From NCBI GenBank assembly GCA_947649875.1, contig CANSTH010000007.1:1-40801 (forward strand): 40,801 nucleotides of DNA, written 5' to 3'. The notes beneath the pieces are model-generated. The model was given only the letters and a program-made list of their open reading frames with translations, had not been told where the DNA came from and did not search any database. How positions within the stretch are numbered: position 1 is the first letter of the stretch; each line of letters opens with the position of its first letter. Of the stretch, positions 1-40,801 are shown one piece after another. Source of the DNA: an uncultured Parvibacter sp. (lineage in GTDB: Bacteria > Actinomycetota > Coriobacteriia > Coriobacteriales > Eggerthellaceae). The position numbers and the translations under genes are program-made.

Positions 1-583
1 GCAGTGGCTTGTTTTTGCGGATGTCCAAAAGCTGGAGCAACGTGACCGCTCCCGCCACAAGCGCCTCAGCGGCACCGGGAATGAGCCTTAGGCCAAACTG
101 CAAAATGGCATTGACAAGCAGCGCAGCAAACACGAACACAATCGCAGTTTGCATCGAAGCGCCCCGCGCCCGTTGTAGCCAGCAAGAGACAACAACCACC
201 GTGGCAACGGCCAAGGGTATGCAAAGCCAAAAACGTACCTCCTCGGTACAAAGCCCCAAACTTCCCAGTGTTCCCATAGAGAAAAGAGAAGCAGCCTCAA
301 ACAAGACTGCGGCAACAGCAATTCGCCCGTGCACCTTTTCGGAGAAGTGGAAGCGACCGCGATGCAGGGCCAAAAGAAGAATGAGCAAGGGCAACAAGGT
401 AACCAGGGAGGTGCCGTCCGCCAGCAACGTGCTTCGCGGCCCGCAAATATCGCCATTCGTCGCAATGGGCCATCCTATGTAGGCAATAGCCAAGCCAAGG
501 GAATTTTTGCCCAGTGCAAGCCAACGATCAAATACATGCCCAATATGCGAGCCCATTGTTTTTTCGCCGACGCCCAAAGTCAC
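1..583 (-). CDS. Polytopic membrane protein N-terminus, probable LuxR-type regulator (partial)
   Basis: This gene is absent from the ORF track because it runs off the left edge. Read on the minus strand it is open from a GTG at 583 (or ATG at 556) to position 1, about 194 codons. The product has several hydrophobic stretches, such as LVTLLPLLILLLAL, RIAVAAVLFEAASLF, FWLCIPLAVATVVVV and IVFVFAALLVNAIL, so at least four or five membrane segments lie in the visible part. The GTG is preferred because AAAGGGG sits 7 bases upstream; the ATG has no clear site. Eggerthellaceae often encode LuxR regulators with a polytopic N-terminus and a C-terminal helix-turn-helix beside molybdoenzyme operons, and this gene is divergent from one. 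The helix-turn-helix would lie outside the window, so the regulator call is inference; an unrelated membrane protein is possible. Confidence 0.6.
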   Translation of the reverse strand, partial: MTLGVGEKTMGSHIGHVFDRWLALGKNSLGLAIAYIGWPIATNGDICGPRSTLLADGTSLVTLLPLLILLLALHRGRFHFSEKVHGRIAVAAVLFEAASLFSMGTLGSLGLCTEEVRFWLCIPLAVATVVVVSCWLQRARGASMQTAIVFVFAALLVNAILQFGLRLIPGAAEALVAGAVTLLQLLDIRKNKPL

Positions 584-690
584 CCCCCAACCCCTTTGAA
601 TACAAACCCGAATGACTCTACCACAAGCGCAAAACCCTGTGTCATCTGTTTTGGTGGAATTACATTCCCGATTTTTACCTGCGGAAATAT

Positions 691-720
691 TTGAAAAACT
701 CATCTGAAGCAGACTACAAG
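691..720 (+). promoter_or_regulatory. Candidate promoter of the first molybdoenzyme operon
   Basis: TTGAAA at 691-696 and TACAAG at 715-720 are separated by 18 bases and lie about 95 bases before the chaperone start, in the divergent intergenic region shared with the membrane regulator. The match to a sigma-70-type consensus is moderate and nothing else supports it. Confidence 0.3.
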
Positions 721-815
721 CACGCTTTTTCATCCCCCAAGATAGAAAACACACTGGCGAAGGCATGAAGCAAATTGCCGAGCCAAGGGGAACCAAGGGA
801 GGGGGAGAGAAGTCT

Positions 816-1478
816 ATGGACGACGCTACCGTACTGCGCACGCTGGCTCTTGGGTTCATGCCCGACACAAGCGAGGCATGGGAACGCGTGCAGGCGCCAG
901 GACATTGGACGCCGTTCATCGATGGCCTTCGGAGGCTTGTGGGAGACAGCCGTCCTCTAGGCTCTGAAATCATCCCCTATAACAACCGCCCCAAAACCCC
1001 CTTGCAAGAGGTGCTGGCGGAAGCCGAGCTGCAAGCGCTGTTCGCCCCACCTGGCCCGTGCGCTATGAAGGAGTTCGCGCAACGCCATTTTGTGGGTGGC
1101 CTGCCCTGTTCCGCCGTGCCAGTGGAATCGCTGTATGTCCCCTGGGCGCCGCAAGGAAGCCCCTCCCTTATCCACGGGAAAGGCCATTATCAGTCCACCA
1201 GTTCTCTCATTATGCGCGACCTGCTCGCCGGATTGGGGCTGGAGCCTCCTGCGGCGCTTGCTTCATATCCGGATCACCTGTCGATCCAGCTGGAAGTGCT
1301 GGCCTATTTAGCGGAGCAGCGGCTCTGCCGAGAGGCCGATGACTTCTTGCAAAAACGGTTCGGCTGGCTTTCGGAGTATCGGGGGCGCTTGGTCGCGCTG
1401 GGCAAAGAGGGCCGTTTTCACTTGGCCCTCGTGGATGCCGTGTTGGCAATCCGGGCTCAGCGCGCTCGCGAGTGCTGA
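816..1478 (+). CDS. TorD/DmsD-family molybdoenzyme chaperone
   Basis: This 220-residue protein probably acts in the cytoplasm, binding the Tat signal peptide and apo-form of the molybdoenzyme encoded next until cofactor insertion is complete. Evidence is the size typical of the family, a mainly helical acidic sequence, and the family-type motif SYPDHLSIQLEVLAYL in the C-terminal half, which corresponds to the conserved P-D-H segment of TorD proteins. The ORF track starts upstream at 765, but ATG 816 is chosen because a long purine run containing GGAGGGGGAGAG ends 5 bases before it. It is the first gene of a four-gene operon, 75 bases before its client, which is the usual arrangement. The exact subfamily is not resolved. 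Confidence 0.85.
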   Translation: MDDATVLRTLALGFMPDTSEAWERVQAPGHWTPFIDGLRRLVGDSRPLGSEIIPYNNRPKTPLQEVLAEAELQALFAPPGPCAMKEFAQRHFVGGLPCSAVPVESLYVPWAPQGSPSLIHGKGHYQSTSSLIMRDLLAGLGLEPPAALASYPDHLSIQLEVLAYLAEQRLCREADDFLQKRFGWLSEYRGRLVALGKEGRFHLALVDAVLAIRAQRAREC

Positions 1479-1553
1479 GGGGCGCATCGGCGCTTGCCTT
1501 CGGCTTCGCAAAGGAAATCTAAGGGGAGATATCAGGAGACGAGAGGAGAAGAG

Positions 1554-3755
1554 ATGTCAGAAAGCACCATCACAAGGCGAGGCTTTCTCAAACAGGGCGC
1601 CGTAGCTGCCGCTGCTGCCGGAACCGTGGGCGGCCTCATAAGTTACGATGCCTGGAGCAAGGCCTACGCCGCAGCAGACAGCCAGCAGGAGGTGAAAAAA
1701 GTTCACTCGCTGTGCAACTCGTGCTCGTCAAAGTGCGGGTTCACCGCCCACGTAAAAAATGGCCGTGTGGGAACTATGACAGGCGATGACGAGCATCCCT
1801 ACTGCGAGGGCACGTTGTGCGCCCGCGGATATGGCTATGCGGCCGTAGCGTATTCGGAAGATCGGCTGACCCATCCGCTGAAGCGCATCGGCGAAGGGGA
1901 GTTCGAGGCTATTAGCTGGGACGACGCCCTTACCGAAATCGGCGACAAGATAAAGGCGATAGTGGCCCAGGACGGCCCGGAGGCCCTTGCCCTCATCATG
2001 GACCCGCGCCCATCCGGCAGCTATTACACCAAGCGCTTCATGGCGGCGCTCGGCAGCCCCAACACCTACACCCATGGCGTGGCCTGCAATCTCGCAAAAA
2101 CGTCGGGCATGACCCAGGCGCTGGGCGCTGGCGACTTCACCAGCGATGTAGCCAATAGCAAAATGGTCATCTTCATCGGGCGCAGTTATGCCGATGGCCT
2201 TCGCCCCGGTTCTCTGCATTCACTGCAGAAGGGATACCAAAACGGCTCGCATATTGTGATGATAGACCCCCGCATGAACAACAGCTGCACGTATGCCACC
2301 GAGTGGATTCCCATCCGCCCCGCCACCGACCTGGCCCTCATCCTTGCCATGGCAAACGTGCTGGTTGCAGAAGACCTCTACGACCACGATTACGTTGACA
2401 ACTACACAGTTGGATTTGAGGACTGGGCGTCCCGCCTGCCCGAATACACGCCCGAGTGGGCCGAAGAGAAGACAGGCATTCCCGCCGACACCATCGTTCG
2501 CCTTGCCCGCGAGATGGCCGCAGCCGCCCCGCAAGCATCTATCGAGCAGGGATGGCGGGCAGCCACCGGATGCTCTCACCAGAACTCCGGCGAGACCGCT
2601 CGCGCCATCTGTCTGTTCAACACGCTTCTGGGCTGCTGGGGCGTTGAAGGCGGCGCCTACTTCCCTCCCAGCGTGAGCGTGGGCAAGCTGGAAGACCCCC
2701 GCTTCGCCGCTCCGCCCAAGGTGGAGGCGAAAATTGCCGGATCGAAGGAATACCCGTTGGCTGTCGGCAGCATGGGGGTGGCAACGCATGCGGTTCAGCA
2801 GGCGGGAGAGGGCAACATCAAAGGCCTCATCTTCTACCAGTCCAATTGTGTGGGCGGCTACTCGAATCCCGCGCAGCTGGCCGAGTGGACGAAAGCCGCC
2901 GATTTATCGGTGGCCATCGACGTGCAGATGACCGAGACGTGCAAGGCTTGCCAGTACGTCCTGCCCGACACAAGCTACCTTGAGCGCCTCGAGGTGCCCG
3001 AGTTCGTGGGCGGCAAGATTCCGGTGGTGGCCCTGCGCGACCGCGTGCTGGAGAAGATACATCCGGAAACGCGCCCCGTGGACGAGATTTTCACCGGCCT
3101 TGCCAAGGCCTGCGGCGTGGGCCAGTACTTCGACTTCACCGTGGACGAGCTGGCAGACGCCCAGCTGAAAACCGTGGGGCTGTCTTTGGCGCAGCTGCAA
3201 GAAGAGGGCATTCACGCCTTCTCCGAAAAGGCTTGGAAGCCGCAGCTGAAAACGGAGTGGAAAACCAAATCCGGCAAAGTGGAATTCACCAGCGAAGCCT
3301 GCGAGAAAGCCGGGTTCACCCCTTCCCCCACCTGGGTGGAGCCGCTTGTCATGCCGAAAGAGGGTCAGTTCCGCCTGGTGGGCGGCAAGCAGACCATCCA
3401 CACTCACACCCAAACGGCAAACATCGCGCCGCTCATGGAGATCTCGAAGCAGTACAGCCTTGAGCGTCCTTGGCTGAATGCCGGCGTTGCCAAGCAGATG
3501 GGCATCGAGGATGGCGACGAGATTGAGATCAGCTCGGAGATGTTTACCGGCCGTACCCGCGTGAAGGTAACCGAGCGCATCGAGCCCACTTCACTTTACT
3601 TGCCCAGCCATTACGGACGCATGATTCCCGAACAGCACGTTTCCTACAACGTGGGCCTCAGCCAAATGGACTTCGTGCCCTTCCACATCGAGCCGGGCTA
3701 TGGGGGAACGATGGCACAGGAAGTCATTGTGACGATTAAGAAAGTAGGTGCATGA
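1554..3755 (+). CDS. Tat-exported molybdopterin oxidoreductase, PsrA/PhsA-like catalytic subunit
   Basis: This 733-residue catalytic subunit should carry a bis-MGD molybdenum cofactor and one [4Fe-4S] cluster and act outside the membrane. The N-terminus has the twin-arginine motif TRRGFLK (residues 7-13) and an Ala-rich hydrophobic stretch. The cluster ligands are C54-x2-C57-x3-C61 and C89. In THGVACNLAK, C178 is at the place where PsrA-type enzymes provide a cysteine ligand to molybdenum. Size, and the sizes of the FeS and NrfD subunits, match polysulfide/thiosulfate reductases, but the substrate cannot be read from sequence; arsenate, tetrathionate or an organic acceptor remain possible. 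ATG 1554 follows GAGAGGAGAAG; the track's start at 1494 would bury the Tat signal. The stop overlaps the next gene's ATG. Confidence 0.9.
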   Translation: MSESTITRRGFLKQGAVAAAAAGTVGGLISYDAWSKAYAAADSQQEVKKVHSLCNSCSSKCGFTAHVKNGRVGTMTGDDEHPYCEGTLCARGYGYAAVAYSEDRLTHPLKRIGEGEFEAISWDDALTEIGDKIKAIVAQDGPEALALIMDPRPSGSYYTKRFMAALGSPNTYTHGVACNLAKTSGMTQALGAGDFTSDVANSKMVIFIGRSYADGLRPGSLHSLQKGYQNGSHIVMIDPRMNNSCTYATEWIPIRPATDLALILAMANVLVAEDLYDHDYVDNYTVGFEDWASRLPEYTPEWAEEKTGIPADTIVRLAREMAAAAPQASIEQGWRAATGCSHQNSGETARAICLFNTLLGCWGVEGGAYFPPSVSVGKLEDPRFAAPPKVEAKIAGSKEYPLAVGSMGVATHAVQQAGEGNIKGLIFYQSNCVGGYSNPAQLAEWTKAADLSVAIDVQMTETCKACQYVLPDTSYLERLEVPEFVGGKIPVVALRDRVLEKIHPETRPVDEIFTGLAKACGVGQYFDFTVDELADAQLKTVGLSLAQLQEEGIHAFSEKAWKPQLKTEWKTKSGKVEFTSEACEKAGFTPSPTWVEPLVMPKEGQFRLVGGKQTIHTHTQTANIAPLMEISKQYSLERPWLNAGVAKQMGIEDGDEIEISSEMFTGRTRVKVTERIEPTSLYLPSHYGRMIPEQHVSYNVGLSQMDFVPFHIEPGYGGTMAQEVIVTIKKVGA

Positions 3756-4297
3756 TGACCCGCTACGGCATGCTCATCGACACAACGAACTGCATTGGCT
3801 GCTTTGCCTGCCGCACGGCATGCCAACGGCAAAACGGGCTAGCGGCCAACATCGACTACATTCGCTACGAAGACCGCGAAACGGGCACCTTTCCCAACGT
3901 GGGGTTTGAAGTCATCCCCATCCAGTGCATGCATTGCGAAGACGCCCCTTGCGTGAGCGTGTGCCCAACGGGCGCATCCTATATCGACGAAACGGGCACC
4001 GTGCGCGTTGACGAGCAGAAATGCATCGGCTGCAAATATTGCATGGCCGCATGCCCTTATCTGGTACGCGTGCACAATCCGGAAACGGGCGCTGTGGAAA
4101 AGTGCAAGTTCTGCGCTGCGGAGTCTTTCGAAGGCCGCGGGGAAACGTGCAGCTGCGTGGAGGCCTGCGTGACCGGATGCCGCATCTTCGGCGACCTGGA
4201 TGACCCAGACAGCGATCTGAACAAAGCCATTGCCGAGCGCAATGCACTGCCCATTGCCGGAGACCGCACCAAAGCAAAAATCTTCTACGTGAGGTGA
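3752..4297 (+). CDS. Four-cluster [4Fe-4S] ferredoxin subunit (PsrB/DmsB/NrfC-like)
   Basis: This 181-residue electron-transfer subunit links the molybdoenzyme to the membrane anchor. Four cysteine sets are visible: CIGCFACRTAC near the N-terminus, CMHCEDAPCVSVCP, CIGCKYCMAACP, and a last set beginning CKFC and completed by CSCVEACVTGC, giving four [4Fe-4S] clusters as in PsrB. In the last set, the cysteines after CKFC are preceded by an acidic/Gly loop, SFEGRGE. It has no signal peptide and is presumably carried out with the Tat-exported catalytic subunit. The ATG overlaps the stop of the preceding gene (ATGA arrangement), implying translational coupling; the next gene starts 4 bases after its stop. 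The family call is secure; the physiological partner follows from gene order. Confidence 0.93.
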   Translation: MMTRYGMLIDTTNCIGCFACRTACQRQNGLAANIDYIRYEDRETGTFPNVGFEVIPIQCMHCEDAPCVSVCPTGASYIDETGTVRVDEQKCIGCKYCMAACPYLVRVHNPETGAVEKCKFCAAESFEGRGETCSCVEACVTGCRIFGDLDDPDSDLNKAIAERNALPIAGDRTKAKIFYVR

Positions 4298-4301
4298 GAA
4301 T

Positions 4302-5195
4302 ATGACTTACGAACCTATCTGGGGCTCTATCATTGCTTGGTATCTGTTCCTCGCCGGCTTGGGGGCCGGAGCCTTTGCCACCTCGGCATTCTTGAGCTGG
4401 AGGCACCCCGAAGCGGTGACCATGCGCAAAATAGGCCACCTCATTGCCCCTATTGCCGTTGGCATCGGATTGGTGCTCCTCATGGTGGATGCCGAAGCGG
4501 GGTTTGCCAACCCGCAACGTTTCTTCCTGCTGCTGGGCAACTTCGGATCGGTCATGAGCTGGGGCGTTGTGTTCCTGAGCGTGTTCATGGTGGTAGCCCT
4601 TGCGGCACTGGTGCTTGACTTTCTCAAGCGTCCGGTGCCCGGCTGGCTGGAAAACGCTGGTGCCGTGCTGGCCCTCTGCGTTGCCGTGTACACCGGCGCC
4701 CTTCTGGGAGTTTGCCAAACGTTTCCGCTGTGGAACAACGCACTGCTGCCCATCCTGTTCCTGGTTTCGGCGCTCTCGACAGGTGCCGCCAGCGTTCTGG
4801 CCACTTCAATTATTCGCCATGGCGAGGAATTCAACCGCGTGGGCGTGCTGAAGAAGTTCCATTTCTGCCTGCCCATCATCGAGCTTCTGCTTGTCATGTC
4901 TCTGCTGTTCATCACGCAATCTAACTCGGAGGCGGGCTGGGCTTCGGTGATGGCGCTCGTCAGCGGCAAATATGCGTTGGCATTCTGGTTGGGGCTGGTA
5001 TTCGTTGGCCTGGTGGGGCCCACCATCCTGGAAGTCTGGCTGCTCTTCTTCTCGGCAAAAGAATTTGAGGAGAGCCGCCTGGCCCATTGGCTGAGCTTTC
5101 TTTCGGACGCGGGCGTCATGGTGGGCGGCTTCCTGCTGCGCTATCTCATAGTTGTGGCAGCGCTTCCCCTTCCGGTAGCGGTTCCCCTGTTCTAG
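4302..5195 (+). CDS. NrfD/PsrC-family membrane anchor
   Basis: This 297-residue integral membrane protein probably exchanges electrons between the menaquinol pool and the FeS subunit. It opens with PIWGSIIAWYLFLAGLGAGAF, the typical first helix of NrfD/PsrC proteins with its Gly-rich end, and has about eight hydrophobic segments. Its length is close to PsrC. Conserved acidic residues occur in or near helices, for example MVDAEAGF. It is the last gene of the operon, 4 bases after the ferredoxin gene, and is followed about 105 bases later by a strong terminator. NrfD family membership is clear; whether this complex conserves energy cannot be judged here. Confidence 0.92.
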   Translation: MTYEPIWGSIIAWYLFLAGLGAGAFATSAFLSWRHPEAVTMRKIGHLIAPIAVGIGLVLLMVDAEAGFANPQRFFLLLGNFGSVMSWGVVFLSVFMVVALAALVLDFLKRPVPGWLENAGAVLALCVAVYTGALLGVCQTFPLWNNALLPILFLVSALSTGAASVLATSIIRHGEEFNRVGVLKKFHFCLPIIELLLVMSLLFITQSNSEAGWASVMALVSGKYALAFWLGLVFVGLVGPTILEVWLLFFSAKEFEESRLAHWLSFLSDAGVMVGGFLLRYLIVVAALPLPVAVPLF

Positions 5196-5300
5196 CCGAA
5201 AGAATTAACCTTCTTCGTAACGGCGGCTTGCCTTAACGTTCTCGCATCGACGGTTTGTGACAGCTTTCACCCTCCCCTCGCATCGGCAGCTTGCCGCCCG

Positions 5301-5335
5301 GCCCCCATCGCAATATAGCGCGATGGGGGCTTTTT
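5301..5335 (+). terminator. Intrinsic terminator of the first molybdoenzyme operon
   Basis: GCCCCCATCG (5301-5310) pairs perfectly with CGATGGGGGC (5321-5330) around a 10-base loop, followed directly by TTTTT. The T run is on the plus-strand side only, so it ends transcription from the operon and not from the convergent ABC transporter, whose stop codon lies 10 bases further on. Confidence 0.88.
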
Positions 5336-5344
5336 CAGGGGTAA

Positions 5345-7282
5345 CTATTCCCCGAACTGCATGCGGTAGTAGCGGGCGTAGGTGCCGCCGGCTGCCAGCA
5401 GCTGATCGTGGGTGCCCTGCTCCACCACGCGGCCTTCTTCCACCACGGCAATCAAATCGGCCCCGCGGATGGTGGACAGGCGGTGGGCGATGATGACCGT
5501 AGTACGCCCTTCGGACAGCTGCGCCAGCGATGCCTGAATAGCCCGCTCGCTCTCGTTGTCTAGGGCGCTGGTGGCTTCGTCCAAAATGAGGATGCGAGGG
5601 TTGCGCAAGAACACACGGGCAATGGCGATGCGCTGCTTTTGACCGCCGGAGAGACGCGCGCCCCGCTCCCCCACCAGCGTGTCGAAACCGTAGGGAAGCC
5701 CCTTGATGAACTCCAGCGCGTTGGCCTTGCGGGCCGCCTCCACAATCTCCTCGTCGGTGGCGCCGGCGCGACCGTAAGCGATGTTATCGCGCACCGTGCC
5801 GCCGAACAGGTACACGTCTTGCTGCACGATGCCAATGGCCGCCCGCAGCGACTCCACTGTAACGTCGCGCACGTCGATGCCGTCCACCAGCACCGCACCG
5901 CCATCAACGTCGTAGAAACGCGGCAACAGCGAGCACGTGGTGGTTTTGCCGCCGCCAGAGGGCCCCACCAGGGCCACCGTCGAACCGGCCGGGATGTCCA
6001 GCGAGAGCCCCCGAAGCACCGGCTCTTCCTTGTCGTAAGCGAAGGTGACGTCGCGATACTCCACGTGGCCGCGCACATCGGCCGCACCAGAGGCCGCAGC
6101 ACCGGGGGAAGGCATGATGGCTCCTGCAGCCGCGTTACCTTCCGCGGCAGCAATCGCCACTTCCCCGTCTTTCGCGGCCACCGCGCCCTCAGCTGTGCTA
6201 GCCCCGCAAGCCTCCGCTCGCTGCTGCTCTGCCTGCTCCAGCGTGGGAGCGCCGGGGCGGTTGGCCACATCGGGGTGCTCGTCCAACACTTCCATGAATC
6301 GGCGAAACCCTGCGTAGCCCTTCTGCAGCGTCTCGGTGAAATTGATCAGCTGCTCCACCGGCGAGATGAAAATGCCAATGTAGAGCGCATAGATGGCGAG
6401 GTCGGTGACGGCCAGCGTGCCTTGGGCCACGAAGTAGCCGCCACCCACGATGGTCACCGTGTACAACACGCCCATGAACAGGGAATTCATGGCGTGGAAG
6501 GCCCCCAGGAACCGGTACGAGCGCTTCTTGGTGTCCAAGAACGCCTCGTTAGCGCGGCGGAACTTCTCCTTCTCGGCCGCCTCGCCGCCAAACGACTTCA
6601 CCACGCGGATGCCGCCCAGCGAGTCCTGCACCGTGGCATTTATGCCGGCCATGCGCTCGCGGTTCTCGCGGAACACGGTGCGGCGGCGGTAGTTCAGCAG
6701 AAACGACAGCGCCGCCATCATCATCGTGGCCGCCAACATGATGGCCGTCAAGGGCACGTTGATGAAGAACAGCAGCGCGAACGAGCCGATGATCTTCAGG
6801 GTGCAGATGAACAGGTTCTCGGGGCCGTGATGGGCCAGCTCGGAAATGTCGAAAAGGTCGGAGGTCACCTTCGCCATCATAGCGCCGGTGTTATGGCGGT
6901 CGAAGTAGTTGAACGACAGGCGCTGGTACTGGGCAAACAGGTCGCGCCGCATGTCCGCCTCCATGTAAGCGCCCATGATGTGCCCCCAGCAGGTGATGAA
7001 GAACTGGCAGCCGGTGCGCAGCAAATACAGCGCCACGAACAGCAGCAGTATCAGCCCCAGGCTGGCAAGAATGCGCTCAGGGGCTTCGAGGAAAAACTCC
7101 TTCGTGAAGAAGTTGAGAAACTGCGGGAAAGCGAGGTCGATAACGGCGAGCACCGTGGCGCAGGCCAAATCGGCAAAAAAGAGCCCTTTGTAGGGGCCGT
7201 AATAGCTGATGAAGCGTGTCCACACCCGCCAAGCGGACACGGTGGCGTGGGACTCTTCCTGTATGTTGTCTATCTGGTTCAT
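5345..7282 (-). CDS. ABC exporter, fused membrane and ATPase domains
   Basis: This 645-residue half-transporter should work as a dimer exporting lipids, drugs or peptides. Residues 20-325 form a six-helix exporter domain. The ATPase follows, with Walker A GPSGGGKTTT (about 440-449), signature LSGGQ (544-548), Walker B ILILDEATSALD from about 564, and switch histidine H600 in IAHRLSTI. Between the domains, at about 341-402, lies an unusual 60-residue Ala/Gly/Glu-rich linker that most MsbA/BmrA-type exporters lack. ATG 7282 is the only plausible start, since an in-frame TGA lies seven codons upstream; GAGGT is 12 bases away, a weak site. The gene stands alone, convergent with the molybdoenzyme operon. 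The substrate is unknown. Confidence 0.9.
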   Translation of the reverse strand: MNQIDNIQEESHATVSAWRVWTRFISYYGPYKGLFFADLACATVLAVIDLAFPQFLNFFTKEFFLEAPERILASLGLILLLFVALYLLRTGCQFFITCWGHIMGAYMEADMRRDLFAQYQRLSFNYFDRHNTGAMMAKVTSDLFDISELAHHGPENLFICTLKIIGSFALLFFINVPLTAIMLAATMMMAALSFLLNYRRRTVFRENRERMAGINATVQDSLGGIRVVKSFGGEAAEKEKFRRANEAFLDTKKRSYRFLGAFHAMNSLFMGVLYTVTIVGGGYFVAQGTLAVTDLAIYALYIGIFISPVEQLINFTETLQKGYAGFRRFMEVLDEHPDVANRPGAPTLEQAEQQRAEACGASTAEGAVAAKDGEVAIAAAEGNAAAGAIMPSPGAAASGAADVRGHVEYRDVTFAYDKEEPVLRGLSLDIPAGSTVALVGPSGGGKTTTCSLLPRFYDVDGGAVLVDGIDVRDVTVESLRAAIGIVQQDVYLFGGTVRDNIAYGRAGATDEEIVEAARKANALEFIKGLPYGFDTLVGERGARLSGGQKQRIAIARVFLRNPRILILDEATSALDNESERAIQASLAQLSEGRTTVIIAHRLSTIRGADLIAVVEEGRVVEQGTHDQLLAAGGTYARYYRMQFGE

Positions 7283-7630
7283 GGGGGCAATGGTACCTCA
7301 ATCCAGGAGAAATGGCCGCTCGCGAATCCGAGTTGTGACGGCGCCTCCACAGGCAACGATGTGCCCACTACCACAAGTCCCACGGGCAACGCTACGCCCA
7401 GCCCCGCACCCTTGTGAGGATGAATGGGCCGGAGCGGGGGACGTGGCGGGCACTGCCGATTCGCCGTGATAAGATAGCTGAACGAAAATGCGCATGACAG
7501 CAACCCCCAAGCAACTTGCGCCCGGTTACGGCCCGAAATGGCAATCGAGCCGAGCTTGAGCCCTTGAGAAATTGGGTGACTTGGAAAGCGAAGGGGCAAG
7601 CTGCGCACGCAAGCGGAGAAAGGAACCGTT
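7283..7630. other. Divergent intergenic region between ABC exporter and purE
   Basis: These 348 bases must hold the promoters of the exporter (minus) and of purE (plus). No RNA gene, convincing promoter pair or repeat was found. The ORF track lines crossing it are antisense or out-of-frame extensions of the flanking genes. Confidence 0.6.
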
Positions 7631-8095
7631 GTGGAGGAGAATACGCCTTTGGTGGGGATCATCATGGGGTCGGCTTCGGACATGCCGGCCATGGAACCCT
7701 GCATGAAGCAGCTGGACGAGTTCGGCATTCCCTATGAAGTGAAGGTGGCCAGCGCCCATCGCAAGCCGGCCGAAGTGCACATTTGGGCCGAAACCGCCCA
7801 CGAGCGCGGCATAAAGGTGATTGTTGCTGCCGCCGGAAAGGCCGCCCACCTGGGAGGAGTGGTGGCTGCCTACACGCCGCTGCCGGTGATTGGCGTGCCC
7901 ATGAAAACCAGCGACTTGGGCGGCATGGACTCGCTGCTGTCCATGGTGCAGATGCCCTCTGGCGTGCCGGTGGCCTGCGTGGCCATCAACGGCGCGAAGA
8001 ACGCGGCCATTGAAGCAGCCCAGATTATCGGTGCCTCCGATGCGGAAGTACAGCAGAAGATCATCGACTTCAAACAGGCAATGGCCGAGGCGTAA
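7631..8095 (+). CDS. purE: N5-carboxyaminoimidazole ribonucleotide mutase PurE
   Basis: This 154-residue enzyme of de novo purine synthesis converts N5-CAIR to CAIR. Class I PurE motifs are clear: GSASDMPAM near the N-terminus, SAHRKP with the active-site histidine, AAAGKAAHLGGVVAAYT and GVPMKTSDLGGMDSLLSMVQMPSGVPVA. One detail differs from the common HLPGV/HLPGM: the proline is replaced by glycine (HLGGV). The start is GTG at 7631, preceded by AAAGGAA about 5 bases away. No purK is adjacent, and the other purine genes in the window (purA, purD) are 14 kb away. The ferredoxin oxidoreductase pair begins 60 bases downstream on the same strand and could be co-transcribed. Confidence 0.95.
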   Translation: MEENTPLVGIIMGSASDMPAMEPCMKQLDEFGIPYEVKVASAHRKPAEVHIWAETAHERGIKVIVAAAGKAAHLGGVVAAYTPLPVIGVPMKTSDLGGMDSLLSMVQMPSGVPVACVAINGAKNAAIEAAQIIGASDAEVQQKIIDFKQAMAEA

Positions 8096-8155
8096 GCAGG
8101 GCGAAACCCACAAGAGTCAGCGCATCTCCGGCGAGAGACAAACCAAAGGAACGGC

Positions 8156-10201
8156 ATGAGCACGAAATTGTTGATGGGAAACGAGGCGTTTGCCTGGGCT
8201 GCCCTTAAGGCAGGGGTGAACGTGGTGGCGGGATACCCCGGCACCCCCTCTTCCGAGCTGGTGGAAACAGTGGCGCGGCTGCACGCGCAGGGCACCGCCC
8301 GCGGCGTGCACGTGGAGTGGTCCACCAACGAGAAAGCCGCCCTGGAAGTGGCCGCCGCCGCTTCCTATTGCGGCGCGCGAGCCCTGTTCACCTGCAAGCA
8401 GGTGGGGCTGAACGTGGCCAGCGATGCCCTCATGAGCCTGAACTACGTGGGCGTAAACGGCGGCCTGGTGCTGTTCGTAGCCGATGACCCCGGCCCCATC
8501 TCATCCCAGACGGAACAGGATACCCGCCGCTTCGCCGCCTTCGCCAAAGTGCCGGTACTGGACCCCTCCACGCCAGAAGAAGGCTTCGCCATGATGCAGC
8601 AGGCCTTCGAGCTGTCGGAGCGTTACCACGCCCCCGTCATCGTGCGTCCCACCACCCGCATCTGTCATGCCTCCACCTTCTTTGAACTACCGGAATTCAC
8701 CGAGGCGCGACCCATCCCAGAAGAGGGGTTCCAGAAGGACCCGAAATGGGTGATCTTCCCCAAACGCGCCTTCGAAGGCCATGGCGAAGTGAACCGCCGC
8801 CTGGCCCGCATCGCCTGGGACTACGCCTTCGACCCGGAGTTCTCGCAGTTCAACCATCGGTTTGAAAACGCCAAACCCCTCGTGGGCATCGTGGCCGGCG
8901 GGGTTTCCACCCAGTATGCCCGCGAGGCGCTGACGCTGCTGGCCCAGTGGGCGGCCGAGGCAGGCATGGTGCTGCCTCCCTATCGCTTCCTGGCCGTGGG
9001 CACCCCCTACCCCTTCCCCGCAGAGACCGCTGCTGCCTTCGCCGAAGGGCTGTGCGATGCAGTTGTGTTCGAAGAGCTGGACAGCGTCCTGGAGGAAGAA
9101 CTGCTGAGGCTGGCGGGGCAGCGGCATTTGCCGCTGCGGGTTTCCGGCAAGCTAACCGGCGAGGCCCCCGACCGCGGCGAGAACAGCACCGAGGTGCTGG
9201 CGCAGCGACTGGCCCGCTTCTTCGACCGCACCACCGGAGACCAAAACTTCTCTGCCTTGGTGGAGCAACGCTTGGCCTCCTCGGCCACCGAGCCCTACGA
9301 TGGGCCGCTGCCAGTGCGGCCGCCGGTGCTGTGCGCCGGGTGCCCCCACCGCGGCAGCTTCTTCGCCATCAAGCAGGCGCTGGGGAAAACGCCAGCTGTG
9401 TTCTGCGGCGACATCGGCTGCTACACGCTGGGCAACGCCAAGCCGCTGGACGCGGTGGACACCTGCCTGTGCATGGGCGCCGGCATCACCACGGCCCAGG
9501 GCTTCTCGGTGGCGCAGCCGGGCAGCAAGGCAGTGGCGTTCGTGGGCGACTCCACGTTTTTCGCCAGCGGCATGACCGGCGTAGCCAACGCGGTGTACAA
9601 CGGCCACAACATCACTGTGGCGGTGCTGGACAACTCCACCACCGCCATGACCGGTAGCCAACCGCACCCGGGCACCGGCGTCACCCTTATGGGAGAGAAG
9701 CGCAAACCGCTGGTGATCGAAGAGGTGCTGCAGGCGTTAGGGGTGCAGTGCATTACCTTCGCCAACCCTCACAACCTGGAAGAGTCGGTGGCGGCCGCGC
9801 AGGAGGCCATCCAGTTCGACGGGCCATCGGCTATCATTTTCCGGGCGCCGTGCATCCAGCTGAAGCGGCCGGATGCCCCCGTGGTTATCAGCCAAGATAC
9901 CTGCACCGGCTGCAAGAAGTGCATCACCAGCATCGGCTGTCCTGCCATCGGGTTCAGCGCCGCCGCCGAAGGGCCGCGTTCGGGCAAACGCGGCCAGGCG
10001 TTTGTGGACGCAAGCCTGTGCGATGGCTGCGGCCTGTGCGTGCAGGTGTGCCCCTTTGGCGCTATCGAAGGGGCGGTTGCGCAGCCCTACGGCGGAGCGC
10101 GCTCAACGGCGGATAGCCCCGGCAGCAACACAGGGCCGCTCGCGCCAATCAGCCTTGATGGAGAAACCCCCGCCGAGACCGAGGAGGACATAGATGATTA
10201 A
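8156..10201 (+). CDS. iorA: Indolepyruvate:ferredoxin oxidoreductase alpha subunit
   Basis: This 681-residue thiamine-diphosphate enzyme oxidatively decarboxylates aryl 2-keto acids from aromatic amino-acid transamination to acyl-CoA and reduces ferredoxin. The N-terminal pyruvate-ferredoxin-oxidoreductase-like domain opens with MGNEAFAWAALKAGV and AGYPGTPSSE. PPVLCAGCPHRG precedes the TPP-binding part, with GDIGCYTLG and VGDSTFFASG followed by an asparagine in the expected cofactor loop. The C-terminus carries two ferredoxin motifs, CTGCKKCITSIGCP and CDGCGLCVQVCP, then a low-complexity tail of about 35 residues (ending ETEEDIDD). ATG 8156 has AAAGGAA upstream. It overlaps iorB by 8 bases, so the subunits are translationally coupled. 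Substrate preference beyond the family is not visible. Confidence 0.95.
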   Translation: MSTKLLMGNEAFAWAALKAGVNVVAGYPGTPSSELVETVARLHAQGTARGVHVEWSTNEKAALEVAAAASYCGARALFTCKQVGLNVASDALMSLNYVGVNGGLVLFVADDPGPISSQTEQDTRRFAAFAKVPVLDPSTPEEGFAMMQQAFELSERYHAPVIVRPTTRICHASTFFELPEFTEARPIPEEGFQKDPKWVIFPKRAFEGHGEVNRRLARIAWDYAFDPEFSQFNHRFENAKPLVGIVAGGVSTQYAREALTLLAQWAAEAGMVLPPYRFLAVGTPYPFPAETAAAFAEGLCDAVVFEELDSVLEEELLRLAGQRHLPLRVSGKLTGEAPDRGENSTEVLAQRLARFFDRTTGDQNFSALVEQRLASSATEPYDGPLPVRPPVLCAGCPHRGSFFAIKQALGKTPAVFCGDIGCYTLGNAKPLDAVDTCLCMGAGITTAQGFSVAQPGSKAVAFVGDSTFFASGMTGVANAVYNGHNITVAVLDNSTTAMTGSQPHPGTGVTLMGEKRKPLVIEEVLQALGVQCITFANPHNLEESVAAAQEAIQFDGPSAIIFRAPCIQLKRPDAPVVISQDTCTGCKKCITSIGCPAIGFSAAAEGPRSGKRGQAFVDASLCDGCGLCVQVCPFGAIEGAVAQPYGGARSTADSPGSNTGPLAPISLDGETPAETEEDIDD

Positions 10202-10799
10202 CGTGCTTCTTGCGGGTGTGGGCGGCCAGGGCACCGTGCTGGCAGCGAAGGTGCTGGCGAAAGCGGCCGAAGCGAAGGGCTGGCAGGTGCGCACCGCCGA
10301 AACCATCGGCATGGCGCAGCGAGGCGGCAGCGTAACCTCGCACGTGCGCATGGGGTCGTGCGGCGAGGAGGTGCTGGCGCCGCTGGTGACGAAGGGCACC
10401 GCCGATGTGGTGATTGCCTTCGAGCCGGGCGAGGCGGCCCGGGCGCTGCCCTTTTTGGCAGAGGGCGGCGTACTGGTTAGCGCCACCAGCGCCATCCAAC
10501 CGGTAACGGCGGCGCTGGCCTCCGCCCCCTACAGCGGGGATGCGGTGACAGGCGCTCTCGGAAGGGCGCTGGCGGGCTCTTCCGTCCTTTTTGTGCCTGT
10601 GGACGATGGGGCCCTGGTGAAGGCCACCGGCAACCGCAAGGCGCTGAATATGATGCTGCTGGCGGTGGCCGTGGCGCAAAACCGCATCCCCATCAGCCTG
10701 GACGAGCTGAAAGCGGCCGTTGGGGCCTGCGTGAAACCGCAGTTTGTGGCCATGAATCAAGCTGCCATAGACGAAGCCGCCAATCGCTACAGCGCCTAG
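10194..10799 (+). CDS. iorB: Indolepyruvate:ferredoxin oxidoreductase beta subunit
   Basis: This 201-residue beta (gamma-type) subunit partners IorA. It starts NVLLAGVGGQGTVLAAKVLA, the glycine-rich signature of the 2-oxoacid:ferredoxin oxidoreductase gamma domain, followed by ETIGMAQRGGSVTSHVRMG, the family's second conserved block. Length is normal. The start ATG lies inside the end of iorA. No terminator was recognised after it; the downstream DNA is the repeat-rich island described separately. Confidence 0.95.
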   Translation: MINVLLAGVGGQGTVLAAKVLAKAAEAKGWQVRTAETIGMAQRGGSVTSHVRMGSCGEEVLAPLVTKGTADVVIAFEPGEAARALPFLAEGGVLVSATSAIQPVTAALASAPYSGDAVTGALGRALAGSSVLFVPVDDGALVKATGNRKALNMMLLAVAVAQNRIPISLDELKAAVGACVKPQFVAMNQAAIDEAANRYSA

Positions 10800-11088
10800 G
10801 CGGAAACCCTACGGCTGCAATCGTCCCTATGTGAGACGGAGAGACGGAAAGGCAGCCCTGGCGCCTCGTTCCTCACAAAATGAGACATCAGGGTTGCCCC
10901 TCTGTTCTCTCAGCCCTCAGGGTTGTCCCCCTGTCTCCCTCCCCCCGGCATGAGGCTGGAACACGAGACCCCATCGGAGCGTGAATGCGCCGGCAAAGGA
11001 TGGATGGAGCAGGCCCTCCAATTTTGGCTCGCGCACCGGTAATCACCACGCGAGAGGAGCCCACGGCGGCCTCCCCCCGCCTTTCTTG

Positions 11089-11222
11089 GGCTCGCCTTCC
11101 GATGTTCGGCGCACGTCCGATGCCGGGGCAACGCCGCTCTCGCGCCACGCCGGCTCGCGTCCCCCGTCTTCGGCTCGCGTCCTCGCTCGGCTCGCCTTCC
11201 GACGTTCGGCTCACGTCCGACG
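11089..11222 (+). repeat. Two 34-base direct repeats, 100 bases apart
   Basis: Copies at 11089-11122 and 11189-11222 both read GGCTCGCCTTCCGA, then GTTCGGC and CACGTCCGA, and differ at three positions (31 of 34 identical). The DNA between them is not obviously repeated. Confidence 0.75.
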
Positions 11223-11255
11223 ATTCCCCTTCAGTGCCGCGTGCCACGATTTGCA

Positions 11256-11369
11256 GGGTTTTGGCAATTTTGGCTCCCCGAAATTGCCAAAACCCCACCC
11301 TTTTGACGGGATTCGGGGTTTTTTCATAGGGTTCTGGCAATTCTGTCCCTCAGTTTTTGCCAAAACCCT
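11256..11369. repeat. Tandem palindromes built on GGGTTTTGGCAA
   Basis: GGGTTTTGGCAATTT (11256-11270) is followed after 10 bases by its perfect complement AAATTGCCAAAACCC (11281-11295). A second hairpin uses AGGGTTCTGGCAA (11328-11340) and TTGCCAAAACCCT (11357-11369) with one mismatch. The repeated arms make this a REP/BIME-like pair. Neither hairpin is followed by a run of T residues convincing enough to call a terminator. Confidence 0.7.
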
Positions 11370-11523
11370 ACTTTTTGCGGCACGCGCCATCCGATGAGAC
11401 AAGAATGGGGCAACGGGGCAAAGTCAATGTCTCATTTTGAGCCCCAGAACGATGCACCCTACCGCACGGGCCATTGGAGTCTCCCTCTGTCTCGTGCGGA
11501 ATTGTCCCTTGTCTCATGCGGCC

Positions 11524-11940
11524 CTATTCGACCGGAGCGCTTTCTTCGCGACGAGCAGCCACTTCCAACGTGCCCACGGTGGGGATGCGCACGCACACCA
11601 GGTACAGCAGAAACACCGCCACGGCCGCCAGGATTATCCAGACGAGCGGCCGTTGTACCAGCACGGCCGATACCAGCAACACCGCGTAGGATATGGCCAG
11701 CATGCGGGCCTTCGCCTTGCCCGTCATACCGCCGGCCTCTTTGAACGGCTGCACGTAGCGGCGATACACCTTGCTTGAGGTGATGATGCGGTGACAGCGC
11801 GGCGAACAGCGGGCGCAAATAAATGTTGCCAGCAGCACCAGCGGCGTTGTGGGCAGCACGGGCACAAACACGCCAACAATTCCCAGCGCGAAACACAGCC
11901 ACGCGAACGCTAGCAGCACGATGCGAAGAATCGGATTCAT
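11524..11940 (-). CDS. DUF454 (YbaN-family) inner-membrane protein
   Basis: This 138-residue protein of unknown function has the DUF454 hallmark: a first helix (ILRIVLLAFAWLCFALGIVGVFVP), then VLPTTPLVLLATFICARCSPRCHRII, and after a polar segment a second pair of helices (MLAISYAVLLVSAVLV, LVWIILAAVAVFLLYLV). The ORF track extends upstream to 12051; ATG 11940 is chosen because AAGGAAG lies just before it and because the family begins directly with the first helix. It is monocistronic and flanked by the repeat island and the divergent toxin-antitoxin operon. Confidence 0.88.
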   Translation of the reverse strand: MNPILRIVLLAFAWLCFALGIVGVFVPVLPTTPLVLLATFICARCSPRCHRIITSSKVYRRYVQPFKEAGGMTGKAKARMLAISYAVLLVSAVLVQRPLVWIILAAVAVFLLYLVCVRIPTVGTLEVAARREESAPVE

Positions 11941-12099
11941 GGGCTTCCTTACCTTTATAGGTCCAACATGGCTATGGGGCTTTTCCCACAGTATTAGCTG
12001 CCGTAGGGGCAAGGTCAACAGAATCTCACCAATAAAGCAACATCCCCTCATTTAGCCCACATATAAGCCAGAAGAAGTCTCTCGCTTTCTAAAAATCAT

Positions 12100-12152
12100 C
12101 AAATGATAGTAGCTTTAACATCATTTGAGGTGTATTGTGTTCGTAATACAAT
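12100..12152 (+). promoter_or_regulatory. Toxin-antitoxin promoter with operator-like dyads
   Basis: TTGAGG (12125-12130) and TACAAT (12147-12152) are 16 bases apart, placing transcription start about 12 bases before the antitoxin ATG. CAAATGAT (12100-12107) and ATCATTTG (12120-12127) form a perfect dyad overlapping the -35 element, and TGTATT (12131-12136) with AATACA (12145-12150) form a second dyad covering the spacer and -10. This is the expected layout for autorepression by the HTH antitoxin. The stretch is visibly more AT-rich than its surroundings. Confidence 0.7.
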
Positions 12153-12170
12153 CAATAGAAAGGGAAGCTA

Positions 12171-12740
12171 ATGAACTCGGATATCACGTCGCAAAGCATT
12201 ATTGCGTTGCGAAAAAAATACGGGCTTTCGCAGCAGGCGTTTGCGCAGCTGCTAGGTATAGGGGCAGCCAGCATAAATCGCTACGAGAACGGCGTTACCC
12301 CCACAAAGGCCAACGCGAACCTGCTGCGAGCCGCCATGATTCCGGAATTCATGGCCGGTTGCCTTGAGCGAGAGGGAGACAAACTATCCGCTCGGCAACG
12401 GGAGTCGGTGGAAAAGGTGGTCTATGCGGAAGTGACGTTCGATGACGAAGGAGCCCTTATGGACGTTAATGAGATCTACACCCTCACCCTGCAGCAGGAA
12501 GTGCTGAACGAGAAGGCATGGGGGGTCATCGCGGAAGCTTCGAGGCTTCGGGCGGAGGCGCTCGACCGAGGCGATCAAGGCCTGGCCATGGTGTACGAGG
12601 ATATCGAGTTGCAGGTGGCAAAAGTCATCCCACAGGTGCTTTCAAACGACAGTTTAAGTCCTGTGGCACTGGGGGAGCTGCGCGGCCGCATCGATGGGCT
12701 CCAGCGCCTCGTTGACCATCGGGCCTCTAAGGCTGCCTAA
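12171..12740 (+). CDS. HTH antitoxin of a zeta/PezT-type toxin-antitoxin system
   Basis: This 189-residue protein should neutralise the toxin encoded next and repress the operon. Residues about 8-55 form an XRE-type helix-turn-helix (IIALRKKYGLSQQAFAQLLG, then ASINRYENG). Its wording resembles the HTH of MqsA/SocA-like antitoxins more than that of PezA. The C-terminal half (NEIYTLTLQQEVLNEKAW and LRGRIDGLQRLVDHRASKA) resembles the toxin-binding helical part of PezA from memory of that family. ATG 12171 has AAAGGGAAG upstream. The stop and the toxin start overlap by one base (TAATG), giving coupled synthesis. Pairing with the toxin is highly likely; the hybrid origin of the antitoxin is inference. 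Confidence 0.85.
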   Translation: MNSDITSQSIIALRKKYGLSQQAFAQLLGIGAASINRYENGVTPTKANANLLRAAMIPEFMAGCLEREGDKLSARQRESVEKVVYAEVTFDDEGALMDVNEIYTLTLQQEVLNEKAWGVIAEASRLRAEALDRGDQGLAMVYEDIELQVAKVIPQVLSNDSLSPVALGELRGRIDGLQRLVDHRASKAA

Positions 12741-13513
12741 TGGGTGCCGAGGATTTTACGGACTACGAGTTCCGCACCAAACAGGCTGAAATCACCAAAG
12801 TGCTTCTTAGCGCCTATCAGCCCATGAAATGCGATAAAGCCCAGGCGTTTCTGCTGGGAGGCCAAAGCGGTGCGGGCAAAACCACCCTACATGATGTATT
12901 GCGCGACAGGCTACCCGGCCATCCCATCAGTATCATCGGCGATGACTATAGGAAGCTTCACCCACGGTTTCATGAGCTGCAAAGGCTGCATGGCGACAAG
13001 GCGGTGGACTATACGGCGCCCTGGGCGGGGCGCATGACGGAGGCGTTGATAGAGGCTCTTTCTGCCATCGGCTACAACCTCATAATTGAGGGCACGCTGC
13101 GCACGGCGGAGGTGCCCATGAAAACCGCCGCACTACTGCGGGAGCGCGGTTATGCGGTCTCCCTCGCCCTCATGGCGGTGAAGCCGGAAATATCGCTGGT
13201 CAGCTGCCAGCTACGCTACGAGCAGATGCGCATTGCCGGCACCACTCCCCGCGCCACCGACCCAGCACACCACAACAATATCATCCAGGAAATCGCCAGC
13301 AACCTGGCCACCTTGGAGGAATGCGGCCTCTTCGATGAGACCTACCTGTACACGCGGTCCCAAGTTTGCATCTACCCCCGCGAAGGCTTCGACGGCAGCG
13401 CCAGCGAGGCACTGCGGGAAAAGCTGTTCGGCCCATGGTCAACCGAGGAAACCGGGCACCTGAAGTTCTTGCAGATGAAGCTGGAGGCGCTGCGGCAGCA
13501 GTCGCCGCGATAA
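12740..13513 (+). CDS. Zeta toxin family kinase, PezT-like
   Basis: This 257-residue protein closely follows the PezT pattern: Walker A LLGGQSGAGKTT (residues 38-49), the catalytic-aspartate region SIIGDDYRKLHP (D68/D69), AVDYTAPWAGRMTEALI, IIEGTLRTAEVPMKTA, and an RATDPAHHNNII segment matching the PezT sugar-nucleotide-site region. Known members phosphorylate UDP-N-acetylglucosamine and block peptidoglycan synthesis. The product is cytosolic and presumably held inactive by the preceding HTH protein. The reading frame and active-site motifs are complete, so the toxin is probably functional. The C-terminus ends KFLQMKLEALRQQSPR. No terminator was recognised downstream. Confidence 0.93.
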   Translation: MGAEDFTDYEFRTKQAEITKVLLSAYQPMKCDKAQAFLLGGQSGAGKTTLHDVLRDRLPGHPISIIGDDYRKLHPRFHELQRLHGDKAVDYTAPWAGRMTEALIEALSAIGYNLIIEGTLRTAEVPMKTAALLRERGYAVSLALMAVKPEISLVSCQLRYEQMRIAGTTPRATDPAHHNNIIQEIASNLATLEECGLFDETYLYTRSQVCIYPREGFDGSASEALREKLFGPWSTEETGHLKFLQMKLEALRQQSPR

Positions 13514-13792
13514 GGGCCACCCTTAGGGCTCCCGGCTTGTAGCCCTTCGGGACCCCCAGAGCGTTACCTTCCGGGGTGCCGTCTTCCGGGGCACCACATC
13601 CCGACGTTTCGCCCTCTGCGGTGTCGCCTCCTTCGAGGTGTCATTCTTTAAGGGATCTCCTGGAGGTGCGCCATCGTCTCCTCCGCCGGCTCCCACCCCC
13701 GAAGCGTCGTTCTCCGTGAGGCCTGGCTGACGGCACACCAACTTCCACGGCATCGCCTTCTGGAGGACGTCCGATGGGGCAGCGTAGACGCG

Positions 13793-14344
13793 CTACAGCG
13801 AAACGGCGACCAAAAAAGCCATGGCCACCCATGCCCCCGTCGCCAACGCGGGGGCAAAAGCGGCGCTATGGTGAAGTATGGCCTGATAGGGGCGTATCTT
13901 AACGTCGGGCACTGGATGCTGTTTCACCAGGCTAATGCCTACGAACAAAAGGCAGCCCACTGCCAACGCCACCAAACCGCCAGATAGGCCCAGGTACAAC
14001 CCCATAGCGGCAAGCAGCTTGATGTCTCCCCCACCCATGGCGGCCTTTTTCGTGAACGCCTCCCATGCAGCGGTAAGCACCAGCAGCCCTCCGCCAAGGA
14101 CGATGGCCCCCACCACTCCGTCGGACAGCGACACATTGGTGAGCGGCGCCGCTTCCACCACCGCCAAAAGGAAATCGAAGCCGCCAACCGCCGCTTCCAC
14201 CCCCAGCGCCAGCCGCCACAGTACCCAAAGCCCTACCAGCAGAAACACAGATCGGTTGGGAATAGTAAGCGTGCGCACGTCATACACCGCAACGGCCACC
14301 ATCACGCATCCAAAAGCAATATATGCCACAACCGTTGTGAACAT
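13793..14344 (-). CDS. Type IV prepilin peptidase-like membrane protease (A24, CpaA/TadV type)
   Basis: This 183-residue polytopic aspartic protease carries both catalytic motifs: D22 in YDVRTLTIPN right after the first helix, and GGGDIKLLA with D107. Such enzymes cleave the leader of type IV or Flp pilins, and the short form without an N-methylation domain is the Tad/Flp type. The track's ORF begins at 14575, but ATG 14344 is preferred: it has AAGGAT 4 bases upstream and starts directly with the first membrane helix, whereas upstream starts lack ribosome sites and add Arg-rich sequence. No pilin, ATPase or tad genes are nearby, so it is an orphan here. Confidence 0.8.
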   Translation of the reverse strand: MFTTVVAYIAFGCVMVAVAVYDVRTLTIPNRSVFLLVGLWVLWRLALGVEAAVGGFDFLLAVVEAAPLTNVSLSDGVVGAIVLGGGLLVLTAAWEAFTKKAAMGGGDIKLLAAMGLYLGLSGGLVALAVGCLLFVGISLVKQHPVPDVKIRPYQAILHHSAAFAPALATGAWVAMAFLVAVSL

Positions 14345-14744
14345 ATCATCCTTAAAGGCGCCAACTAGCGCCATCGAAGCAAGTAAGGGAGGGCGCCCGT
14401 GGGCACCTTTACCGACATGATACCCAACGAGCACGAATAATCCGCAAAGGTTGCCCATCAGTTGCTTAGAGCCGGCTTCAGGTAAGCGCCTTCTAACAAG
14501 CACCGCGCGCTGCCGGGCAAGAAACCCGCCAGACCCATCGCACCGTCCCGCGCCAAAAAGCGCCGGGGCCCGCACGCACAGAGGACCCCGGCCACGCCAA
14601 TCAAAACGTTAAATCGCCCCTGTTCCCCTTTAACGTTGTGGCCCACCCGGGCCGCAAGGGCGGACACCGGGTGGGCTCACGGGAGGGGCAGCAACGGCGG
14701 AAGCAGCGCGCGCTTTCCATGCGCCCGCGGGCTCCGCTATGCCG
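14345..14744. other. Intergenic region with operon-end hairpins
   Basis: These 400 bases between the second molybdoenzyme operon and the prepilin peptidase contain a minus-strand terminator (14554-14592), a 9-base perfect dyad AACGTTAAA/TTTAACGTT (14605-14613 and 14629-14637), and a GC-rich 10-base hairpin GCCCACCCGG/CCGGGTGGGC (14641-14650, 14667-14676). No gene was identified. Confidence 0.65.
14554..14592 (-). terminator. Intrinsic terminator of the second molybdoenzyme operon
   Basis: On the minus strand GCCGGGGTCC pairs with GGGCCCCGGC with one mismatch, followed by GC and TTTTT. It lies about 150 bases after the NrfD stop codon. The same terminator and about 40 bases before it recur in diverged form at 20316-20397. 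Confidence 0.75.
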
Positions 14745-15950
14745 TTAGTGGGAGTTCTTGTTCGGGGCCAGGTCGATGAGCTTAATGCCCAGCAGGAAGA
14801 TGAGAGCGCCCAAGGCCATGACTCCGGCGAAGATCACAAACTCCATCGTCGTGGGAAAGTAGACCAGCTCGGAATAAGCCTGGGCCACCGTACCGGACGC
14901 CTGGGAAATGGAGTGCGGAGTGAGCGAGAAGGCATCGGCGATGTTGGGAACCTGGAATCCTCCCACAATCAGCTGAACGCGCTTGCAGAAGATAGCCACC
15001 ATCGCCGCAATAGCCGCAACGATCATGGGCCCGTCGGCGCGCAGCCGGGGCACGAAGCACACGATGGCGCACAGGGCCAACAGCACAATTTGAGTCCAGA
15101 AAAACGGAGCCAACGGACCACTTACCAGCATCTCCACCACGGCCATGCCGCCCGCAGCCGGGAAGGCCTCGGTAAGCAGCTCGCATCCAAAGAAGTAAAG
15201 GTCCACCAGGCAGAAGGCGCCCAGCATCTTCCCCATGTTGTTCAGGTTCACCTGCTGAAGCTTCAGGTAGCCCAGCTTGCGAAGAACAATGCAGGCGAAC
15301 ATAACCAGGGCGGTGCCGCTCACCAGCGCCGAGCACACGAACCACGGTCCCATAACGGCGGTGTTCCACAGCTCGTGACTCACCTGGAGGCCGATGATCC
15401 ACGCAGTGACAGTGTGCACCAAAACCGCAACCACCAGACATATGGCCGACACGACGCGCAGGGCCGCATCAGACGCCTTGCCGTTTTCGTGGCGAATCGT
15501 GAGCACCAGATACACTATGGACAGCACGAAGTAGGTGCTTATCACCAGCACATCCCACATCAGCGGCGAGCTGAGGTTCGAGTACGCCACCAACTCCCAA
15601 ATGCGCAGCGGGTTGCCCAGGTCGATGATGATCATCGCCACCGCGCAGCAGGTGCAGGCCAGCGACGTCATGATGGCAATTTTCGAGATGCCGCCGAAGC
15701 CCTTAATGCCCAACACCCGCGGCACCGAGGAAATAATCAGGCCGCCGGCGGAAAGGCCCACGAACCACATGAAGCTTACGATGTAGAGACCCCAGTTGTT
15801 CAGGTTCCGCATGCCGGTTTGAATCAGGCCGCCGTTCAGTTGCATCACCCAGAAGGCCACGCCCACTGCCGCAATCACGGCGCAAATCCCTATCCCAACA
15901 TTCAGTCCTCTTCCGCCCCATTTGACGGAACGGGCAGCGTTTTCAGTCAT
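14745..15950 (-). CDS. NrfD-family membrane anchor of the second molybdoenzyme
   Basis: This 401-residue integral membrane protein has about ten hydrophobic segments and the NrfD-type feature MWFVGLSAGGLIISSV in its second helix region, with acidic residues at helix ends (IIIDLGNPLRIWEL). It probably takes electrons from menaquinol for the ferredoxin and catalytic subunits encoded upstream. It is about 100 residues longer than the 297-residue NrfD of the first operon, so the two systems are not recent duplicates. ATG 15950 follows GGGGAGA, 12 bases after the original stop of the ferredoxin reading frame. If translation of that frame ends at its internal amber codon, coupling to this gene could be weakened. 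Confidence 0.9.
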   Translation of the reverse strand: MTENAARSVKWGGRGLNVGIGICAVIAAVGVAFWVMQLNGGLIQTGMRNLNNWGLYIVSFMWFVGLSAGGLIISSVPRVLGIKGFGGISKIAIMTSLACTCCAVAMIIIDLGNPLRIWELVAYSNLSSPLMWDVLVISTYFVLSIVYLVLTIRHENGKASDAALRVVSAICLVVAVLVHTVTAWIIGLQVSHELWNTAVMGPWFVCSALVSGTALVMFACIVLRKLGYLKLQQVNLNNMGKMLGAFCLVDLYFFGCELLTEAFPAAGGMAVVEMLVSGPLAPFFWTQIVLLALCAIVCFVPRLRADGPMIVAAIAAMVAIFCKRVQLIVGGFQVPNIADAFSLTPHSISQASGTVAQAYSELVYFPTTMEFVIFAGVMALGALIFLLGIKLIDLAPNKNSH

Positions 15951-15962
15951 TGGAATCTCCCC

Positions 15963-16589
15963 TTAAACCAGATAGTAGACGGACGGCTGCGTGCCCATTT
16001 CGGGCAGCAGCTGCTTGTGGCTGCGCGCGGCGACCACCTGGGAAACCTCCGAGTTCGGATCGTCCAGGTCGCCCCAAAAGCGCGCCCCCGCACGGCAAAT
16101 GTCCACACAAGCGGGGCGCTACCCGTCGTTGACGCGGTGATAGCACATGGTGCACTTCTCCACCGTATGCTTCTGGTGGGCCGGCACCGCGCCGTCGCCC
16201 GTGGCGAAATCCAACTCGTAGCTGGGCTCTTCCCAATTAAAAGAGCGCACGCCAGTGTACGGGCAGGCGGCCATGCACATGCGGCACCCCAGGCACTTCT
16301 CGTAATCCTGGCGAACAATGCCCGTTTCCTCGTCCTTCCATGTGGCCCCCGCCGGGCACACCTTCACACAGGCGGGGTTGTCGCAATGCTGGCACCCCAG
16401 CGTGTAGTAATCCAGGTACAGGTTCCCCGCACCGTCCACGCCGGGAGTGAACTCCTCCTCGCCGCCCACGGTCATGGCGCGGCTCCACCAAACCTCGTTG
16501 GGCAGGTTGTTCTCCACTTTGCACGTCAGCGAGCAGTTGTTGCAGCCAACGCAGCGCACCGTGTCGATGGCAAATCCATAGCGAGCCAT
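15963..16589 (-). pseudogene. [4Fe-4S] ferredoxin subunit interrupted by an in-frame amber codon
   Basis: The minus-strand frame from ATG 16589 encodes a DmsB/PsrB-type electron-transfer subunit with CVGCNNCSLTC, CQHCDNPACVKVCP, CLGCRMCMAACP and CTMCYHRVNDG, then TAG at codon 157 (16119-16121). The same frame continues without other damage as RPACVDICRAGARFWGDLDD and on to QPSVYYLV and TAA at 15963-15965, the normal end of such proteins, 208 codons without the stop. Truncation at the TAG would lose two cysteines of the fourth cluster and the C-terminus. TAG is also used as an ordinary stop by other genes here (iorB, dnaB, purD), so this is best read as a recent nonsense mutation or a sequence error. 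CRAG, where CPAG/CPTG is usual, is a second small oddity. Confidence 0.85.
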
Positions 16590-19153
16590 TACTGCTCACC
16601 CCCTTCGATGACCAGGGCGGCATTGGGCGCGTCTTGCCCGTCCCACTTCTCCACCTGGCACAAATAGTCGTAGAAGCAATTGTTGGCGGTAACCAAGTCG
16701 GTGCGCGCCGAGGTGAGCGACTGATGGTGGCCGGACACATAGTCTTTGGCCTGGAAACCATGGGGCATGAGCACCGTGTCCTTGCGAACGCCACGGGTGG
16801 TTACGCACTTCAGCACCACATGACCGCGCTCGTTGTACACCTTCACCAAATCGCCCTGGGCAATGCCGCGCTCCGCCGCCGCCTCCTCGTGCAGCCACAC
16901 ATAAGGCTCGCGCAATTCGTCCAGCCACTTGATATCGTTGAACATAGTGTGGCCAGCGTAGTTGTCATGCCAGCTGACCGAATAGAACGGGTAGTCCGCC
17001 TTAATGGGATTTTCCTCGTAGGATTCGAAGCACTTTTCGTAGGTGGGAAGCTTGTACTCTGTGGGAATTTCCTGCCCATGATTGCAACGAGGAATCACCA
17101 CGGGCATGTAGAACTGGGTGCGACCCGTGGGGTTGTACTCTGCCAGCGTGAAGGTGAAGTTACCGCCGCCGTTGTGGAAAATGCCACCATTGGCCACGAT
17201 GGAATCGAAGTCGCGCTGTTTTTCCTTGTTCTCGTCGGTGTCCAGCGCTGTGCGAATGTACTCCTCGGCCGTCTTCGTGTACACGTCGGTGCGGCCCATC
17301 GCCTCAAAAATGCCCCGGTAAATTTCCAGGTCGTTCCGCGCCTCGCCCAGCGGCTCCATGCAAGGCTCCTGCACCAGCGTGCCCGACGAGCACCCGGTGA
17401 GCAAGTCCAGCGTTTCGTAGGTGCTAGCCGCCGGCAAAACAATGTCGGAATACAGGCAGGTATCGGTGAACATCCAGTCGGCCGTAACCACAAATCCAAT
17501 CTTGTCGAAGGCCTCAATCATGGCGGTGCGGCCAGAGTCGCTTGCCAAGGGGTTACTGTTCACCACGTACAGCATCTTTATCGGCCAATCGCCGCCCTTC
17601 CACGTGCCGCTCTCCACAATCTCCGGCAGGTGCTGAGTGCCTATGGCCTCAATCGGCAGCGCATTCTCGTAGGCAAGATCCTCACTGTTCACCGTGGCAT
17701 TGACGCCTGTAACGTTCATGGCACCCAAGGTGTACTGGTTGATAGAAGCGCCAGGCTTGTTGATGTTGCCGGTAATGGAGGCCATCAGTGCCAGGTTCTT
17801 GAAGTTGTGCCACGAGTTACCGTGATGGGCCAGCCCCTCGTAGGTGCACACCGTCGCGGCGTTGGCCGAGCAGTAGTCTTGGGCCAGCTGGGTTATCAGC
17901 TCAAGATCCACATCGCACTCTTCGGCTGCCTTCTCAAGGGTCCACTGGGAAATATTCTCACGCGTAAGGTTCCAAACCGTGTGCACCTTCACCACCTGGC
18001 CCGCAGCGTTGGTGACCTCGCCTTCCCAATCGACTGCCGGGTTGGCAACGTAGTAGCTCGACCCCACCGTACCGGCCTCGGGGTCCCAAACGCACGCCGG
18101 ATCGCTGGGCACCTCTATGCCATACGCCTCGTAGAAAATCATGTAGGGCTCCATGCCCATCTCGGAATGGGTGAGGTACGTGCCGTCCTCCTTCACCAGC
18201 AGCGGGGCACTTGACGTGTGGGCGAAGTAGTCTTCGTCCACCAGGCCGTTTTCCCATGCGTAGTTGGCAATAGCCAGCATAAGGGCGCCGTCAGTGCCGG
18301 GGCGCATGGGAATCCACACGTCGGCAAACGACGCAGAGCGGCTGTAGCGCGGGTCCAGGCAGTAAATCTTGCCCCCTTGCTCTTTGCATTGCACAATGTA
18401 GGGCCAATAACTCCGGCATGCGTCGGTGGGATTGCAGCCCCAAATCAAAATGAGGTCAGAATTAACGAAGTCGTTGGCGGTGTGCCACGTTTGAGAGAGG
18501 CCACTTCCGTTTTGCATGTACAACTGGCCCACGTCCGAGCCGGTCTCGAATACCGTGGCTCCCAGCGCCTGGCTTGCCCGCTCGAACCCCACGCCGTACG
18601 TGCCCACCGAACGCCCCTGGGTGAGCGTCGTGTAGACGTGGGACGTGCCGGTAAGCCAGGTCTTCGACCCAAAGCCCGTGCAGAACGCCACGGCGGGATT
18701 GCCAAATTCTTGCTGCACGCTCGTGATTTTGTCCGCCACCTGCTTCAGCGCCTCGTCCCAGGAAATTACCTCCCATTGATTGGCGCCGCGGGGGCTGCCC
18801 TCCACGCGCTTCATGGGGTGCAGCAACCGGCTGGGAGTGTAGGCCCGCTGCGGGGCAGTTATGCCGCGCACGCAACCTTCGCGCGTGCCGATGTTTTCAA
18901 GCGGCACATCTTCGGGGCGCGCTTGCACCAGGCGACCCTGGCGAACGCGAAACTTCAGCGCGCAGGCGCCACCGCAGTTTCCGCGGCAGTTACCATGCAC
19001 CCAGCGCTCGTCCACCACGTCCTCGGCGGCATCGGCAGCTGCGGCGACCAACATGGTCCCAGCTCCCGCCCCTGCCGCCGCAGCACACGCAAGGGCAGTT
19101 GTCCCCAAAAAACTGCGACGCGTAAGCTTGGGCGATTGAACATCTTCTTTCAT
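16589..19153 (-). CDS. Tat-exported DMSO-reductase-family molybdoenzyme, catalytic subunit
   Basis: This 854-residue catalytic subunit has the twin-arginine signal LTRRSFLG (residues 10-17) with an Ala-rich stretch, and an FeS motif C56-x3-C60-x3-C64 then C94, the spacing of DmsA-like enzymes and unlike the C-x2-C motif of the first operon. Conserved blocks include ILIWGCNPTDACRSYW, YCLDPRYSRSASFADVWIPMRPGTDGALMLAIANY and a C-terminal molybdopterin-dinucleotide-binding domain with ERGIAQGDLVKVYNERG. Eggerthellaceae use this branch for DMSO-like acceptors and for catechol dehydroxylation, but the substrate cannot be assigned. ATG 19153 has AGGAGGAGAG just upstream; the track's longer form would hide the signal peptide. 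Its stop overlaps the ferredoxin ATG (TAATG). No TorD-like gene accompanies this operon. Confidence 0.9.
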   Translation of the reverse strand: MKEDVQSPKLTRRSFLGTTALACAAAAGAGAGTMLVAAAADAAEDVVDERWVHGNCRGNCGGACALKFRVRQGRLVQARPEDVPLENIGTREGCVRGITAPQRAYTPSRLLHPMKRVEGSPRGANQWEVISWDEALKQVADKITSVQQEFGNPAVAFCTGFGSKTWLTGTSHVYTTLTQGRSVGTYGVGFERASQALGATVFETGSDVGQLYMQNGSGLSQTWHTANDFVNSDLILIWGCNPTDACRSYWPYIVQCKEQGGKIYCLDPRYSRSASFADVWIPMRPGTDGALMLAIANYAWENGLVDEDYFAHTSSAPLLVKEDGTYLTHSEMGMEPYMIFYEAYGIEVPSDPACVWDPEAGTVGSSYYVANPAVDWEGEVTNAAGQVVKVHTVWNLTRENISQWTLEKAAEECDVDLELITQLAQDYCSANAATVCTYEGLAHHGNSWHNFKNLALMASITGNINKPGASINQYTLGAMNVTGVNATVNSEDLAYENALPIEAIGTQHLPEIVESGTWKGGDWPIKMLYVVNSNPLASDSGRTAMIEAFDKIGFVVTADWMFTDTCLYSDIVLPAASTYETLDLLTGCSSGTLVQEPCMEPLGEARNDLEIYRGIFEAMGRTDVYTKTAEEYIRTALDTDENKEKQRDFDSIVANGGIFHNGGGNFTFTLAEYNPTGRTQFYMPVVIPRCNHGQEIPTEYKLPTYEKCFESYEENPIKADYPFYSVSWHDNYAGHTMFNDIKWLDELREPYVWLHEEAAAERGIAQGDLVKVYNERGHVVLKCVTTRGVRKDTVLMPHGFQAKDYVSGHHQSLTSARTDLVTANNCFYDYLCQVEKWDGQDAPNAALVIEGGEQ

Positions 19154-19275
19154 ACTCTCCTCCTTTTCTCTCTGGCTTTCGCCGGAATTGGAGCAGATTC
19201 TAAAAGGGCGCCTACCCGCCACAAGGCTATAAGCTATCGCGATATTAGCCCCGCTTATCGTATGTTTTTGGAGCA

Positions 19276-19296
19276 CCTATCGCGTTTCGTGATAGG
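19276..19296 (-). promoter_or_regulatory. Candidate LysR-type operator before the molybdoenzyme operon
   Basis: CCTATC (19276-19281) and GATAGG (19291-19296) form a dyad over 21 bases in the 173-base gap between the LysR gene and its neighbour. Further CTATCGCG and GATAGC words are scattered in the same gap. The size and position suit a LysR-type binding site, but no consensus for this regulator is known. Confidence 0.35.
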
Positions 19297-19326
19297 CGTA
19301 TTTCGAAGGCAAATCACGCCTGATAG

Positions 19327-20244
19327 CTATTGTTCCTGCTCATGGAGAAAGTCCAAAACTCGCTGCAGGATAGGGCGCACGCGGTCGGGAAGGTACGCCA
19401 GGTATGCCTCGTTGCGCGCATCGTCCTCATCGATGGGCACGAACACGCGGTCCGAGTTCGTGAAGAAGATGGGATACTTGGAAAACGTCTCATCGATCGC
19501 GAACACCACATCGCTGTTGGCGTCGAACATGCTCAACCCCTGCATGGCCGCATCGCTGTTTGGGGCGCTTTCTATGCCATGCTGATCGAACAAGCGGTTG
19601 AGCCCTTCGTCACACAAAAGCTTCAGCGGGCCGCCCGGGGCCTCGCCGATCGTCATTTGGCGAATGTCCTCCCAGGTAACGGCGGCGCTGTTGGATAGCG
19701 GGCTGTTTTTCGGCACCCAAAGCATTACCCGATTCGACACCAAGCGCGGCAGTCGCTCAAACACCACTCCTTTCTCGATGTCGGAAGGAATAGGCGCATA
19801 GGCCTCCACCACGCAATCCAGATCATGGGAGGTAATGGCATCAAAAGCCGTGGTGTGCTCGCAGGGAATGCGGTTAACCGTCCCTTTCGAATAACACGTG
19901 CGCACGAACTTCCCCAAGAAGCCGTAAGCGTTTTGATGGCAGGCGGACATATCGTACTGATACGCGATGCGCAGCTCGTTGTAGCCCTCTTGAGCCTGGC
20001 GCACCCCCTCCACCAGCTCTTCGAAATCGTCCAAAAACGCGCCCGCCCGCTTTGCCAATTCGCGGCCGCCCGAAGTAAGCGCCAAAGGGGTGGACCGCAC
20101 AAACAGCTGTACCCCCAGGTCGTTTTCGAGCAGGGCAACATGATGGCTCAGCGCCGGTTGCGACAGGTGCAACTGCCGGGCCGATTCCGAAATATTCAGC
20201 GTTTGGGCAACGTGCAGAAATTCCCGAAAGGACTGGATGTTCAT
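19327..20244 (-). CDS. LysR-family transcriptional regulator
   Basis: This 305-residue regulator has the LysR winged helix-turn-helix at residues 1-60 (MNIQSFREFLHVAQTLNISE, then ARQLHLSQPALSHHVALLE) and the usual LTSGGRELAKRA linker, followed by a periplasmic-binding-like effector domain. ATG 20244 follows AAAGGGGGAAG; the track's start at 20337 lies upstream of this site. It is encoded directly before the second molybdoenzyme operon in the same direction, 173 bases away, so it probably controls that operon in response to the enzyme's substrate. The usual LysR arrangement is divergent; the tandem one here means it could be co-transcribed or autoregulated separately. Confidence 0.92.
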   Translation of the reverse strand: MNIQSFREFLHVAQTLNISESARQLHLSQPALSHHVALLENDLGVQLFVRSTPLALTSGGRELAKRAGAFLDDFEELVEGVRQAQEGYNELRIAYQYDMSACHQNAYGFLGKFVRTCYSKGTVNRIPCEHTTAFDAITSHDLDCVVEAYAPIPSDIEKGVVFERLPRLVSNRVMLWVPKNSPLSNSAAVTWEDIRQMTIGEAPGGPLKLLCDEGLNRLFDQHGIESAPNSDAAMQGLSMFDANSDVVFAIDETFSKYPIFFTNSDRVFVPIDEDDARNEAYLAYLPDRVRPILQRVLDFLHEQEQ

Positions 20245-20315
20245 ACTTCCCCCTTTGAATGTTTCTGGGGATTGTAACAGTTCCGCCAGCTGCCATCCGG
20301 CGGCACGCCCGTCGG

Positions 20316-20354
20316 AAAAGCGCCGGAGCCCGCACATGCGGCGGACCCCGGCGC
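20316..20354 (-). terminator. Intrinsic terminator after the radical SAM gene
   Basis: On the minus strand GCGCCGGGGTCCGC pairs with GCGGGCTCCGGCGC with one mismatch around a short loop and is followed by TTTT. It closes the purA-purD-radical SAM operon about 45 bases after its last stop codon and is related in sequence to the terminator at 14554-14592. Confidence 0.75.
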
Positions 20355-20397
20355 CATACCTGTCAAAGCATCAAATTTTCCCTGCCCCTCTTAGCGT

Positions 20398-21876
20398 TTA
20401 GCCGAAGAGGAGTTCGCGCTCTTCGCCGGTGAGGGCGGCGCGGGCCTGATCGCGCAGGTTGTTCACGCCAATGAAGAACTGGCGCATCATGACCACCATC
20501 AGGTAGCGGCCCTTGGCGGTGAGCGTCAGTTCGTACTCGTTGTCGGTGGCGAAGGCGCCGCAGGCGCGCATGAAGGCCATCTCGGCCGGCAGTCCGCGCT
20601 CGATGGTCACACCGAAATCGCGTTCGAAAGCCTTTTTATCCAGTCGCAACCCGAACAGCTGCATCATGAAACGGTAGCGCATACGTTCCCGCAAACCAAA
20701 AGTGGTCTTCCCCATCATGGACATGCGGCCGCTCTCGATAGCAGCGTTGTAGTCTTTCACCGAGAAGGTGTTCACGAACAGCTGGCTGCCCAGATAGGTG
20801 ATGCCGCCGGAGCCAATGGCCGGATACTCCTCGTAATCCACCACGTACTCGTCGATCATCGGCTGGCTTGCGACAACAGGCATTTCGGGCTGCATGGCAA
20901 CCGGCGCACCGGGCTCCACCAGCGGCAGCACTTCCTGCTGCACGCCCGATTCGGTTACCTTCACGTATTCCCGCCGCTGACCAGCATCGCGCACCTGCAA
21001 GTCGCGAGCCAGCACCGGCCGGCGATTGAACGTCCAGGCACTGCCGAAATTGAACAGCCCCTTTTCCCCTTGCTCGCCTTCGGGGCCGGTGTACACCCCC
21101 GGCACCTCCTCGGTAAGCAGCGAGGTGATGATGTTGTAGAAACGGCCTTCGCGCTCGTAGTCCACCTTGCCCACCGTGCGCGCCAGCGAGCGCTCCACCG
21201 ATGGCGAGGCCATCAGGGGATAGAAGGTAGTTTGACTGGCGCCGGATTTAATCACCATCTCGATGTCACGCACCAGGGAATCTTCTGTCTGCGCCGGGAA
21301 GTTGAATATCATGTCGGCGTTCATGGACACGAAATACGGGCTGGCCTCGCCGATGCGCTCAAGAATCTCCTGTCCACAGCCGTACTTGTCGTAGCGGTCC
21401 ATCTGCTTCAGCAGGTCGTCATCGAAACTCTGCACCCCCACCGACAACCGCTGCACGCGGCCCTTCAGCTTCTCCAGATAGCTGGGAATCAAGTGATTGG
21501 GGTTGGTTTCGCTGGACACCTCTTTGATGGAGAAGTTCTCACGCGCCAGGTCGATGGTCTCGCACAGCTCGTCCAGCAGGATGGTGGGAGTGCCGCCGCC
21601 GATGTACACGCTGTCGAAGTCGTAGCCCAGCTCTTTGAGCATCATCATCTCTTTGCGCATGTTGGCGAAGTAGGGGCGAGCGCGATCCTCGCTGAAGGGA
21701 AAGCGGTTGAACGAGCAGTATGGGCACAACCGCTCACAGAAGGGAACGTGCATGTAGAGCATGTAGTGTTGCCCCGGCTGCGGCGCCGGCATGCGGCTGT
21801 CGGTACACGGGGAAAGCTTCAGGTACTGCTTCGTGGTTTCGCGTACCACCGTCGAGAGCAAGCGCTCGCTCAACAT
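20398..21876 (-). CDS. Radical SAM protein, coproporphyrinogen III oxidase/HemW-like
   Basis: This 492-residue protein has the radical SAM motif C47-x3-C51-x2-C54 (PFCERLCPYCSF), YIGGGTPT, and SVGVQSFDDDLLKQMDR, all typical of the HemN/HemW group. It is longer than HemW (about 380) because of a segment at roughly residues 280-370 containing REYVKVTESG and acidic stretches. Members are variously haem-synthesis enzymes, haem chaperones or haem-degrading methyltransferases, so the reaction is left open. ATG 21876 has AAAGGAA 7 bases upstream; the track start at 21990 lies inside purD. It follows purD by 22 bases and is probably co-transcribed with it. A terminator follows. Confidence 0.85.
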   Translation of the reverse strand: MLSERLLSTVVRETTKQYLKLSPCTDSRMPAPQPGQHYMLYMHVPFCERLCPYCSFNRFPFSEDRARPYFANMRKEMMMLKELGYDFDSVYIGGGTPTILLDELCETIDLARENFSIKEVSSETNPNHLIPSYLEKLKGRVQRLSVGVQSFDDDLLKQMDRYDKYGCGQEILERIGEASPYFVSMNADMIFNFPAQTEDSLVRDIEMVIKSGASQTTFYPLMASPSVERSLARTVGKVDYEREGRFYNIITSLLTEEVPGVYTGPEGEQGEKGLFNFGSAWTFNRRPVLARDLQVRDAGQRREYVKVTESGVQQEVLPLVEPGAPVAMQPEMPVVASQPMIDEYVVDYEEYPAIGSGGITYLGSQLFVNTFSVKDYNAAIESGRMSMMGKTTFGLRERMRYRFMMQLFGLRLDKKAFERDFGVTIERGLPAEMAFMRACGAFATDNEYELTLTAKGRYLMVVMMRQFFIGVNNLRDQARAALTGEERELLFG

Positions 21877-21898
21877 GTTTCGTTTCCTTTCGTTTTGA

Positions 21899-23191
21899 CT
21901 AGTCGGCGCAGCCCAGGTATTCGGCGGCGCGGCGGCCGATGTCGTGGCGATACTGCTTGCCCTCGAAGTTGATGAGGTCGCAAGCCTCATAGGCCAAATT
22001 GCGGGCCTCTTCGAAGGTTTTACCGTGGGCCACCACGTTCAGCACGCGACCGCCGGCGGTAAGCAGCTCGCCATCGGCGTTGCGCACAGTGCCGGCATGG
22101 AACACCACTACGCCATCCAAATCCTCGGCCTCTTCGATGCCCAGGATCACCTTGCCCTTCTCGTAAGAGCCCGGGTAACCCTCGCTGGCAAGCACCACGC
22201 ACACAACCCAGTCGTCGGTCCAGCGCAGGTCGATGTCCTGGGGGCGCCCCTCGGCAACCGCTAGCATGATTTCCGCGAGGTCGGATTCTAGCTGCGGAAG
22301 CACCACCTGAGTTTCCGGATCGCCGAAACGGGCGTTAAATTCCACAATCTTTGGGCCCTCGGGAGTGAGCATGAAACCGCCGTACAACGTGCCGCGGTAG
22401 TCTAGCCCAAAGGGCTCGCGGGCGGTAGCGGCCGCCGCACGGGCCATGATGTCTTCCATGGCAGCCATTTCCTCTTCGGACACAATGGGCACCGGCGAGT
22501 ACACGCCCATGCCACCGGTGTTGGGGCCGGCATCGCCATCGAAGGCACGCTTGTGGTCTTGCGCTGCCACCATGGGATGCGACGTGCCGGCGGTGACGAA
22601 GGAGAGCAGCGAACACTCCGGCCCCGTCATGCACTCCTCGACAACCACGGTGCTGCCGGCTGCACCGAATGCGCCGGCGAAGCAATCGCGCACCGCCTCT
22701 TCGGCGTCTTCCAGGGTTTCCGCAACCACAACGCCTTTACCGGCGGCCAGGCCATCAGCTTTGATCACGATAGGCGCCCCCTGCTGGCGCACGTAAGCCA
22801 GGGCATCCGCTTCGTTGTCGAACACCGCGTAAGCGGCGGTAGGGATGTTGTTGTCCAGCATGAACTGCTTGGAGTAGGCCTTCGAGCCCTCCAGCTGGGC
22901 GCCGTCGGCGTTGGGACCGAACACCGCCACGCCAGCCTCGCGCAGCGCATCGGCCACGCCCGCCACCAGCGGCGCCTCGGGGCCGATGACCACCAGCCCG
23001 ATGTTGCGCTCGCACACAAAGGCCAGCACCGCCGCCGCGTCCATGATGTCCAGGCCGGGCACGTTCTCGGCAATGTCTCCGGTGCCCCCGTTGCCAGGCG
23101 CCGCATACAGCACGTCCACCAGCGGCGACTTCCGCAGCGCCCACGTTATGGCATGCTCGCGGCCGCCACTTCCCAATACCAGTACGTTCAC
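21899..23191 (-). CDS. purD: Phosphoribosylamine-glycine ligase PurD
   Basis: This 430-residue ATP-grasp enzyme joins glycine to phosphoribosylamine in purine synthesis. Diagnostic segments are [76 protein letters not shown] and [13 protein letters not shown]. Length is standard. ATG 23191 is preceded by GGAAGGAAC. It lies downstream of purA, separated by 198 bases that hold a paired-hairpin repeat, and upstream of the radical SAM gene by 22 bases. No other early purine genes accompany it. Confidence 0.97.
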
Positions 23192-23292
23192 TATCGTTCC
23201 TTCCTTCAGTGAACCACTACTTGCTCAATCGTAGCCTTCTTGCCGCCTCCCGTGGAGATTGCTCCCCAGCCACGCGCCGCTGCAAGAGGGTC

Positions 23293-23372
23293 TCGTAGGG
23301 CAGAGATTCTATCTCTGCCTAAGCCGCAACTGCGGCTGTTGCCCCGGCAGACATAGAATCTCTGCCCTACGA
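23293..23372. repeat. Paired-hairpin repeat, copy 1 (purA-purD gap)
   Basis: The 80-base element starts TCGTAGGGCAGAGATTC and ends GAATCTCTGCCCTACGA, with arms of 27 bases matching at 26. A central small hairpin uses AGCCGCA and TGCGGCT. It lies between two genes of the same purine operon. Three relatives occur at 33338, 36417 and 37415. Confidence 0.9.
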
Positions 23373-23389
23373 AGGGACATGGGTGAGTC

Positions 23390-24706
23390 TTACTCGCCCC
23401 AGCCACGGAAGATGGTTTGATCGCGGTCGGGGCCCACAGCGATGATGGACATGGGCACGCCGGTGATCTCTTCCAAAAACTCCACGTATTTCTGAGCGTT
23501 TTCCGGCAGCTGGCTGTACTCGGTGCAGCCGGTGATGTCTACGCCCTTCCAGCCGGGCATCTCCACATACACCGGTTTGGCATGGAACAGCACACTCTGC
23601 TGCATGGGGAAATAGTCATAGCGCTCGCCGTCGCATTCGTAGGCCACGCACACCTTCACCGTGTCGAAGGCGGAAAGTACGTCCAGCTTGGTGAGGGCCA
23701 CATCGGTGAGTCCGTTCACCTCGGCGGCGTAACGGCCGATCACGGCGTCGAACCATCCGCAGCGACGCTTGCGGCCGGTGGTCACGCCATACTCGTGGCC
23801 TACCGAGCACAAGGTTTCGCCATCGATAGCATCCTGGCCCACGCCGCCATCTTCGGGGAACTTCAGCTCGGTGGGGAAAGGACCGCCGCCCACGCGGGTG
23901 ACGTAAGCCTTCTCGATGCCCAACACGCGGTCCATGGCCTTGGGGCCCACACCGGTGCCGGTACAAGCACCGCCGGCGCAGCAGGAAGAGGAGGTAACGT
24001 AGGGGTAGGTGCCGTGATCGATGTCCAGCAGCGTTCCCTGCGCTCCCTCAAACAGGATTGACTTGCCCTCGCGGCGCGCCTGGTTCAGTAGCTGGGCGGT
24101 CTCAGCCATAAAGGGCTTCAGGATGCGGGCATAAGGCAGGTACTCGTCGCAAATTTCCGCCACCGTGTAGGTGTGCAGCCCGTAGATCTTCTCCAGAATG
24201 GGATTTTTTTGGGCAAGCACTGCCTCAAGCTTCATGCGAAACACGCGCTCGTCCATGAGGTCTTGAATGCGGATGCCCTTGCGCCCCATCTTGTCTTGAT
24301 AGCAGGGGCCGATGCCGCGCTTGGTGGTGCCAATCTGATTGCTACCCAAGCGCTTCTCATCGGCGCCGTCGAGATCTTTGTGGTAGGGCATGATCACGTG
24401 GGCATCGCAGCTGATTTTCAGCTTGTCGCAGGAAATGCCCTCTGCTTGCAGCATGGCCATTTCCTTCACCAGCACACCGGGGTCCACCACCACGCCATTG
24501 CCGATAACCGGAGTGCAATCCGGATACATAACCCCTGATGGCATAAGGTGTAGTGCCAGCTTTTTGTCGCCATGGATTACGGTGTGGCCGGCGTTGTTGC
24601 CCCCTTGGAAGCGCACCACGAAATCGTAGTCGCGGGCAATGAGGTCGGTTATCTTCCCCTTGCCTTCATCGCCCCATTGGGCGCCTACCAGAACTGTGCT
24701 GGTCAT
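23390..24706 (-). CDS. purA: Adenylosuccinate synthetase PurA
   Basis: This 438-residue GTP-dependent enzyme converts IMP and aspartate to adenylosuccinate. Motifs include VGAQWGDEGKGKITDLIA at the N-terminus, GNNAGHTVIHGDKK, GTTKRGIGPCYQDK, FEGAQGTLLDIDHGTYPYVTSS and VGGGPFPTEL. Length is normal and the frame complete. ATG 24706 follows GAAAGGA. It heads a minus-strand group with purD and the radical SAM gene. A TATAAT-type -10 element lies about 60 bases upstream. Confidence 0.97.
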   Translation of the reverse strand: MTSTVLVGAQWGDEGKGKITDLIARDYDFVVRFQGGNNAGHTVIHGDKKLALHLMPSGVMYPDCTPVIGNGVVVDPGVLVKEMAMLQAEGISCDKLKISCDAHVIMPYHKDLDGADEKRLGSNQIGTTKRGIGPCYQDKMGRKGIRIQDLMDERVFRMKLEAVLAQKNPILEKIYGLHTYTVAEICDEYLPYARILKPFMAETAQLLNQARREGKSILFEGAQGTLLDIDHGTYPYVTSSSCCAGGACTGTGVGPKAMDRVLGIEKAYVTRVGGGPFPTELKFPEDGGVGQDAIDGETLCSVGHEYGVTTGRKRRCGWFDAVIGRYAAEVNGLTDVALTKLDVLSAFDTVKVCVAYECDGERYDYFPMQQSVLFHAKPVYVEMPGWKGVDITGCTEYSQLPENAQKYVEFLEEITGVPMSIIAVGPDRDQTIFRGWGE

Positions 24707-24769
24707 AGGTGCTTGTCCTTTCGTTTGCGAGGCGCGCAGCCCCGCCCTGCAGATGCATTAGACCGCAGA

Positions 24770-24775
24770 ATTATA
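24770..24775 (-). promoter_or_regulatory. Probable -10 element of purA
   Basis: The minus strand reads TGTACTATAAT, a perfect TATAAT placed about 64 bases before the purA ATG. A good -35 element at 16-18 bases was not found, so only the -10 is marked. Confidence 0.45.
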
Positions 24776-24824
24776 GTACAGAAGCCAAGGTAAACGGCCC
24801 GCATTGCCCCGCCATTCGCGCCCC

Positions 24825-24848
24825 TGTCGGGGGACGGGGATGATGGCA
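24825..24848 (-). repeat. Short dispersed repeat, reverse copy
   Basis: TGTCGGGGGACGGGG followed by ATGATGGCA is the reverse complement of the ATGCCATCA..CCCCGTCCCC..GACA repeat found at 33444-33497 and 40671-40734. It lies in the divergent region between purA and the methyltransferase. Confidence 0.75.
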
Positions 24849-24882
24849 GGCGCCACCCTCTCTCTCCGACAGGAGTACCCGC

Positions 24883-24939
24883 AAACTGCAATTATTTGTT
24901 ACAGTTTGTGCCAGAATCTGTAATTATCTGTGACAGATT
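24883..24939 (+). promoter_or_regulatory. Two 25-base dyads upstream of the methyltransferase
   Basis: Site 1 (24883-24907) has arms AAACTG and ACAGTTT; site 2 (24915-24939) has arms AATCTGT and ACAGATT. Both contain AATTAT and TGT at the same internal places, and their starts are exactly 32 bases apart, about three helical turns. They end 20 bases before the GTG start. TGTAATTAT inside site 2 could double as an extended -10. This looks like a two-site operator for a dimeric regulator not encoded next to it. Confidence 0.65.
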
Positions 24940-24959
24940 GAAGCGAAAGAGGCCAAAGC

Positions 24960-25691
24960 GTGCATTCAGGAGAAACGTCCAGCTTCCAAAACATCGATAT
25001 AGCGCAAATCGCGGCCGCTTGGGAGCGGCAGGCGGCGCCTGGGGGGTTTGAGGCGCGGTGCCGGTTGGTGCTGCCGGGCGAGAGTCTGACAGGCGCACGC
25101 ATTTTGGACGTGAGGTGCCGCAACGGGAAGGGCTGCTTCAAGCTGAGCGACGTAGTGGGCGCCAAAGGCCTGGTGGTGGGCGTGGACTGGGAGGTCGCGC
25201 ACTTGGAAAAGGCACGGGACGGCATTGTGAAAGCGCTGGAACGCAGTGGACTTTCGGAGAGCAACCTGGCCTTCGAGCTTGCTTATCCGGAAGCGCTGCA
25301 GACGGTGGTTGAGAAGTATGGACGATTCAACTACGTGTTCCTCAACAGCGTGGTGAACCTTTCCCCGTGCCCTGAGCTGGCATTGCGCCAGTGCCACGAT
25401 GTCCTCGTTCCCGGCGGAAAGCTGATACTGGACACGCTTGCAGCCCCCAACGTTTCGCGGGATGTGGCCCGGGCCGAGGGGCTGAAGCTGGGCAACGTTG
25501 TACAGGCGGCGCCTTCGCGCCAAACGCTGGAAGGCTGGCTTGAAGCTGCAGGATTCGCATCTTGGGCCATCGACGAAGGCGAGCTTGTCCACCCCTCCGC
25601 CGGCTGGGGCGTCAACCACCCTATGCCCTTCTGCCCCGACGACCCCGCCCTAGAGGAAATCCGCTCCGTCCTCGTAATCGCAGTGGCGTAA
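24960..25691 (+). CDS. SAM-dependent methyltransferase-like protein with altered motif I
   Basis: This 243-residue protein has a class I methyltransferase fold pattern: ARILDVRCRNGKGCFKLSDVVGAKGLVVGVDWE (residues 46 on, read in parts) corresponds to motif I and the acidic end of strand 2; FNYVFLNSVVNLSPCPELALRQCHDVLVPGGKLIL corresponds to the later motifs, as in ArsM/UbiE-like enzymes. The usual GxGxG is replaced by VRCRNGKG, so SAM binding may be altered. The start is GTG 24960 with AAGAGG about 8 bases upstream. Its stop is 6 bases from the convergent yhaN stop. Substrate unknown; a non-catalytic homologue is possible. Confidence 0.75.
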   Translation: MHSGETSSFQNIDIAQIAAAWERQAAPGGFEARCRLVLPGESLTGARILDVRCRNGKGCFKLSDVVGAKGLVVGVDWEVAHLEKARDGIVKALERSGLSESNLAFELAYPEALQTVVEKYGRFNYVFLNSVVNLSPCPELALRQCHDVLVPGGKLILDTLAAPNVSRDVARAEGLKLGNVVQAAPSRQTLEGWLEAAGFASWAIDEGELVHPSAGWGVNHPMPFCPDDPALEEIRSVLVIAVA

Positions 25692-25697
25692 GTGCTT

Positions 25698-28100
25698 TCA
25701 TAGTTGCAAGTAGGTGGCGGTGGGGTCGGCGGATTGGAGGGCGGCCACTACTTCTTGGTGGCAAGTCATCACGATCACCTGGCGATGGCGGGCCAGCTCG
25801 GCCAGCGCCTTCGCCGCACCATCGCGACGCTTCGCATCGAAATTCACCAGGATATCGTCCGCCAGCACCGGCATCGATGCCCCCACATTGTCGGCCACAA
25901 TCAATAGCGCGATGCGCATGGCCAGGTACAACTGCTGACAGGTGCCCAGCGAAAGCTGCAGCACGCTGCAGGTTTGCAGAAGATCATTCGTCACCTGCAA
26001 ATCGCCTTCCGACGTAGGGCTTACCGACGTCCACCGGCCATCGGTCATAAGCGCAAGGAAGCGGCCGGCCATGCGGTACACCTCCGGCTGGCTCTTCGAT
26101 TCCCAGCGGGTAATGGCCCCTTCCAGCAAACGACGCGCTAGCAGAAGTCGGGCAAACTCGCGGTTGGAGTCTTTGATGCGCGTCTCCACCTCTTGCAGCT
26201 GCAACTTCAACTGGTCGAAATCATGAGCACGACGCCCTTGGGCCAACACTTCCTTCAACGAACCGTACTGGGCGTTCAGCGAATTGGCGGTTTCCTGCAG
26301 CCCCTCGCGATTGGCTAACCGCCGGGCCAGCTCTTCCCGCATCTCCTCCAGCGGCATGCCCGGCGCCACATCAGACCGCTTCCGCAAATCGGCTGCCTCC
26401 CGCGCCAGTTGAATGGCACGCCGGTCCAAATCGGAAATGCGTGCCACTGCCGCCTTACGGGTTTGCATATCCAACGACATCTCCGAGCGCACCTGCCGCG
26501 CCTCATCCAGAAGCGAAAGGGCCCCACTCAGGCTGCCTCCCGCCTCGGCCAGCCCCGCCTCGTCCAGCTGAAGGACAATCTCCTCTTCTACATCCCGCTC
26601 TGCGGCACGACACGATTCCAGCTTCTTCTGGTCCTGTACCATCACCCAGCGAGCATCCTCCAGTTTCGCGGCCAAATCCACCCCCGGACTGGGACGCAAA
26701 ATGAGGACGAAGGCAGCCACCGACATAATGAGGGCAAATGCCACCAAAGCCACCCCTAACGCCATAAGTGTGAGGCCGTGGGCGGAATAACCCCTCATCA
26801 GCAGCGCAACGCCGCAAAGCAAAATAAGAGCCGGAAGGGCAACGGTCAAAACGCTGCGCAGCAGCTTTTGGCGCTCGGCCCGGCGAAAGCGGCCTGAGTC
26901 ACTGTTGGAGGCCGTGTCCGCAAACGCCCCCGATTGAGAACCAGCTTTGGAGCCCCCGAAAGCACCATTGCCTGCACCCTCGTCCGCCCTGGAGCCAAAG
27001 GGCGTGGCATGAGGGGTCGCTGCAACGCCAAAGCCTGCGGCCGTTCGCTCGCCCCCCTGGCTGCCTCCCCTCGCTGCGTCTACACCCAGCGATTCCGCCA
27101 ACGCATCGTAGGCGGCCTTCGAGGCAGAAAGATGGTCGCGGGCCATATCGGTAGACTGGGCCAGCCGCTGCCGTTTCGACTGCAGCCGTGCCACCATTTC
27201 CCTCATCTGCCGTTCCTCGGTTGCGGAAATATGGGCCAGCGTACACCCAATCGAAGCCTCTTTCTCCTGATAGGCGCACACCGCTGCCATCCGTTCGACC
27301 TCTAGCTGGGCCCGTTCGCTGACAATGGCTTCCTGCTGGGCCTCCACCCGTTCAAGCGACGCCACGGCTGCGGTAAGCGAATCCACCTGCTGGTTTAAAT
27401 CGGCTAGCCGCGCAGCCAAGTCCTGACGCTGAGGCTGAAGTTCGCGTAGCTGTCGCTCTTGGTCGCATAACCGTTCCGCCTCTTCAGACGCTTGCTGCAC
27501 CTGCGCCCGCAGCTGCGCCCGCTGCTCGCCTAACCGTACCAGCGAATGATCGCAGGCGGCGCTGCGAGAGGTATATTCCGCAATGCGCTCGTTTACCTGG
27601 CGCAACGCCACTGCGGGGCTAGCCCCCGTGCCAGAGCCGGCAGTGAGCAGCTTGGCAGTAATGTCTGGCGTGCTTCGCAGGGATCTCAGCTCATCGCTGT
27701 TCAGGGCAAATATCGTGCGGAAGGTTTCCTTGTCGATATCGGCAACCAGAGCCTCATCCCCTTGCAGTCCGTCCGCGTTGCGCTTGCGGGACAGCTCTAC
27801 CAGCGGGGGTTCCTCTTCGCCCGGCGCTACCCGGGCGGCAAACAGCAAGCTGCCGGTTCGTTCGCCATCTTCCGGCTTGTAGGTGTTCCTGCGGCCGCGC
27901 GCTTCCTCCCAGCCGAACAGCACGCCCCCCACAAAGGCGGAAAGAGTACTTTTACCGGCCTCGTTGGGGCCAAACACAATGTTGAGGCCGGGCCCGAACG
28001 GCCCTACCACTTTGCGGGCCACGGCGCCAAAGCGCACCATGGATGCGTACTTCAGGTAAGGAGCGCGGGAAAGGGCATCGGAGAGAAGCGGCGTGCTCAT
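25698..28100 (-). CDS. yhaN: YhaN-like SMC-type ATPase with central membrane segments
   Basis: This 800-residue protein begins with an SbcC/Rad50-like ATPase half (Walker A VFGPNEAGKST at 42-52, then DIDKETFRTIFAL), continues as coiled coil rich in Gln/Glu/Arg, and ends with LSLGTCQQLYLAMRIALL (signature-like) and MPVLADDILVNFDAKR (Walker B). In the middle, a Gly/Ser/Ala-rich low-complexity segment (about 350-415) precedes two hydrophobic helices (VLTVALPALILLCGVALL and LTLMALGVALVAFALIM), as in Bacillus YhaN. Its partner YhaO is encoded just upstream with a 4-base overlap. The pair is thought to act in DNA repair or envelope-associated DNA processing. It is the last gene of the dnaB-yhaO-yhaN group. 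Confidence 0.85.
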   Translation of the reverse strand: MSTPLLSDALSRAPYLKYASMVRFGAVARKVVGPFGPGLNIVFGPNEAGKSTLSAFVGGVLFGWEEARGRRNTYKPEDGERTGSLLFAARVAPGEEEPPLVELSRKRNADGLQGDEALVADIDKETFRTIFALNSDELRSLRSTPDITAKLLTAGSGTGASPAVALRQVNERIAEYTSRSAACDHSLVRLGEQRAQLRAQVQQASEEAERLCDQERQLRELQPQRQDLAARLADLNQQVDSLTAAVASLERVEAQQEAIVSERAQLEVERMAAVCAYQEKEASIGCTLAHISATEERQMREMVARLQSKRQRLAQSTDMARDHLSASKAAYDALAESLGVDAARGGSQGGERTAAGFGVAATPHATPFGSRADEGAGNGAFGGSKAGSQSGAFADTASNSDSGRFRRAERQKLLRSVLTVALPALILLCGVALLMRGYSAHGLTLMALGVALVAFALIMSVAAFVLILRPSPGVDLAAKLEDARWVMVQDQKKLESCRAAERDVEEEIVLQLDEAGLAEAGGSLSGALSLLDEARQVRSEMSLDMQTRKAAVARISDLDRRAIQLAREAADLRKRSDVAPGMPLEEMREELARRLANREGLQETANSLNAQYGSLKEVLAQGRRAHDFDQLKLQLQEVETRIKDSNREFARLLLARRLLEGAITRWESKSQPEVYRMAGRFLALMTDGRWTSVSPTSEGDLQVTNDLLQTCSVLQLSLGTCQQLYLAMRIALLIVADNVGASMPVLADDILVNFDAKRRDGAAKALAELARHRQVIVMTCHQEVVAALQSADPTATYLQL

Positions 28101-29377
28101 CGGCTCTCCTCCGCCACCAGCAGATCCAGCACGATGTTTTCCGCCTGTTGCGCCAGCTCGTCAATGTGGTCGATGGCCTCTACCGGCATGGGCAGGTTGC
28201 TGCGCAGAAATTCCTCCTGCAGATAGGCGATTTGACCGGCCCGATCTGCCTGCAGGCTTTCGGAAGCTGCCAGCAACGCCGCCGGGAACAGCCCCTCTTC
28301 CCGCAACAAATCCTTTTGCAAGGGAAGCGACGTGGCATCGATAAGCGCGTCGCAGAAAAAGTCGCGGTAGGAATCATTCAGCTGCAGCCGCAGGTCTTCC
28401 AACACTCCAGGGCGCTTCAACACTTCGTGGAGGGGTGTGGTTCCTTCTAGGGTTATGCGGGTGACCATCTGCTCGCACAGGGCACGGCCGTTCACGGCGA
28501 ACAGCTGGCGCAGTACCAGCTGCACTACATCAGGCAGCGCACGGCAATCGGAGATGTCCACCCGCAGCTGTTCCCAATCCACGCTGGCGGTTGGCACAAA
28601 TTCCGCCACGTTGGGCATGCCCTCCTCCAGCGTTACCACGCACACGCCGCGCTTGCCGGTCTCACGGATATCGCGCCCCTGGATGCAGCCGGGAAAAACC
28701 AGCTTAGGATCGGTTTCGCTGTCGCGCCACGGCTGGTGGATGTGCCCCAGCGCCCAGTAATCGAAGCCGGCATGCAGAAGCTCCAGCGGATTAGCCGGCG
28801 CCTTCACTGGGTCCAGGTGCAGCCCGCTGTGAAGCACGCCCACGCCGAACGGCGCTTGGACCGCCTTCGGCCCCAACGCCTCGTTCGCAGCGCGGCGGGT
28901 GAGACCCCAAGCGATGTCCTCGTCCCCCGACCACACGCGGTTGTAATAGCTGCGACCCCCTAGCACGCACAACGGCTGTCCGTCGCGGCAAAACAGGGTG
29001 AAATCGGGTTTCTCGGGGCTGAACAGGTAGCTGGATGTCGGCAGTTCGCCGAAATCGCGGCGCCAAGCGGTGTAGGGGTCGTGGTTGCCGGTGCACAGGT
29101 ACAGCGGGATGCCCGCCTCGTCCAGCCGCCGACACCCCTCGAAGAAGTGGGTGTAATCGCGGTAGGAGGCCCGGGCCTGGTCGAAAATATCGCCAGCGAT
29201 AACCACAAAATCCACCTGCCGCTGCACCGCCACTTCAATCATGCGGTCATAGGCGCGTCCGATAGAGTCGGTCAGCCGGTCGGCCCATTGGGGAGACAAA
29301 CCGCGCAGGCCGCGAAAAGGCGCCCCCAGGTGGAGGTCGGCGGCATGCAGGAATGTGAGCTTCTGCCCCATCAGCAC
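28097..29377 (-). CDS. yhaO: YhaO-like metallophosphoesterase (SbcD/Mre11 family)
   Basis: This 426-residue putative DNA nuclease has the calcineurin-type metal-binding motifs in order: HAADLHLG, VIAGDIFD, CTGNHDP, VLHSGLH and ALGHIHQP. The C-terminal domain (KRPGVLEDLRLQLNDSYRDFF on) would contact the YhaN ATPase. The track starts at GTG 29377, immediately after the dnaB TAG; ATG 29371 two codons later is equally possible and no strong ribosome site distinguishes them. It overlaps yhaN by 4 bases. Gene order and sequence support an SbcCD-like complex. Confidence 0.88.
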   Translation of the reverse strand: MLMGQKLTFLHAADLHLGAPFRGLRGLSPQWADRLTDSIGRAYDRMIEVAVQRQVDFVVIAGDIFDQARASYRDYTHFFEGCRRLDEAGIPLYLCTGNHDPYTAWRRDFGELPTSSYLFSPEKPDFTLFCRDGQPLCVLGGRSYYNRVWSGDEDIAWGLTRRAANEALGPKAVQAPFGVGVLHSGLHLDPVKAPANPLELLHAGFDYWALGHIHQPWRDSETDPKLVFPGCIQGRDIRETGKRGVCVVTLEEGMPNVAEFVPTASVDWEQLRVDISDCRALPDVVQLVLRQLFAVNGRALCEQMVTRITLEGTTPLHEVLKRPGVLEDLRLQLNDSYRDFFCDALIDATSLPLQKDLLREEGLFPAALLAASESLQADRAGQIAYLQEEFLRSNLPMPVEAIDHIDELAQQAENIVLDLLVAEESR

Positions 29378-30823
29378 CTAGTACCCGCGGGGGTTCGATT
29401 CATCGTAGAAGTCCATGAATTTGGTGAACTCTGGCTGGAAGGCCAGCGGAATATCGCGCGTTGCGCCGTTGCGGTGCTTCGCCACAATCAGCATGGCCTG
29501 ACCCAAATCGGGACGGTCGTCATCATCGGCTTCCGTCTCGTCCATCGAGCGGTCGATGAACATGACAATGTCGGCGTCCTGTTCGATAGAGCCGGATTCA
29601 CGCAGGTCGGAAAGCTGCGGACGCTTCTTTCCGCGCATTTCCACCGCACGAGACAGCTGCGAAAGGGCAATAACTGGCATGTCCATTTCTTTGGCCAGCA
29701 CCTTGAGGCCTCGGGAAATCTCGCCCACCTCTACAGCGCGGTTGCCGTCGCGCCGGGCTGCCGGCGGCTGCATAAGCTGCAGATAGTCCACGATGATCAG
29801 GCCCTTCTTCTCCCCTACCGCATGGCGAAGCTCGCGACGGGCCTTGGCACGCGCCTCCAAGATGGACAGGCCGGGGCTGTCGTCGATGAACAGGTCCAGC
29901 TGCGATAAAATGCCCGAGGCATCGGCCAGGGCGGCCCAGTCGGAATCCTGGATGCTGCCGGCGCGGATTTTCGACAGGCTAAGACAAGCCTCCGAACACA
30001 GCATCCTCTGCACCAGCTGAGCGGCACTCATTTCCAAAGAGAAGAAGGCCACCGAAGTACCCGCTTTCGCGGCATTCACTGCCAAGTTGAGGGCAAACGA
30101 GGTTTTGCCCACACCAGGGCGGGCGGCAAGGATAACCAGGTCGCCGCCGCGCAGGCCGTGGATGAGCTGATCCACATCGCGGAACCCAGTGGGCACGCCG
30201 GCGATAGCGCCCCGTTGGGCAGAGAGCGCCGTCAGCTCTTCGTACACATCGTTGATCAGCGCGTCCATCTTCACGAAGGACGAGCTCACCCGTTTTTCCG
30301 TCACGTTGAAGAGGGTCTTTTCTGCCTCTTCCACCACCGAGTTCAGGTCGTCAGGGGCATCGTAGGCCAGAGCGTTTATCTCGGCGGCGGCAAACACCAG
30401 CTCGCGCAGGATGGCATTGCGCTTCACAATGTCGGCGTGGCGCTGCCAGTTGTTCAGTGAGTAGGTGTCCATAGTGAGGCCGATGAGGTAATCGGCACCG
30501 CCCACGGCTTCCAGCTGGTTTTTGGACTTCAGGGTGTCGGCCAGCACCAGCGGGTCAACGGGAATGCGCCGCAGCGTGAGGTCTACGATGGACTCGAAAA
30601 TGATGCGGTGAGCCGGCCGAAAGAAGTTCTCGGGCTTCAGTTTCAGCACAATCTCTTCGGTGGCTTCGCTGTTCAGCATGCAAGCAGCCAGCACGGCCTC
30701 TTCCGCTTCGATGTTCTGAGGCAGTTGAACCTGCTTCGCAGGATCGAACTCGCCCCCGCGCGATTGGCCGTCTCGCCAACCCTGCCCGTCGCGCCTACCT
30801 TGTCCGCCACTATTGTTCGCCAT
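29378..30823 (-). CDS. dnaB: Replicative DNA helicase DnaB
   Basis: This 481-residue hexameric helicase unwinds DNA at the fork. After an unusual Gly/Arg/Gln-rich N-terminal extension of about 30 residues (GGQGRRDGQGWRDGQ) comes the N-terminal domain (LPQNIEAEEAVLAACMLN), a linker, and the RecA-like motor with Walker A ILAARPGVGKTSFALN, EMSAAQLVQRM, LIIVDYLQLM and ALSQLSRAVE, ending with MLIVAKHRNGATRDI. No intein is present. ATG 30823 has GGGAG upstream. It follows rplI after 173 bases containing a terminator, so it probably has its own promoter, and is followed directly by yhaO. Confidence 0.97.
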   Translation of the reverse strand: MANNSGGQGRRDGQGWRDGQSRGGEFDPAKQVQLPQNIEAEEAVLAACMLNSEATEEIVLKLKPENFFRPAHRIIFESIVDLTLRRIPVDPLVLADTLKSKNQLEAVGGADYLIGLTMDTYSLNNWQRHADIVKRNAILRELVFAAAEINALAYDAPDDLNSVVEEAEKTLFNVTEKRVSSSFVKMDALINDVYEELTALSAQRGAIAGVPTGFRDVDQLIHGLRGGDLVILAARPGVGKTSFALNLAVNAAKAGTSVAFFSLEMSAAQLVQRMLCSEACLSLSKIRAGSIQDSDWAALADASGILSQLDLFIDDSPGLSILEARAKARRELRHAVGEKKGLIIVDYLQLMQPPAARRDGNRAVEVGEISRGLKVLAKEMDMPVIALSQLSRAVEMRGKKRPQLSDLRESGSIEQDADIVMFIDRSMDETEADDDDRPDLGQAMLIVAKHRNGATRDIPLAFQPEFTKFMDFYDESNPRGY

Positions 30824-30907
30824 GAAACACTCCCGAAGAAAAGCTTTTATCCCGCTACCTGTGGGTCAACCATTTTAGCGCAGCACCTGTTATTTGGGCG
30901 TTTGTGC

Positions 30908-30948
30908 CCTTAAAACACATCCGCCCGCACAAGCTTGCACGGGCGGAT
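30908..30948 (-). terminator. Probable terminator after rplI
   Basis: On the minus strand ATCCGCCCG (9 bases) pairs with CGGGCGGAT around a 12-base loop and is followed by GTGTTTTAAGG. The T run is short, so termination may be partial. It separates the ribosomal-protein operon from dnaB. Confidence 0.6.
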
Positions 30949-30996
30949 AGAATTCAAGGCCTTCAGAAAGGCCGTTGAGGCAAACCGGTTTGGAGG

Positions 30997-31539
30997 CTAG
31001 TCCTCCACAACCTCCACGTCGATAACCTCTTCAGCGGGAATCTCGGCATCGGCAATGGCTTCTTCGATGGCCTCCTCAGTCTCCTCGGCCTCGGGATCAT
31101 CGCCAATGACAACGGTAACCGTGCCCTTGATCTCACGATAGATGGAAACGGTAACGGGATGCACGCCGGCCGTCTTGATGGGCTTGTTCAGCTCAACACG
31201 ACGCTTGTCGACATCGATCCCCAAGGCTGCCTTGATGGCATCGGCCACCATGGCGGAGGTAACAGAGCCGAACAGCTGACCCTCCTCGCCAATCTGGGCC
31301 TCCACGGGAATACGGGCGGCATCCAGCTGGGCCTTCAGCGCCTCGGCATCGGCAATGCGGGTTTCCTCGCGCTTGGCGATGTTCTTGCGCTTGGCTTCCA
31401 GCTGCTTGATGTTGCCCGGAGTGGCCTTGATGGCGTAACCCTCGGTAAGCAGGAAGTTGTTGGCAAAGCCGGGAGCCACATCAATGATGTCGCCCTCGCC
31501 GCCCTTGCCACGAAGCTCCTTGAGCAGAATAACCTTCAT
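30997..31539 (-). CDS. rplI: 50S ribosomal protein L9
   Basis: This 180-residue protein has the L9 N-terminal domain MKVILLKELRGKGGEGDIIDVAPGFANNFLL and the C-terminal domain with LFGSVTSAMVADAIKA. It is about 30 residues longer than usual because of an acidic tail (DDPEAEETEEAIEEAIADAE). The start is ATG 31539, 8 bases after AGGAGG; the track's GTG at 31548 sits directly on the ribosome site and is rejected. It is the fourth gene of the rpsF operon, 12 bases after rpsR. Confidence 0.96.
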   Translation of the reverse strand: MKVILLKELRGKGGEGDIIDVAPGFANNFLLTEGYAIKATPGNIKQLEAKRKNIAKREETRIADAEALKAQLDAARIPVEAQIGEEGQLFGSVTSAMVADAIKAALGIDVDKRRVELNKPIKTAGVHPVTVSIYREIKGTVTVVIGDDPEAEETEEAIEEAIADAEIPAEEVIDVEVVED

Positions 31540-31551
31540 GTCCTTCACCTC

Positions 31552-31812
31552 CTAGCGATTGCGGCGATCGCCACGACCGCTTACCGCAGGGACGGAGTAG
31601 GGCATGAGCGCCATAACACGGGCACGCTTCACGGCAGTGGCAATGTCGCGCTGGTGCTGAGTGCAGGCGCCGGTCACGCGACGGGGCTTGATCTTGCCAC
31701 GGTCGGTGACGAATTTGCGCAGCATCTGGGTGTCTTTGTAGTCGATGTACTCAGTTTCCTCTTTGCAGAACTGGCAGTACTTACGACGAGGCTGCTTTGC
31801 ATAGTCAGACAT
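31552..31812 (-). CDS. rpsR: 30S ribosomal protein S18
   Basis: This 86-residue protein of the small subunit has [16 protein letters not shown], with the CxxC seen in zinc-binding S18 forms, then [45 protein letters not shown] 31812 lies 8 bases after GAGGTT; two upstream ATGs (31818, 31827) would add residues not seen in the family. S18 pairs with S6, and the complex probably also binds the rpsF leader to control this operon. Confidence 0.97.
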
Positions 31813-31836
31813 GTGCATTAACCTCAATCTTTCGTC

Positions 31837-32397
31837 TTAAAATGGGATTTCTTCGTCATACGCCGAAGAAGAGGTGTCGATCATGCTGCCCTCGGAATAC
31901 ACCGGAGCCGCAGGAGCAGGCGCCACAGGGGCACTGCCATCATACACGGGAGCAACAGGCGCGGGCTGCTGATACACCGGAGGCTGAGTCGGCTGGTATA
32001 CCGGCGCGGGAGCCTGGCCGTAATTGCCATAACCGCCCTGCTGACCGTAGCCACCCTGGCCACCGTCGCTGCGCTGCGACATGAGCTCGATCTCATCCAC
32101 AATCACTTCAATCTTGCTGCGCTTCTGGCCCTCACGCTCCCATTGGCTGTAGCGAAGCTTGCCCTCCACGCACACCTTGGAGCCCTTGTGCAGAAAGCGG
32201 CTGAGGCTTTCCGCACGGCTGCCGAACATGGTGCAGTCGATGAAGTTGGGCACGTCCTCCCACTCGCCCGTGGAGGCGTTGCGGCGACGATCGTTCACCG
32301 CGATGCCAAAGCCCATGACGGGCATCTGGCTGGCGGTGGCGCGCATTTCCGGATCGCGGGTAAGGTTTCCGCTGATGATGACTCTGTTGATGCTCAT
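31837..32397 (-). CDS. ssb: Single-stranded DNA-binding protein
   Basis: This 186-residue protein has an OB-fold domain (MSINRVIISGNLTRDPEMRA, then FIDCTMFGSRAESLSRFLHKGSKVCVEGKLRYSQWE), a Gly/Gln/Tyr/Pro-rich linker, and the acidic C-terminal tip DEEIPF that recruits repair and replication partners. ATG 32397 has AAGAGGAA upstream. It lies between rpsF and rpsR, 24 bases before rpsR, the conserved bacterial order. Confidence 0.97.
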   Translation of the reverse strand: MSINRVIISGNLTRDPEMRATASQMPVMGFGIAVNDRRRNASTGEWEDVPNFIDCTMFGSRAESLSRFLHKGSKVCVEGKLRYSQWEREGQKRSKIEVIVDEIELMSQRSDGGQGGYGQQGGYGNYGQAPAPVYQPTQPPVYQQPAPVAPVYDGSAPVAPAPAAPVYSEGSMIDTSSSAYDEEIPF

Positions 32398-32440
32398 GAT
32401 TCCTCTTCTCTAGCGGACGGCATCGCCGTCCATTGATTCC

Positions 32441-32734
32441 TTAGTCGCGATCGGTGCGCTGCACGATCATGTGGCGCTCCACGGCATCGGTGATGCGCAG
32501 AACACGATCCAGCTCGGCAATGCTCTGGGGATCGGCGTGGAAATCAATGAGGGTGTAATCACCATCGGTAAGACCGTTGATCTCATAGGCCAGCTTGCGT
32601 TTGCCCCAGTTGTCAACATTGTCGATTTGGCCCTCGGCAGAAACGATAGTGGTTTCAATGCGCTTCATAACGCCAGCACGAGTTTCGTCGTTAATGGTAG
32701 GGGCAACAAAAAACAGCAGTTCATAAGCCTTCAT
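32441..32734 (-). CDS. rpsF: 30S ribosomal protein S6
   Basis: This 97-residue protein has the S6 pattern MKAYELLFFVAPTINDE, IDNVDNWGKRKLAYEINGLTDGDYTLIDF and LDRVLRITDAVERHMIVQ. ATG 32734 follows GAGGAGGTG; the track's longer form to 32785 would translate through the leader hairpin and is rejected. It is the first gene of rpsF-ssb-rpsR-rplI, with a promoter and autoregulatory leader upstream. Confidence 0.97.
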   Translation of the reverse strand: MKAYELLFFVAPTINDETRAGVMKRIETTIVSAEGQIDNVDNWGKRKLAYEINGLTDGDYTLIDFHADPQSIAELDRVLRITDAVERHMIVQRTDRD

Positions 32735-32760
32735 TAGTTCACCTCCTCTGGACATATACG

Positions 32761-32793
32761 GCCCCGGTTCGGTGAGAAGGCTCATTCCGGGGC
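32761..32793 (-). promoter_or_regulatory. S6:S18-type autoregulatory leader hairpin
   Basis: The minus-strand leader folds as GCCCCGG / CCGGGGC (7 perfect pairs) enclosing an inner stem TGAG / CTCA with CCTT loop, joined by an asymmetric internal loop of AA on one side and CCGAA on the other. A stem interrupted by an internal loop carrying CCG on its 3' side is the described S6:S18 binding motif, which mimics the 16S rRNA site and represses rpsF when the proteins are in excess. It ends 26 bases before the rpsF ATG, inside the leader predicted from the promoter. Confidence 0.8.
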
Positions 32794-32808
32794 AGGATTA
32801 GCCCAACT

Positions 32809-32837
32809 ATCTTAGAGAAAGTCTTTCCACGGTGCAA
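32809..32837 (-). promoter_or_regulatory. Promoter of the rpsF operon
   Basis: On the minus strand TTGCAC (32837-32832) and TAAGAT (32814-32809) are separated by exactly 17 bases. Transcription would start near 32802, giving a leader of about 68 bases that contains the S6:S18 hairpin. Confidence 0.75.
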
Positions 32838-33337
32838 GCCCTTTCCTTCCCAACGGCACGCTAAACCCACAAACCGACAACGACACTATTCTGGCAGCGG
32901 CCCCAAGGCGCTCCCCGTAGGCACCTGCGCATGCACCCAGCAGTGAGACGCCTTGTTATTGCAAGCAGTCTGACATGCCCGCGGCCGCCATTGCCTCCAG
33001 TTTTCCAGGGTCGCAAAGGGCAAAGGGGCGCACGGCCGAGTTAAAAACGTGTCGCCCTAGTTGGCGAGAAAAAATCGTGGGTCTCCGTTTTCGCGTCCTC
33101 AAAGCCCCTTTGCGACTCTAGTGCCATCATAGGGGCCCCAATCGCCAGCGCGGCTGCAACCGGCCATCAACAGGCTTGCAGGGTTTCGCCAGCCCACCGT
33201 CATCCGCTCGCACAAAAGCCACCCGCCCCCATCAGAAGCAAGGCGAATCATCGCCCCAAGCCTCTTCCCCCGCCACAACTTTTCCTCCCCCATCCAGCAA
33301 AAATCCGCGACGTTCCTGGAGGCCTTTCTACCGAGAT

Positions 33338-33416
33338 TCGTAGGGCAGACATTCTATGTTTGCCAAAAGCCCACCCATGCTCGGCGCCCATGCAGAGATG
33401 GAATCTCCACCCTACG
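33338..33416. repeat. Paired-hairpin repeat, copy 2
   Basis: The 79-base copy starts TCGTAGGGCAGACATTC and ends GGAATCTCCACCCTACG. It is the most decayed of the four copies: the left local hairpin ends ATGTTTG instead of ATGTCTG and the right has ATCTCCA instead of ATCTCTG. Confidence 0.85.
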
Positions 33417-33443
33417 GCAAAATCCGTTTGGCCCACGTCGGAC

Positions 33444-33497
33444 CCATGCCATCACCCCCGTCCCCCGACATATGCCATCACCCCCGTCCCCCGACAT
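33444..33497 (+). repeat. Two tandem short dispersed repeats
   Basis: ATGCCATCACCCCCGTCCCC followed by CGACAT occurs twice back to back. The same unit, with T for C or similar changes, occurs at 40671-40734 and reversed at 24825-24848. The second unit lies about 50 bases after the stop of the minus-strand acidic protein gene. Confidence 0.8.
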
Positions 33498-33549
33498 AAA
33501 AAGGGCGGCATTGCTGCCGCCCCGCTTGGTGCCCTATGCGTATTCTCGG

Positions 33550-34125
33550 CTATTCCCCATCATCCACAACTTCAACGTAGCCAGGAGCCTCTTCGGCGTC
33601 CGAATCGTAGAGGCCCTCGCCATCATCTTCCAGCTCCACGAAACGCTGATCCATCTCGTCTTCCGCATATTCGTCAGCAGCCTTCAGGCCTTCCATGAAA
33701 TTGGGGGCCTCGCCGATATAGGCCGCCTCGTCGGCAAACGTCACGTTGCCCTCATCGTCTATCGTATACAAGTAACCAATGGCATGGCCAGCGTCTTCAC
33801 CGGGCAAACCACCTTCGGCAATAAGCGCATCCTTCACGCCTTCGTCCGTCTCGATATAGCCGTCGTAGCCCATGGCATAAGCCTCGGCCCCACGAGCGCC
33901 CTCCACCGTATGACGGGCATCGGCAAAGCACTGCTCGGGGGTGTCGCCGGGATGCGACTCCATAAACAGGTTGTCCTTCACCACCAAGCAGCTAAAGGGG
34001 ATGATGTCCTGTCCCTGCTCCAGCTTCTCCTTCATTTCCTCTAAGGCGAAGATGAGCACCTTCTCCAGAAGGTCGGGCAGCTCGGGTACCTCTTCGGGCA
34101 TGGTTTCCAAAACGCGATCGGCCAT
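33550..34125 (-). CDS. Acidic protein of unknown function
   Basis: I do not recognise this 191-residue protein. It is strongly acidic, with about a quarter Asp plus Glu, especially in the C-terminal tail (EYAEDEMDQRFVELEDDGEG, DSDAEEAPGYVEVVDDGE). There is no signal peptide, membrane segment or cysteine cluster. The centre (FSCLVVKDNLFMESHPGDTPEQCF, then GYDGYIETDEGVKDALIAEGG) looks folded and could be a small alpha/beta domain. ATG 34125 has a perfect AAAGGAGG 8 bases upstream, so it is surely translated. It is a single gene, divergent from the AstE-like pair. Confidence 0.8.
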   Translation of the reverse strand: MADRVLETMPEEVPELPDLLEKVLIFALEEMKEKLEQGQDIIPFSCLVVKDNLFMESHPGDTPEQCFADARHTVEGARGAEAYAMGYDGYIETDEGVKDALIAEGGLPGEDAGHAIGYLYTIDDEGNVTFADEAAYIGEAPNFMEGLKAADEYAEDEMDQRFVELEDDGEGLYDSDAEEAPGYVEVVDDGE

Positions 34126-34419
34126 TGCGGCCTCCTTTCAGTTCAAGCTTTCCATAAGTTTACCCCTGCCCTGCCGCTTGCCATCGCTCCTTTGCGCCTC
34201 GCGGCTCATTTGCAAAGGCAGGGAGTATCATTCACGGTTATGAATATGGCACCATCCCGGCAGGATGTCGAAGGTTGGGTTATTTGTCATGTCATTTTGA
34301 AACGCTACGGTTGCATCTTCGGCGCAATAGCGAGACGACAAATGGCCCGACCTTCGACTCCTCCGGCACCCCGGCCCACGACACCCACGTGACGCTATCC
34401 CGGCAGATTGGCGAGGCGC

Positions 34420-35403
34420 ATGCACCAAGTAAAACTGTTCGAACTGGAAACCCCCTATCGCGAAACCCTTGCCATCAAAGGCACCGCGTTTGGCCCAGAA
34501 GATGCACCGGAAAGCCTTGCGGTTGTGGGTGCGCTACGCGGAAACGAGATTCAGCAGGCATACATCTGCGCTCGGTTGGTTCAGCGCCTCAAGCAGCTGG
34601 AGGAAAGCGGCCTGGTCACCGGGCAGGTGAAGATACTGGTCATTCCCGTGGTGAACTCGTTTTCCATGAACATCGCCCATCGCTTTTGGCCCATGGACTC
34701 CACCGACATCAACCGCATGTTCCCTGGATACGACCAAGGGGAAACAACCCAGCGCATCGCAGCCGGGCTGTTCGAGCGCATCCAACACGCCACCTATGGC
34801 ATCCAAATGGCCAGCTACTACCTGCCCGGCAATTTCGAACCTCATGTGCGAGTTACCAACGCCAAGGCGCTCGACCCCGAGCGCTTGCGCGATCTGGCGC
34901 GCATGTTTGGCTTCCGCTACGCCCTGGTGAAAGAACCCTCCCCCTTCGACACCACCACCCTCAACTACAACTGGCAGGTTTGGAACACCTACGCCTGCAG
35001 CGTTTACGCATCGGCCACGAGCCACATCAACGAGCCGGCCGCCGACTTCGTTTTGGCGCGCATCCTGCAGTTCATGGAGGGCATCGGGGCCATCGCGCCC
35101 GACTTGAAAAATGCTGCCGGCCCTACGGGTTCAACTCCAGCCTTCGTCACCCAATGGGCCCGCGAAGAAGACCTGGTGAACGTGCGTACACGCCGCGCCG
35201 GGTTCTTCCGCCCGGTAGTACGGGTGGCGCAAACGGTTCAGCGAGGGGATGTGCTGGCGGAAATCCTCGACACCGATGACTGCACAGTGCGAGAAGTGCT
35301 TACCAGCCCCGTTTCCGGCACGGTGTTTTTCATCCACGAGTCCGAGCTGATCAACGGCGAAACTATCGCTTTTAAAGTGCTGCATTCCTCGGAAGTTCTA
35401 TAG
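34420..35403 (+). CDS. AstE/AspA-family protein lacking zinc and catalytic residues
   Basis: This 327-residue protein is homologous to succinylglutamate desuccinylase/aspartoacylase (M14-like) but appears inactive as a hydrolase. The family motif GxHG(N/D)E reads GALRGNE, with R40 for the zinc histidine; the second zinc histidine is Q129 in TYGIQMASYYL; the catalytic glutamate of the VVETG motif is A197 in SVYASA. The substrate-site motif DINRMFPG is kept. A C-terminal barrel-like domain (FRPVVRVAQTVQRGDVLAEI, SPVSGTVFFIHE) follows. ATG 34420 gives the natural family start; TTG 34408 is the track's alternative. It precedes a catalytic paralogue by 17 bases. Losing all three residues together suggests a binding or regulatory partner rather than random decay. 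Confidence 0.82.
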   Translation: MHQVKLFELETPYRETLAIKGTAFGPEDAPESLAVVGALRGNEIQQAYICARLVQRLKQLEESGLVTGQVKILVIPVVNSFSMNIAHRFWPMDSTDINRMFPGYDQGETTQRIAAGLFERIQHATYGIQMASYYLPGNFEPHVRVTNAKALDPERLRDLARMFGFRYALVKEPSPFDTTTLNYNWQVWNTYACSVYASATSHINEPAADFVLARILQFMEGIGAIAPDLKNAAGPTGSTPAFVTQWAREEDLVNVRTRRAGFFRPVVRVAQTVQRGDVLAEILDTDDCTVREVLTSPVSGTVFFIHESELINGETIAFKVLHSSEVL

Positions 35404-35420
35404 GAGTTACAGGAGCCCTC

Positions 35421-36380
35421 ATGATAGAAACCGTCTTCAGCGTTGAACTGCCCGTGCGCGAACATCTGCGCGTCCAAAAAAACCGCATTGTGGGCGCACA
35501 GCTGGCGAAGGCGGCGGCCAACGATCCGCAGCTGCTGGAAACTGCGCCGCGCCTAGCCGTGGTTACCGGCATCCACGGCGATGAGCTGGAGGGCCAATAC
35601 GTGGCGTTTCACCTGGCCCAAACTCTGAATGCCCACCTGGACCAGTTGCACGGCATTGTGGACATATACCCCGCCATCAACCCGCTGGGCATCAACGCGG
35701 TGGAGCGCGGCGTGCCGGGCTTCGACTTGGACTTGAACCGCATCTTCCCCGGCGATGCGAACGGCCCCCTTACCGAAGCGCTAGCGGCGGCCGTGATGGA
35801 CGACATCGAGGGCGCCGTGGCCTGCGTGGACATCCACGCCTCCAACATATTCTTGCGGGAAATGCCCCAGGTGCGCATCAACGAGAACTCCGCCGCGCAG
35901 CTGCTGCCGCTGGCACCGCTGCTGAACGTCGACTTCGTATGGGTGCACGCCTCCGCCACCGTGCTGCAGTCCACGCTGGCCTATTCGCTGAACGCCCGCA
36001 ACACCCCCACGTTGGTGGTGGAAACCGGCGTGGGCATGCGCATCACCCCCGACGATGACCGCAAGTTGGCGGAAGGGCTGCTGCGACTGGCCGCCCACTT
36101 CGGGCTGTGGAGCGGTCCGTTCGAGGCACACGGCATGCCGGTGATCAGTGGCGACAAAGCGGTGAGCTTCCTGAACGCCGAGGTGGCCGGCATCTTTTTG
36201 GCGAAGGCGCGCCATGGGCTGCGCATCGGCGAAGGGGAAACAATCGGCCAGATTGTGGACCCGCTGCAGGGCGTCGTAATGCAAGAGGTGGTATGCCCCG
36301 CTTCCGGCCTGCTGTTCACCCTGCGCGAATACCCCGTCGTCTACCCTGGCTCGCTGCTGGCCCGCGTGTTGAAGGAGTAA
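35421..36380 (+). CDS. AstE/AspA-family zinc amidohydrolase
   Basis: This 319-residue paralogue of the preceding protein keeps all expected residues: zinc ligands H52 and E55 in GIHGDELEG, H139 in CVDIHASN, catalytic E201 in VVETGVGM, and the substrate arginine motif DLNRIFPGD. It ends with the same small barrel domain (ARHGLRIGEGETIGQIVDP, CPASGLLFTLREYP). Family members remove acyl groups from amino acids or cleave amide bonds of small molecules; the substrate here is unknown. ATG 35421 follows an AGGAG. It is co-transcribed with the pseudoenzyme, with which it may form a heteromer, and is convergent with the amide-ligase operon. Confidence 0.88.
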   Translation: MIETVFSVELPVREHLRVQKNRIVGAQLAKAAANDPQLLETAPRLAVVTGIHGDELEGQYVAFHLAQTLNAHLDQLHGIVDIYPAINPLGINAVERGVPGFDLDLNRIFPGDANGPLTEALAAAVMDDIEGAVACVDIHASNIFLREMPQVRINENSAAQLLPLAPLLNVDFVWVHASATVLQSTLAYSLNARNTPTLVVETGVGMRITPDDDRKLAEGLLRLAAHFGLWSGPFEAHGMPVISGDKAVSFLNAEVAGIFLAKARHGLRIGEGETIGQIVDPLQGVVMQEVVCPASGLLFTLREYPVVYPGSLLARVLKE

Positions 36381-36416
36381 TGAAGCAGAGCCGCCCGGCT
36401 GAACCGCAAGGCCACT

Positions 36417-36497
36417 TCGTAGGGCAGACATTCTATGTCTGCTGAAGGCTACAACTGCGATTATTGCCCAGGCAGAGATAGAATCTCTGCCCTACGA
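36417..36497. repeat. Paired-hairpin repeat, copy 3 (convergent gap)
   Basis: The 81-base copy lies between the convergent AstE-like and transglutaminase genes. Its left local hairpin is CAGACAT/ATGTCTG and its right one CAGAGAT/ATCTCTG, each perfectly paired, whereas the two arms differ from each other at those same positions. Confidence 0.9.
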
Positions 36498-36543
36498 CAG
36501 ACGGGGCAGCAAGCCATTTCCGGCAGGTGAGCAGCGGCAATCG

Positions 36544-37380
36544 CTAGAACGTGAGAAGTTGGTCCGGCTCGTTTTGGGAGGTCGCATCGCCCAGGGAGGC
36601 GCTTATCTCTTGGGTTTGTTCGGCGGCGCCGCGGAAGATGCCGCGCTCGATGGGGCAATCCTCGAAATCGCGCCCCGTGGCAAACAGCATGTAGCGGTCG
36701 TCCACCTCCGTATTGTTGGTGGGGTCAAAGCCGTGCCAACGGCGACCATCGTGCACCTCCACCCATGCGTGAGTGGCTCCATGCCCTACCATCAGCCCCG
36801 TCACGTAACGGGCGGGGATACCAACGCTGCGACACAGGGCAATCATCACTTGCGCATAGTCTTGGCATACGCCAGTTTCGCAGCAGAAGGCCTCGGCAGC
36901 GGTAGTGGAAACGGACGTAGCGCCAGGCACGTAGCTGAACCGCGCGTGCACCGCCCCGCACAGCGCTCTCGCCTGTGCCAGCACGGTCGGGGTCTTCCCA
37001 TCGGAAGGCGAAAGACCAGCGCCCGCCACAACCTCTTTGGCGAAGCGCGCCATCTCCTCGGTGCAAGCGGTAAGGCGCGTAGGCTGCAGGAACATAGGGT
37101 GACAGGGGGTCTCGCCCGCAAGATCGCAGGCCACCATAACCTGACCAGTAGTGTAGAAGTTGAAGCTGTCGTGCTCTTCTGGCATGTAGCCCACCACTAT
37201 GCGGTTGCCAAAACCGTCTTGCTGCTCGGTGAGCACCACCCGCGGGAACGTGAATATCTGCGCATCCATCACTGTTTGGGTGTTGGTGCTTTTCGGCAGG
37301 CAGCGCAGCACGAAGCTGTGGTCGCTTACCGGTTTGCTGAACGTCAGCGACGTCTCAAACACATACGTGAGAATGCGCAT
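36544..37380 (-). CDS. Transglutaminase-like cysteine protease-fold protein
   Basis: This 278-residue protein has an N-terminal beta-rich domain typical of bacterial transglutaminase-like proteins (VFETSLTFSKPVSDHSFVLRCLP) and a complete triad: C172 in GVCQDYAQVMIALCRSVGIPARYVTGL, H204 in ATHAWVEV and D219 in WHGFDPTNN. Members probably act as peptidases or acyl transferases on amide bonds. ATG 37380 follows AAGGGA; the track's start 11 codons upstream is rejected. It is the last gene of the conserved trio ATP-grasp, alpha-E, transglutaminase, which is thought to make or modify peptide-like compounds. A 147-base gap with a repeat separates it from alpha-E. Confidence 0.9.
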   Translation of the reverse strand: MRILTYVFETSLTFSKPVSDHSFVLRCLPKSTNTQTVMDAQIFTFPRVVLTEQQDGFGNRIVVGYMPEEHDSFNFYTTGQVMVACDLAGETPCHPMFLQPTRLTACTEEMARFAKEVVAGAGLSPSDGKTPTVLAQARALCGAVHARFSYVPGATSVSTTAAEAFCCETGVCQDYAQVMIALCRSVGIPARYVTGLMVGHGATHAWVEVHDGRRWHGFDPTNNTEVDDRYMLFATGRDFEDCPIERGIFRGAAEQTQEISASLGDATSQNEPDQLLTF

Positions 37381-37414
37381 ATTTGGTCCCTTCGAATTTC
37401 CGTCCATCCCCAAT

Positions 37415-37499
37415 TCATAGGACAGAGATTCTATCTCTGCCTAACAGACAGCTGGCTTCTCCTTGCAGCTTAGGCAGACATAGAATGTCTGCCCTACGA
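37415..37499. repeat. Paired-hairpin repeat, copy 4 (inside the amide-ligase operon)
   Basis: The 85-base copy has left local hairpin CAGAGAT/ATCTCTG and right CAGACAT/ATGTCTG, the reverse combination to copy 3. It lies between alpha-E and the transglutaminase gene of the same operon. Confidence 0.9.
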
Positions 37500-37527
37500 A
37501 AACCGGTTGCAGGCCATCAACCATTCC

Positions 37528-38211
37528 CTAGAACAATCGGGCGATGAGGGTTAGCATGTGGCCGAGCTGCTCATAGGTTACTTCTGCGGGGAAGCTGGGG
37601 GCGAACACGGCGCCTATCAACTGCTTCAACGCATCGCGGTCGTACGGCATGCCGGTGCGGTCGATGCGGCTGGCCAGCTTCTGCACCTCGCGGCGCAAGT
37701 CGCCCAGCCGATAGCCCAGGCGCGTGTACAAATCCAGCCGCTCCACCGAGAAGCCGCATTTGATGATGTTGCGGGCGGCATCGTTGGCGATGTAGTCATC
37801 GCAGCTGCCCTTGAAGGCCATGATGCAGTCGGTTACCGCCTGCAAGTCCAGCAGCGGCGTGTCGGAAGCGGCGGCGGCCTGCGAATCGTTCAGCGCCATC
37901 TGCACATAGGCGGCCGACTCGCTGCCAATCACATCGCGCAGCACCACTGCGTTGTCGTAAGCCGCGTTCAGCGAGTAGGCGATGGATGCCGGCAGCTCGG
38001 CGCTGAACAGGCAATCGCGGAAGAACTGCTCGGGGTCGTCGGTTTCCTGGTTGAAGCCCAGCTCTTCCAGCTGGCCCTTCCAGTTTCCCTCCACCGAGTC
38101 CAACGCTGCATCGTAGGCGGAAAGCACGAAATGCAGCGTGGTGTAGCTGCGCTCAACGTAACGTCCCAGCCACAGCAGTCGGTCAACGCGCTCTATCGAG
38201 AGAGATCCCAT
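37528..38211 (-). CDS. Alpha-E domain protein (DUF403)
   Basis: This 227-residue all-helical protein starts LSIERVDRLLWLGRYVERSYTTLHFV, the hallmark of the alpha-E family, with later FRDCLFSAELPASIAYSLNAAYDNAVVLRDVIGSES and RLDLYTRLGYRLGDLRREVQKLASRI. Its biochemical role is unknown; it nearly always accompanies a circularly permuted ATP-grasp enzyme and a transglutaminase-like protein, as here, so it probably supports their amide-bond chemistry. It is shorter than the roughly 310-residue members. ATG 38211 follows GAAGGAAGG. Confidence 0.92.
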   Translation of the reverse strand: MGSLSIERVDRLLWLGRYVERSYTTLHFVLSAYDAALDSVEGNWKGQLEELGFNQETDDPEQFFRDCLFSAELPASIAYSLNAAYDNAVVLRDVIGSESAAYVQMALNDSQAAAASDTPLLDLQAVTDCIMAFKGSCDDYIANDAARNIIKCGFSVERLDLYTRLGYRLGDLRREVQKLASRIDRTGMPYDRDALKQLIGAVFAPSFPAEVTYEQLGHMLTLIARLF

Positions 38212-38362
38212 ATGCCAAACCTTCCTTCGCAGAAAGCAACATCCGTCTGAACAGCAGCGCCCCCTCGGACACCGCCAACAAAACCCCGCCGTACCGGTCA
38301 TGGCCCTGCACCGCTTAAACGAAACGCCGACGTATCGTCATCCGCTCCGCTCGGTCCGGTGC

Positions 38363-39937
38363 CTAACGAGCCAACACCCACGTGTCTTTGAACCCGCCGC
38401 CCTGGGAAGAGTTCACCACGCTGGAGCCGGCCTCGCGGGCATAGCGGGTAAGGCCACTGGGCCACACGGTGGTTTTCTCGCCAGACAGCACAAAAGCGCG
38501 AAGATCTGCCTTACGCGGCACCTCTTCACCATTTATCCAGGTGGGAAGGCACTTGAAGTCAATCACTTCCTGGGCGATAAACCGGCGCGGCTCCGCTTTC
38601 ACCTTGGCCAGCAGCTCGGCCAGGGCATCGGGCGCCAACTCGCATCCGAACACCACGCCATAGCCGCCCGCTTCAGCCACGTCTTTGATCACCAAGTTCT
38701 GGGCGTTGTCCAGCACATAGGCCAGGTCGTCCTCGTAATAGGGCAGGTAGGTGGGCGCGTTGTGCAAAATGGGAGTTTCGTCCAGGTAGTACTCCACCAT
38801 TTTGGGAACGAAGTAGTAGATGCCCTTATCATCGGCAGCCCCGTTGCCAGGAGCGTTGATAATGGCCAGGTTGCCGGCGCGATAAGCGGTCATGATGTTG
38901 GGCACGCCAATGAGGCTTTCCGGCAGGAAGCACAGGGGGTCCAGATACTCGTCCGACAGGCGGCGATACACCGCCCCCACCCGGGTATTGCGCGTACTGT
39001 CGCGATAGTACAGCACTTCGTTCTCCACGAACAGCTCGGACGGCTCGGCCAGCACCGCCCCAATGCGTTCGGCCAGGTAAGAATGCTCGAAATAGGCAGC
39101 GTTGTAGCGACCGGGGGTGAGCACCACGTTGATGCCGCCGCAGTTCACATTGTCCATCACTGCCCGCAGGCGGTCGGAGTAGTCGCGGTTATCCACCAGC
39201 GGCGTGTTCTTGAACGTGTGGGCATCGCAACGGCGACACAGCGTGCGCGCCACCAACGGATAGGACGCCCCCGACGGAATACGCAGGTTGTCCTCCAGCA
39301 CGTACCACACGCCGTCATCGCCTTCCACCAGGTCGATGCCCGAAATATGCGAGTAGATGCCCTTCGGCGGAACAATGCCCTCCACTTGCGGCAAGAAGCC
39401 CGACGAGGCATAGGCGAAATGCTGCGGAATCACGCCATCTTTGATGATTTGCGCCTCGTTATATAGGTCCAGCAGATAAGCATTCAGGGCGTCCACCCGC
39501 TGAATGAGGCCTCGTTCCAGCACCGCCCAATCGGCGGCGGATATTACGCGCGGAATAGCATCGAAGGGGAACAGGCGCTCTTCGAACTGGCCATTTTTGT
39601 ACAGCCCGAACTTCACACCATAACGGGCCAGCTGCTGGTTGATGCGAGGGCTGTAACCCACCAGTCGCGTATAAATTTGCGGTTGGCCCTCCTCGGGCGC
39701 ATTACAGCAGTCGCAATCGCATACCTCCGCCATGCCCACATCGGGAATGGCGTCCGGCGCTCCACTGGTTACCACCTCAGGGTCGAACGACTGCGGGGTG
39801 ACGGCATCGGAAAGCGGCTCATCGGGGCTCACCGATTGCATTTGCGCTTGGCTGGCTGCCTGTGCGCTTGCAGACGGTCCTTGATTGGCAGCTCGATCTT
39901 CCGATGGCGAATAGGGGTGCTCTTCGGATGGCGTCAT
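38363..39937 (-). CDS. Circularly permuted ATP-grasp ligase
   Basis: This 524-residue protein contains the circularly permuted ATP-grasp domain (DUF404/DUF407 type): YGVKFGLYKNGQFEERLFPFDAIPRVI, RVDALNAYLLDLYNEAQIIKDGVIP, GIDLVEGDDGVWYVLEDNLRIPSGASY, and near the end LVIKDVAEAGGYGV and RRFIAQEVIDF. Such enzymes are predicted amide ligases. The first 85 residues are a disordered Ser/Gln/Ala-rich extension ending in VCDCDCCNAPEEG, a tight cysteine cluster (C73, C75, C77, C78) that could bind metal. ATG 39937 follows GGGGAGAGG; the track's ORF starts further upstream. It heads the operon with alpha-E (151 bases downstream) and the transglutaminase-like gene. Confidence 0.92.
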   Translation of the reverse strand: MTPSEEHPYSPSEDRAANQGPSASAQAASQAQMQSVSPDEPLSDAVTPQSFDPEVVTSGAPDAIPDVGMAEVCDCDCCNAPEEGQPQIYTRLVGYSPRINQQLARYGVKFGLYKNGQFEERLFPFDAIPRVISAADWAVLERGLIQRVDALNAYLLDLYNEAQIIKDGVIPQHFAYASSGFLPQVEGIVPPKGIYSHISGIDLVEGDDGVWYVLEDNLRIPSGASYPLVARTLCRRCDAHTFKNTPLVDNRDYSDRLRAVMDNVNCGGINVVLTPGRYNAAYFEHSYLAERIGAVLAEPSELFVENEVLYYRDSTRNTRVGAVYRRLSDEYLDPLCFLPESLIGVPNIMTAYRAGNLAIINAPGNGAADDKGIYYFVPKMVEYYLDETPILHNAPTYLPYYEDDLAYVLDNAQNLVIKDVAEAGGYGVVFGCELAPDALAELLAKVKAEPRRFIAQEVIDFKCLPTWINGEEVPRKADLRAFVLSGEKTTVWPSGLTRYAREAGSSVVNSSQGGGFKDTWVLAR

Positions 39938-40080
39938 GGCCTCTCCCCTCTTGTTGTGGAAACTCCCAACATATGCGGGCGCATAGCCGCCCGAACCTCC
40001 ACGCAACCAAGCGCAAACCTCACGCTTAGCCGACTATCCCCATAGTAATGGTTCGACAGCCAATTCACGCCTGAAAACAG

Positions 40081-40129
40081 AAAAGCCCCGTTGCCGGGGC
40101 CTTGTTCGCTGGCGGAGGAGGAGGGATTC
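40081..40129 (-). repeat. Duplicated tRNA-Ser 3' end with terminator, copy 1
   Basis: This 49-base stretch matches 40277-40325 at 48 positions. It comprises the last bases of the tRNA-Ser(CGA) gene, the CCA end and the following hairpin GCCCCG/CGGGGC with its T run on the minus strand. No tRNA body accompanies it. Confidence 0.9.
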
Positions 40130-40248
40130 CGATTTTCGCTGGCGCGAAAATCACGGCCTCGGGGCGGTGCCCTCGGCCCGAATCCCGGGCGGCGCGCCAC
40201 TGGCGCCCCGCCTTTTCGGAATTCGACCTCATCGGTTCGAATCCCTCC
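40120..40248 (-). ncRNA. Foldable tRNA-derived segment, possible structured RNA or element remnant
   Basis: On the minus strand GGAGGGATTCGAACCGAT (from 40248) can pair with ATCGGAATCCCTCC (ending 40120), closing about 130 bases that hold internal hairpins, including GATTTTCG/CGAAAATC and GC-rich ones. The 3' side runs into TCCTCCG-CCA and a terminator, copied from tRNA-Ser. It may be a tRNA-like structured RNA or merely an inverted fragment of a T arm left by recombination. Expression is unknown. Confidence 0.35.
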
Positions 40249-40275
40249 CTTGCAGTTGAAACTCCGCTGGAAATG

Positions 40276-40296
40276 AAAAAGCCCCGTTGCCGGGGC
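40276..40296 (-). terminator. Terminator of tRNA-Ser(CGA)
   Basis: On the minus strand GCCCCG-GCAA-CGGGGC is followed by TTTTT, about ten bases after the CCA end of the tRNA. Confidence 0.85.
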
Positions 40297-40305
40297 CTTG
40301 TTCAC

Positions 40306-40398
40306 TGGCGGAGGAGGAGGGATTCGAACCCTCGTTACGCGGGTTACGCGTAAAACGGTTTTCGAGACCGCCGCATTCAACCACTCTGCCACCCCTCC
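40306..40398 (-). tRNA. tRNA-Ser (anticodon CGA)
   Basis: The minus strand gives acceptor GGAGGGG paired with CTCCTCC (one G-U), an anticodon loop CTCGAAA giving anticodon CGA, a long variable arm (TTTTACGCGTAACCCGCGTAA) typical of class II tRNAs, a T arm GAGGG-TTCGAAT-CCCTC, discriminator G and an encoded CCA. It reads UCG codons. Confidence 0.95.
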
Positions 40399-40433
40399 GC
40401 TTGGGGTGTGGACGTTACATTCCGTCCTCGTTC

Positions 40434-40457
40434 AAAAAAGCCCTCGCAGTCGAGGGC
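40434..40457 (-). terminator. Terminator of tRNA-Ser(GGA)
   Basis: On the minus strand GCCCTCG-ACTG-CGAGGGC is followed by TTTTTT, about ten bases after the CCA end of the upstream tRNA. It suggests the two tRNAs are separate transcripts. Confidence 0.88.
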
Positions 40458-40467
40458 GGATTATTCG

Positions 40468-40559
40468 TGGCGGAGAGATGGGGATTCGAACCCCAGATAC
40501 GCTTTTGGCGCATACACGATTTCCAATCGTGCTCCTTCGGCCAGCTCGGACATCTCTCC
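40468..40559 (-). tRNA. tRNA-Ser (anticodon GGA)
   Basis: The minus strand gives acceptor GGAGAGA paired with TCTCTCC, anticodon stem-loop CACGA-TTGGAAA-TCGTG with anticodon GGA, a long variable arm (TGCGCCAAAAGCGTA), T arm TGGGG-TTCGAAT-CCCCA, discriminator G and encoded CCA. It reads UCC and UCU codons. Confidence 0.95.
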
Positions 40560-40670
40560 GCGTATATGGCTTGTGCAGCTGCACAGTAGCTAAATATTGT
40601 AACAAATCTTCGCGGTTTCACAAGGGGGCATTTTAGAAAGCCACCGCCAAGCCCGTCGCCTGACATGAGG

Positions 40671-40734
40671 CCATGCCATCATTCCCAACCCGTGACATGC
40701 ATGGGCCATGCCATCATCCCCGTCCCCTGACATG
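40671..40734 (+). repeat. Two copies of the short dispersed repeat
   Basis: CCATGCCATCATTCCCAACC then CGTGACATG (40671-40699), and CCATGCCATCATCCCCGTCC then CCTGACATG (40706-40734), are the same unit as at 33444-33497. A partial CCTGACATG precedes them. They lie near the right edge, with no gene recognised between the tRNA-Ser(GGA) and the window end. Confidence 0.8.
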
Positions 40735-40753
40735 GGATCCTGGCTCATTAAAC

Positions 40754-40782
40754 ATCGAGGGCGCCCGGTGGACGCCCTCGAT
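40754..40782. terminator. Strong hairpin near the right edge, possible terminator
   Basis: ATCGAGGGCG (40754-40763) pairs perfectly with CGCCCTCGAT (40773-40782). The minus-strand side is followed by GTTTAAT, so it may end a minus-strand gene beyond the window. The T run is weak. Confidence 0.45.
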
Positions 40783-40801
40783 AAGTAGTTTGGAAAATGC
40801 T

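Follow-up and report, generated by a model that had tools for sequence, protein, structure and literature searches.

The gene pair and its products

In the 40,801-nucleotide stretch of DNA from an uncultured Parvibacter sp. analysed here (the window), two adjacent genes code for related proteins of the AstE/AspA fold, of which the first (protein A) lacks the catalytic set that the second (protein B) keeps. This raises the question of whether A is a decaying copy of a zinc hydrolase or a subunit maintained for another role. Protein A (327 aa; 34420..35403, + strand) was recognized as an AstE/AspA-fold pseudoenzyme from its ORF, the PF24827 profile, alignments and an AlphaFold2 model. Protein B (319 aa; 35421..36380, + strand) is predicted, by profile and motifs, to be an active zinc amidohydrolase, a member of the AstE/AspA (M14-like) family. 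The genes lie head to tail and, read directly, the gap between the stop of A and the start of B is 17 bases (35404..35420, + strand) with a purine-rich acaggag resembling a ribosome binding site; the coordinates, strand and ORFs of the tandem pair agree with those given in a preliminary description of this DNA. Both products score above the curated cut-off (25 bits) of PF24827 (AstE_AspA_cat), A with 40.9 and B with 77.4 bits, and theirs are the only PF24827 genes in the genome, a draft of 86% completeness. Although only 25% identical over 331 columns (BLASTP), A and B align end to end as profiles (99.8%, hhalign) and are therefore homologous. Neither reaches the NCBIfam cut-off of the DoeB, AstE or AspA equivalogs, the best score being 41 bits versus 402.7 for DoeB. 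The closest relatives of the pair are those of Parvibacter caecicola (L003), with 87% identity for A. Scans for promoters, terminators and RNAs around the pair found none. A 191-aa ORF without a Pfam or NCBIfam match (33550-34125, - strand) lies between ribosomal-protein genes and the pair.

Residues of the two active sites

B carries the motifs HGDE (H52, E55), DLNRIFPG (N106, R107), DIH (D137, H139) and VET (E201). H52, E55 and H139 are the predicted zinc ligands, E201 the predicted catalytic base, and N106 and R107 are predicted to bind substrate; judged from sequence, the set expected of a competent zinc hydrolase (two His and one Glu as ligands plus the catalytic Glu) is complete in B, whereas of these residues A keeps only the Glu ligand, as E43. 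Residues were matched between the two proteins with hhalign and two large MAFFT alignments. The codons for R40-G-N-E43 of A (34537..34548, + strand) match the zinc motif H52-G-D-E55 of B, those for Q129-M-A131 (34804..34812, + strand) put A131 at the zinc ligand His139 and Q129 at Asp137, and Y196 (35005..35007, + strand) falls at the catalytic Glu201 (codon 36021-36023), where most orthologues of A have Y or F. A thus has other residues in place of the two zinc histidines and the catalytic glutamate (R40 for H52, A131 for H139 and Y196 for E201). The earlier assignment of R40 to H52 was right, and those of Q129 to H139 and A197 to E201 were shifted. Likewise, the statement that A had lost every active-site residue holds for the catalytic set but is too strong as a whole, since A keeps E43 (the equivalent of E55) and the N98 and R99 of D-x-N-R, which hardly vary among the orthologues of A outside Campylobacterota. 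Because orthologues from several classes have the same substitutions, even at identities as low as about 40%, these are not a matter of chance.

A also has conserved motifs of its own (RGNExQQ, DINRMFPG, GIQ, PHVR and LNYNWQVW) and, as previously described, retains DINRMFPG and the C-terminal barrel. Its fold appears intact: the AlphaFold2 model is confident (pLDDT 88.6, pTM 0.89), and Foldseek matched it to 3cdx with a TM of 0.77-0.78 and to 3na6, 2qj8, DoeB and CphZ with a TM of about 0.7-0.8. The AstE/AspA-like zinc deacylases (PF24827; 3cdx, 2qj8, 3na6, DoeB 6twm and CphZ 8ein) therefore have their fold in common with A and B, but their full HxxE...H...E set is found in B and not in A, which has neither zinc His nor the catalytic Glu. 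No AstE/AspA pseudoenzyme pair or paired pseudo-subunit was described in the literature searched, which left out Iyer et al. 2009.

Co-occurrence, gene order and selection

When GTDB species genomes were searched with A, 44 loci were obtained, from Coriobacteriia, Lachnospiraceae and further groups, and a B orthologue adjoined A in all those with enough flanking sequence, except for one chimeric draft contig. Among 300 Coriobacteriia genomes, the 22 with a full A were the same 22 with B, always adjacent (22/22), and so were nine among 120 Campylobacterales (9/9). In 200 Lachnospiraceae genomes, B was present as a neighbour of A in 49 of the 51 that bear A, and some had two complete pairs; the two exceptions are a chimeric draft contig (G436) and a genome with A but no B (G373). 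A and B occur as a pair in at least three bacterial phyla. Of the two findings named beforehand as speaking against a conserved pseudoenzyme role, a structural alignment with different zinc ligands in A and genomes in which A stands alone and degrades, neither was clearly made: the A of G373 misses about 10 N-terminal residues but has an intact pocket, and G147 (Coriobacteriia) retains a C-terminal relic of A of about 60 residues and no B. The A-only loci L043 and L082 were rejected as true losses of B, as they look like draft-assembly chimeras; in both, an ATP-grasp gene is joined to the middle of A, at different points (at about 1090 and about 10870, respectively).

Of 83 pairs, 80 have B before A and 34 have a stop/start overlap of 4 bases; the order A-B is confined to the group of the window (3/83: the window, L003 and L011). 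For both A and B, dN/dS was 0.03-0.24 in all the pairs that allowed an estimate, among them some with two degenerate proteins. This, together with the near-perfect co-occurrence with B, argues that A is not decaying. The proposal of a conserved pseudoenzyme beside an active paralogue is thereby supported, with frequent overlap of the genes and purifying selection, well beyond Coriobacteriia.

A ligase operon around the pair

The preliminary description did not mention the surroundings that give the pair its context. On the opposite strand, and converging on it (36544-40006), are genes for a transglutaminase-like protein (Bact_transglu_N and Transglut_core profiles; 36544..37413, - strand, start codon uncertain), an Alpha-E protein (DUF403; 37528..38211, - strand, in an ORF open to 38301, the start MGSLSIERVD being set by comparison with L003) and a circularly permuted (CP) ATP-grasp protein, a putative amide ligase (CP_ATPgrasp_2; 38363..40006, - strand, core domain 38438-39553, start uncertain). 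The window thus has all five genes. The three genes of this amidoligase set (PF14403 for CP-ATP-grasp, PF04168 for Alpha-E and PF01841/PF08379 for the transglutaminase-like protein) are clustered in the window, and at 57 of 87 loci they form an operon with the pair. The usual order is ligase, Alpha-E, transglutaminase-like, B, A; relative to the pair, the set is turned round in the window and in L011, but not in L003. A strong CP-ATP-grasp occurred in 13 of the 22 Coriobacteriia genomes with the pair versus 15 of the 278 others. No Anbu-family gene (PF00227) was found in any of 23 Coriobacteriia and Lachnospiraceae genomes tested, G000 included, and the gene set is the "Anbu" amidoligase set without Anbu. 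In a Sulfurospirillum locus (L045, 8986-15717), there is a second set nearby, made up of a transglutaminase-like protein, a long ATP-grasp protein and a very long transglutaminase-like protein.

Glutamine-gene settings and opposite erosion of the pockets

A second kind of neighbourhood, also new with respect to the preliminary description, was found at other loci, where the ligase genes are missing. At nine Coriobacteriia loci (seven from one genus) the pair is beside glutamate synthase (GltB/GltD), mostly also with type III glutamine synthetase (GS-III), and a strong CP-ATP-grasp is absent from all of these genomes. Lachnospiraceae have a second, divergent type of pair directly upstream of purL (FGAM synthase), with carA/carB in some loci; the tested genomes with this type only have no CP-ATP-grasp, and in those with both types the CP-ATP-grasp is with the first pair. 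Pfam and NCBIfam profiles confirmed GS-III, GltB, GltD, FGAM synthase and CarA, and all the neighbours in these settings act either in forming glutamine or in drawing on its amide nitrogen. The tree of B implies at least three changes of setting, and the two GS/GOGAT arrangements look independent in view of that tree and of their differing gene orientations. In several loci of the purL/car type (L086, L091, L098 and L099), the gene immediately upstream of B codes for a TetR-like regulator.

The active site of B differs with the setting. Its seven catalytic positions were intact at all 55 loci with the ligase versus 5 of 22 in glutamine settings, where the changes were H52Y, N106D/E, loss of R107, D137V and E201K/R. 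In contrast, the pocket of A (R40, E43, N98, R99 and Q129) was intact at 43 of 46 ligase loci outside Campylobacterota and at 21 of 22 glutamine loci, the reverse being seen in Campylobacterota (A pocket intact in 0/9, B in 9/9). The Lachnospiraceae regions read closely were chosen by low score or second copy, and not by neighbour, so that the numbers per setting do not reflect how common each is in the population. The Fisher value for this contrast (5e-13) ignores relatedness, and an independent-pairs test of context versus decay of B could use only three pairs, most of which went the expected way, without significance and too few for a sign test. In the genus g58 (L073, L074, L075, L077, L078 and L079), both A and B have lost catalytic residues, giving a double-pseudoenzyme pair beside GS-III and glutamate synthase, with a dN/dS of 0.06-0.14. 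The pockets of A and B are under separate constraint, and the vacated site of A persists where the predicted catalysis of B has gone; its loss in Campylobacterota, where B is kept, means that pocket and pairing can part. This opposite erosion across lineages provides a natural experiment on catalysis versus ligand binding.

What protein A may do

Since the pair travels together in at least three phyla, beside an operon predicted to make amide bonds or beside glutamine genes, our results suggest that A is a maintained ligand-binding or regulatory subunit rather than a decaying copy. We believe that A and B form a two-subunit hydrolase module in which the catalytically dead A carries a metal-free ligand pocket, and that the module is tied to glutamine or nitrogen metabolism; we give this reading a probability of roughly 0.55. 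According to it, the metal site of A would have given way to a fixed pocket that holds no metal (R40, E43, N98, R99, Q129 and H142), and the original setting of the module would be the operon of CP-ATP-grasp, Alpha-E and transglutaminase-like genes. The product of the ligase would be a compound with an amide or isopeptide link; this compound, or one closely related to it, would be hydrolysed by B, with A positioning or controlling B. The pocket of A would most likely bind a product-like ligand or one related to glutamine or glutamate, as the glutamine-gene neighbourhoods suggest, and so set the activity of B. Independent hints of a link to nitrogen come from Anbu itself, which is up-regulated in nitrogen-limited Pseudomonas putida according to work cited in PMC5666114. 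Moreover, the domains of Anbu-type gene sets go along with those of urea metabolism in marine metagenomes (PMC3597751), and one predicted sigma-54 regulon cluster contains both Anbu (COG3484) and NifU (PMC12316311). The hetero-oligomer, the activity of B, the ligand and the direction of control are what we infer from these data. When a B-A fusion was folded (L004, read in frame through the stop of B, with 8 further paired rows), the domains were good but their relative orientation was not fixed (pTM 0.54); given the 2-residue linker and the shallow paired alignment, this does not amount to a negative result. Against the two-subunit module speak the persistence of A without B in G373, the loss of the pocket of A beside a kept B in Campylobacterota and the fact that the contrast between settings amounts to about three independent moves on the tree. 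Should it hold, the pair would be an alternative terminal hydrolase, of known fold and chemistry, for the widespread CP-ATP-grasp/Alpha-E/transglutaminase system, with a testable non-catalytic partner, and the genomic link to GS, GOGAT, PurL and CarA narrows the search for the ligand.

A related and more tentative possibility is that A is a sensor of glutamine or nitrogen status derived from a dead AstE/AspA hydrolase, its pocket binding glutamine or a derived metabolite; in lineages without the ligase, the pair would have moved at least three times beside glutamine genes (GS-III/GOGAT twice and purL/carAB once), the site of B would have eroded and the pair would now be a non-catalytic regulator.

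It is doubtful that A is only a structural partner, that is, a scaffold or stabiliser of B with a pocket kept for folding and neither ligand nor regulation. The Campylobacterota would fit such a role, as there A stands beside an intact B after the pocket (R40, E43, R99 and Q129) has gone as a set in 9/9, the YNW-type motifs staying. However, 78 A proteins of Coriobacteriia and Lachnospiraceae show essentially no variation at R40, E43, N98 and R99, even where the site of B has decayed, and a need for folding would not readily account for polar residues that stay constant where a metal site has been vacated. We consider it improbable that A is an enzyme of different chemistry (with another metal or metal-free) that acts in sequence with B without controlling it: neither zinc His nor the catalytic Glu has been kept, and the conserved residues provide no evident three-ligand site, with only one His and no invariant Cys, even if the fixed polar pocket of its own residues, including that His (H142) and E43, and the survival of A alone in G373 would be in line with it. 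Finally, an ordinary tandem duplication under relaxed selection, with A becoming a pseudogene and its neighbours hitchhiking, would account for the missing catalytic set and the relic in G147, but was rejected as very improbable on the dN/dS of 0.03-0.24 (doubly degenerate pairs included), the intact A ORFs across several phyla and the near-perfect co-occurrence of A and B.

Comparison with known systems

One close parallel to the proposed two-subunit module in its ligase setting is the Anbu operon, which consists of CP-ATP-grasp, Alpha-E, transglutaminase-like and Anbu genes. According to Iyer et al. 2009 (cited in PMC5666114 and PMC6376114), that operon may serve peptide synthesis or tagging. 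The two operons have the three partner genes in common and each includes a hydrolase, but Anbu, an Ntn hydrolase of the proteasome family, is absent here and the AstE/AspA enzyme-pseudoenzyme pair is in its place. A study of Anbu did not detect peptidase activity or specific interactions with the operon partners (PMC6376114). RimK/RimB and RloABC (PMC12239564) are alike in that a peptidase gene adjoins an ATP-grasp ligase gene, and RloABC also has an inactive enzyme domain; they differ in the unrelated peptidase fold, the membrane-bound inactive transglutaminase and the other type of ATP-grasp. A strong CP-ATP-grasp with neither the AstE/AspA pair nor Anbu was also observed in several Coriobacteriia (G019, G022, G203, G246, G260 and others).
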